This document shows, piece by piece, positions 1 to 41,296 of a stretch of DNA of 41,296 nucleotides. The notes under the pieces are model-generated. The model saw nothing but the letters and a program-made list of their open reading frames with translations, did no database searches and was not told the DNA's origin. A program made the position numbers and the translations under genes. Each line of letters begins with the position of its first letter. Within the stretch, counting starts at the first letter, position 1. The stretch is from Bryobacteraceae bacterium (lineage in GTDB: Bacteria > Acidobacteriota > Terriglobia > Bryobacterales > Bryobacteraceae): assembly GCA_030038565.1 (NCBI GenBank), contig JASHSS010000397.1:1-41296 (forward strand), in the 5' to 3' direction.

Positions 1-1
1 G

Positions 2-217
2 TTACGCAGTGGCGGAAGTTACTTTTCCCAGAACGACCTGCGCATGCACTTCGGCCTCGACCAGGCCGCTAAAGTGGATAAGATCGAAATCCGCTGGCTC
101 AGCGGGCAGGTGGATGAGTTGAAGGACCTGGAAGTCAATAAGCTGTACGTCATCCAGGAAGGCGGCAAAATCCTCAAGGCGGAAACGCTCCAACCCGCTC
201 GAAAGCGGACCCTGTGA
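2..217 (+). CDS. ASPIC/UnbV domain protein, C-terminal fragment
   Basis: This is the last 71 codons of a gene that begins before the window, read from position 2 to a TGA at 215-217. The peptide contains GGSYFSQNDLRMHFGL and then KVDKIEIRWLSG, which is the typical end of the ASPIC/UnbV domain (the C-terminal module of CRTAC1-like FG-GAP beta-propeller proteins). These proteins are normally exported and are very numerous in Acidobacteriota, often near TonB-dependent receptors and TPR proteins, as here. The tail after the domain is short and basic (QPARKRTL). The N-terminal signal peptide and propeller lie outside the window, so nothing can be said about them. The identification rests on the motif alone but that motif is distinctive. 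The specific function is unknown. Confidence 0.8.
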   Translation, partial: LRSGGSYFSQNDLRMHFGLDQAAKVDKIEIRWLSGQVDELKDLEVNKLYVIQEGGKILKAETLQPARKRTL

Positions 218-234
218 ACGTCATTTCGGCAGGA

Positions 235-260
235 GGTGGGGCAGGCCTTCAGCCTGCCCA
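235..260. repeat. Palindromic GGTGGGGCAGGC-type intergenic element, copy 1
   Basis: A perfect 8-bp stem, GGGCAGGC at 239-246 and GCCTGCCC at 252-259, encloses a 5-nt loop (CTTCA). It is preceded by GGTG. The same core recurs at 12645-12672, 17101-17121, 31844-31862 and 31911-31931, mostly between genes. This marks it as a dispersed REP-like family rather than a local terminator. It lies just after the ASPIC/UnbV stop codon. Confidence 0.7.
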
Positions 261-280
261 TGCCGCTTTCCGCAACCTGC

Positions 281-497
281 TAGGTCTCCGACTGCATGAT
301 TCGCTCTCTAGCGGTCGCGGCTCCGTTCCGATGTTGAGCCGCGCGCGTAAGCAAGCAAACGAGCGAAATCATGCGGTCGCAGACCTAAGCCTTCAAACGG
401 TTCTTTCGCTTGCTGACGCGGCGCCCCCTGGGCCCGGCTCGGAACCAGAACCGAGCCGCGGCCGCGAAGGAGCCAATCATGCGCTCAGAGGCCTGGC
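281..497. repeat. Nested, duplicated palindromic element (REP/MITE-like block)
   Basis: The arms 281-306 and 361-387 are inverted repeats that match over about 26 nt with two mismatches and one extra base. They enclose a second inner hairpin (CGCGGCTC at 317-324, GAGCCGCG at 336-343). A second, diverged copy in opposite orientation fills about 399-478; its inner hairpin is CGGCTCGG/CCGAGCCG at 435-442 and 449-456. The sequence after this second copy (474-497) again resembles 366-390. Together they look like a head-to-head pair of one mobile palindromic unit. A reading frame happens to stay open through the block, but its composition is that of a structured repeat rather than protein. Confidence 0.7.
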
Positions 498-930
498 AGT
501 TCTGGCGCTTGCCCTGTGGCTGCCCGCGCTCCCCATGGCGGCGGCCGAAGGTCGATGTCCCTGGCTGAACGCCGCCACCGCGGCCGGGGTGTTGGGCGGC
601 GCGGTCGAAGTCACCGTGGCCCCCAGGAGTTGTGAATTTGCGCGCCAGGCTGGCGGGCGGGAAACCACCCTGCGCATCGAAGTCACCCCCGCCGCCGCAT
701 CGCACGACAGTTGCCAATCGGGCGCCGGGCAATTGAAAGGCATCGGCAATCAGGCCGCCCTGTGCAGCTATCAGGGCAAGCCGGGTTGGACGGCCGAGCA
801 GGTTGTCGGCACCGTGCGCGATCAGGCCTTCCTCGTGCGCATCTCCACCAACGACCGCTCCGCGACCCGCTCGACGCTGCGCGAAAAGGTCTGCGGCATC
901 GCGGAACAAGTCGCCGGTATTTTGTTTTGA
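331..930 (+). CDS. Small secreted protein of unknown function (start uncertain)
   Basis: I do not recognise the family. The frame ends at TGA 928-930. The convincing part begins with a hydrophobic signal-like segment (LAVLALALWLPALPMAAA, about 490-545) followed by a roughly 125-residue mature domain starting EGRCPWLNAATAAGVLGG. That domain has four cysteines (CPW, SCEF, DSCQS, LCSYQ) plus a later VCGIAEQ, which suggests an exported, possibly disulfide-bonded domain. The frame is open back to GTG 214, but the upstream part runs through palindromic repeats. No ATG, GTG or TTG exists in frame between ATG 331 and the signal segment. ATG 479, which has AAGGAG just upstream, is out of frame. Either the repeat is translated as an odd N-terminus or there is an indel near 479-500. 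It ends 4 nt before the convergent TPR gene. Confidence 0.5.
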   Translation: MLSRARKQANERNHAVADLSLQTVLSLADAAPPGPGSEPEPSRGREGANHALRGLAVLALALWLPALPMAAAEGRCPWLNAATAAGVLGGAVEVTVAPRSCEFARQAGGRETTLRIEVTPAAASHDSCQSGAGQLKGIGNQAALCSYQGKPGWTAEQVVGTVRDQAFLVRISTNDRSATRSTLREKVCGIAEQVAGILF

Positions 931-934
931 CCCG

Positions 935-2185
935 CTACTTCTTGATCCCCTGCTGCAACTTCTTCTCTTTCTCCTCCGCTTCGGCTTTGCGCAGCGCGGC
1001 GGCCCTTTGAAAAGCTTCCTCAGCGCCCGCCTGGTCGCCCTTGCGCCGCAGCAGCAGCCCCAGGTTGTTCCACGCGGCGGCATTTTGATCGTCCAGCGCC
1101 ACCGCGCGCCGCAGCGCTTCGATGGCCCCCTCCGCATCGCCCTGGTCCTTCAGTGTATTGCCCAGTTGATACCACGCCTCCATGTACGAGGGCCGCGCAG
1201 CGGCGGCGGCCCGTAATTGGTCGATGGCTTTTGCCGGAACACCCGCGTCGATGTACGTCAGCGCCAGGCTGTAGTGGGCCTCGGCCAGCGACGGCTCAAG
1301 CTGTACCGCCTTCTCCAGTTCGCCCGTGGCGTGCGGAAGGTCGTCGATGGACTTGTAGGCGATACCGAGATCGTAGTGCGCCCCGGCATCCTCGGGGTGC
1401 TCGCCCGTGATCGCCGAGAGCTGTTTTATGGCCGCCTGCATATCTCCCGCCGCGATGTACGCGTAGCCCACATTCACCTGCACTCGCAGGTTATTCGGAT
1501 CGTGCTCCAGGATGCGCCGGAATTCCTTCAAACCGCCCGCCGGATCTCCGGATCGCACCAGTGCATTGCCGTAGTTATTGCGTACCGCGTCGTTCTTCGG
1601 GTCGAGCTCCACGGCATGCCGGAAGGCGTCGCGCGCTTCCGGGAAGCGGTTCTGCCGGGCCAGGGCGCCGGCCAGCGTTTCCCACACCGCCGCATTGGCG
1701 GGCATCCGCGCGGCCACCGGCGCCAGTTCGCGGGCCGCTTCCGGGTAATGCCCGGTGTCGTTGTAAGCCTGTCCGAGGCGCAAACGGAAGTCCGCATTTC
1801 CGGGCGCCAGATCCACCGCCTTGCGCAAAGCCTGCACAGCCGGATCGGGCTGCCGCACCAGCCACAGCGCCGCGCCCAGGTGATACCATGCCTGCGCCAT
1901 CTTCGGATCCAGTTCCGTCGCGCGCCGGAGGTAAGGAACGGCCTCCGCGGTGCGGTTGGTGGCCGCCAGCAAAAAGCCGGTCTCGTCCTGGTAGGCGGCC
2001 GATTGCGGAACCATTTGGGCCAGCTTCCGATATGCTTCCAGCGCGCCGTTCGCGTCGCGCGCAGCCAGCTTTTGCCGCGCCGCCACATCCAGTTCCTGCA
2101 CGCCCGCCGGCCCCTGCCCGGCCACCCGGAAAGCGGCCAGCCAGGCGCTCCAAACCAGCACCACAGTCGCGCGCGAACGTGCCAA
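935..2185 (-). CDS. Exported tetratricopeptide-repeat protein
   Basis: A 416-residue protein with an N-terminal signal-like segment (VVLVWSAWLAAFRVAGQ), followed by about ten tandem TPR units. The recurring signature is WYHLGAAL, AVQLEPSLAEAHYSLALTY, YMEAWYQLGNTL, AAAWNNLGLLLRRKG, and the protein ends in a lysine-rich helix (EEKEKKLQQGIKK). TPR arrays form superhelical protein-binding scaffolds; an exported one would act in the periplasm or at the outer membrane. The start is TTG 2185, preceded by AAGGGG; no ATG is available near the signal peptide. It is head-to-head with a clear paralogue at 2221-3447 that has the same architecture and the same basic tail, so the two probably arose by inverted duplication. 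The binding partner is unknown. Confidence 0.85.
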   Translation of the reverse strand: MARSRATVVLVWSAWLAAFRVAGQGPAGVQELDVAARQKLAARDANGALEAYRKLAQMVPQSAAYQDETGFLLAATNRTAEAVPYLRRATELDPKMAQAWYHLGAALWLVRQPDPAVQALRKAVDLAPGNADFRLRLGQAYNDTGHYPEAARELAPVAARMPANAAVWETLAGALARQNRFPEARDAFRHAVELDPKNDAVRNNYGNALVRSGDPAGGLKEFRRILEHDPNNLRVQVNVGYAYIAAGDMQAAIKQLSAITGEHPEDAGAHYDLGIAYKSIDDLPHATGELEKAVQLEPSLAEAHYSLALTYIDAGVPAKAIDQLRAAAAARPSYMEAWYQLGNTLKDQGDAEGAIEALRRAVALDDQNAAAWNNLGLLLRRKGDQAGAEEAFQRAAALRKAEAEEKEKKLQQGIKK

Positions 2186-2204
2186 GACAGCCCCTTACCG
2201 TCCC

Positions 2205-2212
2205 AGTATAAT
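2205..2212. promoter_or_regulatory. Overlapping bidirectional -10 boxes for the two TPR genes
   Basis: The octamer AGTATAAT reads TATAAT on the plus strand (2207-2212) and TATACT on the minus strand (2210 to 2205). The plus-strand box ends 8 nt before GTG 2221, which predicts an essentially leaderless message. AAGACA, 17 bp upstream, is a possible -35. The minus-strand box is 19 nt from TTG 2185, giving a short leader with AAGGGG. The whole intergenic gap is only 35 bp. Confidence 0.6.
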
Positions 2213-2220
2213 GGAGCCAG

Positions 2221-3447
2221 GTGAGGCTGCTGGCGCTACTCCTCGCATTCTGGTCGATCTCTCACGCCCAGGATCCGCTGGCCGATCTGGAGTCCCGCGG
2301 CGCGGCCCTGAAGGCGCAAGGCGATGCCGCCGGCGCTCTGGCGGCTTATCAACAGGCGGCCGCCTTGGATCCCAAGTCGGCGCGCCTCGCCGATGAAGTT
2401 GGTTTTCTCCTCGCGGTCCTCAATCGCCGCGACGAAGCCATCCAGAACTTTCGGAAGGCCCTCGACTTAGACCCGAAGTACGCGCCCGCCGAGTACCATT
2501 TGGGCGTCGCGTATTGGCTGGCGCAGGATCCCGCGCGCGGCATTCCGCATTTGCAAAATGCCGCCGCTCTCGAACCCGGCAACTTCGATTACCAGGACGG
2601 CATCGGCGAGGCCCTCAAATCGCAGGAACAATATGCCGATGCCCTGCCGCATCTCCGCGCTGCCGCAGCGCTCGATGCCAAGCGATGGAACGTCTGGAAT
2701 TCTCTCGGCATGGCTTCGCAGAAAACCGGCGACCTGGCCGCCGCCGTAGATGCTTACCAGCACGCGGTGGATTTGAATCCCGCCGATCCCGATGCGCGCA
2801 ATAACCTCGCCATGGCGCTGGTGAATACGCGCCGCGCCGATGAAGGCATCGCCCAGTTCCTCAAGATCCTCCAGGCCGATCCGTCTTACAATATGGCTCG
2901 CGTCAACCTGGGCACGGCCTACCTGCGCAAGGGCGATTTCTCGAGCGCCGAGGAACAACTCCGCGAGGCCATCCGCCGCGAACCCTCGCTCGCCGGCGCG
3001 CACTATGACCTTGGCCTCGCGCTCAAGAGTGAGGACGACATCGAGGGCGCCAAGGTGGAGTTGCAGCGGTCCCTCGAATTGGACCCCACTCTCTCGGAGG
3101 CGCACTACACCCTCGGCATCGCCTTCTGGCAAACCGGCGCGTTCGACGACGCAGCCAGGGAGATGCGGGCGGCCATCGATCTGCGCCCTGATTACGGAGA
3201 AGCCTGGTTCATGCTGGGAACGGCGCTGAAGCAGAAAGGCGACCTCGCGGGCGCGGAGACTGCCCTCCGGTCCGCCATCCGTTACCGCCCCGACGACCCC
3301 GGCCCCTACAACACCCTCGGTCAGCTTCTCCGGCAAAAGGGTGACATCGACGGCAGCAAGGCCGCCTTTGCCAAAGGCGAGCAGGTGAAGGAAGCCAAGG
3401 AAGCCGAGCTCGGCAAAATGCTCCAGAAAAAAGAAGTCGATAAGTAG
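2221..3447 (+). CDS. Exported tetratricopeptide-repeat protein (paralogue of 935-2185)
   Basis: A 408-residue protein that starts at GTG 2221 with a compact signal peptide (MRLLALLLAFWSISHAQ). About ten TPR units follow from residue 20 to about 390: YAPAEYHLGVAYW, RWNVWNSLGMASQKTG, YNMARVNLGTAYLRKG, LSEAHYTLGIAFWQTG, DPGPYNTLGQLLRQKG. It ends in the basic tail KEAELGKMLQKKEVDK. It matches its divergent neighbour in length, repeat number and tail. The start is supported by TATAAT at 2207-2212, only 8 nt upstream, and by the signal peptide beginning right at the GTG. The likely role is a periplasmic or outer-membrane-facing protein scaffold. No enzymatic domain is visible. Confidence 0.87.
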   Translation: MRLLALLLAFWSISHAQDPLADLESRGAALKAQGDAAGALAAYQQAAALDPKSARLADEVGFLLAVLNRRDEAIQNFRKALDLDPKYAPAEYHLGVAYWLAQDPARGIPHLQNAAALEPGNFDYQDGIGEALKSQEQYADALPHLRAAAALDAKRWNVWNSLGMASQKTGDLAAAVDAYQHAVDLNPADPDARNNLAMALVNTRRADEGIAQFLKILQADPSYNMARVNLGTAYLRKGDFSSAEEQLREAIRREPSLAGAHYDLGLALKSEDDIEGAKVELQRSLELDPTLSEAHYTLGIAFWQTGAFDDAAREMRAAIDLRPDYGEAWFMLGTALKQKGDLAGAETALRSAIRYRPDDPGPYNTLGQLLRQKGDIDGSKAAFAKGEQVKEAKEAELGKMLQKKEVDK

Positions 3448-3493
3448 GAAGCCCGCCTGTCTCCATTCGGTTCGCTCAGCCCGAATTCGAGCC

Positions 3494-3528
3494 GCGACTC
3501 ACCGCCGATCCCGCGAGTCCGGAGTCGC
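3494..3528. terminator. Possible bidirectional terminator hairpin between convergent genes
   Basis: GCGACTC (3494-3500) and GAGTCGC (3522-3528) form a 7-bp stem with a 21-nt loop, in the 160-bp gap between the convergent genes ending at 3447 and 3608. There is no T-tract on either strand. Apart from this dyad the gap shows nothing recognisable. Confidence 0.3.
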
Positions 3529-3607
3529 AGCCCGGCTTCCCAACCCCTAGCCCCACCAGCACCGCGCGCCGTGATGTTGCGGAGCGGACTTCGCATTCGG
3601 CGTCTCC

Positions 3608-5521
3608 CTACCGTTCCTGCCTGCCCCGCAGCGCTGCCAGATTCTGCCTGGCCGTCTCCAGTTTCGGGTCGAGGCTGACGGCGGTCTCGAACTCCGTCAG
3701 CGCTTCCTGTGTGCGCCCCAGTCGCGCCAGCACCGCGCCCAGATCGTTGTGCAGTTCCGCATCGTTGCGCCGGAATTCCAACGACTGCCGGAAGTGTGCG
3801 GCCGCCTCTTCCAATTTGCCCGCGCCGGCGCTCTCATCGCCCCACAGCCGCAGCACTTCGCCCAAATGCTGGCGCGCGCCGGCATCGCCAGGATCCTCCG
3901 TCAGCACTTTGCGGAACTCCGCCGCGGCCGGCTCCCACTGCTGCTCCATCGCCAGCGCATTGGCCAGGTTGTACCGCGCGTTGGTATAGCGCGGATTAGC
4001 GCCCAGCGCGCGCTCGAACAATCCCGCGGCTTCGTTCACATTTCCGGCCGGAAGCAGCGCCGCTCCCAGCGCGTTCAAAGCAACCGGAGAATCCGGCCGC
4101 GCCGCGATGGCGCCGCGCAAATACCTCACCGCGCCAGCCTGGTCCCCGCGCGCCAGCATCAGCGCGCCCAGGTTGAACTGCGCCGTGAACTCGCCGGGAT
4201 ATTTCTCTATCCGGTGCCGCATCAAAGCTTCCTGTAGCTCCATCCGCCGGTCCGCCGCGCCGCGCGGCAAAACTTGGAGCCACAGGTGCGCCATCTCGTC
4301 TGTGGCTTGATTCCCGCCGCGCACGCGCTGCGGGGGCTGATGGGGGTTCCGCGGATTGGCCGCCGAATTGTCGTAGTGGTAGCGCATCGATACCACCGTG
4401 CCCTTGGGCAAAAACACCGGCGCCTTGTAGCGATACACCGCCTGCCAGTTGGGATCCCAATCCGGGATGCGCACCAACCATCGGCGCGCCCCCGAAGGTA
4501 GTGTGGCATAGCCTTCCAATAGGTGGCCCAGGTAGTGCGCGTGCGGATAGACCGCCAGAACGTCCAGGTCCATCGGCGCCACAAAGTCGTCGCCCACGGC
4601 GAAGTCCGCATCGCCCGCCGGGATGTCCAGTGCGCCATCCCGTTCGAGTTGCACCAGCATGGGGAATTTCGTGCCGGGGCGATCGGTGAAGTAAAGCCCG
4701 ATGGACGGCTGCACCAATTCCGGCTTCCCCGTTGGCTGCATGTGCACATTCAGCACGAGGTCGGTGCCCGATTCAGCGCGCCACGCCATGCCGTCCGGCT
4801 CGACCCACGGCGTGCCACCCGGCTTCCAAAACAGAAAGTGGCTGTCGGGATCGAAGGTGTCCGACTCGATACTCAGGTCCATGCCCGGGAATCCCGCGCC
4901 GGGTGTCTTCTCCTGGATGCTGGCCGAGCGGCTGCGATCGATCAGCACATTGGCATGATGCACCGCGCGCGGGTTACCCGGCCGGATCTCGATGGCCTTC
5001 ACCCACCGCGGGCCCGCCATCTTTAGCGGCAGCACGAAATTCCAGTATTCGTCCGGTCCCGAGGCTTGCAGGCGGTAAGCAGCCGGCGCCTCCAGCACCA
5101 GGTCCGGCTGCCCGAGTTGCCAACCCGGGACGAACTTCGGAGCCGGCGGAGCATCGGCGGGCGATCCCGCGGGCGCGCCTTCCTTCACCCACTGCTCGAT
5201 GGTACGGATCTGCTCGTCGGTCAGCCGGCGCTGTTCTTGAAACTCGCCGTGACCCGCTTCGGGCAGCCACGGCGGCATATAGCGCCTCTTGGTGACCGCC
5301 ACAATCTGCGCGCCGCGTTTGCTTACGTCCGTATAAGTGAGCAGAGGGAAGGGTCCCGGCTCGCCGGGACGATGGCAGGGCGCGCACGACTGATACACGA
5401 TCGGAGCGATGTGCTTGTAGAAGGTGATCCCGCCGCCATCCGCGGGCAGCGCGCAGCGGGCCAGCGCCAGCGCCAGGGCCGGCACGAGCGACAACGATTT
5501 GCCCCGGATGGCCGCCGGCAT
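3608..5521 (-). CDS. Cytochrome c / type II copper monooxygenase-like / TPR fusion protein
   Basis: A 637-residue exported protein with three parts. A signal peptide is followed by a cytochrome c domain with haem motif CAPCH (residues 46-50) and a candidate axial Met82 in RRYMPPW. Residues about 130-420 have the fold signature of peptidylglycine/dopamine beta-monooxygenases. All expected copper ligands are visible: His188-His189 (AVHHANV) and His260 (NVHMQPTG) for the first copper, and His327 and His329 (YPHAHYLG) and Met410 (ATDEM) for the second. From about 430 to the end there are TPR units. Eukaryotic relatives hydroxylate substrates using O2 and ascorbate; here the fused cytochrome could supply electrons, which is inference. 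The start is ATG 5521, with GTG 5524 just before it, 7 nt downstream of the stop of the seven-haem cytochrome gene, so the two are almost certainly co-transcribed. The substrate is unknown. Confidence 0.85.
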   Translation of the reverse strand: MPAAIRGKSLSLVPALALALARCALPADGGGITFYKHIAPIVYQSCAPCHRPGEPGPFPLLTYTDVSKRGAQIVAVTKRRYMPPWLPEAGHGEFQEQRRLTDEQIRTIEQWVKEGAPAGSPADAPPAPKFVPGWQLGQPDLVLEAPAAYRLQASGPDEYWNFVLPLKMAGPRWVKAIEIRPGNPRAVHHANVLIDRSRSASIQEKTPGAGFPGMDLSIESDTFDPDSHFLFWKPGGTPWVEPDGMAWRAESGTDLVLNVHMQPTGKPELVQPSIGLYFTDRPGTKFPMLVQLERDGALDIPAGDADFAVGDDFVAPMDLDVLAVYPHAHYLGHLLEGYATLPSGARRWLVRIPDWDPNWQAVYRYKAPVFLPKGTVVSMRYHYDNSAANPRNPHQPPQRVRGGNQATDEMAHLWLQVLPRGAADRRMELQEALMRHRIEKYPGEFTAQFNLGALMLARGDQAGAVRYLRGAIAARPDSPVALNALGAALLPAGNVNEAAGLFERALGANPRYTNARYNLANALAMEQQWEPAAAEFRKVLTEDPGDAGARQHLGEVLRLWGDESAGAGKLEEAAAHFRQSLEFRRNDAELHNDLGAVLARLGRTQEALTEFETAVSLDPKLETARQNLAALRGRQER

Positions 5522-5528
5522 CACACCA

Positions 5529-7106
5529 TTATCGCAGTCCCGGAAGGCCAGGTTCCGACCGCAGCCGGATGTTCTGGGGCATGAAGCGCAGATACTCCTG
5601 AATCACGCGGCGGCTTGCCGCTTCCTGCCCGGCCTTGCCGTAGAGCTGCGCTAATTCCAGGTACGGGTCCGGCTGCGATGGGTCGAGTGCAATCGCGCGC
5701 CGCAACTCGTTCACCGCCTCGCCAATCTGCCCGGAGCGGTCCAGCGCGGCCCCCAGGCAGTAGGCGTACCGCGCGTTGGCCGGCTGCTCAGCCGCGGCGC
5801 GGGCAAAGAGCCGCGTGGCCAGGGAAAGCTGGCCCTGCTGCACCAGCACGGAGGCCAGGTCCGCCTCCACGGGTGGATCCTGCCGCTGGTCCGCCGGTAA
5901 CTCCGAGAGGATCTCATACGACTGGCGCAAGGCCGAAGCGGAATGCGTGTTGGCCGCCAGTTCGAAATACGCCAAACCCAGGTCCCGGCGGATCAGCCCC
6001 GGATCCGGCTCGCGCCACGCCTTCAGAATGGTCTCCGTGCCGGATAATTCGTTTTGCTGAGCGCGCGGAACGCGTGGAATGCTGTGGTCCGTAACAGCGG
6101 AGTGCGCGACGTTCGTGGGACGCAGCCGCGGCATGTGGCAGCTCACGCATTCGTCCGCCGCCGGATGACCCTTCGCCGCGAAAAGACCGCCATGGCAGGA
6201 GAGGCACGCGGCCTTCACCGCCTGCGCCCGGTTCGGCTCCGTGGCATGCGGATTGTGGCACGTGCCGCACCACAACCGGCCGCCGCTTTGCCTGGCGCAT
6301 TGGCTGCGGGCCAGCAATTCGCTCTGGCTCACCGCCCGCAGCGTGCCGTCGGGAGCGGTGGGTAAGTAGGTGACGAACACGCTTTGGGCTTCTTTACCCG
6401 CGTGAAAATCCCACCAATCGCGTCCGGGGTTCAGAATCCGGACCGTCCCTTCCAGGTGGCATTGTTCGCAGACGCTGTCGCGGCGTTTCGGGGGTAACTT
6501 AGCCGGGTTTAGAATCGAGCCGGCGACCGGGTTCTTCAGGTGCGCGTCATGCGGCCCGTGGCAGCGGTCGCAAGAGATCGCCGTAAACGGCGGATCGGCG
6601 AACTGGTTGCCGGTCCCGGCGACGAAGTTCACCGAGCCTGTGTGGCAGAAGAGACAGCCGCTGGAAATCTGGTGCGTGAAATCCAGGTTCGTCTCCGTCT
6701 CGTAGCCCGGTGTCAGGTCCCAGTTCTTGGTTTGCGTGTAATAAGAAGCCGGGGATTGATACAGGTATGAACCAATCCGGACCATGTAACTGTATCCGAC
6801 GATTCCCGCCCCCACGGAATAAGCCACCGGATACTGGGCAATAACTCCACGCCGCTCCAACACATGCTCGACGGCCGATCCGCGGAGGCGGATCGTAACC
6901 GTGCTGCCCGACAGTTTGTGTGCGATGCGGCCTTCAGCAAACACGGACGGCAGCCCGACGGATCGGCCCATTGGAGATCGATCGAAAGCCGCAGCCTCAG
7001 AAGGATGGCAGCGGGCGCAGGGTTCCGTAGCACTGCCCTCGACAAAACAAAGCGGCAGCAGCCCCGGGACCATAAGCCACCGGAGCCACTGCCGCCCGAA
7101 ACCCAT
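5529..7106 (-). CDS. Seven-haem cytochrome c with C-terminal TPR repeats
   Basis: A 525-residue exported protein. A signal peptide (WLMVPGLLPLCFVEGSA) leads into a multihaem region with seven CxxCH motifs: CARCH, CLFCH, CDRCH, CEQCH, CGTCH, CLSCH and CVSCH. The third and fifth are followed by GPH or NPH, as in doubled-CXXCH and cytochrome c554-like families. Residues about 370-525 are TPR units (ARYAYCLGAALDRSGQ, QPDPYLELAQLYGKAG). Multihaem c cytochromes move electrons in the periplasm; some reduce or oxidise nitrogen compounds, but no substrate can be assigned here. I chose ATG 7106 (Met7 of the longest frame) because TACAAT at 7113-7118 lies inside the extra codons, 6 nt upstream, where a -10 box of a leaderless gene would be. 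It is the first gene of a two-gene unit with the copper monooxygenase fusion. Confidence 0.88.
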   Translation of the reverse strand: MGFGRQWLRWLMVPGLLPLCFVEGSATEPCARCHPSEAAAFDRSPMGRSVGLPSVFAEGRIAHKLSGSTVTIRLRGSAVEHVLERRGVIAQYPVAYSVGAGIVGYSYMVRIGSYLYQSPASYYTQTKNWDLTPGYETETNLDFTHQISSGCLFCHTGSVNFVAGTGNQFADPPFTAISCDRCHGPHDAHLKNPVAGSILNPAKLPPKRRDSVCEQCHLEGTVRILNPGRDWWDFHAGKEAQSVFVTYLPTAPDGTLRAVSQSELLARSQCARQSGGRLWCGTCHNPHATEPNRAQAVKAACLSCHGGLFAAKGHPAADECVSCHMPRLRPTNVAHSAVTDHSIPRVPRAQQNELSGTETILKAWREPDPGLIRRDLGLAYFELAANTHSASALRQSYEILSELPADQRQDPPVEADLASVLVQQGQLSLATRLFARAAAEQPANARYAYCLGAALDRSGQIGEAVNELRRAIALDPSQPDPYLELAQLYGKAGQEAASRRVIQEYLRFMPQNIRLRSEPGLPGLR

Positions 7107-7112
7107 GAGCCA

Positions 7113-7118
7113 ATTGTA
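7113..7118 (-). promoter_or_regulatory. -10 box (TACAAT) for the seven-haem cytochrome gene
   Basis: TACAAT on the minus strand lies 6 nt before ATG 7106, so transcription should begin at or next to the start codon. No Shine-Dalgarno sequence precedes this ATG. No good -35 hexamer is seen. Confidence 0.5.
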
Positions 7119-7132
7119 ATGCACGCGTTCAC

Positions 7133-7161
7133 GGCAAGGACCGGGACCGCCGGTCCTTGCC
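7133..7161 (-). terminator. Strong hairpin after the TonB receptor gene
   Basis: GGCAAGGACCGG (7133-7144) and CCGGTCCTTGCC (7150-7161) form a perfect 12-bp stem with a 5-nt loop. It begins 7 nt past the receptor stop codon and just upstream of the next promoter. There is no T-run after it, so it is either a U-tract-less terminator or an mRNA 3'-end stabiliser. Confidence 0.6.
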
Positions 7162-7168
7162 CCGCGAG

Positions 7169-10100
7169 CTAGAACTTAATATTACCGGAGAACTGCAGAG
7201 TCCGCATTCCGACGCCGTTTACGCCGTTGAACGCAATACTCCCGATCTCCCCGACTGTGGGACTCTGGACATTATTATTCGGAGTGCCCAAATTGGTGTG
7301 GTTGAAAAAATTCCTCGAATCCATGCGGAGAGCAAAGCCTATTCTCTCCGTAATGTGGAATAGCTTGGAAATCGAGAAATCTTCGTTGAAGAAACGCGGA
7401 CCGATCAGCGTATCGATCGGGTAATTGCCGAAGGTGCCGCTCGCCGGATACAAGTATGGACCGGACGTACATTGTAAGTTGGGGCAGCCGGTAATCCATT
7501 GGTTGCGGTTCTGCGTGGATGGATACACAGCGCCGCTTCCGAGCATGGGACGATTATTCGGTCCGGCGCTCGGTTGCACACCGGAGCCATAGTTGGACAA
7601 GCTCGGGCTGAACGGAATGCCGCTGTAAATCGTCGTGATACTGCCCAGTGTCCAGCCGCCCAAAACAGCATCCACAGGCCGGCTCGCCTTGGCGCCAAAC
7701 TGCCTGCCGTGCCCGAAGGGGATATCGAAATTTTGCGCGATGCTCAACTGGTCGTGCGGCAGCAAACTGGTCTCCCCGTATCCCCCAGCCCCATTCTGCG
7801 GGCCGTAGATGAAGTAGTAATTCGTATCGTATGGTCCGTCCCACGTCAAATCCCGCTGGTAGGTGTAGTTGCCTTGTAGCGTCCAACCCTTCAAAGCCCT
7901 CACCGTAACCGTCGCCTGGAAAGAGTCGTATTCGGCATTGGTGCAGTTGCAGTAATAGCTCAAGCCCTGAGTCCATCCGTACACTGCGGCGTACGGCTGT
8001 ACCGCCGTTTGAGTGCTTGGAAACCATTCCGCCTCGTTGGGATTGATGTTGTTGCTCGTGCCCAGCCAGCCGTGACGGGTTACGTTACCCACATAACCGG
8101 CAGTGGCGGTGACCCTGTCCGTGATCTCCCGCTGCACCGTGACGTTATATTGGTAGACCACCGGCATCGTCATGGTAGCGGGCCGGAACTTCGGGTTGAT
8201 CCCGTTGGGAAGCGGGAAGGTTCCATTCGAACTGATCGTGAAGGTGGGAGGTGCCGGAGGTCCCTGGGCAAGGTTAAACACGGCGGCGAACGGCTCAGAG
8301 GAAGGGTTGACCACCTGCTGGTAATCCAAGACCGGCGGGTTCTGGGTTACGTTGTGACCAAACGTCGAGCCAAAGGTCCCTAGATTGTACGACCATCCGT
8401 AGCCCGCCCGGACGACGGTTTTCTTCGTGACTTGGTAAGCCAACCCCACCCTCGGAGCGAAGTTGTGCCAGTTCATCGTCTGAATGCCGTGCATCGAGAC
8501 GCCGCCTTCGCCAAAGACATACATCAGGCCATTCGATAAATTCAGTGTCGATCCATTGCCGGGGGCGTTCACGCTTTCCGGGAACACCATTTCCCATCGC
8601 AGACCGAGGTTCGCGGTAAGCTTCGGAGTTATGCGCCACTCATCCTGCCCGTACCAGAAATAGCGCGGCTGGTGCTCCTGGGCGTTGGTGCTGGAACTCA
8701 CGTACCGCTGGAGATTGTTTACGCCTCCCAGCAGGAACGACGCCATCGCCAAACCGAACTCCGGGCTGGCGCCGACGGACGGGACAAGGCCGGTGTAGGC
8801 ATCGGTGAAGTAAACCTGGCCGGCACGGTGGCTATCGCTGGGGACCCGCAGGTTCATCGCGTAGCGCAGGTCCGCGCCGAATTTGAAGGTGTGGTTCCCG
8901 TGAATCTTGGTCAGGTTATCCACAAACTGAATCTGCCGCTCGCTCTGCGTCAACGGGCAGTTACACTGGTTCACGTCCAGCGCATACCCCAACTGAGCGT
9001 AGGTGGATGCCGCTCCCGCTCCTGAATTGCCCACTGAGCCGCCAGGATTCTGGATTTCGAAGGCGGGCATGCCGGAAGTATAAGTCTGGTCGAGGTTCAG
9101 CCCGGGGATGCCGGCTTGCGTGGCAGGGTCCGTGCCGTAGCCGTTGGGCACGTCATTGACATGATACCGCATATAGCCAAACCGGAATTCATTCACCATG
9201 GTGGCATTGATCGTGTAGGTCCAGCCGGTAGCAAGACTTTGGTTCAGTGCCTGGGAGTTGCCTGCGTAGTTGGCGATATCGGGACCGCCAGCCTCCAGGC
9301 CGAATGCCCCCGGAGCCTGTTCGGTATAAGCGGCGTAACTGTAACGGCCGAAAATCGCATTCTTCTGGTTCAGATAATAATCCCAGCGCGTATTCCACAG
9401 GTTCCCGGTGATGGCCACGGCGCCGCTGGCGGCATAGTTGTTTTCATAATTCGAACCGAACGCGTTGGTATTGGGCAATGGGAAGTAGCTGAGAAGCGCC
9501 TGGGCCTGCGGGCTCAGACGGCTGGTGGGGATAACATTGTTCGGGAACGGCTCGCGGCCCACGCCAGTAGTCGGGTTCCCGGTTGCCGGATCGTAGATCT
9601 GGTAATTGGGGCTGGCCGCCAGCCAATCGCCTAGATTGCCGGTGCGGTCTTGCGAGGTCGGCACCGTCGTAATCAGAGATCCGCCTTGGGTCTGACGGTT
9701 CAATTGCGTGTCGGCGAAGAAAAACAGCTTGTCCTTAATCACCCTGCCGCCAATCGATCCGCCAAATTGATTTTGCCGGTACGTCGGGTTCAGGTTGGTA
9801 AACGGGTTTCTGCCAAAGTCCTGGAATCCAGGAGTGTTATCCTGCAAGAACTCAAAGACATCCCCATGGAATTGGTTGGTGCCGGATTTCGTCGAGTAGC
9901 TCGCCACTCCGCCGCCCGTATACGAGAATTCCGCATCGAAGTTCTGGACGGATTGCTTCACCTCCGCGACCGAATCAAAGGTCGGATTGATTACGATAAT
10001 GCCCAGGATCGGATCCTGGTTTGTGGTCCCGTCCAACTCGTAGCCCATCGTGTCGAAGACTTGGCCGTTGACGATCATCTGCACGCTGCCTTGCGGGTTT

Positions 10101-10633
10101 TCATCCGAAGCGTGCGCCCATCCAACCGGCGCCGTCCCCGGATTCAATAACTCAAAGGCCTGGAGATTCCGTCCCACGCTCGGAAGTTCTTCGATCTGCT
10201 GGGCGTCGAAGGTCTGCGCCACATCCGCGCTGTCCGCTTGTAGTAAGGGTGCGGCGGCTGTCACTTCGACTTCCTGCGAGACGTTGCCCACCTGCATGGA
10301 GGCGTCAAACCGGGAAACCTGGTCCACCTGAACGGTGATGTTGTTCGAAGCGAGTTTCTGGAATCCCGACGCCTCGATAGTCACCTGGTATTGCCCTGGA
10401 ATGAGTTGGCCTTTGGTGTAGTTGCCGGATTCGTTCGTGGTGGCTTCGAACTTGGTGCCCTTGTTCACGTCGGTGATGGTAACCTTGGCCCCGATTACCG
10501 CCCCTCCGCTGGGATCTGTGACGGTTCCAACAATGCTGCCAAACACCTGTTGCGCGCTCAGAGTTCCGCTTGAGCAGAACAGCGCAAAAGTAACCCCTAT
10601 GGCCGCATAGGCCAATTTTTGCAGACTGGGCAT
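7169..10633 (-). CDS. Oar-like TonB-dependent outer-membrane receptor
   Basis: A 1154-residue protein. A signal peptide ends near SGTLSAQQ and is followed by a carboxypeptidase-regulatory-like beta-sandwich at about 30-115 (GSIVGTVTDPSGGAVIGAKVTITD). A plug domain follows (VTAAAPLLQADSADVAQTFDAQQIEELP, with GRNLQAFELLNPG). A long 22-strand-type barrel ends GMRTLQFSGNIKF with the C-terminal phenylalanine of outer-membrane beta-barrels. This Oar/CarboxypepD_reg type is greatly expanded in Acidobacteriota and is thought to import glycans or other large ligands using TonB energy; the ligand here is unknown. The ATG at 10633 has a strong GGAGGGAGGAG ribosome site 6-8 nt upstream. A real sigma70 promoter and a leader of about 210 nt precede it. 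The gene stands alone, closed by the hairpin at 7133-7161, between the haem/copper unit and the glucan hydrolases, and could serve either. Confidence 0.92.
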   Translation of the reverse strand: MPSLQKLAYAAIGVTFALFCSSGTLSAQQVFGSIVGTVTDPSGGAVIGAKVTITDVNKGTKFEATTNESGNYTKGQLIPGQYQVTIEASGFQKLASNNITVQVDQVSRFDASMQVGNVSQEVEVTAAAPLLQADSADVAQTFDAQQIEELPSVGRNLQAFELLNPGTAPVGWAHASDENPQGSVQMIVNGQVFDTMGYELDGTTNQDPILGIIVINPTFDSVAEVKQSVQNFDAEFSYTGGGVASYSTKSGTNQFHGDVFEFLQDNTPGFQDFGRNPFTNLNPTYRQNQFGGSIGGRVIKDKLFFFADTQLNRQTQGGSLITTVPTSQDRTGNLGDWLAASPNYQIYDPATGNPTTGVGREPFPNNVIPTSRLSPQAQALLSYFPLPNTNAFGSNYENNYAASGAVAITGNLWNTRWDYYLNQKNAIFGRYSYAAYTEQAPGAFGLEAGGPDIANYAGNSQALNQSLATGWTYTINATMVNEFRFGYMRYHVNDVPNGYGTDPATQAGIPGLNLDQTYTSGMPAFEIQNPGGSVGNSGAGAASTYAQLGYALDVNQCNCPLTQSERQIQFVDNLTKIHGNHTFKFGADLRYAMNLRVPSDSHRAGQVYFTDAYTGLVPSVGASPEFGLAMASFLLGGVNNLQRYVSSSTNAQEHQPRYFWYGQDEWRITPKLTANLGLRWEMVFPESVNAPGNGSTLNLSNGLMYVFGEGGVSMHGIQTMNWHNFAPRVGLAYQVTKKTVVRAGYGWSYNLGTFGSTFGHNVTQNPPVLDYQQVVNPSSEPFAAVFNLAQGPPAPPTFTISSNGTFPLPNGINPKFRPATMTMPVVYQYNVTVQREITDRVTATAGYVGNVTRHGWLGTSNNINPNEAEWFPSTQTAVQPYAAVYGWTQGLSYYCNCTNAEYDSFQATVTVRALKGWTLQGNYTYQRDLTWDGPYDTNYYFIYGPQNGAGGYGETSLLPHDQLSIAQNFDIPFGHGRQFGAKASRPVDAVLGGWTLGSITTIYSGIPFSPSLSNYGSGVQPSAGPNNRPMLGSGAVYPSTQNRNQWITGCPNLQCTSGPYLYPASGTFGNYPIDTLIGPRFFNEDFSISKLFHITERIGFALRMDSRNFFNHTNLGTPNNNVQSPTVGEIGSIAFNGVNGVGMRTLQFSGNIKF

Positions 10634-10662
10634 TTCGCTCTCCTCCCTCCGTTGGAGGCAAA
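10634..10662 (-). promoter_or_regulatory. Ribosome-binding region with a potential sequestering hairpin
   Basis: On the minus strand the leader reads CCTCC-AAC-GGAGG (10658-10646), a 5-bp stem that would hide the first of two purine-rich ribosome sites. A competing pairing is GTTGG (minus strand 10668-10664) with CCAAC (10655-10651). The second site, GGAGGAG, nearest the ATG stays free. No known riboswitch class was recognised in the leader. Confidence 0.35.
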
Positions 10663-10816
10663 ACCAACCTTACCGCAGACCCCTCGTTCGTGCGCTTTAC
10701 CCCTAACCCCGGTGATTGGATAACTACCCGGAGTGAACCGGCCTTGGCTAACCCGGCCACCGCAATCCTGCGTGCCTTTGGCTCTGGTCACCTTTCGGCG
10801 TCCGTGGTGTAACTTC

Positions 10817-10923
10817 GGCTCAGTTTAGGGTACAAAAACCGCTGCGGATATCTTATCAATGGAGTTACAGACTGTCAATACTAGAAAAGGACCATGATTT
10901 CGTTAATATGTGTAAACTGAGCC
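10817..10923 (-). promoter_or_regulatory. Sigma70 promoter of the TonB receptor flanked by inverted operator-like sites
   Basis: On the minus strand a perfect TTGACA (10878-10873) is followed after exactly 17 bp by TAAGAT (10855-10850), which predicts a start near 10843 and a leader of about 210 nt. Two copies of an 11-mer in opposite orientation flank it: GGCTCAGTTTA at 10817-10827 and TAAACTGAGCC at 10913-10923. They are 96 bp apart centre to centre, close to nine helical turns. The region is markedly more AT-rich than the surroundings. The arrangement suits a repressor that loops the promoter. Confidence 0.6.
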
Positions 10924-10962
10924 ATGCTTCAATGGCACTAAGGTGCAGAAAAGTACCTAAAT

Positions 10963-12702
10963 TCAAGTCCGATTTATCTGCGGGCGCGAAGCTCGTCGGA
11001 AAGCCTCGTGTAGACAGCGTTGGTCCAGCCGAACCCGGCTTCGTTCGAGTGATAACCGAAGCGGATGGCGCCATCCGTCGAAGGTCCCTCGGATAACCAC
11101 GTTATATTTCTCCACGATCACGCCGTCTCTCTGGTAGGAATCGCGCACCAAAGTGAGAAACTCGCGCGAGATGCGATCCGCATCTTCGTTAAATCCGTAC
11201 CGGCGCAACCCTTCCACCGCGATCATCTCCAAAGGAGCCCATCCGAACGGCGCATCCCACTGGTTGCCGCTGACGAACCTGCTGGTCTGAAGCCCGCCCG
11301 GCTTTTCGAACAGGCCGAGGTTCGCTTTGACCCGCGCCGCCTGGGCGGGAGTCGCAATTCCCGCCCACAGAGGATAAAACGTCGTCAGGAACGGATAGGC
11401 CCCGCGCTTCTTCAATTGGAAATTGTAATCGGCATATAGCCCGCTGGCTTCGTCCCACAGCAGCCGGTTGATGCGCGCGGCGCGTTGTGCGGACCGTTCG
11501 TGCCAAGCCTTCGCCTCGGCTGCCTGGCCCAGAGTCTGCAGTATCCGGGCGGTCTGCTCCTCCATCAGGTATAACAGCGAATTCAGGCACACCGGGTTGT
11601 AATGAATGATGTCGATATTGAAGGGCCCAAAACGGTTGGAGGGGTCGAAGCCGGATTCCCGCATGGACCGGTCGCCCTTGTAGAACAGCGGCTTGAACTG
11701 GTCGTGGGCCCGATCGAAGTACTGTGTCAGGTCATAGTCGCTCACGTCATGCGAGCGGTAATAGTCTTTTACCAGATCGTAATGATTGCGCCCTTGGGCA
11801 TCCTTCTCCGCCGACAGCACTTCCGGCGCCGGGCCTTCGCCGAAATCCCAGTACCGCGAAAGACCGCTGGCCTCCGTCAGGTGCGGTTCCGAAGTCCAGA
11901 ACCGGTGCGTGTCGAGCACCGCCGGCACCGCCTGGCGCAGCCATTCCTTATCGCCGGTCGCTTGAAACACCGCCAGCAGCATCCCGGTCAAAAACGGCGG
12001 CTGCGAGCGCGTCATATAGTAAGTTCGGTTGGCGTTCAGAATCTTCCCGTAATTGCGGATCTCGTACAGGAAGTTGTCCACCATGTCGCGGGCCAGTTGG
12101 GTTTTCCCGTCGTGGACCAGTCCCAGCACGATGAAGTAACTGTCCCATCCGTACATTTCATTGAAGCGGCCCCCCGGCACCACGTAGGGAAACGGCAGGT
12201 AAAGCAGCCCCTGCTCCGGCTTGGTCCCTCCCGCCACCGGTAACCGGAGAAGGCCGATCTTGTCGAAGGTTCCCGGTTCCATCGCCTGCCGCAACTCTTT
12301 GCCGATCTCATCCAGGCCGGCGGCTGCCGGAACGTATACCGGCCACCGTCCGTCGGCGGGCGCCGGAAACTTCGGATCCACTGCCGCGCGCGCCAGGTCG
12401 CGGTGGGAACGCGTGAGCGTATTCCAGGTGTCCGCGATGTAGGTCTCGATGGAAACCCGGGCCGGCGCCGTCTGCGCCCACACCAACGCCGGCAGCAAAA
12501 GGCCAACCCAGAGGATTCGCCTGTAAGTTCGTGTCGCGGCCGAGTGACTCGCTGCCCTGGAGACGCCTCCGCCGTAACAGATTCGCGAGACATTGGCGGG
12601 GCGGGCCTTTGGGCGGGGTTGGTGGGACGGGACCACAGGTTGTCCAGGCCAGCCCGAGGGCCTGCCCCACCGCACTAACTCACGAAGATCAACCAGCTTC
12701 AT
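10963..12702 (-). CDS. GH37 trehalase, exported, with a 3'-end frameshift
   Basis: Trehalase splits trehalose into two glucoses. Family signatures are intact: PGGRFNEMYGWDSYF and QWDAPFGWAP. So are the catalytic acid region RESGFDPSNR and the catalytic base region VEKYNVV. Just after VEKYNVV the frame turns to nonsense (IRGTFDGWRHPL). Removing one base near 11094 restores SEGPSTDGAIRFGYHSNEAGFGWTNAVY and ends at a TAA at 10974-10976, so the listed 3' end at 10963 is the shifted one. This may be a recent mutation or a sequence error. The N-terminus is also odd. ATG 12702 overlaps the upstream stop as ATGA, but the next 40 or so codons run through a palindromic repeat before the signal segment RRILWVGLLLPALVWAQ, and no in-frame start codon lies between. 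It is the third gene of the glucan unit. Confidence 0.8.
   Translation of the reverse strand: MKLVDLRELVRWGRPSGWPGQPVVPSHQPRPKARPANVSRICYGGGVSRAASHSAATRTYRRILWVGLLLPALVWAQTAPARVSIETYIADTWNTLTRSHRDLARAAVDPKFPAPADGRWPVYVPAAAGLDEIGKELRQAMEPGTFDKIGLLRLPVAGGTKPEQGLLYLPFPYVVPGGRFNEMYGWDSYFIVLGLVHDGKTQLARDMVDNFLYEIRNYGKILNANRTYYMTRSQPPFLTGMLLAVFQATGDKEWLRQAVPAVLDTHRFWTSEPHLTEASGLSRYWDFGEGPAPEVLSAEKDAQGRNHYDLVKDYYRSHDVSDYDLTQYFDRAHDQFKPLFYKGDRSMRESGFDPSNRFGPFNIDIIHYNPVCLNSLLYLMEEQTARILQTLGQAAEAKAWHERSAQRAARINRLLWDEASGLYADYNFQLKKRGAYPFLTTFYPLWAGIATPAQAARVKANLGLFEKPGGLQTSRFVSGNQWDAPFGWAPLEMIAVEGLRRYGFNEDADRISREFLTLVRDSYQRDGVIVEKYNVVIRGTFDGWRHPLRLSLERSRVRLDQRCLHEAFRRASRPQINRT
12579..12672. repeat. Dispersed palindromic element, degenerate copy inside the 5' end of the trehalase frame
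   Basis: It begins with CAGATTCGCGAG (12579-12590), the same 12-mer that opens the copy at 17061. It continues with GGCGGGGCGGGCCTTTGG-like sequence and ends GGGCCTGCCCCACC (12658-12671). The right half is an imperfect palindrome (GGCCAGCCC...GGGCCTGCC). It sits between the ATGA-coupled start and the signal peptide of the trehalase. Confidence 0.65.
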
Positions 12703-15212
12703 CGCAGCCCGAAGGTCACCTCCCCGGAAACATAAACGCCCGGCGCGCCCGCAGGCATTTCGACGACCACCACGTCCGCGTTTTCACGCCGCGCGCCCTG
12801 GACCGAGACCAACTGCTCGCCTCCGGTAAGACCCAGCCGGTAACTCGCGCCCGCCAGGCCGGAGAATGTAACTTTCAGCGTGCGGGAAGCTTCGGTCCAC
12901 TGTTCGGCGACGACCTTCAAGTTACTGCTCGGCTCCGCCAGGCTTACCGGCGTGCGCGGAATCGTGTATCCGAACCAACCCGTGTGCCGCAGCACCACGC
13001 GGGTTGTTCCCGAGTGCGCCTGGAAGCGCAGGCGCGGATGCCAATCGACGGCCTCTTCGCCGGTTTCCCACGTGGCGGCTGCGCCATCCACTTCCGCGGC
13101 GGTCACGCGCGCGCATCGCGGATATGCCGGGGCGAATTCGAACGCCACGCTCCGCGATCCCGAATTCTGGATGTTGAGGTGGAGCGTTCCCTGGTCGCGT
13201 TCCAGCTCCAGGTCTAGCCTGCCCGAGGGAACCCGCACGCCTTCGATCCCCAGCGTGCGCCATTCCGCCGGAAGGTGCGGCGCGAATTCAACCCGCCCTG
13301 CCGTGGCATCCACCGAAAGCCCCGCGAGGCCGCGCAGCAGCGGCGCAATCACCATCGCGGCCGACCATGTCTGGTGCGGCGAGGCCGTGGATAAAGGGGT
13401 GGCCGTGCTTCCCGAGAGCACCTCCGTGGTGTTGCCGCCGGCCATGAGGGCCAATTCCGCGTTGGCCTGCAAATTGGCGAACGCCGCCTGCGCCCGATGG
13501 TAGCGGTATTCCCCGACCGACGCCCAACCGGTGAACAAGGGCCACACGGAGCCAAAATGGTATCCCGACGGATCGTACAGATTGCTGCGCGAGGAGATGA
13601 TCCGCATGCCCCAATCGGCGGCGTGATCCTCCCGAGCCAGCTCGTCGATCATCGCCGACGCGTGCCCCTGGTCGAGCAGTCCAAACCACATCGGCACCGT
13701 CGCCAGCACGCTCGGTTCGTCCACCGGCTTACCGGCGGGATCGATGGCAAACGAATAGGTGTGCGTCGAGCCGCGCCAGAACAGCCGCTCCAGCGCCTCG
13801 CGCTTGGCCGTGAACTCGGCCTCCAGCGCTGCGCCGCGGGCCGCATCGTTTAACGCCCGCGCCAGCCAGGCCGCCGAACGCAAGGATTCCACGTAGCAGG
13901 CCGCCTGGTATAACTCCAGGCGAACCGGCAATAACGGTCCGCCTTCCACCCACCCCGGCCCCACATTCAGATTTCGCGCAAAGCCGGCGCTGTCGAGCGT
14001 GGAGCGCATGAAGTCCAGCGCCTTCCACAGCCGCGGCGCCTGTTCGCGGGCGAAGGCCACATCGCCGCTAGCCTGGACGTAGTCGCGCACCGCAACGAGG
14101 AACAGAGGCGTGGAATCGGCCGCATTGTAGCCGTAAGGAAAATCGCGAAACCACGGCGTCAGGGAAGCGCTCTGTGAAATCTCGTGGGGGATTTTTCCAT
14201 CCTCGCGCTGGAACTTGGCCACGAACGCGATGGCCCGCCGCGCGCTCTCAAAATCGCCGGCCGAATTCAGGGCGAACGACGTCCAGAAGGAGTCGCGCCC
14301 GAAGAACCACGCGAAGCCCGGGCGGTAGCCGCCCTTCGACGGCCCATAGCCCGCCACCAATCCTTCGCCCAGCAGCGGATTGTCCACCAGGCTCTTCACC
14401 ACGCTGATCCGCGACCAGTCGTATGCCTGCTGGAGCGCCGGGTCCGGCAGGCGCAGCCTGACTGTGTCCGCTAGATAGCCGCGGTAAAAGCGTGCCGTCT
14501 CCTCGATCCGTTCCGCGGGATGCGCCGTCAAATCCCGGTAGGCCGCCAGTGCTTCCTCCAGGTTGTTCAGCGACGCAGTCACGGCGATCACCCGCTCCGC
14601 CGTCCCGGTCACCGTCCCCAGGGTGAACCGCGTCTGGGCGTCGGCAGAATAGTTGGTGGCGTACTCCAGGTCCACCGGCGCGGCGCCTGGCGATCCCACC
14701 ACAGCCGCAAACTTCTGGCCATCGGCGCCCATGCGATACACACCCTTGGCCTTGTCCCACTCCCCGTAGCTCGATCCGAACGATCCCGGCCAGATCAATT
14801 GAAAATCGCGGACGAAGCGGAAATCGACGCGTACCGGATTGCGCGCCTCGATCCGCAGGCGGATCAACGCACCGGCCAGATTGCGCGGCACGCATAGCTC
14901 TTCGGACACGCGGAAATCGTCGGCACTGTAAATGATGCTGTAGGAACCGGCCTTCGACTCGATGCGGCGGGCCATAGCCCCGGCCGGAATCTCGTGATCG
15001 CCGGCGTGAAACACGAGCCGGAAGTCGCGCAAAATCTTGAGCGGGTAAACGAACGTTTCGAGCGTGCCCTGCTCGTCGCCGAACCAGGCCGCCTTCGGCC
15101 CGGTGGCGTCCACGAATTCCCAGCTATGCACCGGCCGCGCGATTTCCGGCTGTCCCCGCAGCACTCCCATAGCAACAAACAACCAAAGCAGGCGCACTGG
15201 GACCGGCTTCAT
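12699..15212 (-). CDS. Glycogen-debranching-enzyme-like (alpha/alpha)6 glycoside hydrolase, secreted
   Basis: An 837-residue protein with a signal peptide (VRLLWLFVAMGVLRGQ). An N-terminal beta-sandwich of about 230 residues is followed by an (alpha/alpha)6 barrel of the amylo-alpha-1,6-glucosidase (GDE_C) type. Landmarks are GGYRPGFAWFFGRDSFW, FQREDGKIPHEISQSASLTPW, YGYNAADSTPLFLVAVRDYV, NLYDPSGYHFGSVWPLFTGW and ASPHQTW. A C-terminal beta-rich region follows. Family members hydrolyse alpha-1,6 branches or related alpha-glucosidic bonds; the exact bond cannot be read from the sequence. The gene starts 4 nt after the stop of the GH13 gene and its stop overlaps the trehalase ATG by 4 nt, so the three are translationally linked. 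Confidence 0.8.
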   Translation of the reverse strand: MKPVPVRLLWLFVAMGVLRGQPEIARPVHSWEFVDATGPKAAWFGDEQGTLETFVYPLKILRDFRLVFHAGDHEIPAGAMARRIESKAGSYSIIYSADDFRVSEELCVPRNLAGALIRLRIEARNPVRVDFRFVRDFQLIWPGSFGSSYGEWDKAKGVYRMGADGQKFAAVVGSPGAAPVDLEYATNYSADAQTRFTLGTVTGTAERVIAVTASLNNLEEALAAYRDLTAHPAERIEETARFYRGYLADTVRLRLPDPALQQAYDWSRISVVKSLVDNPLLGEGLVAGYGPSKGGYRPGFAWFFGRDSFWTSFALNSAGDFESARRAIAFVAKFQREDGKIPHEISQSASLTPWFRDFPYGYNAADSTPLFLVAVRDYVQASGDVAFAREQAPRLWKALDFMRSTLDSAGFARNLNVGPGWVEGGPLLPVRLELYQAACYVESLRSAAWLARALNDAARGAALEAEFTAKREALERLFWRGSTHTYSFAIDPAGKPVDEPSVLATVPMWFGLLDQGHASAMIDELAREDHAADWGMRIISSRSNLYDPSGYHFGSVWPLFTGWASVGEYRYHRAQAAFANLQANAELALMAGGNTTEVLSGSTATPLSTASPHQTWSAAMVIAPLLRGLAGLSVDATAGRVEFAPHLPAEWRTLGIEGVRVPSGRLDLELERDQGTLHLNIQNSGSRSVAFEFAPAYPRCARVTAAEVDGAAATWETGEEAVDWHPRLRFQAHSGTTRVVLRHTGWFGYTIPRTPVSLAEPSSNLKVVAEQWTEASRTLKVTFSGLAGASYRLGLTGGEQLVSVQGARRENADVVVVEMPAGAPGVYVSGEVTFGLR

Positions 15213-15216
15213 TCCG

Positions 15217-17004
15217 TCACCGGATGTCGCCCACGTACGCGCCGAACGCCGGCAGCACTAACTTGTCCAGCGAGGCAGGCTGCCCGCCGGAATCGAAAGA
15301 CTGGGCCAGCGGCGCGAGATTCCGGCCGGCGACTCCCAGTTTGGCCGCATCATAACTTATCGTCCGCGGCGCGCTCGAGCAATTCAACGCGACCAGCACC
15401 GCCGTGCCGTTCGCCGAGCGCACAAACGAGAGCACGTCCGGATTCTTCTCATCCACGATCTTCACGTCGCCTTCGCGCAGGGCCGCGTTCTGCTTGCGCA
15501 ATTGGATCAGGCGGCGGTAATAGCTCAGCAGCGAATCGGGATTCCGGCTTTCCACGGCCACATTGACGGTCGCGTAGTTGGGCGCCACCGGCAGCCATGT
15601 AGTGGCCGCTGTGCTGAAGCCCGCATCGGCGCCCGCGTCCCACTGCATGGGGGTTCGCTCGCCGTCGCGCCCCTTGTCCTTCGGCCATCCGGTCCTGCCC
15701 ACGGGATCCTTCACCTGGTCGATGGTCTTCGGATCGTCGTTCGACATTCCCAGTTCCTGGCCATAGTACATCAAGGCCGTGTCGCGCGGGGTCAACAGCA
15801 GGGTGGCGATCAGCCGCGCGATGGCATCATCGTGCTGGCCATCCCCGTAGCGGTTCCAACTGCGCTGGTTATCGTGATTATCGAAAACCAGCAGCGGCAT
15901 ATTGCCGTGCAGCCCGGTCTCGGCGTCGCGCAGTTTGGCGCGAAACCGCTCCGCGGAGAGCTCGCGGCCCATGCCGAACTGCGTATCCATGGGTAGTTGC
16001 AATTCGTCATTGTGGGGGCCGTACGCCTCGGCTAATTGCTCCACGTCGGGAAGGTAGGTCTCGCCGATCAGCACCGTGCCGGGAACGGCGTCCACCACCT
16101 GCCGCAATTCCCGGTACACCTCGTGAACCTCCGGCAGGTTATCGGTGTGAACCCGCGTGGTCCGGCGGTCGCCGTAAGCTGTGGCGCCGGGCAGATACTC
16201 TTCGTTCTGGAGCCGAGTATCTTCGAATAACTGCGGCACCGCATCCAGCCGGAATCCCGCGACGCCCCGCTTCATCCATCCGCGGATCATGTCGTACATG
16301 GCGTCGCGCACCTGCCGGTTGCGCCAGTTCAAGTCCGGTTGCTGTATGTAAAACGCGTGATAGTAATACTGCTTCCGCGTGTCATCCCATTGCCAAGCCG
16401 AGTGGCCGAAGATCGAAAGCCAGTTATTGGGTGGCGTTCCGGGCTTGCCGTCCACCCAAACGTACCAGTCGGCCTTAGGATTGGTGCGCGACGATCGCGA
16501 CTCCACAAACCAGGGATGCTTGTCGGAGGTATGGTTGAGCACCAGGTCTGTAAGTACGCGAATGTTGCGCTTACCGGCTTCCGAGACCAGCCGGTCGAAA
16601 TCCGCCATGGTCCCGTATTGCGGATCGATGCCGCTGTAATCGGTTACGTCGTAACCGAAATCCACTTCGGGCGACGGATAGAGCGGAGTCAGCCAGATAC
16701 CGTCCACACCCAGTTGCTGTAAGTAATCCAGGTGCGCCGTGACGCCATTCAGATCGCCCACCCCATCCCCGTTCGAATCGCCGAAGCTTCGGGGATAGAC
16801 TTCGTAAATCACCGCGCCCTTCCACCAATTCGAACCCGGGGCGGTTTCGACCGATGCCGACGCCGCCGGCTGCTGCGGTTGCCCGCAGCCCGCCAGATAC
16901 ACCGCCGCCAGAAACGCGGCGGCGACCCACATGGCTCTCAGGCGGTGTCTCCATCGCGATGCCTCATCGATCAACGCGCAAACGGGACCCACGTTACGCA
17001 GCAT
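15217..17004 (-). CDS. GH13 alpha-glucosidase/alpha-amylase-family lipoprotein
   Basis: A (beta/alpha)8 GH13 enzyme acting on alpha-glucosidic bonds in malto-oligosaccharides. Conserved regions are present in order: DLVLNHTSD, GFRLDAVPQLFED (nucleophile Asp), VLIGETYLPD (acid/base Glu) and LLVFDNHDNQRS (transition-state Asp). QPDLNWRN and TPMQWDAG are typical of the oligo-1,6-glucosidase/alpha-glucosidase branch. A lipobox LAGC with a hydrophobic stretch (WVAAAFLAAVYLAGC) predicts a membrane-anchored periplasmic or outer-membrane lipoprotein. I chose ATG 17004 because TATTAT lies 6 nt upstream; the longer open frame back to 17124 runs through an intergenic repeat. This start leaves a long basic n-region of about 23 residues, and ATG 16932 is an alternative. 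It is the first gene of the glucan unit. Confidence 0.88.
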   Translation of the reverse strand: MLRNVGPVCALIDEASRWRHRLRAMWVAAAFLAAVYLAGCGQPQQPAASASVETAPGSNWWKGAVIYEVYPRSFGDSNGDGVGDLNGVTAHLDYLQQLGVDGIWLTPLYPSPEVDFGYDVTDYSGIDPQYGTMADFDRLVSEAGKRNIRVLTDLVLNHTSDKHPWFVESRSSRTNPKADWYVWVDGKPGTPPNNWLSIFGHSAWQWDDTRKQYYYHAFYIQQPDLNWRNRQVRDAMYDMIRGWMKRGVAGFRLDAVPQLFEDTRLQNEEYLPGATAYGDRRTTRVHTDNLPEVHEVYRELRQVVDAVPGTVLIGETYLPDVEQLAEAYGPHNDELQLPMDTQFGMGRELSAERFRAKLRDAETGLHGNMPLLVFDNHDNQRSWNRYGDGQHDDAIARLIATLLLTPRDTALMYYGQELGMSNDDPKTIDQVKDPVGRTGWPKDKGRDGERTPMQWDAGADAGFSTAATTWLPVAPNYATVNVAVESRNPDSLLSYYRRLIQLRKQNAALREGDVKIVDEKNPDVLSFVRSANGTAVLVALNCSSAPRTISYDAAKLGVAGRNLAPLAQSFDSGGQPASLDKLVLPAFGAYVGDIR

Positions 17005-17010
17005 GACTAC

Positions 17011-17016
17011 ATAATA
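17011..17016 (-). promoter_or_regulatory. -10 box (TATTAT) of the glucan hydrolase unit
   Basis: TATTAT on the minus strand is separated by only 6 nt from ATG 17004, implying a leaderless transcript for the GH13 gene. No convincing -35 hexamer or ribosome site is seen. Confidence 0.5.
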
Positions 17017-17060
17017 CGCCCGCCCGGTCCAACGCTCTGATGAAGACGCGCCTGTCACAC

Positions 17061-17125
17061 CAGATTCGCGAGGCCTTGGTGGGACGGCCTTTGGCGGCCT
17101 GGGCAGGCGAATCGCCTGCCCCACC
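17061..17125. repeat. Dispersed palindromic element, best-preserved copy
   Basis: It opens with CAGATTCGCGAG (17061-17072), continues with GGTGGGACGGCC and ends in a perfect 9-bp hairpin, GGGCAGGCG (17101-17109) / CGCCTGCCC (17113-17121), with loop AAT and then CACC. It lies in the divergent gap between the GH13 gene and the glucuronoyl esterase. Confidence 0.75.
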
Positions 17126-17165
17126 CTTCGCTACTGGCCATCGACACTCCCTAAGCTGCCGGCGC

Positions 17166-17171
17166 TACAAT
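17166..17171 (+). promoter_or_regulatory. -10 box (TACAAT) of the esterase/SMP-30 unit
   Basis: TACAAT ends 9 nt before ATG 17181, so the predicted transcript has almost no leader. This fixes the esterase start, because the frame is otherwise open back to 17040 through the repeat. Confidence 0.5.
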
Positions 17172-17180
17172 CGCTACATC

Positions 17181-18443
17181 ATGCGATCCGCTGCCCTTCT
17201 TCTTCTGCCGCTGGCCGCCGGGTTGGCGCAGCGCCCGGACGTGATCCTCGACGAAGCCAAGGTCCCCGCCTATACTCTGCCGGATGTGCTCGGACCAGTG
17301 CGCAGCCCGAAGGCGTGGCCGGCGCGGCGGGAGCAGATTCTGGAACTATACAGGACGGAAGTCTTCGGGCGCAGCCCCGGCCGGCCCGCCAACCAGATTT
17401 TCACGGTCGAAGCCGTGGATCAAGCAGCTCTCGGCGGACGCGCCGTGCGTAAGCTGGTGACCATCTCTTTCGGCGCCGGTCCGCAGATGCACATGCTGCT
17501 GTACCTGCCGGCGGGCAAACCGGCTGCTCCGGTGTTTCTCGGTTTGTCGTTTGCCGGAAACCAGACCGTCTGCAACGACCCCGGCGTGCCGCTGGCCGAG
17601 GAGTGGGTGCGTGATCGTGATACCAAACAGATGGTGAAGCGCACGGCGCCCGAATCCTCGCGCGGCAGCAGGGCGTCCCAGTGGCAACTCGACGCCATCC
17701 TGGAACACGGCTACGGCCTGGCAACCATTTATTATGGCGATATCGAGCCGGATTTCGACGGCGGCATGAAATACGGCGTACGCCCGCTGTTCTTTCGTCC
17801 CGGCCAGACGGAGCCGGCCGCCGACGATTGGGCCGCCATCGGCGCGTGGGCGTGGGGTTTGAGCCGCGCCATGGATTACCTGGAAACCGACCGCGGCGTG
17901 GATGCCCGGCATGTGGCGGTCTTCGGCCACTCACGCCTCGGCAAAACGGCTTTGTGGGCCGGCGCGCAGGACACGCGCTTCGCCATGGTGATCTCGAACG
18001 AATCCGGCGAGGGCGGCGCTTCCATCAGCCGGCGCGATTTCGGCGAGCGCACCACCGACCTCAACACCCACTTCCCCCACTGGTTCTGCCTGAACTTCCG
18101 CCAGTACAACGGCCGCGAAGACCAGATGCCCTTCGACTCGCATTTCCTGCTGGCGCTGACCGCCCCGCGGGCGCTGTACATCGCCAGCGCCGAGGGCGAC
18201 CTTGAGTCGGACCCGCGCGGAGAGTTTCTGGCCGCCGTGAACGCTTCGCCCGTCTGGGAGTTGTTGGGAAAGCCCGGCATCGGCACCGACCGCATGCCGG
18301 CGGTACACCAGCCCATCATGCATACGGTGGCCTATCACATCCGCGCGGGCAAACACGATGTTACGGCTTACGACTGGACGCAGTATTTGAAGTTTGCAGA
18401 TATCCAGTGGGGCCCGGCGCGCCGGAATGGGCGGTCCAGGTGA
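17181..18443 (+). CDS. CE15 glucuronoyl esterase-like alpha/beta hydrolase, secreted
   Basis: A 420-residue protein with a signal peptide (MRSAALLLLPLAAGLAQ). Glucuronoyl esterases cut the ester between lignin alcohols and 4-O-methyl-glucuronic acid side chains of xylan. The nucleophile elbow is VFGHSRLGKTALWAG with Ser251 (family GCSRxGK, here His in place of Cys). The following ISNESGEGGASISRRDFGE supplies the conserved Glu region around 274-277. RAGKHDVTAYDW near 390 carries the candidate catalytic His392. The stretch LSFAGNQTVCNDPGVPL and the SQWQLDAILEHGYGLATIYYGDIEPD region are typical of bacterial CE15 enzymes. ATG 17181 is preceded by TACAAT and coincides with the signal peptide start. 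It is followed after 11 nt by the SMP-30 gene, on the same strand. Confidence 0.85.
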   Translation: MRSAALLLLPLAAGLAQRPDVILDEAKVPAYTLPDVLGPVRSPKAWPARREQILELYRTEVFGRSPGRPANQIFTVEAVDQAALGGRAVRKLVTISFGAGPQMHMLLYLPAGKPAAPVFLGLSFAGNQTVCNDPGVPLAEEWVRDRDTKQMVKRTAPESSRGSRASQWQLDAILEHGYGLATIYYGDIEPDFDGGMKYGVRPLFFRPGQTEPAADDWAAIGAWAWGLSRAMDYLETDRGVDARHVAVFGHSRLGKTALWAGAQDTRFAMVISNESGEGGASISRRDFGERTTDLNTHFPHWFCLNFRQYNGREDQMPFDSHFLLALTAPRALYIASAEGDLESDPRGEFLAAVNASPVWELLGKPGIGTDRMPAVHQPIMHTVAYHIRAGKHDVTAYDWTQYLKFADIQWGPARRNGRSR

Positions 18444-18454
18444 GGGAGCCACGT

Positions 18455-19456
18455 ATGAACATTGGCGAACCCGTATGCATCGCGCCCACCGGGGACCGGT
18501 GCGGCGAGGGCCCGGTCTGGAGTGCCGAGGAGCCGGCCCTGTATTTCACCGATATCAATCGCTTCCTGATCCATCGGTTCGACCCTCAAAGCGCCTCGGT
18601 GAAATCCTGGTTCTTCGACCGGCCCGTAACCGCGCTGGCTCTCACCGACTCCCCGGGCACCCTGGCGGTGGCGCTGGGCTCGGGCCTGCTGCTTTGGGCG
18701 CCGCGCACCGATGATCGCAGCGACCACGGTTTCCAACTGGAAGGCTGGCCCTCGGTGCGGTTGAACGAGGGGCGACCGGACCCACGCGGTTCGCTCTGGC
18801 TCGGCTCCATGCGAAACAACGTGGCGCCCGACGGCACGCCGGGTGAAGCCGGCGGCACGGACGGCTTGCTTTTCCGCGTCGATCCCGATGGCGCGGTAAG
18901 CCGGTGGAAGAGTCACATCGGCATCTCCAACACCATGGCGTGGAGTCCCGATCACCAGCGGTTCTATTTCGCCGACACGCTGGAGAACACGGTCTACGTG
19001 TACGACTACGACCGCGCGACCGGCGCGATTTCGGGCGAGCGCCCGTTCTTTACCGGATTTGAGCGCGGACTGCCGGATGGATCCGCCATGGACAGCCAGG
19101 GCTTTCTGTGGAACTGCCGCTATGGCGGCGGGTGCATCGTCCGGGTTGCCCCGGACGGAAGCATCGACCGCGTGATTGAGATGCCCACCACCAACATCAC
19201 CAGTTGCACCTTCGGCGGGGAGGAGTACCGCACCCTTTACGTCACCACCGCCTCGGTGGGCGCGCCGCCCGGTGAGCGGCTGGCCGGCAGCCTGTTCGCG
19301 ATCCAATCCGAAGTGCCCGGATTGCCCGAAAACCGTTTCAGTGCCTTTCATTCCGGGCGCGAACGTAAGGGCAGCCCTTTTACCGCACCGGGATGCCCAG
19401 GTGCATCAGGTAGTGCTCGGCGATCGGCCCCAGGGCCAACGCGGGCAGAAAAGTGA
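18455..19456 (+). CDS. SMP-30/gluconolactonase family protein
   Basis: A 334-residue six-bladed beta-propeller lactonase-like protein with no signal peptide, hence probably cytoplasmic. Typical segments are DRCGEGPVWSAEEPALYFTDI (metal-binding Glu in GEGPVW), LNEGRPDPRGSLWLGSM (family N-D-G-x-x-DPxG, here N-E), ISNTMAWSPDHQRFYFADT and GLPDGSAMDSQGFLWNCRYGGG. Such enzymes hydrolyse sugar lactones or dehydrate or epimerise sugar-acid derivatives. Coupling to a glucuronoyl esterase fits sugar-acid catabolism. The start is ATG 18455, with GAGGGAG 7 nt upstream, 11 nt after the esterase stop. The domain should end near GLPENRFSAF, but no stop occurs. A roughly 30-residue low-complexity tail reads antisense into the last 77 nt of kdpA, so loss of an original stop codon is possible. 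Confidence 0.85.
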   Translation: MNIGEPVCIAPTGDRCGEGPVWSAEEPALYFTDINRFLIHRFDPQSASVKSWFFDRPVTALALTDSPGTLAVALGSGLLLWAPRTDDRSDHGFQLEGWPSVRLNEGRPDPRGSLWLGSMRNNVAPDGTPGEAGGTDGLLFRVDPDGAVSRWKSHIGISNTMAWSPDHQRFYFADTLENTVYVYDYDRATGAISGERPFFTGFERGLPDGSAMDSQGFLWNCRYGGGCIVRVAPDGSIDRVIEMPTTNITSCTFGGEEYRTLYVTTASVGAPPGERLAGSLFAIQSEVPGLPENRFSAFHSGRERKGSPFTAPGCPGASGSARRSAPGPTRAEK

Positions 19457-21170
19457 GCGCCGTCACCAGCACAATCGTCCCCACCAGCAGCCCACCAAAC
19501 AGCCAACCGTACGTCGGCATGGTCCCGCCGGTTACCGCCAGCCGCTTTTTCCGCGTCAGGCAGCCGGCAATCGCCAGCGCCGGAACGATCACCAGAAACC
19601 GCCCCACCAGCATGGCCAGCCCCAGCGTGAGGTTGAACCATGGAGTATTGGCGTTGAGGCCCCCGAACGCGCTCCCGTTGGTGGCCGCCGCGCTGGCGTT
19701 GGCGTACAGCAACTCGCTCAAGCCGTGCGCGCCGTGGTTGGTGAGGTTCTCCGTCAGCGCCGGCGTGGGGTTCCAATAGCTGCCACGGTCGAACCGCATC
19801 AGAAACGCCGCCCCGGCCAACACCAGGACCACCCCGCTGGTGGCCACCAGCGACAGCATCACCATCTTCATTTCCTTGGCCTCGACCTTCTTTCCCAGGT
19901 ATTCCGGCGTGCGCCCCACCAGCAGCCCGGCAATGAAGACCGTCACCACCACCATGAACAGCATCGACACCAGCCCGGTGCCTACTCCTCCGAAGATCAC
20001 TTCTCCGGTAGTGAGGTTAAAAAGCTGGACCAGCCCGCCGGCCGGCGTGAAGCTGTCGTGCGAACTGTTCACCGCGCCATCCGCTGAAGCCGTCGAAACC
20101 ACCGAGAATAGCGCCGAGGCCCCCACCCCGAAGCGCGTCTCCTTTCCCTCCATGTTCCCGCCCGCCTGCCCCAAGCCGGGCCGGTGTTCGACCCCCGCGG
20201 CCGATAGAATCGGGTTGCCCGCCTGCTCGCTCCATGTCACCGCCAGGGCACCCGCGCCGAAAAGCGCCAGCATCACGGCGAACAGCGTCCAGCCCTGCCG
20301 CCGGTCGTTCACCATCCGTCCGAAGGTGTACGTCATGCCCGCTGGAACCGCCAGCATCAGCAGCATCTCCAGAAGGTTCGTGAGCGGCGTAGGGTTCTCG
20401 AACGGGTGAGCGGAGTTGGCGTTGAAGAACCCTCCGCCATCCGAGCTGAGCAGCTTGATGGACTCCTGCGACGCCACCGGACCCATGGGAAGGGTCTGCG
20501 CCGCCCCCTCTACGGTGGCCACCTGGAGGTACGGCCGCAAGCATTGAATGACCCCCTGCGAGCAGAGGAAAAGGGCGCCCACAAACGAGATCGGCAGCAG
20601 CACGTACACCGCGCTGCGCGTCATGTCCGCCCAGAAGTTTCCTACGAACCCGGTCCGTTCGCGGATGAAGCCGCGAATCAGCGCCACCGCCACCGCCATG
20701 CCCGCCGCCGCCGAAGTGAAGCTCTGCACTCCGACGCCCGCCATCTGGGCGAAGTAACCGAGCGTCATCTCCCCCGGGTACGATTGCCAACTGGTGTTGG
20801 TCATGAAACTGACCGCGGTATTAAAGGCCAGGTCGGGAGTAACCGGCAGGCTCCCCGCCGGCGCCCGCGCCGTCCCGAACCCCTGCGGATTCCACGGCAA
20901 GAACCCCTGCAACCGCAGGAGGACGTAGAACAGCGCAAAGTTCACCAGGCCGAAGAGCAGGGTAGCCGCGGCGTAACTGGTCCAGGTCTGCTCAATCGCC
21001 GGGTTGATCCCGCAGGCCCGATAAATGGCCCGCTCCAGGGGGCTCAGCGCCGGCGAAAGAAACGTGCGCTTCCCGCTGTAGACGGCCGCCATGTAGGCGC
21101 CCAATGGCCTGGTGATCGCCACCAGCATCGCTACAAAGATCGCAAGCTGCCCCAGCGCGGGCCATGTCAT
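19380..21170 (-). CDS. kdpA: Potassium-transporting ATPase, channel-like subunit KdpA (orphan)
   Basis: KdpA is the K+-selective membrane subunit of the KdpFABC pump. The 596-residue protein has about ten membrane segments and all four filter-region motifs: VSFMTNTSWQSYPGE, SSDGGGFFNANSAHPFENPTPLTN, VNSSHDSFTPAGG and NASAAATNGSAFGGLNAN. It is slightly longer than the roughly 557 residues usual for E. coli. The N-terminal QLAIFVAMLVAITRPLGAYM is typical. No kdpB, kdpC or kdpF is present: downstream lies the convergent SMP-30 gene, overlapping by 77 nt, and upstream is the divergent radical SAM gene. It therefore either works with KdpB/C encoded elsewhere or has another role. TATTAT lies 44 nt upstream of ATG 21170, and no strong ribosome site is seen. 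Confidence 0.93.
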   Translation of the reverse strand: MTWPALGQLAIFVAMLVAITRPLGAYMAAVYSGKRTFLSPALSPLERAIYRACGINPAIEQTWTSYAAATLLFGLVNFALFYVLLRLQGFLPWNPQGFGTARAPAGSLPVTPDLAFNTAVSFMTNTSWQSYPGEMTLGYFAQMAGVGVQSFTSAAAGMAVAVALIRGFIRERTGFVGNFWADMTRSAVYVLLPISFVGALFLCSQGVIQCLRPYLQVATVEGAAQTLPMGPVASQESIKLLSSDGGGFFNANSAHPFENPTPLTNLLEMLLMLAVPAGMTYTFGRMVNDRRQGWTLFAVMLALFGAGALAVTWSEQAGNPILSAAGVEHRPGLGQAGGNMEGKETRFGVGASALFSVVSTASADGAVNSSHDSFTPAGGLVQLFNLTTGEVIFGGVGTGLVSMLFMVVVTVFIAGLLVGRTPEYLGKKVEAKEMKMVMLSLVATSGVVLVLAGAAFLMRFDRGSYWNPTPALTENLTNHGAHGLSELLYANASAAATNGSAFGGLNANTPWFNLTLGLAMLVGRFLVIVPALAIAGCLTRKKRLAVTGGTMPTYGWLFGGLLVGTIVLVTALTFLPALALGPIAEHYLMHLGIPVR

Positions 21171-21214
21171 AAGTCAGGATCCGGCGCGATGCCAGCTGTA
21201 CCGCTACGCCCGCC

Positions 21215-21220
21215 ATAATA
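21215..21220 (-). promoter_or_regulatory. Candidate -10 box (TATTAT) for kdpA
   Basis: TATTAT on the minus strand lies 44 nt upstream of the kdpA ATG, giving a leader of roughly 38 nt. No obvious -35 was found, and I saw no KdpE-like T-rich operator. Confidence 0.35.
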
Positions 21221-21307
21221 CCACCCCACCGCCCGGCGCCGATTCGGAATACCGGACCCCAACCTCAGGCTTCCGCCCCCGGAGATAAAATGAAATCAGG
21301 CTTCACT

Positions 21308-22405
21308 ATGACCCTGGCGGAAGATCTCGCCCAGCACACCCGCGAAGGCGATCTCTACGAACCGCTGGAGGGCAACCGCATCCGCTGCTTCGCCTGCGGC
21401 CATTGCTGCCCGATCCCCGCCGGCTTTGCGGGAGTCTGCAAGGTGCGTTTCAATCGCGCCGGCAAGCTGCTGGTTCCCTACGGCTATGTCAATGCCCTGC
21501 AGTGTGATCCCATTGAAAAGAAGCCCTTCTTCCACGCCCTGCCGGGCTCCAACGCCCTCAGCTTCGGGATGCTCGGATGCGACCTGCATTGCGGCTACTG
21601 CCAGAACTGGGTGTCCTCCCAGGCGCTCCGCGACTTCCGGTCATCGCTCGACTTCCGCGAAACCGATCCCGCCTCCATCCTCCGCGTGGCGCTCCGCTTT
21701 AACGCGGGCTCCATCGTCAGCACTTACAATGAACCGCTCATCACGGCCGAATGGGCTGTGGCCGTCTTCCGCGAAGCCCGCGCCGGCGGCCTGGTGACCG
21801 GGTTCGTCTCCAACGGCAACGCCACGCCCCAGGTGCTCGAATACCTTCGTCCCTTCGTGGATCTTTACAAGGTCGATCTGAAGAGCTTCACCCCAGCCCG
21901 CTACCGCGAACTTGGCGGGCGCCTCGACCCAATCCTCGATTCGCTCGCCCGCATCCACGCGCTCGGCTTCTGGCTCGAAGTCGTCACCCTGGTTATCCCC
22001 GGATTCAACGATTCGCCCTCCGAACTGGAATCCATGGCCGCCTTCCTTGCTGGGATCTCCCCCGATATCCCCTGGCACGTCACGGCCTTCCATCCCGATT
22101 ACAAAATGATCGGCCCGGCCCACACCACCGCCGCCACGCTTGACCGCGCCGCCTCCATCGGACGCTCCGCCGGCCTTCGCTACGTCTACGCCGGAAACCT
22201 CCCCGGCCACGTGGGCACCCTCGAAAATACCTATTGCCCCACCTGCCGCTCCCTGCTCATCGAACGCCGCGGCTTCGAAGTCCTCCAAAACCGCATCCTT
22301 GCCGGCGCCTGTCCGGATTGCCATTCCGGCATCCCCGGGTTTTGGCGCTCCGCCCCGCCGCGCGCTCGCGAGCAAATTTCCACGCTCCGCAAACAATGTG
22401 GTTGA
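21308..22405 (+). CDS. amrS: AmmeMemoRadiSam system radical SAM enzyme
   Basis: A 365-residue radical SAM protein. The [4Fe-4S] motif CxxxCxxC is in LGCDLHCGYCQNW (Cys 91, 95, 98). The N-terminal cysteine cluster RCFACGHCCPI, the QCDPIEKKPFFHALPGS segment and the C-terminal ENTYCPTC...CPDC zinc-like pairs are diagnostic of the AmmeMemoRadiSam (PflA-like) radical SAM family. Its reaction is not firmly established. The family was named for constant genomic association with MEMO and AMMECR1 proteins, and exactly that fusion follows after 4 nt. The start is uncertain. ATG 21290 overlaps a TAAAAT -10-like box (21286-21291), so I prefer ATG 21308 with a leader of about 10 nt. Confidence 0.9.
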   Translation: MTLAEDLAQHTREGDLYEPLEGNRIRCFACGHCCPIPAGFAGVCKVRFNRAGKLLVPYGYVNALQCDPIEKKPFFHALPGSNALSFGMLGCDLHCGYCQNWVSSQALRDFRSSLDFRETDPASILRVALRFNAGSIVSTYNEPLITAEWAVAVFREARAGGLVTGFVSNGNATPQVLEYLRPFVDLYKVDLKSFTPARYRELGGRLDPILDSLARIHALGFWLEVVTLVIPGFNDSPSELESMAAFLAGISPDIPWHVTAFHPDYKMIGPAHTTAATLDRAASIGRSAGLRYVYAGNLPGHVGTLENTYCPTCRSLLIERRGFEVLQNRILAGACPDCHSGIPGFWRSAPPRAREQISTLRKQCG

Positions 22406-22409
22406 ACTC

Positions 22410-23825
22410 ATGGCGCCCTCCCATGTAACGCCCTTCGCCGGTTCCTGGTACCCGGACCGCCCCGCCGAGTTGACGGCCCTGCTGGACCAACTTTTCGATA
22501 GCTCGATCGAACGAACCGGCTCCACGCTTCTGCCGCACCCTCTTGGTTTCGTCGTCCCGCACGCCGGTCTGGCTTACTCCGGCGCTGTCGCCGCATCCGC
22601 TTACCGCCATCTTCAGGCCGACTCGCCGGAACGCATCTTTCTGCTTGGCTTCAACCACCGCGGAGGACCGCCGAACGTCTCGATCCCCGATATCCCCTCT
22701 TTCGAAACTCCTCTCGGCACTGTCCCGATCGATCTCGCCGCCCGCGAACTGGCCTCCGCCGCCCCCTTCGCCCTGGTCCCGGAAAGCCAGGTGTGCGACC
22801 ATTCCGTGGAAATCCAACTCCCCCTGCTGTGGAAGGCCGTTCCGGGCGTGCCCGTCGTCCCGCTTTATGTCGGTCCTCTCCACGACGGCCAGCGATCCGC
22901 CGCGGCCCAAACCCTGGCCGGTTTTCTGGGTCCCCGCGACATCCTGTTGGCAAGCTCCGATTTCACGCACTACGGCGAGGCGTTCGACTATCAACCCTTC
23001 CCTTCCGGCCACGGTTTCCACCGCCGCCTCTTTCAACTGGATTCCCAAGTCATCGCCGCCGCCGGCAGCCTGGATCCCTCCCTGTTTCACGGGTCCCTTC
23101 GCGAACTCCGCTCCACCGTATGCGGGCGCGATCCCATTGCGCTGCTCCTCGAAACCCTTCACCTTCTCGCAGGCGACGATGTGTTCCAGCAGACCCTCGA
23201 CTACCAGACCTCCGCCGAGATCACCGGCGAAACCCACCACAGCGTGAGCTACGCCGCGCTCGGATATTTCCGCCCCGACTCGTTCTTCCTGGACGCCGAA
23301 GCGGGCCGCGCGCTGCTCGCCAGCGCCCGCGCCACCCTCGACCGTCTGCGCGCGACCGGCGAGCGCCAGTCCGTTCCGCCCGATTCCCCGTGTCCGGCAC
23401 TGGCGCGGCGCGCCGCGCTCTTCGTGAGCCTCCACCAGGGCCGCGAATTATTTGGCTGCATCGGCACGCGCAACGCTTCTCTTCCGATTGCCGAAGCCGC
23501 CCCCGAACTCACCTTGGCCGCGGCCCTGGACGACCCCCGCTTTCCGCGCCATAGAGACATTCCCGAGGATCTGGCGATCGAAATCTCCGTCCTCACGCCC
23601 ATGCGGCGCGTGCGCGACTGGAAGGCCTTCCACATCGGGCGGGATGGGGTTTGCCTGGATTACGCCAGCCGCACCGAACTGCTGCTCCCGCAGGTGGCCG
23701 CTCACGGTCCCCGCACGGCCACGGGTTTTCTGGAAGCCTTGTCCCAAAAAGCCGGCCTTCCGCCGCACGCCTACAGCGACCCGCGGGCCCGCCTTTCCCT
23801 GTTCCGCGCCCAAGTGCTGGCGTGA
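22410..23825 (+). CDS. AmmeMemoRadiSam proteins B and A fused (MEMO-AMMECR1)
   Basis: A 471-residue two-domain protein. Residues 1-290 are a MEMO1-family domain with its conserved metal/active-site set visible: VVPHAGLAYSG (His51), LGFNHRG (His83), CDHSVEIQLPLL (His131), SSDFTHYG (Asp184, His187) and TVCGRDPI (Cys238). Residues about 293-471 are an AMMECR1 domain with LFGCIGT (family LRGCIGT, here Phe for Arg), AALDDPRFP and EISVLTPM. MEMO is related to extradiol dioxygenases; the biochemical job of the three-protein system is still uncertain. ATG 22410 follows the radical SAM stop by 4 nt. The frame is open further upstream (to 22140), but that part is antisense-type shadow. Fusion of B and A is strong evidence that they act on one substrate. 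Confidence 0.9.
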   Translation: MAPSHVTPFAGSWYPDRPAELTALLDQLFDSSIERTGSTLLPHPLGFVVPHAGLAYSGAVAASAYRHLQADSPERIFLLGFNHRGGPPNVSIPDIPSFETPLGTVPIDLAARELASAAPFALVPESQVCDHSVEIQLPLLWKAVPGVPVVPLYVGPLHDGQRSAAAQTLAGFLGPRDILLASSDFTHYGEAFDYQPFPSGHGFHRRLFQLDSQVIAAAGSLDPSLFHGSLRELRSTVCGRDPIALLLETLHLLAGDDVFQQTLDYQTSAEITGETHHSVSYAALGYFRPDSFFLDAEAGRALLASARATLDRLRATGERQSVPPDSPCPALARRAALFVSLHQGRELFGCIGTRNASLPIAEAAPELTLAAALDDPRFPRHRDIPEDLAIEISVLTPMRRVRDWKAFHIGRDGVCLDYASRTELLLPQVAAHGPRTATGFLEALSQKAGLPPHAYSDPRARLSLFRAQVLA

Positions 23826-23849
23826 GGTGAGGACGCTGGGGGGCAGTGG

Positions 23850-23895
23850 TTTCACACGGAGGCACGGAGATCCCGGAGGAAGCACGGAGAAAAAC
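23850..23895. repeat. Short CACGGAG tandem-like intergenic repeat
   Basis: TTTCACACGGAGGCACGGAG, followed by CCCGGAGGAAGCACGGAG, gives CACGGAG at 23855-23861, 23863-23869 and 23883-23889 with a degenerate copy between. This degenerate heptamer array lies in the 128-bp gap between two convergent genes. Similar ACGGAG/ACAGAG arrays are common between genes in environmental bacterial genomes. No hairpin terminator is evident. Confidence 0.5.
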
Positions 23896-23953
23896 CAAGA
23901 CGAGGCCGATGGGGTCGCACTGGGACCGCCGCGGCTTGTGCGGCGATGCTGCC

Positions 23954-24838
23954 CTACGCGATCGAAAACTCTCCGCCGATCTGGCGCGCGGCTACCCGGC
24001 CCGGATGAGCGCCCGCGGCGCCGTACACCCGCTCGATCGGCTCCCCATACGGCTCGATGCTTAACCGGAAGGTCTGGTGGTGCACCGGCAGGAAGTGCTC
24101 GAATCCCGCCTCCGAGGCCATCTGCCAGGATTGCTCGGGCGTGCAATGGTAATGGATCCACGGATTGTAGGCCCCCACCGGCATAATCGCCAGGTCGTAG
24201 GGGCGCGCGCCGCGCAGGTTTCGAAACCCGCTGGTGAGCGCGGTGTCTCCACCGAACAGGACCCGGTAGCGCCCGCATTCGATGGTGTAGCCGTTGTAGC
24301 CGCGGTAGGTATCGCTGCGCATACGCGCGCCCCAGTGCTTCACCCGGAACGCGCGAATCTCCACCGGTCCGACCCGCACGCGCTCTTCCCAGCCCAGTTC
24401 GCGCACCATCCCGTAGCGCCTCGCGCGCAGCAGATCGGCGGTGCGCGCCGCCGTCACTACCGCGGTCGACCGGTGCTCCAGGCGCCGCAGGCTGGGCAAA
24501 TCGAAATGATCCATGTGGGCGTGCGACAGCAGAACGACGTCGATGGGCGGCAGATCGCGCATTCCCAGTGCCGGCGCCACCAGCCGTTTGATCCCCAGGG
24601 TGAGCGGCCCCAGGTTGATACCGATGCGGCGGCTGAAGACCGGGTCGGTCAGCAGGGTGATCCCATCGATCTTGAGCAGCACGGTGGAGTGGCCCAGCCA
24701 TGCCGCAAAGAGTCCCCGGTCGGGCCAGGCCCGTGGCGCCGGACGCAGCGGCGCCGGCAAAACACCGCACCGCGGGCCCGATGCCCAGGATCTCAGGCCA
24801 GCCACCCCGGCCCCTCCCAGCGATATTCCGCGCTTCAT
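23954..24838 (-). CDS. MBL-fold metal-dependent hydrolase, NAPE-PLD/UlaG-like
   Basis: A 294-residue metallo-beta-lactamase-fold protein. The start of the fold (LGHSTVLLKIDGITLLTDPVFSRR) is typical of N-acyl-phosphatidylethanolamine phospholipase D-like and UlaG-like enzymes. The zinc motif HxHxDH is LLSHAHMDHFDLPSL. Further ligand regions are VKHWGAR, LFGGDTAL and LPVHHQTFRLS. The N-terminus (MKRGISLGGAGVAGL) is basic then weakly hydrophobic and may be a signal or short anchor, but this is unclear. Members cleave phosphodiester or lactone bonds; the substrate is unknown. It is transcribed alone, convergent with the MEMO-AMMECR1 gene and downstream of the efflux operon terminator. Confidence 0.82.
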   Translation of the reverse strand: MKRGISLGGAGVAGLRSWASGPRCGVLPAPLRPAPRAWPDRGLFAAWLGHSTVLLKIDGITLLTDPVFSRRIGINLGPLTLGIKRLVAPALGMRDLPPIDVVLLSHAHMDHFDLPSLRRLEHRSTAVVTAARTADLLRARRYGMVRELGWEERVRVGPVEIRAFRVKHWGARMRSDTYRGYNGYTIECGRYRVLFGGDTALTSGFRNLRGARPYDLAIMPVGAYNPWIHYHCTPEQSWQMASEAGFEHFLPVHHQTFRLSIEPYGEPIERVYGAAGAHPGRVAARQIGGEFSIA

Positions 24839-24857
24839 CTACTCTTAGGATGAGCGC

Positions 24858-24894
24858 GCGGCCCCGCAAGTTCCGCCGATTCTTCCGGGGCCGC
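24858..24894 (-). terminator. Hairpin closing the efflux operon
   Basis: GCGGCCCCG (24858-24866) and CGGGGCCGC (24886-24894) form a perfect 9-bp stem with a 19-nt loop. It begins 11 nt past the YncE-like stop codon and lies before the next gene. No U-tract follows on the minus strand. Confidence 0.5.
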
Positions 24895-24905
24895 TGCGGG
24901 AGCCT

Positions 24906-25907
24906 CTACTTCCCCACTACCAGGACATGAAAGCTATCCGGCAGGATCGGGGCGCGCCCTTTCTTCTGGCCTTCCTTCGGCGCCGGCGCCTCGCCGTACT
25001 CCGCCGCCAGCAGGTAGACCCGGTGCAGCCTGGTGTCTACCGTCATGGTGCGCGCGCCGCGCTCGGTCGTCACCGTATCCACGGCTTCGTACTTGCCGTT
25101 CACCGGCTTCACGATCGTCAGCGTGCCCTCGCCGTTCGAGCTGAACGCCAGACCCGCTCCCGGGTCGAAACCCGCCGCGTCCGGCCCCGATCCGATGGCC
25201 GGCGTCGCGATCACCTTCATCGAAGGAATATCCACAACCGCCATCATCTTGTTGTCGCACACCGAGAACAGCTTCTTGTTCTTGGCGTCGATGGCCAGCC
25301 CCGAGGGGCCTTCGGCGGGCGCCAGCGACGTACGCCGCAGCACGGTCAGCTTGGCCGGATCGATTTCGATCACCTCGCTGGTGTCCTCCAGGTTGTTGTA
25401 GAGCCTGCCGGCGCCATCGGCGGCGCAGAATTCCGGCTTGCCGCCCAGTTTGAAGGTGCCCACGATCTCGTTGGTCTTGGCGTCGATGGCCGTCGAGTCG
25501 CTGGAACGCCCGTTGAACGTGAACACCCGCTGCGTTTTGGGCTCATAGCAGATGGCGTCCGGGTTCTGCCCGGTGGCCGGTTCGCCGGTTTTGGCCAGGG
25601 TCTTCAAGTCGAACACCGTCACACTGTTGGATTGGCCGTTGCTGATGAAGCCCTTGCCCAATTCGGGCGCCAGCGCGATGCCGTGCACTCCGTGCAATTG
25701 CTCGATCTTGCCCACCACTTTCCCGGAGTTCACGTCCACCACGTCCACTTCGGTTCCATGGGAAGCGTAGAGCCGTCCCGCGGCGCTGTCCACGTTGGTG
25801 TAATCCCACCCGCCCGTGCCGCCGATTTTGATCTTGTTGAGAACCTTGTAGCCTTCCGCGGCAAACGCCGCTACGGCCACCAGAGCCAGCGTCAGAACTT
25901 TCTTCAT
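24906..25907 (-). CDS. Secreted YncE-like seven-bladed beta-propeller protein
   Basis: A 333-residue protein with a clear signal peptide (MKKVLTLALVAVAAFAAEG). Repeating propeller blades are of the YVTN/YncE type: RLYASHGTEVDVVDVNSGKVV, KGFISNGQSNSVTVFDLKTL, RVFTFNGRSSDSTAIDAKTNE, GLAFSSNGEGTLTIVKPVNGK. Such proteins are periplasmic, some bind DNA or partner proteins, and many have no known activity. Residues APKEGQKKGRAPI near the C-terminus form a basic insert in the last blade. ATG 25907 has AGAGGAGACGC directly upstream and follows the RND pump stop by 13 nt, so it is the last gene of the efflux operon. Its job in efflux is unknown. Confidence 0.85.
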   Translation of the reverse strand: MKKVLTLALVAVAAFAAEGYKVLNKIKIGGTGGWDYTNVDSAAGRLYASHGTEVDVVDVNSGKVVGKIEQLHGVHGIALAPELGKGFISNGQSNSVTVFDLKTLAKTGEPATGQNPDAICYEPKTQRVFTFNGRSSDSTAIDAKTNEIVGTFKLGGKPEFCAADGAGRLYNNLEDTSEVIEIDPAKLTVLRRTSLAPAEGPSGLAIDAKNKKLFSVCDNKMMAVVDIPSMKVIATPAIGSGPDAAGFDPGAGLAFSSNGEGTLTIVKPVNGKYEAVDTVTTERGARTMTVDTRLHRVYLLAAEYGEAPAPKEGQKKGRAPILPDSFHVLVVGK

Positions 25908-25920
25908 TGCGTCTCCTCTT

Positions 25921-28900
25921 TTATGCGCTTCTCCCGCCTATGTAAAACCGCACGGCGGGGGTTACCACCAGCGAAAGCACCATCGAGGCGGCGATCCCGC
26001 CGATCACCGCGATGGCCAAAGGTTGCAGCATCTGCGATCCGGCGCCCAAACCCAGCGCCAGGGGGAGCATACCTGCCACCGTCGCCAGGGCCGTCATCAT
26101 GATGGGCCGCAAGCGCCGCTCGCCCGCGTGCATCATGGCCTCTTCGGGCGGGGTCCCGGCGGCGCGGAATTTCTGCTCCGCGTCCAGCAGCAGAATGCCG
26201 TTCTTGGCCACGATTCCCACCACCATGATCAGCCCCATGAACGATGAAAGATTAAAGGTCTTCCCGGTGACCAGCAGGGCCAGAAATACGCCGCTGGTCG
26301 AGAGCAGCGCCGAAGCCAATACCGCCAGCGGCGCGGCGAAATTGCCGAATTCGAACAGCAGCACCAGAAATACCAGCACCACCGCCAGCGCCAGCACGAA
26401 GAGCAGGTCTTTGAACGACTTCTGCTGCTCCTGGTAGAGCCCCCCATACTCCACGCGAATGGACGGCGGAAGCTGCAGGTCGGCGATGGCCGCCTGCACC
26501 TTGGGCATGCCGTCGCCGAGGTTCAGCCCCTCGAAGCGCGCCGTCACCGCCACATCGCGCTGCAGGTTCTCGCGCCGGATCTCGGTCTGCCCCGGAATTT
26601 CCTCCAGGTTCGCCAGCGCCGCGATGGTGGCCGTCTTCCCCGTGCCGCTCACCAGCAGGGTATTGCGGATGGTCTCCATGTCGCGCCGCGTACGCGACGG
26701 GAAACGCACTCGGATGGTGTACGCCCGGTCGTTCACCACCACCGGCGCGGTAGCCGGCTCGCCCTGCAGAATAGCGCTGGTGTCCAGTTCCACTTCCGAG
26801 GGCGAGAAGCCCGCCCGCGCGGTCACCGCCGGGTCCACGTTGAACACCGTCGCGGGACCGCTGATGGTGTTCTCCACTCCGTTGAGCACGTCCACCACGC
26901 CCGGAATCTTCTTGATGGCGTCGCCCACGGCAGCCGCCCATTTGTTCAGCAGGTCCGGATCCGGATTGAACAGCTTGATGAACACCGGCTCCGGCGCGCT
27001 CGTCAGATCGCCGATCATGTCCTGCAAAAGCTGCGGGAATTCCACGTCCAGTACCGGCTCCTGGTCGCGGATCTTGGCGCGCACGTCGGCGATCACGTCG
27101 TCCACGCTGCGTTTGCGGTTGCGCTTCAGCTTTACCGAAATGTCGCCGGTGTTGGCTTCCGTCACCTGCGCCAGGCCAAGCTGCAAGCCGGTGCGCCGCG
27201 AGATGTTCTCCACTTCGGGCGTGGCCATCAGGATTTTTTCCACGTGGGTGAGCACCCGGTTAGTATCCTGGAGCGATGCTCCCGCCGGCATCAGGTAATC
27301 CACGATGAAGCCGCCCTCGTCCATGGCCGGTAACAGGTCGGAGCCGATGTTGGAATAGCACAGATACGCGCCGCCGATCAGCAGCGCCGTGAACGCCGCC
27401 AGCACCAGCTTATGTTCCAGGGTGAACCTCAGCACGCGTTCGTAGGCGCGCATCAGCCGCGGCGGAACGGCTTCGTGATGCTGCCCTCGCGTGCCGTGGC
27501 TGCGGATCAGGTAATGGCTCAAGGTGGGGGTCCAGGTGAGCGCCAGGGCCAGCGAGGTCAGCAGCGCCATACCCACCGTGATGGCCAGCGCGCGGAAGAA
27601 CACGCCAGTCACGCCGGTAATCGAAATCAGCGGCAGGAACACCACGATGGGCGTGACCGTAGACCCCACCAGCGGCACGCGGATTTCGCGGATCGCGCTG
27701 CGAATGGCCTCCGCCCGCGACTGTCCCGAGTCGCGGTGCATGACGATGTTTTCCACCACCACGATGGCGTCGTCGATGACCAGGCCGACCGCCGCCGCCA
27801 GGCCGCCCAGCGTCATCAGGTTGAAGGTCTCGTGCAACGCCCGCAGCGCCACGAAAGTCAACGCGATGGTGGCGGGAATCACCAGGCCGGCTACCAGCGA
27901 AGTTCCCCAGTCGCGCAGGAACAGCACCATGATGAAGGACGCCAGCACCAGCCCCAGCAGGATGGCGTCGCGCACGCTGTCGATAGAGTCGTTGACGATT
28001 TCGGATTGGTCGTAGAAGGGCCGCAATTCCACGCCCCGCGGCAGGTCCTTCTTCAGCCTCTCGATTTCCGCGTGCACCGCGTTGGCCACCACCACGGTGT
28101 TGCCGTCCGGCTGCCGGTTGATGTTCAACAGCACCGCCGGCTTGCCGTTGGCCGTCACCACCGTGTACACCGGCATCACCGAAGGGCTGACCGAGGCCAC
28201 GTCGCCGATGCGCAAAGGCGCGCCCGCGGGGGTGGTCTTCACCACGATGTTGGCGATCTGGTCCGGCGTGCGCGTCTGCCCGCTCACCAGGCTCAGCACC
28301 AGCTCGTGATTGGCCTGGATCATCCCTGGCGAATCGATCATGTTGGTGCGCGCAATGGAGTCCAGGATGTTCGGTACGGTGATGCCCGATTCGACCAGCT
28401 TGGCCGGATCGGGCTGCACCTGGAATTCCGGAACCTGCCCGCCCTGCACGATCACCGTGGAGACTCCCGTCTGCCGGTTCAGCCGCGGCTTGATGGTGTA
28501 GGTGGCCAGCTCCCACAAATCGGTCGGCGGTATCTTGTCCGAGGTCAGGCTGTACCCCAGGATCGGAAACGCGGCGAAGGTCAGCCGGTTGGCGGTGAGT
28601 TTGGCCGTGGGCGGCAGCTCCGGCTGCACCCGCGCCAGGGCGGCGTTCACCAGCTCCAGCGTGAGATACATGTCCACGTTCCAGTTGAAGAACAGGTCGA
28701 TCTCGGCCGTGCCGCGGCTGGTGATGGAGTACACGCTCTCCAGACCCTGCACCGAGTTGAGCGCCTCTTCGATGGGCCGGGTGCAGGTGACCAGCATCTG
28801 GTCGATGGGAAACACCCCGTTATCCACGCCCACCACGATGCGCGGAAAATTAGTCTCCGGGAATACCGCCACGGGAATGGTTTGGGCCAGGTAGATGCCC

Positions 28901-29016
28901 ATCCCGACCAGCGTCAGGATGACGAAGACGATGGCCTTGCCGTGACGCGCGGTCCAGTGTTCGGTTTCGGGCGGTGTGCCCGCCGGGCCGGCAGGAGGAA
29001 TCGGAACGTCGCTCAT
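25921..29016 (-). CDS. RND-family efflux pump inner-membrane transporter
   Basis: A 1031-residue resistance-nodulation-division transporter with twelve membrane segments in two halves and two large periplasmic loops. The proton-relay helix reads GLVIDDAIVVVENIVMHR. The N-terminal TM1 segment (AIVFVILTLVGMGIYLAQTIPVAVFPE) and the late motifs GLIMVVGIVAKNGILLLD and AGERRLRPIMMTALAT are standard. It exports substrates from membrane or periplasm through the TolC channel using proton motive force. The length and lack of an obvious metal-binding methionine cluster favour the hydrophobe/amphiphile (HAE-like) type over CusA-type metal export, but the substrate is not readable. It starts at ATG 29016, overlapping the adaptor stop as ATGA, and is the third gene of tolC-adaptor-pump-propeller. 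Confidence 0.95.
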   Translation of the reverse strand: MSDVPIPPAGPAGTPPETEHWTARHGKAIVFVILTLVGMGIYLAQTIPVAVFPETNFPRIVVGVDNGVFPIDQMLVTCTRPIEEALNSVQGLESVYSITSRGTAEIDLFFNWNVDMYLTLELVNAALARVQPELPPTAKLTANRLTFAAFPILGYSLTSDKIPPTDLWELATYTIKPRLNRQTGVSTVIVQGGQVPEFQVQPDPAKLVESGITVPNILDSIARTNMIDSPGMIQANHELVLSLVSGQTRTPDQIANIVVKTTPAGAPLRIGDVASVSPSVMPVYTVVTANGKPAVLLNINRQPDGNTVVVANAVHAEIERLKKDLPRGVELRPFYDQSEIVNDSIDSVRDAILLGLVLASFIMVLFLRDWGTSLVAGLVIPATIALTFVALRALHETFNLMTLGGLAAAVGLVIDDAIVVVENIVMHRDSGQSRAEAIRSAIREIRVPLVGSTVTPIVVFLPLISITGVTGVFFRALAITVGMALLTSLALALTWTPTLSHYLIRSHGTRGQHHEAVPPRLMRAYERVLRFTLEHKLVLAAFTALLIGGAYLCYSNIGSDLLPAMDEGGFIVDYLMPAGASLQDTNRVLTHVEKILMATPEVENISRRTGLQLGLAQVTEANTGDISVKLKRNRKRSVDDVIADVRAKIRDQEPVLDVEFPQLLQDMIGDLTSAPEPVFIKLFNPDPDLLNKWAAAVGDAIKKIPGVVDVLNGVENTISGPATVFNVDPAVTARAGFSPSEVELDTSAILQGEPATAPVVVNDRAYTIRVRFPSRTRRDMETIRNTLLVSGTGKTATIAALANLEEIPGQTEIRRENLQRDVAVTARFEGLNLGDGMPKVQAAIADLQLPPSIRVEYGGLYQEQQKSFKDLLFVLALAVVLVFLVLLFEFGNFAAPLAVLASALLSTSGVFLALLVTGKTFNLSSFMGLIMVVGIVAKNGILLLDAEQKFRAAGTPPEEAMMHAGERRLRPIMMTALATVAGMLPLALGLGAGSQMLQPLAIAVIGGIAASMVLSLVVTPAVRFYIGGRSA

Positions 29017-30434
29017 TGTTTGGGCTTCGCCTCCTCCTTCTTCTGGTCCTTGCCGCCTTTGGCCGCGGGCGGCTCGGGCGGGGCGTTTTCGTCCCCGTTC
29101 TCGTCTTCGTCCTCGGTCTCCTTCACCGTGGTGTCTACGACTTTGACCTTGGACTTATCGTCCACGCCCAGCCCGCCCACGGTCACCACTTCCTCCCCCG
29201 GCCGCGCGCCGTTGAGCACCTGAACCCGGTTGCCTTCCCGCACTCCCAACTGCACCGGACGCTGGTGCGCTACGGAATTTGAGTCCACCACCAGCACCAT
29301 CGTGCCGCCCTCTTCCCCCGGAAGAATGGCGGTCGTCGGCACCACCGGAACGGCTTTGAAGATTTCCGTGACGATGGCCGCATGAACCGCCGCCCCCGGC
29401 TTGAGCCGCTCGCCCGGGTTTTCGATCTGCACCCAGACCTGCACGGTAGTGCTGGCCGGATCGGTAGTCGGGCTCACCACCGTCACCCTGCCCCGAAGCT
29501 GCTCGCCGCCGTCGGTAATGGTGACATCCGCCGGCATCCCCACCCGCACCGTCGGGGCCTGCCCTTGCGGCACATTCACCCGCGCCACCACGCGCGAAAT
29601 ATCCACGATGGAAAACAGCGGCTGTCCGGTGGATGCCATGTCTCCGGCATACAGCGGCCGGTCGGCGATGGTGCCGTTCATGGGGCTGCGGATTTCCGTG
29701 TAGGCCACCTGGGCTTCGGCGGATTGATACTGCCCGCGGGCGGCCGTCACCTGCGCCGCGGCCTGCTTGATCTGCGCGTCCTTAGCCACCGCTTCAAGCG
29801 TCCGCAGGTGCTCCTGGGCGGTCAGAAGGGCGCTGTTGGCCTGCGCCCAGTTCACCCGCGCTTCGTCCACCTGGCGCTCCGCCAGCGCGCCTTGCTTGAA
29901 CAATTCCTGGCGGCTGTCGAGCACCTTTTTGGCCGCATCCGCGGTCTCCCGGTCGGCCTCCACGTCCGTGCGCGCCTTAACCACCGATTCGGGAATTGAC
30001 GCCCCCTGGGTAGCCTCCAGGTTGGCCTCCGCCTGGTCCACCTGGCCCTTGTTGGAATCCATAGCGAATTTCAGGTCGCGATTCTCGAGCACCGCCAGAA
30101 GCTGCCCGCTCTTCACGTGATCGCCGCGGTTGACGTAAAACTTCTGGACCGGCGAGGTGGCCCCCGAAGCGCTGGGCTTGGGCATCACGTTCTGCTGGTC
30201 CAACGGGTAGAGCACCCCGTCGCCGGCCACGATGCGCCGGATGGTATCCTGGGTGACCGCGGTCACCTGCACCGGCGCCGGCGCTTCCACTTCCTTCTCC
30301 TCGGGTTTCGAACAGCCGGCAAGCGCCACCGATACCATCACAACGAACAGGCCTATCCATTTCGAGCGCATCTGCCGCGCCGGCGGGCTCCCTGGCCGGG
30401 AACCTTCCGCCTTCTGTCTTCTCACTTCTCCCAT
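29013..30434 (-). CDS. RND efflux periplasmic adaptor (membrane fusion) lipoprotein
   Basis: A 473-residue HlyD/AcrA-type adaptor that bridges the RND pump and the TolC channel. The lipobox SVALAGCSK predicts a lipid-anchored protein. A biotinyl-lipoyl half-motif (VNRGDHVKSGQLLAVLENRDL), a long alpha-helical hairpin rich in A, Q and E (about 115-245), the second lipoyl half (TEIRSPMNGTIADRPLYAGDMASTGQPLF) and the beta-barrel and membrane-proximal domains are in order. The C-terminal about 45 residues are charged and disordered (KETEDEDENGDEN...KKEEAKPKQ), which is unusual for the family. ATG 30434 overlaps the TolC stop (TGATG). Met at 30371 (MRSKWIGLF) would give a shorter, more canonical lipoprotein signal. 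Confidence 0.93.
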   Translation of the reverse strand: MGEVRRQKAEGSRPGSPPARQMRSKWIGLFVVMVSVALAGCSKPEEKEVEAPAPVQVTAVTQDTIRRIVAGDGVLYPLDQQNVMPKPSASGATSPVQKFYVNRGDHVKSGQLLAVLENRDLKFAMDSNKGQVDQAEANLEATQGASIPESVVKARTDVEADRETADAAKKVLDSRQELFKQGALAERQVDEARVNWAQANSALLTAQEHLRTLEAVAKDAQIKQAAAQVTAARGQYQSAEAQVAYTEIRSPMNGTIADRPLYAGDMASTGQPLFSIVDISRVVARVNVPQGQAPTVRVGMPADVTITDGGEQLRGRVTVVSPTTDPASTTVQVWVQIENPGERLKPGAAVHAAIVTEIFKAVPVVPTTAILPGEEGGTMVLVVDSNSVAHQRPVQLGVREGNRVQVLNGARPGEEVVTVGGLGVDDKSKVKVVDTTVKETEDEDENGDENAPPEPPAAKGGKDQKKEEAKPKQ

Positions 30435-31747
30435 CAAAACGCTCCCGTAAGTGTTTCGAGATTCGCCACGGCCAGCCGGTAACGGACCATCCCGTCCTCG
30501 AAGGCATTGCGCGCCTCGACCGCGGTGGTCTGGGCGTCCACCACTTCCAGTACCGATCCTTCACCGCCCTGGTAGCGCAGCATCGTCAGCCGCAGCCCCT
30601 CGGCGGCCAGATCCAGCGAGCGGTGCAGGGACGCGATCTGCCCGGAGGCCACTCCCGCCTCCAGGTAGAACTGGTTCAAATCGGCCAGCAACTGCCGCTG
30701 GGCGAGCGTCAGGTCGTTGTTGGCCTGTTGGACGCGCAGCTCGGCCTGTTTCATGCGGCTCTTGGTAATGCCCCAGTTCCAGATCGGGATGTTCAACTGC
30801 GCCTGCGCCACGGAGGCCAGGTTCCTCTGCCCGTATTGATTGTTGATGGCGAATTCATTGGCGTTGATGCCCCAGAAATAATCGAACGAAAGCGATGGCA
30901 GCAATTCCGCGCGCGCCGACTTGTACTCGTAGTGTTCCACGCCGACGGCCGCTTCGGCGGCGCGTATGTCCGGGCTGTTGCGGCTCGCCATGGCTTGGAT
31001 TTCCGCAAAGGGCGGCAGCTCCGGGGTGCTGTCCAGATCGTCGGCCACCGCGAAATCCTGGCGGAAATTGGGGAACAGAAGCACCGCGAACGAGAGGCGG
31101 GCCTTATCGATGGCCAGTTGCGATTCCTCCAAGTCGCGCTGCCGGTCGAGTACCTGCGACTCGGCCTTCACCGTGTCGTAGTGCGCCGCCTCCCCGCCGC
31201 GCTCCAGCTTCTGGGTGATATCGGCAAACTGCTGCGCCTCGCGCAGGCTCTGTTGCGCGTTGGCATACTTGCGATTGGCGCCCACCAGGGCGTAGTAGTC
31301 GCCGACCACCGTGGCGATCAGCCCGCGCGCGGCGATCTCGGCCTTGGCCCGCGAAACTGCCTCGGTTAACTGCGCCTTGTGGTAATCGGCCATCTTCGAG
31401 GGAGCGTACAGGTCGCCGTGCACTTGGAGCTGATCGTTGTAGACGTGCACGCCATCGTTGGAGACGTAGGCGCCGGTGATGCTGCGGTTGCCCTGGGTGT
31501 AGATGTATTGGCTGAAGCCGATGGCCGTGGGCAGCAGCGCGGACTTCGCCTGGCGCGCATCCTCGTGCGCGAACAGGGCGTCGATATTCGCAGAAAGGAG
31601 TTGCGGGCTGTTGGCGCGGGCGCGCTCCATGCACTCCCGCAGGGTGAGGACCAGGGCGGCGGGAGGGGTGGCCGGCGCGGGCTGGGGCTGGCCCATCGCG
31701 CCCTGGCACAGAAACAGGCCGAGGCCCCAAATGAGCGATTTATGCAT
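30434..31747 (-). CDS. TolC-family outer-membrane efflux channel
   Basis: A 437-residue outer-membrane factor. A signal peptide (MHKSLIWGLGLFLCQGAMGQ) is followed by the two TolC repeats: LTLRECMERARANSPQLLSA and later FAEIQAMASRNSPDIRAAEAAVGVEHYEYKSARAELLPSLSF. It ends DAQTTAVEARNAFEDGMVRYRLAVANLETLTGAF, as usual for NodT/TolC proteins. It forms the exit duct for the pump encoded immediately downstream (TGATG overlap with the adaptor). ATG 31747 is chosen because it begins the signal peptide and has TATACT 11 nt upstream; the open frame back to 32104 passes through intergenic repeats and antisense of the kinase gene. It is the first gene of the efflux operon. Confidence 0.93.
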   Translation of the reverse strand: MHKSLIWGLGLFLCQGAMGQPQPAPATPPAALVLTLRECMERARANSPQLLSANIDALFAHEDARQAKSALLPTAIGFSQYIYTQGNRSITGAYVSNDGVHVYNDQLQVHGDLYAPSKMADYHKAQLTEAVSRAKAEIAARGLIATVVGDYYALVGANRKYANAQQSLREAQQFADITQKLERGGEAAHYDTVKAESQVLDRQRDLEESQLAIDKARLSFAVLLFPNFRQDFAVADDLDSTPELPPFAEIQAMASRNSPDIRAAEAAVGVEHYEYKSARAELLPSLSFDYFWGINANEFAINNQYGQRNLASVAQAQLNIPIWNWGITKSRMKQAELRVQQANNDLTLAQRQLLADLNQFYLEAGVASGQIASLHRSLDLAAEGLRLTMLRYQGGEGSVLEVVDAQTTAVEARNAFEDGMVRYRLAVANLETLTGAF

Positions 31748-31758
31748 CGAGAGAGACC

Positions 31759-31764
31759 AGTATA
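31759..31764 (-). promoter_or_regulatory. -10 box (TATACT) of the efflux operon
   Basis: TATACT on the minus strand ends 11 nt before ATG 31747, predicting a leader of about 4 nt. No ribosome site is present between them. Confidence 0.5.
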
Positions 31765-31843
31765 GGCCTCGCCAGATGAACGCACGATGAACGGCGGAAG
31801 GAAGGGAAGGAAGCTGAACCGGCCCGTTCGTTAGGGGACGCGC

Positions 31844-31931
31844 GGCAAGCTGAAGGCCTGCCTCCATCGCCTCCCAGTTGCCAATCGTTCTTTGGTGGGC
31901 AGGCTTTGGTGGGGCAGGCGATTCGCCTGCC
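31844..31931. repeat. Pair of dispersed palindromic elements between kinase and efflux operon
   Basis: The first hairpin is GGCAAGC (31844-31850) / GCCTGCC (31856-31862) with loop TGAAG; it is the reverse complement of copy 1 at 239-259 apart from one base. The second is GGCAGGCG (31913-31920) / CGCCTGCC (31924-31931) with loop ATT, preceded by two GGTGGG(G)CAGGC half-units. The pair fills most of the gap after the kinase stop codon and resembles a REP doublet. Confidence 0.7.
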
Positions 31932-31940
31932 AAAGCCGTT

Positions 31941-34900
31941 CTACACCGGCTGCGGGTGCTTCTCCCGCCCCAGCAACTCCCGCACCTTGGCCAGCAGTTC
32001 TTCGCGATCCAGCGGCTTGCCCATGGTAGAATCGGCCCCCAGCATCTTCGCCACGTGAAGATATTGGCCGCCGAATGCCCCGGACATCGCCAGGATGCGC
32101 GCATCCGGCCGCAAGGTCCGGAGCATGGGGATGGTTTCCAGCCCCTCGCTCTCCGGCATTACCAGGTCGGTGATGACCACGTCGATAGCGCGCTCTTCGG
32201 CGATCTTCAGCCCGGCGCGCCCGTTGGCCGCCAGGAAGACTTCATAACCGGAATCCGTCAGCAAACGCTCCAGCAGAGACCGCACGGGCGCCTCGTCGTC
32301 GATCACCAGGATGCGCCCCGTCACGCGCTCCCCCAGCACTTCGCGGATCTTGCGCGAAAGTTCCGCCGGGCTGAACGGCTTGGCCACATAGGCCATCTCC
32401 GGCGCCAGCACTCCCTGCGGCGCCAAGACATCGGCGCTGTATCCGGAGATGTACAGAACCTTCATCTCCGGCCGCAGGCGCACCATGCGATCGGCCAGTT
32501 CCCGCCCGTTCATACCCGGCATCACCACATCGGTGATCATCAGGTGGATCGGCTCGGCGCAGCGTTCCGAAAGCGACAGCGCCTCGGTGCCATCGGCGGC
32601 TTCCAGCAGCCGGTAGCCGTTCTGCCGCAGGATGGCCAGCACCATCCGCCGGACCTCGCCCTGGTCTTCCACCACCAGGACCGTCTCCGCACCCGTGGCG
32701 CCCACCTTCCCCGGCGCCCGCCCCTGCTCGGTCCCGGTTTCCGTCATCACCGGCGCAGCCGTGCGCGGCAGATACACCTGGAAAGTCGATCCCCGGTCGA
32801 TCTGGCTGGAAACGGCGATCCATCCGCCACAGTGTTTGACAATCCCATACACCGTGGAAAGCCCCAGCCCTGTGCCGGCGCTGCGCGGCTTAGTGGTGAA
32901 GAACGGCTCGAAGATCTGCCGCATGGTGTCCGCGGTCATGCCGATTCCGGTGTCGGCCACCGAGAGGGTCACAAACGCCCCCGGCTTGCCTTCGGGATGG
33001 TTCGCTGCCGCCGCCCGGTTCACCTCCACGTTGGCGGTCCGAAGCGTGATCCGGCCGCCATCGGGCATCGCATCGCGCGCGTTTACCACCAGGTTCATCA
33101 GCACCTGGTGCATCTGCCCGCGGTCCGCCATCACCGCCCCCAGGTCGGCGGCTAGGTCGGTGACAATCTCGACGGGCTCCCCGATCAGCCGCCGCAGCAT
33201 GCGCTCGGATTCCTCGACCACCGCGTTCAGATTCAAGGCCCGCGGCTCGGCGATCTGCTTGCGGCTGAACGCCAGCAGTTGCTGGGTCAGCGAGGATGCC
33301 CGCGCTCCGGCGGCGCGAATCTCTTCCAGGGCGTCGCGCGCCGGTTCCGTGAGGCCCTTCTCTGCCAGCAGCATTTCGCAGTATCCGTTGATGATCGTCA
33401 GCAGGTTGTTGAAGTCGTGCGAGACGCCTCCCGCCAGCCGCCCGACACTCTCCATCTTCTGCGAGTGCTGCAACTGCGCCTCGAGGCGCGACCGCTCTTC
33501 TTCGGCGCGCCGCCGTTCGGTCACGTCGCGGACGAAGATCAGAGCCGCCGGCTGGTGGTCGTACTCGATGGGGGCCGCGGAGGCTTCTACTACCGCCGTC
33601 CGGCCGTCGCCCCCGGTGCAGCGTAACTCGCAGGGTGGAATCGTGGCGCCGCGCATTAATTCCCGCCACAGCCTCTCGACGTTCTCCCGCTCCCCGAGTT
33701 CCAGGCGCTCCCCCATCCGCTTGCCGAGCATTTCCTCCGCCCCCGTCCCATAAAGCCGTGAAAAGGCCGGATTGAGGTAGCGGTACTTCATATCCACCAC
33801 CACCGCGATGCCTTCGGGCGCGTGCTCCACCACCTGGCGCAGCCGGGCTTCGCTGGCGCGCAGTTCCTCCCGCGCCTTCACCTGCTCGGTCATATCCTGC
33901 GTCACGCCCATGAAATGCTGCGGCTCGCCCGCGCGCGAGCGCACCACCGAGGCAGTGCGCTGGACCCAAACCACCGAACCGTCTTTGCGCACGTAGCGCT
34001 TCTCGCGGACCTGACTGAGGCAGGACCCGTTGAGCAAGAGCCGCAGATCGCCGTCCTCGCCCGCCCGATCCTCCGGGTGAGTGATATCGCGATATCCGAG
34101 CCGCAGCAATTCCGCTTCGGTATATCCGGTGATCTCGCAGAAGCGCCGGTTGACCCGCAGGAAACGGCCCTCCAGGCTGACGTGGTTCATCCCCACGGCA
34201 GCCTGGTCGAAGGCCGCTCGAAACAGCGCCTCGCTGGCCTGCAAGGCTTCTTCGGCCGCCTTTTGGGCGGTGACGTCGTAGAACACCGCCATCTCGCCGA
34301 TGGCCTTTCCCTGGCCGTCGCACACCAGCGATCGCGCCAGGCTCAGGGTCACCCGCGAGCCATCTTTGCGCAAGGCTTCCACCACCAACCCGCACGCCGT
34401 ACCGCTCTGGAAGAGCTGTTCCCGGGTCGCCAGAAACTGTTCCTTGCGCTCAGGCGGCACAGATGGCAGCGGCCGGCCCATCACCTCCGCGGCGCTCCAG
34501 CCGAGCAGGCGTTCGGCGGCCCCGTTCCAGGCCGTCACGCGGGTTTGCGTGTCCAGTGCGATGATCGCCGCCGGCGACGCCTCGAGCAGCGTCCGCAAAG
34601 TTCCCTCGGCTTGCAGGTGCGCCCGGTAGAAGCGCATGTCGCGCGCGCGCCACATCCACCCCACGCCCCCGCCCGCTGCCAGGATCAACGCCAGGGCCAG
34701 CGCTCCCAGGGATTCCCATCCCCGCACCACCGGTTCCAGCGCCTCGCGCCGGTCCATTTTCACCACCAGGATCCAGTCTGTGCCCGGAACCGGCTCTGCC
34801 GCCGCCAGCACCGGTACCCCCCGGTAGTCCACGCCTTGTAGCGCTCCCCTGGCGCCGCCGAACGCCTGCATGGCGATGCTGTTCGACGGCAGCGGCCGTA

Positions 34901-35600
34901 TGCGCATCGCGGAATTCGGAGCATAGCGTAGCGGGTTGAAAAACAGGGCGCCCGCGCCTTCCCGCCGCGCCAGCAGGGTCTCGCCGGTCGCCCCGGGCCC
35001 CAGCCAGGTCTGCAATACGGGGTACAGTTCGGACACGGGGTCGATAGCCCCCAAGAGCATCCCGAACAAAGGGCCGCCCGGAGTGCGCCGCAGCGGTGCG
35101 TTTAGCCCCAGGTGAACGGGACCTCCAGCACTCACGTGGAAGTCCGAGAGCTTGGGTCCCTGCCAGTCTACTGCCCCGGCCGCAACCATGGCCAGATGCC
35201 GGGCGTCGCCTACCGGCGTGCCCGCTGCCAGAACCAGACGGCCGCGCGCGTCCGTCAGAATCAGGTTGGTAAGCGGTAGATCCCGGCGCAGTTCGATTAA
35301 CCAGGCCTCTATGCGGGCGCGTTCCGCGGCGCTCGCCTGGCCCGTGGTCAGCCGCTCGAAACTTTCCAGGGCGCCCGGGCTGGCCAGGACCGCCCGCATT
35401 TCGCCCACCCGATGCTCCCGCCAAGTGGAGAGCACCTTGACTTTGACGCTGGCCAGATCTTGCAACTGGCCGCCGATCTCCTTCTCCATCGCGGCCTTCT
35501 GCTCCCAACCGTATCGGTAGACGATGCTGAGGAAGGCCAGCGCCAGCACAAGGAACACACCCAACAACTGGAACGGAGGCCGGGGAGACGACGCCGCCAT
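31941..35600 (-). CDS. Hybrid sensor histidine kinase with three PAS and two receiver domains
   Basis: A 1219-residue membrane sensor. TM helix 1 (about 11-28) and TM helix 2 (about 296-316) enclose a periplasmic sensing domain of about 270 residues (Cache-like). Three PAS domains follow at about 335-450, 455-575 and 580-695. The HisKA phosphorylation site is GGVSHDFNNLL (His728). HATPase boxes are NLVVNARDAMPDGG, VADTGIGM and GTGLGLSTVYGIV. Receiver 1 (about 973-1090) has VVEDQ, Asp1024 in ITDVVMPGMNG and Lys in AKPFSP. Receiver 2 (about 1097-1215) has VIDDE, Asp1145 in ITDLVMPESEG and Lys in GKPLD. Both receivers look competent. No DNA-binding output is present, so phosphotransfer to an unlinked regulator is expected. 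The start ATG 35600 has GAGGA 5 nt upstream. It lies just upstream of the efflux operon on the same strand, so control of the pump is plausible but unproven. Confidence 0.93.
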   Translation of the reverse strand: MAASSPRPPFQLLGVFLVLALAFLSIVYRYGWEQKAAMEKEIGGQLQDLASVKVKVLSTWREHRVGEMRAVLASPGALESFERLTTGQASAAERARIEAWLIELRRDLPLTNLILTDARGRLVLAAGTPVGDARHLAMVAAGAVDWQGPKLSDFHVSAGGPVHLGLNAPLRRTPGGPLFGMLLGAIDPVSELYPVLQTWLGPGATGETLLARREGAGALFFNPLRYAPNSAMRIRPLPSNSIAMQAFGGARGALQGVDYRGVPVLAAAEPVPGTDWILVVKMDRREALEPVVRGWESLGALALALILAAGGGVGWMWRARDMRFYRAHLQAEGTLRTLLEASPAAIIALDTQTRVTAWNGAAERLLGWSAAEVMGRPLPSVPPERKEQFLATREQLFQSGTACGLVVEALRKDGSRVTLSLARSLVCDGQGKAIGEMAVFYDVTAQKAAEEALQASEALFRAAFDQAAVGMNHVSLEGRFLRVNRRFCEITGYTEAELLRLGYRDITHPEDRAGEDGDLRLLLNGSCLSQVREKRYVRKDGSVVWVQRTASVVRSRAGEPQHFMGVTQDMTEQVKAREELRASEARLRQVVEHAPEGIAVVVDMKYRYLNPAFSRLYGTGAEEMLGKRMGERLELGERENVERLWRELMRGATIPPCELRCTGGDGRTAVVEASAAPIEYDHQPAALIFVRDVTERRRAEEERSRLEAQLQHSQKMESVGRLAGGVSHDFNNLLTIINGYCEMLLAEKGLTEPARDALEEIRAAGARASSLTQQLLAFSRKQIAEPRALNLNAVVEESERMLRRLIGEPVEIVTDLAADLGAVMADRGQMHQVLMNLVVNARDAMPDGGRITLRTANVEVNRAAAANHPEGKPGAFVTLSVADTGIGMTADTMRQIFEPFFTTKPRSAGTGLGLSTVYGIVKHCGGWIAVSSQIDRGSTFQVYLPRTAAPVMTETGTEQGRAPGKVGATGAETVLVVEDQGEVRRMVLAILRQNGYRLLEAADGTEALSLSERCAEPIHLMITDVVMPGMNGRELADRMVRLRPEMKVLYISGYSADVLAPQGVLAPEMAYVAKPFSPAELSRKIREVLGERVTGRILVIDDEAPVRSLLERLLTDSGYEVFLAANGRAGLKIAEERAIDVVITDLVMPESEGLETIPMLRTLRPDARILAMSGAFGGQYLHVAKMLGADSTMGKPLDREELLAKVRELLGREKHPQPV

Positions 35601-35952
35601 AAAAGTCCTCGCAGTAATGGAGAGTGCCTCACCCCGTCACAGGAGGATCAAACACCGCAGCCAGGCTGCCAAGACTCGGCGCCGTCCGTGTGAGCTAACT
35701 CCAGGATAGCGCAACTTTCGGTATAATCGGGTCCTATTGACTAGGATAGCGGAGAGCGGGCCACCGGAAACTCGCCGGCGCGCCGGTCGCCGGGGCGAGA
35801 CCTCACCCTCTACAGCATCACGGTCCTGCTCGCCTCCGAAGGCGCCGTGGTGGCAGGGCATCGCCCGCAACAGAGCGCACGGCCCTCTATGGCCGGCCCT
35901 GGATGCCCCCCCATCCACGGGCGCCGGCGACCTCCGCGCGCTCGCGGCGCCG
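35601..35952. other. 352-bp intergenic region with an unassigned promoter-like site
   Basis: No convincing gene is seen. On the plus strand a perfect TATAAT (35722-35727) is followed by TCCTA-TTGAC-TAGGA (35732-35746), a small dyad, and GGATAGCG occurs twice (35704-35711 and 35744-35751). A TTG at 35737 opens an 80-codon frame to 35979 whose product is arginine- and proline-rich and has no recognisable features. The second half (35753-35950) is GC-rich. Near the ketosynthase stop a GGCGCCG/CGGCGCC dyad could end that transcript. A regulatory RNA or a leaderless small protein is possible. Confidence 0.35.
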
Positions 35953-37200
35953 TTAGACCCTGCGCAGAACGATGGCTGAGTTCTTGCTTCCGAACGCGAT
36001 GCAGTTGGCCACCGCGCAGTCCACGTCCATGCGCCGCCCGCCGCCGGTCACGTAATCCAGGTCGCATTCCGGGTCCGGCTCATCCACGTTGATGGTCGGC
36101 GGGACCACCCCATCCCGCATCGCCAGCAGCGTCGCAGCTACCCCAGCCGCCCCGCAGGCGCCTTGCGGATGTCCAATCAGGCTCTTCAGCGACGATCCCG
36201 CCAGCCGGTACGCGTGGCCATTAAAAGCCAGCTTCACGGCGCGCGTTTCAATCCGGTCGTTGAGCTCCGTGGAGGTGCCGTGATAATTGATGTACTGCAC
36301 CGCTTCGGGAGCCACGCCCGCCTCCTCCAGCGCCATCCCCATGGCTCGCGCCGGCTCTTCGCCGCACTCCTCCAGCCGCACTCTGTGGTAGGCCTCGCAG
36401 GTGGAGCCGTATCCGGCGATTTCGCCGTAAATATGCGCCCCCCGCGCGCGCGCCCGCTCAAGGTCCTCCAGCACGAAGAACCACGCCCCTTCGGCGATCA
36501 CGAATCCATCGCGGTCGCGCGAAAAGGGCCGCGAGGCGCGCTCCGGCTCGTGATTCCAGCGCGTGCTCATGATCCGCATCAATTGGAATCCGCGCAGGAT
36601 CAGGGGCGCGATGGGAGCATCCACCCCGCCCGCCACCATCACGTTCAGCGAACCGTGGCCGATATGCCGGAAAGCGTAGCCCAGCGCGTCGGTGGACGAG
36701 GTGCACCCCGTCGAAATGATGTGGCTCAGCCCGCGGAATCCAAACCGCATGGAAACCTCGCTGGCCAGCGTCCCGATGGTCCCGGTGGGAATGGTGTACA
36801 CGCTACACTGCTTCTGGTGTCCCGTATAGTACAGGCGGTACTGCTCCTCGGTGAACTCCTGACTGCCGCCGCCCGAACCCACGATCACCCCGATGCCCCG
36901 CAGTTCCTCGCGCGACATGCCGTGCGCGTCGAGGCCCGCGTCCTCCATGGCTTCCGCCACGCTGGCCGCGGCCAGCGGGACCGCCCGTGACACGTGCGGC
37001 CGGTCCTTTACCTCCACCCAACTGTTCTCATCGAATTCTGAAGGCACTTCGCCCGCGACCTGCACGGCGAAGCTCGACGGATCGAAGCGGGTGATGCGTC
37101 TCACACCGCTCACGCCGTCCCGCGTAGCCTTCCAGAAATTCTCGCGCCCAATGCCGTTCGGACTGACCGCGCCAATCCCCGTAATCACAACGCGCCGCAT
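35953..37200 (-). CDS. fabF: Beta-ketoacyl-ACP synthase II-like (FabF-type ketosynthase)
   Basis: A 415-residue thiolase-fold condensing enzyme that extends acyl chains with malonyl-ACP. The catalytic set matches FabF almost residue for residue: nucleophile Cys166 (ISTGCTSSTDAL), His307 (NYHGTSTELND), Lys339 (SSLKSL) and His344 (IGHPQGACGA). The N-terminus MRRVVITGIGAVSPNGIG is canonical, so ATG 37200 is chosen over TTG 37221. No acyl carrier protein or other fab gene is adjacent, so it could act in a secondary fatty-acid or polyketide-like pathway rather than core synthesis. The gene symbol is by family resemblance. It shares a tiny bidirectional promoter region with the membrane protein gene at 37243. 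Confidence 0.9.
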   Translation of the reverse strand: MRRVVITGIGAVSPNGIGRENFWKATRDGVSGVRRITRFDPSSFAVQVAGEVPSEFDENSWVEVKDRPHVSRAVPLAAASVAEAMEDAGLDAHGMSREELRGIGVIVGSGGGSQEFTEEQYRLYYTGHQKQCSVYTIPTGTIGTLASEVSMRFGFRGLSHIISTGCTSSTDALGYAFRHIGHGSLNVMVAGGVDAPIAPLILRGFQLMRIMSTRWNHEPERASRPFSRDRDGFVIAEGAWFFVLEDLERARARGAHIYGEIAGYGSTCEAYHRVRLEECGEEPARAMGMALEEAGVAPEAVQYINYHGTSTELNDRIETRAVKLAFNGHAYRLAGSSLKSLIGHPQGACGAAGVAATLLAMRDGVVPPTINVDEPDPECDLDYVTGGGRRMDVDCAVANCIAFGSKNSAIVLRRV

Positions 37201-37226
37201 GGTTTTTTGCTTTTGGTCCAACCGTC

Positions 37227-37234
37227 AGTATAGG
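37227..37234. promoter_or_regulatory. Overlapping bidirectional -10 boxes (ketosynthase / membrane protein)
   Basis: AGTATAGG reads TATACT on the minus strand (37232 to 37227) and TATAGG on the plus strand (37229-37234). The plus-strand box ends 8 nt before ATG 37243. The minus-strand box is 26 nt from ATG 37200. This is the same arrangement as at 2205-2212. Confidence 0.45.
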
Positions 37235-37242
37235 CTGATTCT

Positions 37243-37800
37243 ATGGACGGTGCCACCGAGACTCGCCGCGCAGGGGCACTTTCCTCGTTCCTGGCCGGAT
37301 TGCAGGCCGGCCTGCTGGGCGTTCTGGCCATGCTCGCCTGGCTCGGCATCAGTGCTTCCTGGCAGCAGCGCAGCTTCTGGACCTCCGAAAACCTGATGGC
37401 CAGCCTGTTCTACGGCAATCGGGCCATCCGCGCGGGTTTCGCCGGCGACACCGTCTCGGGCCTGGCGGTGTATCTGCTGCTCTACAGCCTGCTGGGCAGT
37501 CTTCTGGCCGTGGTCCTCCGCGACCGTCTGGTCCGTCTGCGCGTCCTGCTGCTGAGCGTGTTGTTCGCGCTGGCCTGGTATTATTTTTCCTATCGCGTTC
37601 TGTGGAAGGCGGTGGCTCCGCTGATCGCCCTGTTGCACGTGGAGCGCGCCAACGTGCTCGGCCACCTGGTTTACGGCACCCTGCTGGCACGCTACCCTTT
37701 ATACCTGCCGCAGCCTCCCTCCCCGGCCCCTTCGCCGCCGCCCGCCCTTCCGCCCACCGAAGCCGCGGACCAGCCGGCAGCCGGCAACCAGCCGGGTTAG
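37243..37800 (+). CDS. Four-helix membrane protein of unknown function with a proline-rich tail
   Basis: I do not recognise the family. The 185-residue protein has four hydrophobic segments: FLAGLQAGLLGVLAMLAWLGI (about 16-36), SGLAVYLLLYSLLGSLLAVVL (about 72-92), LRVLLLSVLFALAWYYFSYRV (about 99-119) and a weaker one around VAPLIALLHVERANVLGHLVYG. The C-terminal about 35 residues are proline-rich (PSPAPSPPPALPPTE) and probably disordered, facing one side of the membrane. The ATG at 37243 sits 8 nt after a TATAGG box and has no ribosome site. It is divergent from the ketosynthase and precedes an aminotransferase, but nothing links it to either in function. Confidence 0.7.
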   Translation: MDGATETRRAGALSSFLAGLQAGLLGVLAMLAWLGISASWQQRSFWTSENLMASLFYGNRAIRAGFAGDTVSGLAVYLLLYSLLGSLLAVVLRDRLVRLRVLLLSVLFALAWYYFSYRVLWKAVAPLIALLHVERANVLGHLVYGTLLARYPLYLPQPPSPAPSPPPALPPTEAADQPAAGNQPG

Positions 37801-37810
37801 ACGGCCATCA

Positions 37811-37842
37811 GTGCTCCGATCGCCACTTACCAATTGGAGCAC
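37811..37842. terminator. Hairpin between the membrane protein and aminotransferase genes
   Basis: GTGCTCCGAT (37811-37820) pairs with ATTGGAGCAC (37833-37842), a 10-bp stem with one G-U and a 12-nt loop. It begins 11 nt after the upstream stop codon. No T-run follows. It also lies just upstream of the next -10 box, so it could equally be an operator. Confidence 0.45.
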
Positions 37843-37859
37843 CGGAGATGGCGACCGGC

Positions 37860-37865
37860 TACAAT
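37860..37865 (+). promoter_or_regulatory. -10 box (TACAAT) of the aminotransferase gene
   Basis: TACAAT ends 9 nt before ATG 37875. It lies inside the longer reading frame that would start at ATG 37848, which is why the later start is preferred. Confidence 0.5.
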
Positions 37866-37874
37866 CGGGTGGAC

Positions 37875-39032
37875 ATGTTCTCCTCGCGTTTCCAGTGGGA
37901 TTTCGCGCCGAACCGCGTCACCCGCGTGCTGTCGGAACGGCGTCGGGCCGGTGCGCGGATCCTCGACCTGACGGAGTCCAATCCCACCCACGCCGGGCTG
38001 GCCTATCCAGCGGAGATGCGGGCGGCCTTCGCGGACTCGCGCCTGTGGCAGTACGACCCTTCGCCTGCCGGAATGCCCGCCGCGCGCGAGGCGGTAGCAG
38101 CGTATTATACGCGCCGCGGCGTGGAGGTCGATCCGGGACGCATCCTGCTCACCGCCAGCACCAGCGAAGGGTATGCCTATCTTTTCAAACTGCTCTGCGA
38201 TGCCGGCGAGGCGGTGCTGGCGCCGCGGCCGTCCTATCCGCTGTTCGAGTTTCTGGCGCGCATGGAGTCGATCGAAATTCGCACCTATCCGCTGGCCTGG
38301 CATGGCGGCTGGACGATTGATCTGGACGCGCTGGCGGCGGCCCTCACGCCGCAGACGCGAGCGGTGGTGCTGGTGAATCCGAATAATCCGACCGGCTCGT
38401 TTGTGAAGCGCGGCGAGTTGAGAGAACTGGTGCGCCTGGCGGCGGAACGCAACCTGGCCCTGATCTCGGATGAAGTCTTCTCGGATTACCCCTTCGCGGC
38501 CGATTCCGAACGCGTGAGCACGCTGGCGGACGTCGAGGAAGGCCTGGCGTTTTGCATGAGCGGGCTTTCCAAGGTGGCCGGCCTGCCGCAGATGAAACTG
38601 GGCTGGATTGTGGCGGCGGGAGGGGAGGCGCGGCGCCGCGCGGCTTGGGAGCGGCTGGAATGGATTGCCGACACCTACCTCTCGGTGGGAGCCCCGGTAC
38701 AATGCGCCGCGGCGGCGCTGCTGGAATCGGGCGAAGCGGTGCAGCGGCAGATCCGCGAGCGCACCGCGGCGAACCTGGCGCTGGCCCGCGAGGTGGTGGA
38801 GGGTTCGGCGGCCGGCATTCTGAGCGTGGAAGGGGGATGGTACATCACCCTGCGGGTCCCGCGCGTGCGAAGCGAAGAGGACTGGGTGGTGGACTTGCTG
38901 CAGAATGAAGACGTGCTGGTGCAGCCAGGCTTCTTCTACGACTTCGACTCGGAGGCGTACCTGGTGGTCAGTCTGCTGACCGCCCCGGGAATATTCCGCG
39001 AGGGCATGCAGCGCTTGAGACGGCGGCTCTAA
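37875..39032 (+). CDS. PLP-dependent aminotransferase, class I/II (fold type I)
   Basis: A 385-residue cytoplasmic enzyme that moves amino groups between an amino acid and a keto acid via pyridoxal phosphate. Visible motifs are the N-terminal substrate segment DLTESNPTHAGLAYP, the WQYDPSPAGMPAAREAVAAYY region, VVLVNPNNPTGSFVKRGEL (cofactor/substrate-binding Asn), LISDEVFSDYPF (Asp to the pyridine ring) and the Schiff-base lysine in MSGLSKVAGLPQMKLGWI. The C-terminal FFYDFDSEAYLVVSLLTAP carries the region before the usual carboxylate-binding arginine, here represented by REGMQRLRRRL. The substrate cannot be assigned. ATG 37875 is chosen because of the -10 box 9 nt upstream. It is followed by tilS with its own promoter. 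Confidence 0.9.
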   Translation: MFSSRFQWDFAPNRVTRVLSERRRAGARILDLTESNPTHAGLAYPAEMRAAFADSRLWQYDPSPAGMPAAREAVAAYYTRRGVEVDPGRILLTASTSEGYAYLFKLLCDAGEAVLAPRPSYPLFEFLARMESIEIRTYPLAWHGGWTIDLDALAAALTPQTRAVVLVNPNNPTGSFVKRGELRELVRLAAERNLALISDEVFSDYPFAADSERVSTLADVEEGLAFCMSGLSKVAGLPQMKLGWIVAAGGEARRRAAWERLEWIADTYLSVGAPVQCAAAALLESGEAVQRQIRERTAANLALAREVVEGSAAGILSVEGGWYITLRVPRVRSEEDWVVDLLQNEDVLVQPGFFYDFDSEAYLVVSLLTAPGIFREGMQRLRRRL

Positions 39033-39104
39033 AAGTCCAGAGGGTACCCCGAGGTTGCCAGCGCCGCGCCGGATCGCGTCGCACCCTGCGGCATCCCCTC
39101 CTCT

Positions 39105-39110
39105 TACAAT
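39105..39110 (+). promoter_or_regulatory. -10 box (TACAAT) of the tilS-ftsH unit
   Basis: TACAAT overlaps the in-frame ATG 39109 and ends 7 nt before GTG 39118. This spacing puts the transcription start on the GTG and makes ATG 39109 an unlikely start. Confidence 0.5.
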
Positions 39111-39117
39111 GAACTCA

Positions 39118-40536
39118 GTGCCGGGTCTGCTGGAGCGCGTCATCCAAACTATCGAGCGTTACCACATGCTGGCGCCGGGCGAGCACGCCGGCGTGGGCGT
39201 GTCGGGAGGAGCGGATTCGGTGTGCCTGCTGCACCTGCTGGCCTCGCTCGCCGCGAGGTGGAATCTGCGCCTCACCGTCCTGCACCTGGATCACGGGCTG
39301 CGCGGCGAAGAATCCAGGCAGGATACCGAATTCGTTCGCGCCCTGGCGGCCTCGCTGGGGCTGCCGGTCGAAATCCGGAACGCCGCGCTGGCGGAAGCCG
39401 CGGGCAATCTCGAGCAGGCCGCCCGCGCCGCGCGGCTGCGGTTTTTTCACGAGGCCATGGCGGCCCACGGAATCGCCTGCGTGGCTTTGGGGCACACCCG
39501 CTCCGACCAGGCCGAAACCGTGCTTTTCCGGTTCCTGCGCGGCGCGGGAACGGCGGGCCTGGCTGCCATCCGGCCGGTGACGCCCGACCGAATCGTCCGG
39601 CCGCTTCTGGACGTCAGCCGCGAGGAGGTGCGGGAGTTCCTGCGCGGCCGGGGTCTTGGGTGGCGAGAGGATACCACTAACGCCAGCCCATGCTTCGCCC
39701 GCAATCGCATTCGGCACGCGCTGCTGCCGCAACTGCGGGCCGAGTGGAATCCGGCCATGGAAACGATCCTCGCGCACAGTGCCGATTGGGCGCTGGCGGA
39801 GGAGGCGTGGTGGCAGGCCGAGATCGATCGCCTGGCCACCGGACGCCTGATCCAGAAGGACGGGCGCGTCCTGGTGAGCGTTGCCGCGCTCCGCGATCTT
39901 CCCCTGGCGGCCGCCCGGCGCCTCGTCAGACGCGCCATGGAAATGGCCAAGGGGAATCTCACGGGGGTCGATTTTGCGCATGGGGAAACCGTGCTGCGGC
40001 TGGCAGCGCGTACCGATGGTACCGGAAGCTTTCGGGCCGCCGGGGTGTGGGTGCGCCGCTCCTTCGAGTGGCTTTGTTTCACGGCCGTTACAGGCAAACC
40101 CTCCGGAATCAGTGGTTACCGCTTCCGGGTGGAAGCGCCCGGGACCATCCGCCTGCCTGCCCAAGCCCTTTCCATCTGCCTGGAACTGCTTGAAAATACG
40201 GAAACTTCGCAGCCTTCGGATTGCGTCTATAATAAGGATGTGGATTGCTTAGACTGGCGGTGTCTGTCCGGTCCGCTGGAGTTGCGCAACTGGTGGCCGG
40301 GCGATCTCTACCAGCCCGTAGGGTGCGCCGCCGGGAAAAAGCTAAAGGCGCTCTTTCAGCAGGCTCGCATTCCGGTTTGGGAACGGCCCACGTGGCCGGT
40401 GCTCACCGATGACGGCGCCATCGTATGGACCCGCTGCTTCGGGTCGGCCGCTCGAGTGGCCGCCGGGTGCGGGACGGGACCGGTTCTCAGAATCCGCGAA
40501 ATCGGGAATCGGGACGAGGCGATACAGCGTCTATAG
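39118..40536 (+). CDS. tilS: tRNA(Ile)-lysidine synthase TilS
   Basis: TilS attaches lysine to the wobble cytidine of the tRNA-Ile CAU anticodon, which changes both its decoding and its charging; it is usually essential. The 472-residue protein has the PP-loop ATPase motif GVSGGADSVCLLHLL (about residues 33-47) and VLHLDHGLRGEES. ALGHTRSDQAETVLFRFLRGAGTAGLAA and GWREDTTNASPCFARNRIRHALLPQL follow. Substrate-recognition and C-terminal domains end in PGDLYQPVGCAAGKKLKALFQQARIPVWERPTWPVL. GTG 39118 is chosen because it is 7 nt after TACAAT; ATG 39109 overlaps that box. The ftsH gene follows after 24 nt, a neighbour pairing conserved in many bacteria. Confidence 0.95.
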   Translation: MPGLLERVIQTIERYHMLAPGEHAGVGVSGGADSVCLLHLLASLAARWNLRLTVLHLDHGLRGEESRQDTEFVRALAASLGLPVEIRNAALAEAAGNLEQAARAARLRFFHEAMAAHGIACVALGHTRSDQAETVLFRFLRGAGTAGLAAIRPVTPDRIVRPLLDVSREEVREFLRGRGLGWREDTTNASPCFARNRIRHALLPQLRAEWNPAMETILAHSADWALAEEAWWQAEIDRLATGRLIQKDGRVLVSVAALRDLPLAAARRLVRRAMEMAKGNLTGVDFAHGETVLRLAARTDGTGSFRAAGVWVRRSFEWLCFTAVTGKPSGISGYRFRVEAPGTIRLPAQALSICLELLENTETSQPSDCVYNKDVDCLDWRCLSGPLELRNWWPGDLYQPVGCAAGKKLKALFQQARIPVWERPTWPVLTDDGAIVWTRCFGSAARVAAGCGTGPVLRIREIGNRDEAIQRL

Positions 40537-40560
40537 CACTAGGGGTGGTCCGGAGGCTTC

Positions 40561-41296
40561 GTGAATTCAAGCGTCAAGACATTAATTTTTTGGGTGGTTC
40601 TGATAACCGTAGGTGTGTTTCTGGTGGCCGTGATGCGGAATGGCCAGAACATTAAGGAACGGGACGTCAGTTTCACAGATTTTCTGGACGAAGTGCAGTC
40701 CGGGCAGGTCAAACAGGTTACGATTTCGGGCAATGACGTACACGGGATCTATCAGAACCCGCAAACCGGGTTGCACACCTTCATCCCGCTGAACTACCCC
40801 GATCTTTATAACCAGCTTCGGGACCACAAGGTAAACACCATCATCAAGGACTCGAGTTCAAATAACTGGATCACGATGCTCCTGAACTTCTCGCCCTTCA
40901 TCGTGCTGGGCGCCTTCTGGCTGTTCATGATGCGGCAGATGCAAAGCGGCGGCAACAAGGCCCTGAGCTTCGGCAAGAGCCGCGCCCGCCTGCACTCCAC
41001 GCAGCAGAAAAAGGTCACCTTCAAGGACGTGGCCGGGGTGGAAGAAGCCAAGGAAGAGTTGCAGGAGATTATCGAGTTTCTGCGCGAGCCGCAGAAATTC
41101 CAGAAGCTCGGCGGGCGCATCCCCAAGGGCGTGCTGCTGATCGGCCCTCCGGGAACCGGCAAAACCCTGCTGGCCCGCGCCATCGCCGGCGAGGCCAGCG
41201 TGCCGTTCTTTTCCATCTCCGGCTCGGACTTCGTAGAGATGTTCGTGGGGGTGGGGGCCAGCCGCGTGCGCGACCTGTTCGAGCAGGGCAAGAAGA
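40561..41296 (+). CDS. ftsH: ATP-dependent zinc metalloprotease FtsH, N-terminal part (cut by window end)
   Basis: FtsH is a membrane-anchored AAA+ protease that degrades short-lived and misassembled membrane proteins. The frame starts at GTG 40561 with GGAGG 5 nt upstream and stays open to the window end (245 codons). Visible in order are TM helix 1 ([19 protein letters not shown]), the small periplasmic domain ([24 protein letters not shown]...[15 protein letters not shown]), TM helix 2 ([22 protein letters not shown]), [21 protein letters not shown], Walker A ([19 protein letters not shown]) and the pore segment [20 protein letters not shown]. The rest of the AAA module and the HEXXH protease domain lie outside the window. 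It is probably co-transcribed with tilS. Confidence 0.95.

Follow-up and report, generated by a model that had tools for sequence, protein, structure and literature searches.

A predicted fusion of cytochrome c to a PHM-like dicopper domain is the usual architecture in a very large bacterial protein family, with a seven-haem cytochrome as an occasional neighbour

Introduction

PHM and DBM are well known as enzymes that depend on ascorbate. A long-standing question about them is how electrons enter and move between their two copper sites. Animal relatives of the copper domain make peptide hormones and noradrenaline. A 41,296-nt stretch of acidobacterial DNA (hereafter, the window) encodes a PHM-like copper domain that is preceded, in the same polypeptide, by a cytochrome c motif and, in the adjacent gene, by a seven-haem cytochrome. 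This arrangement raises two questions: whether the copper sites are served by a built-in haem, and whether the seven-haem protein is a dedicated partner. The source genome assembly comprises 8.1 Mb in 870 contigs, and its nearest named relatives are metagenome genomes of Bryobacterales/Bryobacteraceae (Acidobacteriota).

Results

Organization of the locus

Both open reading frames have the coordinates and motifs given in an initial annotation: CAPCH, HH, H, HxH, DEM, and TPRs in the copper protein; seven CxxCH motifs in the seven-haem protein; and a gap of 7 nt from the stop codon of the seven-haem gene, which lies upstream, to the ATG of the copper gene (Table 1). This spacing suggests that the two genes are co-transcribed.

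Table 1. Positions in the window of the copper gene, the seven-haem gene, and upstream features.
Feature	Position	Strand	Details
Cytochrome c–PHM-like dicopper domain–TPR protein	3608..5521	−	ATG at 5521, GTG at 5524; 637–638 aa
Class I-type cytochrome c domain, aa ~34–86	5267..5425	−	C47-C50-H51; M83 (MPPW) probable distal ligand
PHM/DBM-like dicopper domain, aa ~130–420	4265..5137	−	CuH H189, H190, H261; CuM H328, H330, M411
C-terminal TPR repeats, aa ~445–638	3608..4192	−	Pfam and model matches
Seven-haem cytochrome with C-terminal TPRs	5529..7106	−	ATG at 7106; ORF from GTG at 7124
Seven-haem core	6015..7043	−	CxxCH spacings 121/28/34/67/21/19
GC-rich hairpin between TonB gene and seven-haem gene	7134..7163	−	GGCAAGGACCGG / CCGGTCCTTGCC
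TonB-dependent outer-membrane receptor (CarboxypepD_reg + OMP_b-brl_4), upstream	7169..10633	−	
Trehalase, further upstream	10963..12702	−	Carbohydrate context
MGH1-like glycoside hydrolase	12699..15212	−	
Alpha-amylase family enzyme	15217..17124	−	

The copper gene is the last of a co-directional run that includes the genes for the alpha-amylase, the MGH1-like hydrolase, the trehalase, and the TonB receptor, and a sugar-related substrate is therefore possible. Two observations count against it. First, the hairpin at 7134–7163, which is strong (−32.5 kcal/mol, z −3.8) and has no T-run, separates the TonB gene from the seven-haem gene. Second, among the few classified neighbours of copper-gene relatives, no consistent sugar link was seen. 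That the copper gene has a conserved tie to carbohydrate genes is therefore no more than a possibility, with trehalase, glycoside hydrolase (GH), and amylase genes upstream here and trehalase or GH genes beside seven-haem genes elsewhere.

The copper domain has the ligands of both PHM copper sites

The copper protein has a signal-peptide-like N-terminus and contains the motifs H189-H190, H261, H328-x-H330, and D409-E410-M411. In particular, the CuH ligands H189, H190, and H261 align with PHM residues H107, H108, and H172, while the CuM ligands H328, H330, and M411 align with PHM residues H242, H244, and M314. All six are conserved at 99–100% among 103 relatives, which are 24–87% identical in the copper domain, and the CuM set is kept in 76 of 77 relatives' domains. 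Conservation of the predicted copper and haem ligands is far beyond chance. A profile built from the 77 relatives' copper domains matches rat PHM with an E-value of 5e-14, spanning positions 23–286 of 288 with the six copper ligands in register, and matches DBH with an E-value of 4e-6. An AlphaFold2 model of the protein (pLDDT 77.8, from an alignment of eight sequences) matches PHM structures (3mll, E=1.3e-9, target TM ~0.6) as well as TPR proteins; its cytochrome part is of low confidence, with block pLDDT as low as 42. Profile, ligand conservation, and fold match together bear out the PHM/DBM-like dicopper domain first assigned from motifs.

Detection by Pfam is less uniform. The single-sequence score against Cu2_monoox_C (PF03712) is 16–17.5 bits, under the 23-bit gathering cut-off, which is a database convention and not a biochemical criterion; at E≤0.01, matches to PF03712 were obtained for 50 of the 77 relatives and to PF01082 for 15. 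A PF03712 search of the window's own genome did not include the window copper gene among its matches, and protein and profile queries were therefore used instead. Among the relatives of the copper protein, none of known activity was found, and a plasmid search gave, among the matches listed, matches to the TPR region only.

The PHM residues R240, N316, and Y318, which bind the carboxylate and backbone of peptidylglycine, are replaced by Y326, H413, and W415 in the window protein, and these positions vary across the family. The PHM disulfides are also missing: the only cysteines of the window protein are C24, C47, and C50, and cysteine is entirely absent from 50 of 77 domains. The absence of the PHM substrate residues and disulfides indicates a substrate other than a peptide ending in glycine, and a peptide-amidating role, as in PHM proper, was rejected on the basis of the three replacements. 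The same variable replacements would also suit a PHM-fold copper protein that is not a monooxygenase but a peroxygenase, a copper carrier, or an oxidase, and a redoxin, frequent near copper genes of the family (see below), could handle peroxide. We regard this as improbable in view of the complete catalytic ligand set at both copper sites, including the CuM methionine. The window protein is filed as a variant of the copper type II monooxygenases (PHM/DBM), with putative catalysis.

The cytochrome c domain is a near-universal part of the family

The N-terminal haem motif, C47-A-P-C50-H51, lies within a weak match to Pfam Cytochrome_CBB3 (aa 41–88). The haem residues C47, C50, H51, and M83 are conserved at 99–100% in 103 relatives and invariant in 102, and the combination of CxxCH with a distal methionine identifies a class I c-type cytochrome domain with predicted haem attachment.

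The first homologue search used the cytochrome and copper domains together as the query. Because such a joint query is unable to test how general the fusion is, searches with the copper domain only were run. In Planctomycetota, the copper domain is present in 83 of 199 genomes, and 41 of the 44 copper domains read have an in-frame CxxCH 83–92 residues upstream. In Acidobacteriota, it is present in 41 of 199 genomes, with up to 17 copies per genome, and 23 of 25 further, weaker copper domains have a CxxCH 44–102 residues upstream. Pooling both phyla, a CxxCH precedes the copper domain by 44–102 residues in 64 of 69. The five domains without it include L222, in which a TAG separates the haem and copper parts; L158, which has no open upstream frame and looks frame-broken; and L221, a short fragment; as well as L161 and L192. 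An Armatimonadota member (L041) has the same domain order. These counts, together with L041, indicate that cytochrome c followed by a PHM-like domain is the standard form of the family in at least three phyla. The cytochrome–copper fusion noted at the window locus is thus strongly supported, and is near-universal in the bacterial family rather than peculiar to this locus.

Redoxins are the most widespread neighbours of the copper gene

The most widespread neighbour of the copper gene, missed by the initial annotation, is a two-cysteine redoxin. Among the neighbourhoods of 108 copper genes, 16 Acidobacteriota loci have a redoxin/AhpC-TSA-type gene immediately upstream in the same orientation. 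In L041, L104, and L106, the redoxin is fused to the N-terminus of the copper protein. Among the Planctomycetota loci examined, the redoxin is fused in about half and adjacent in three more. Both redoxin cysteines, in a [DE]CPxS motif and a C-terminal GC, are kept in all but one of 32 sequences (31 of 32). Genes for TonB-type receptors and for ASPIC/UnbV proteins likewise occur often near copper genes.

These observations bear on a reading in which the copper domain is a monooxygenase fed by a small reductant or by the redoxin, with the haem being structural, an O2 or redox sensor, or a protective electron sink. As neighbours or fusion partners, multihaem proteins are far rarer than the redoxin, which keeps its two cysteines, and eukaryotic PHM and DBM function without a haem domain. 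However, virtually all intact members have the haem domain with its distal methionine, including members that lack a nearby redoxin. The window copper gene is itself such a case: no redoxin lies beside it, and the best redoxin match in the genome is on another contig (C230). We consider this reading unlikely.

The seven-haem protein is an occasional neighbour

The upstream protein has exactly seven CxxCH motifs, with spacings close to those of related seven-haem proteins, followed by C-terminal TPRs. Its family profile matches multihaem electron-transfer cytochromes (6i5b, E=2e-24); by CxxCH number, spacing, and profile, it fits a predicted multihaem electron-transfer cytochrome of the NrfB/MtrA/c554-like kind.

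The neighbourhoods of 108 copper genes contain a nearby seven-haem gene in only five cases: the window, L035, L036, L049, and L050. In L035, the closest relative (copper protein 82% identical), the seven-haem gene directly upstream belongs to another subfamily (24% identity). In L036, the copper gene has a close seven-haem relative next to it in divergent orientation, at a contig end. In L049 and L050, a redoxin lies between the two genes, and a counterpart of the window TonB receptor, 37% identical, heads the L049 operon. A further locus, L052, has an eight-haem gene convergent to the copper gene. In the copper-domain tree, the five seven-haem loci form two groups within one 16-member clade. 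Across genomes, seven-haem relatives occur in 174 of 396 and the copper gene in 89 of 396; the seven-haem relatives are mostly away from the copper gene, and elsewhere sit next to genes for trehalase, GH, or ASPIC proteins. On these grounds, the idea that the pair forms a conserved two-gene system was discarded.

Within one genus, an operon exists with and without the copper enzyme. Specifically, G370 and G103 have the order TonB–(TPR)–seven-haem–redoxin–copper enzyme–TPR–ASPIC, while G094 and G163 match it gene for gene, minus the redoxin and copper enzyme, with identities of 57–90% for TonB, 68–75% for the seven-haem protein, ~75% for TPR, and 92% for ASPIC. The two forms of the operon indicate that the redoxin and copper enzyme behave as one cassette and that the seven-haem protein has a function of its own, apart from this cassette.

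Accordingly, the claim that the seven-haem protein is a dedicated partner is weak and is not supported as a general feature, given its rarity at copper loci, its replacement in L035, and the copper-free operons in G094 and G163. These are the results of the co-occurrence survey proposed with that claim: the two genes are nearby in few loci, and seven-haem operons exist without the copper gene. For TPR-mediated docking of the two proteins we found no evidence; the TPRs are generic and are missing from many members. The seven-haem protein may instead belong to a separate TonB/TPR/ASPIC redox module, partly carbohydrate-linked, that does not feed the copper enzyme and became adjacent to it by copper-gene insertion. 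The copper-free operons and the genome counts favour such a module, whereas the different seven-haem protein directly upstream in L035, a non-orthologous replacement, and the rearrangement in L036 suggest that a functional link has been kept in the window lineage. We give the separate module an even chance; it concerns the partner claim only and is compatible with electron supply through the fused haem.

Discussion

Our results indicate that the haem–copper fusion, as predicted from sequence, is how members of a very large, uncharacterised bacterial family are normally built, and that the seven-haem protein is an occasional neighbour. We infer, as the best reading, a haem-fed copper monooxygenase: the protein is somewhat more probably than otherwise a secreted bacterial copper type II monooxygenase whose electrons are relayed by a c-type cytochrome built into it. 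The constancy of the haem domain, its near-constant spacing, and a precedent among LPMOs (PMC8981238) make it plausible, by analogy, that electrons reach copper through the fused haem. Alternatively, the constant haem could play a structural part, act as a sensor, or accept electrons.

In the haem-fed mechanism, the enzyme would be periplasmic or surface-located, and periplasmic one-electron carriers would reduce the class I cytochrome domain. The cytochrome domain would in turn reduce the copper centres, replacing ascorbate, and O2 would be activated at CuM, leading to hydroxylation of a substrate other than peptidylglycine. In much of the family, the two-cysteine redoxin would be a linked accessory, serving as thiol reductant, in copper handling, or in peroxide removal. 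More weakly, the seven-haem protein may be one possible upstream donor at the window locus, recruited in a small Acidobacteriota lineage. A bolder version is doubtful in our estimation: bacterial dicopper monooxygenases of a very large, uncharacterised class would be wired through an obligatory cytochrome c fused to them, with the redoxin replacing ascorbate, and a few Acidobacteriota would also have placed the enzyme on a seven-haem/TonB module within a trehalose/alpha-glucan block, so that a surface or periplasmic hydroxylase is fed by multihaem proteins.

We found no study of a bacterial cytochrome–PHM fusion in the open-access literature; subscription papers were mostly outside the search, and this absence is not proof of novelty. 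A built-in haem in essentially every intact copper domain examined would provide a natural system for following the entry of electrons one at a time. By copy number, a genome of these abundant soil bacteria would encode as many as 17 such oxygenases, uncharacterised and probably secreted.

Among known systems, PHM (1phm, 1opm, 1sdw) shares with the window protein its fold and its CuH (HH, H) and CuM (HxH, M) ligands, and the motif contexts VHH, VLxVH, PHxH, and DEM are common to PHM and the window family. The window protein differs from PHM in having an N-terminal cytochrome c and a TPR tail, in lacking the PAL partner domain, and in scoring under the Pfam cut-off. DBH (4zel) belongs to the same superfamily and likewise has an N-terminal domain ahead of the catalytic core, but its similarity is weaker than that of PHM. 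The N-terminal domain of DBH is a DOMON domain, not a c-type cytochrome. The seven-haem family resembles, by profile, the multihaem cytochromes 6i5b, 6r2q, 6qvm, NrfB (2ozy), and c554 (1bvb), and differs from them in its seven haems, long first spacing, and C-terminal TPR domain. A possible functional parallel is CjX183, a c-type cytochrome from Cbp2D of Cellvibrio japonicus that reduces and activates bacterial LPMOs (PMC8981238). Like CjX183, the window cytochrome is a possible electron source for a bacterial copper monooxygenase, replacing ascorbate; unlike CjX183, which acts on a separate LPMO of unrelated copper fold, it is joined in one protein to a PHM-type domain with two copper sites.

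Paralogue expansion and a variable copper cassette

The cytochrome-copper domain has undergone a large expansion in single Acidobacteriota genomes, with up to 15-17 paralogues per genome (G108, G117, G135, G160, G167, and G184). Four loci of relatives from one genus (L049, L050, L130, and L131) share a TonB / TPR / seven-haem / TPR / ASPIC operon, into which a redoxin plus cytochrome-copper cassette is inserted in some, and from which it is missing in others. The redoxin family has two conserved cysteines, one in a CPxS site and the other in a C-terminal GC located just N-terminal to the cytochrome in fused proteins; these cysteines form a putative thiol or metal site. In the seven-haem protein of L035, the locus of the closest copper-gene relative, a PPIC-type rotamase domain separates the haems from the TPRs.

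Surroundings of the locus

The hairpin occupies the gap that separates the seven-haem gene from the TonB gene, has no T-run, and may serve in transcript separation or mRNA-end protection. Upstream, closely packed same-strand trehalase, MGH1-like glycoside hydrolase, and alpha-amylase-family genes occupy 10963-17124 (-), with the glucuronyl-esterase-like gene close by; MGH1-like glycoside hydrolase or trehalase genes also adjoin related seven-haem genes in relatives' loci L125 and L127. The TPR protein exceeds the NCBIfam MamA cut-off of 200 bits with a score of 215.9 bits, which probably reflects generic TPR similarity.

Features of the window and of related loci (L-prefixed)
Feature	Position	Strand	Remark
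TPR protein	935-2185	(-)	NCBIfam MamA (magnetosome) match
GC-rich hairpin, near-perfect	7134-7163	(-)	arms GGCAAGGACCGG ... CCGGTCCTTGCC
Glucuronyl-esterase-like protein	17040-18443	(+)	PF22244
Seven-haem protein with PPIC-type rotamase domain	L035:255-2153		directly upstream of copper gene
Redoxin gene, example	L049:5903-6598	(+)	
Redoxin gene, example	L046:2065-2568	(+)
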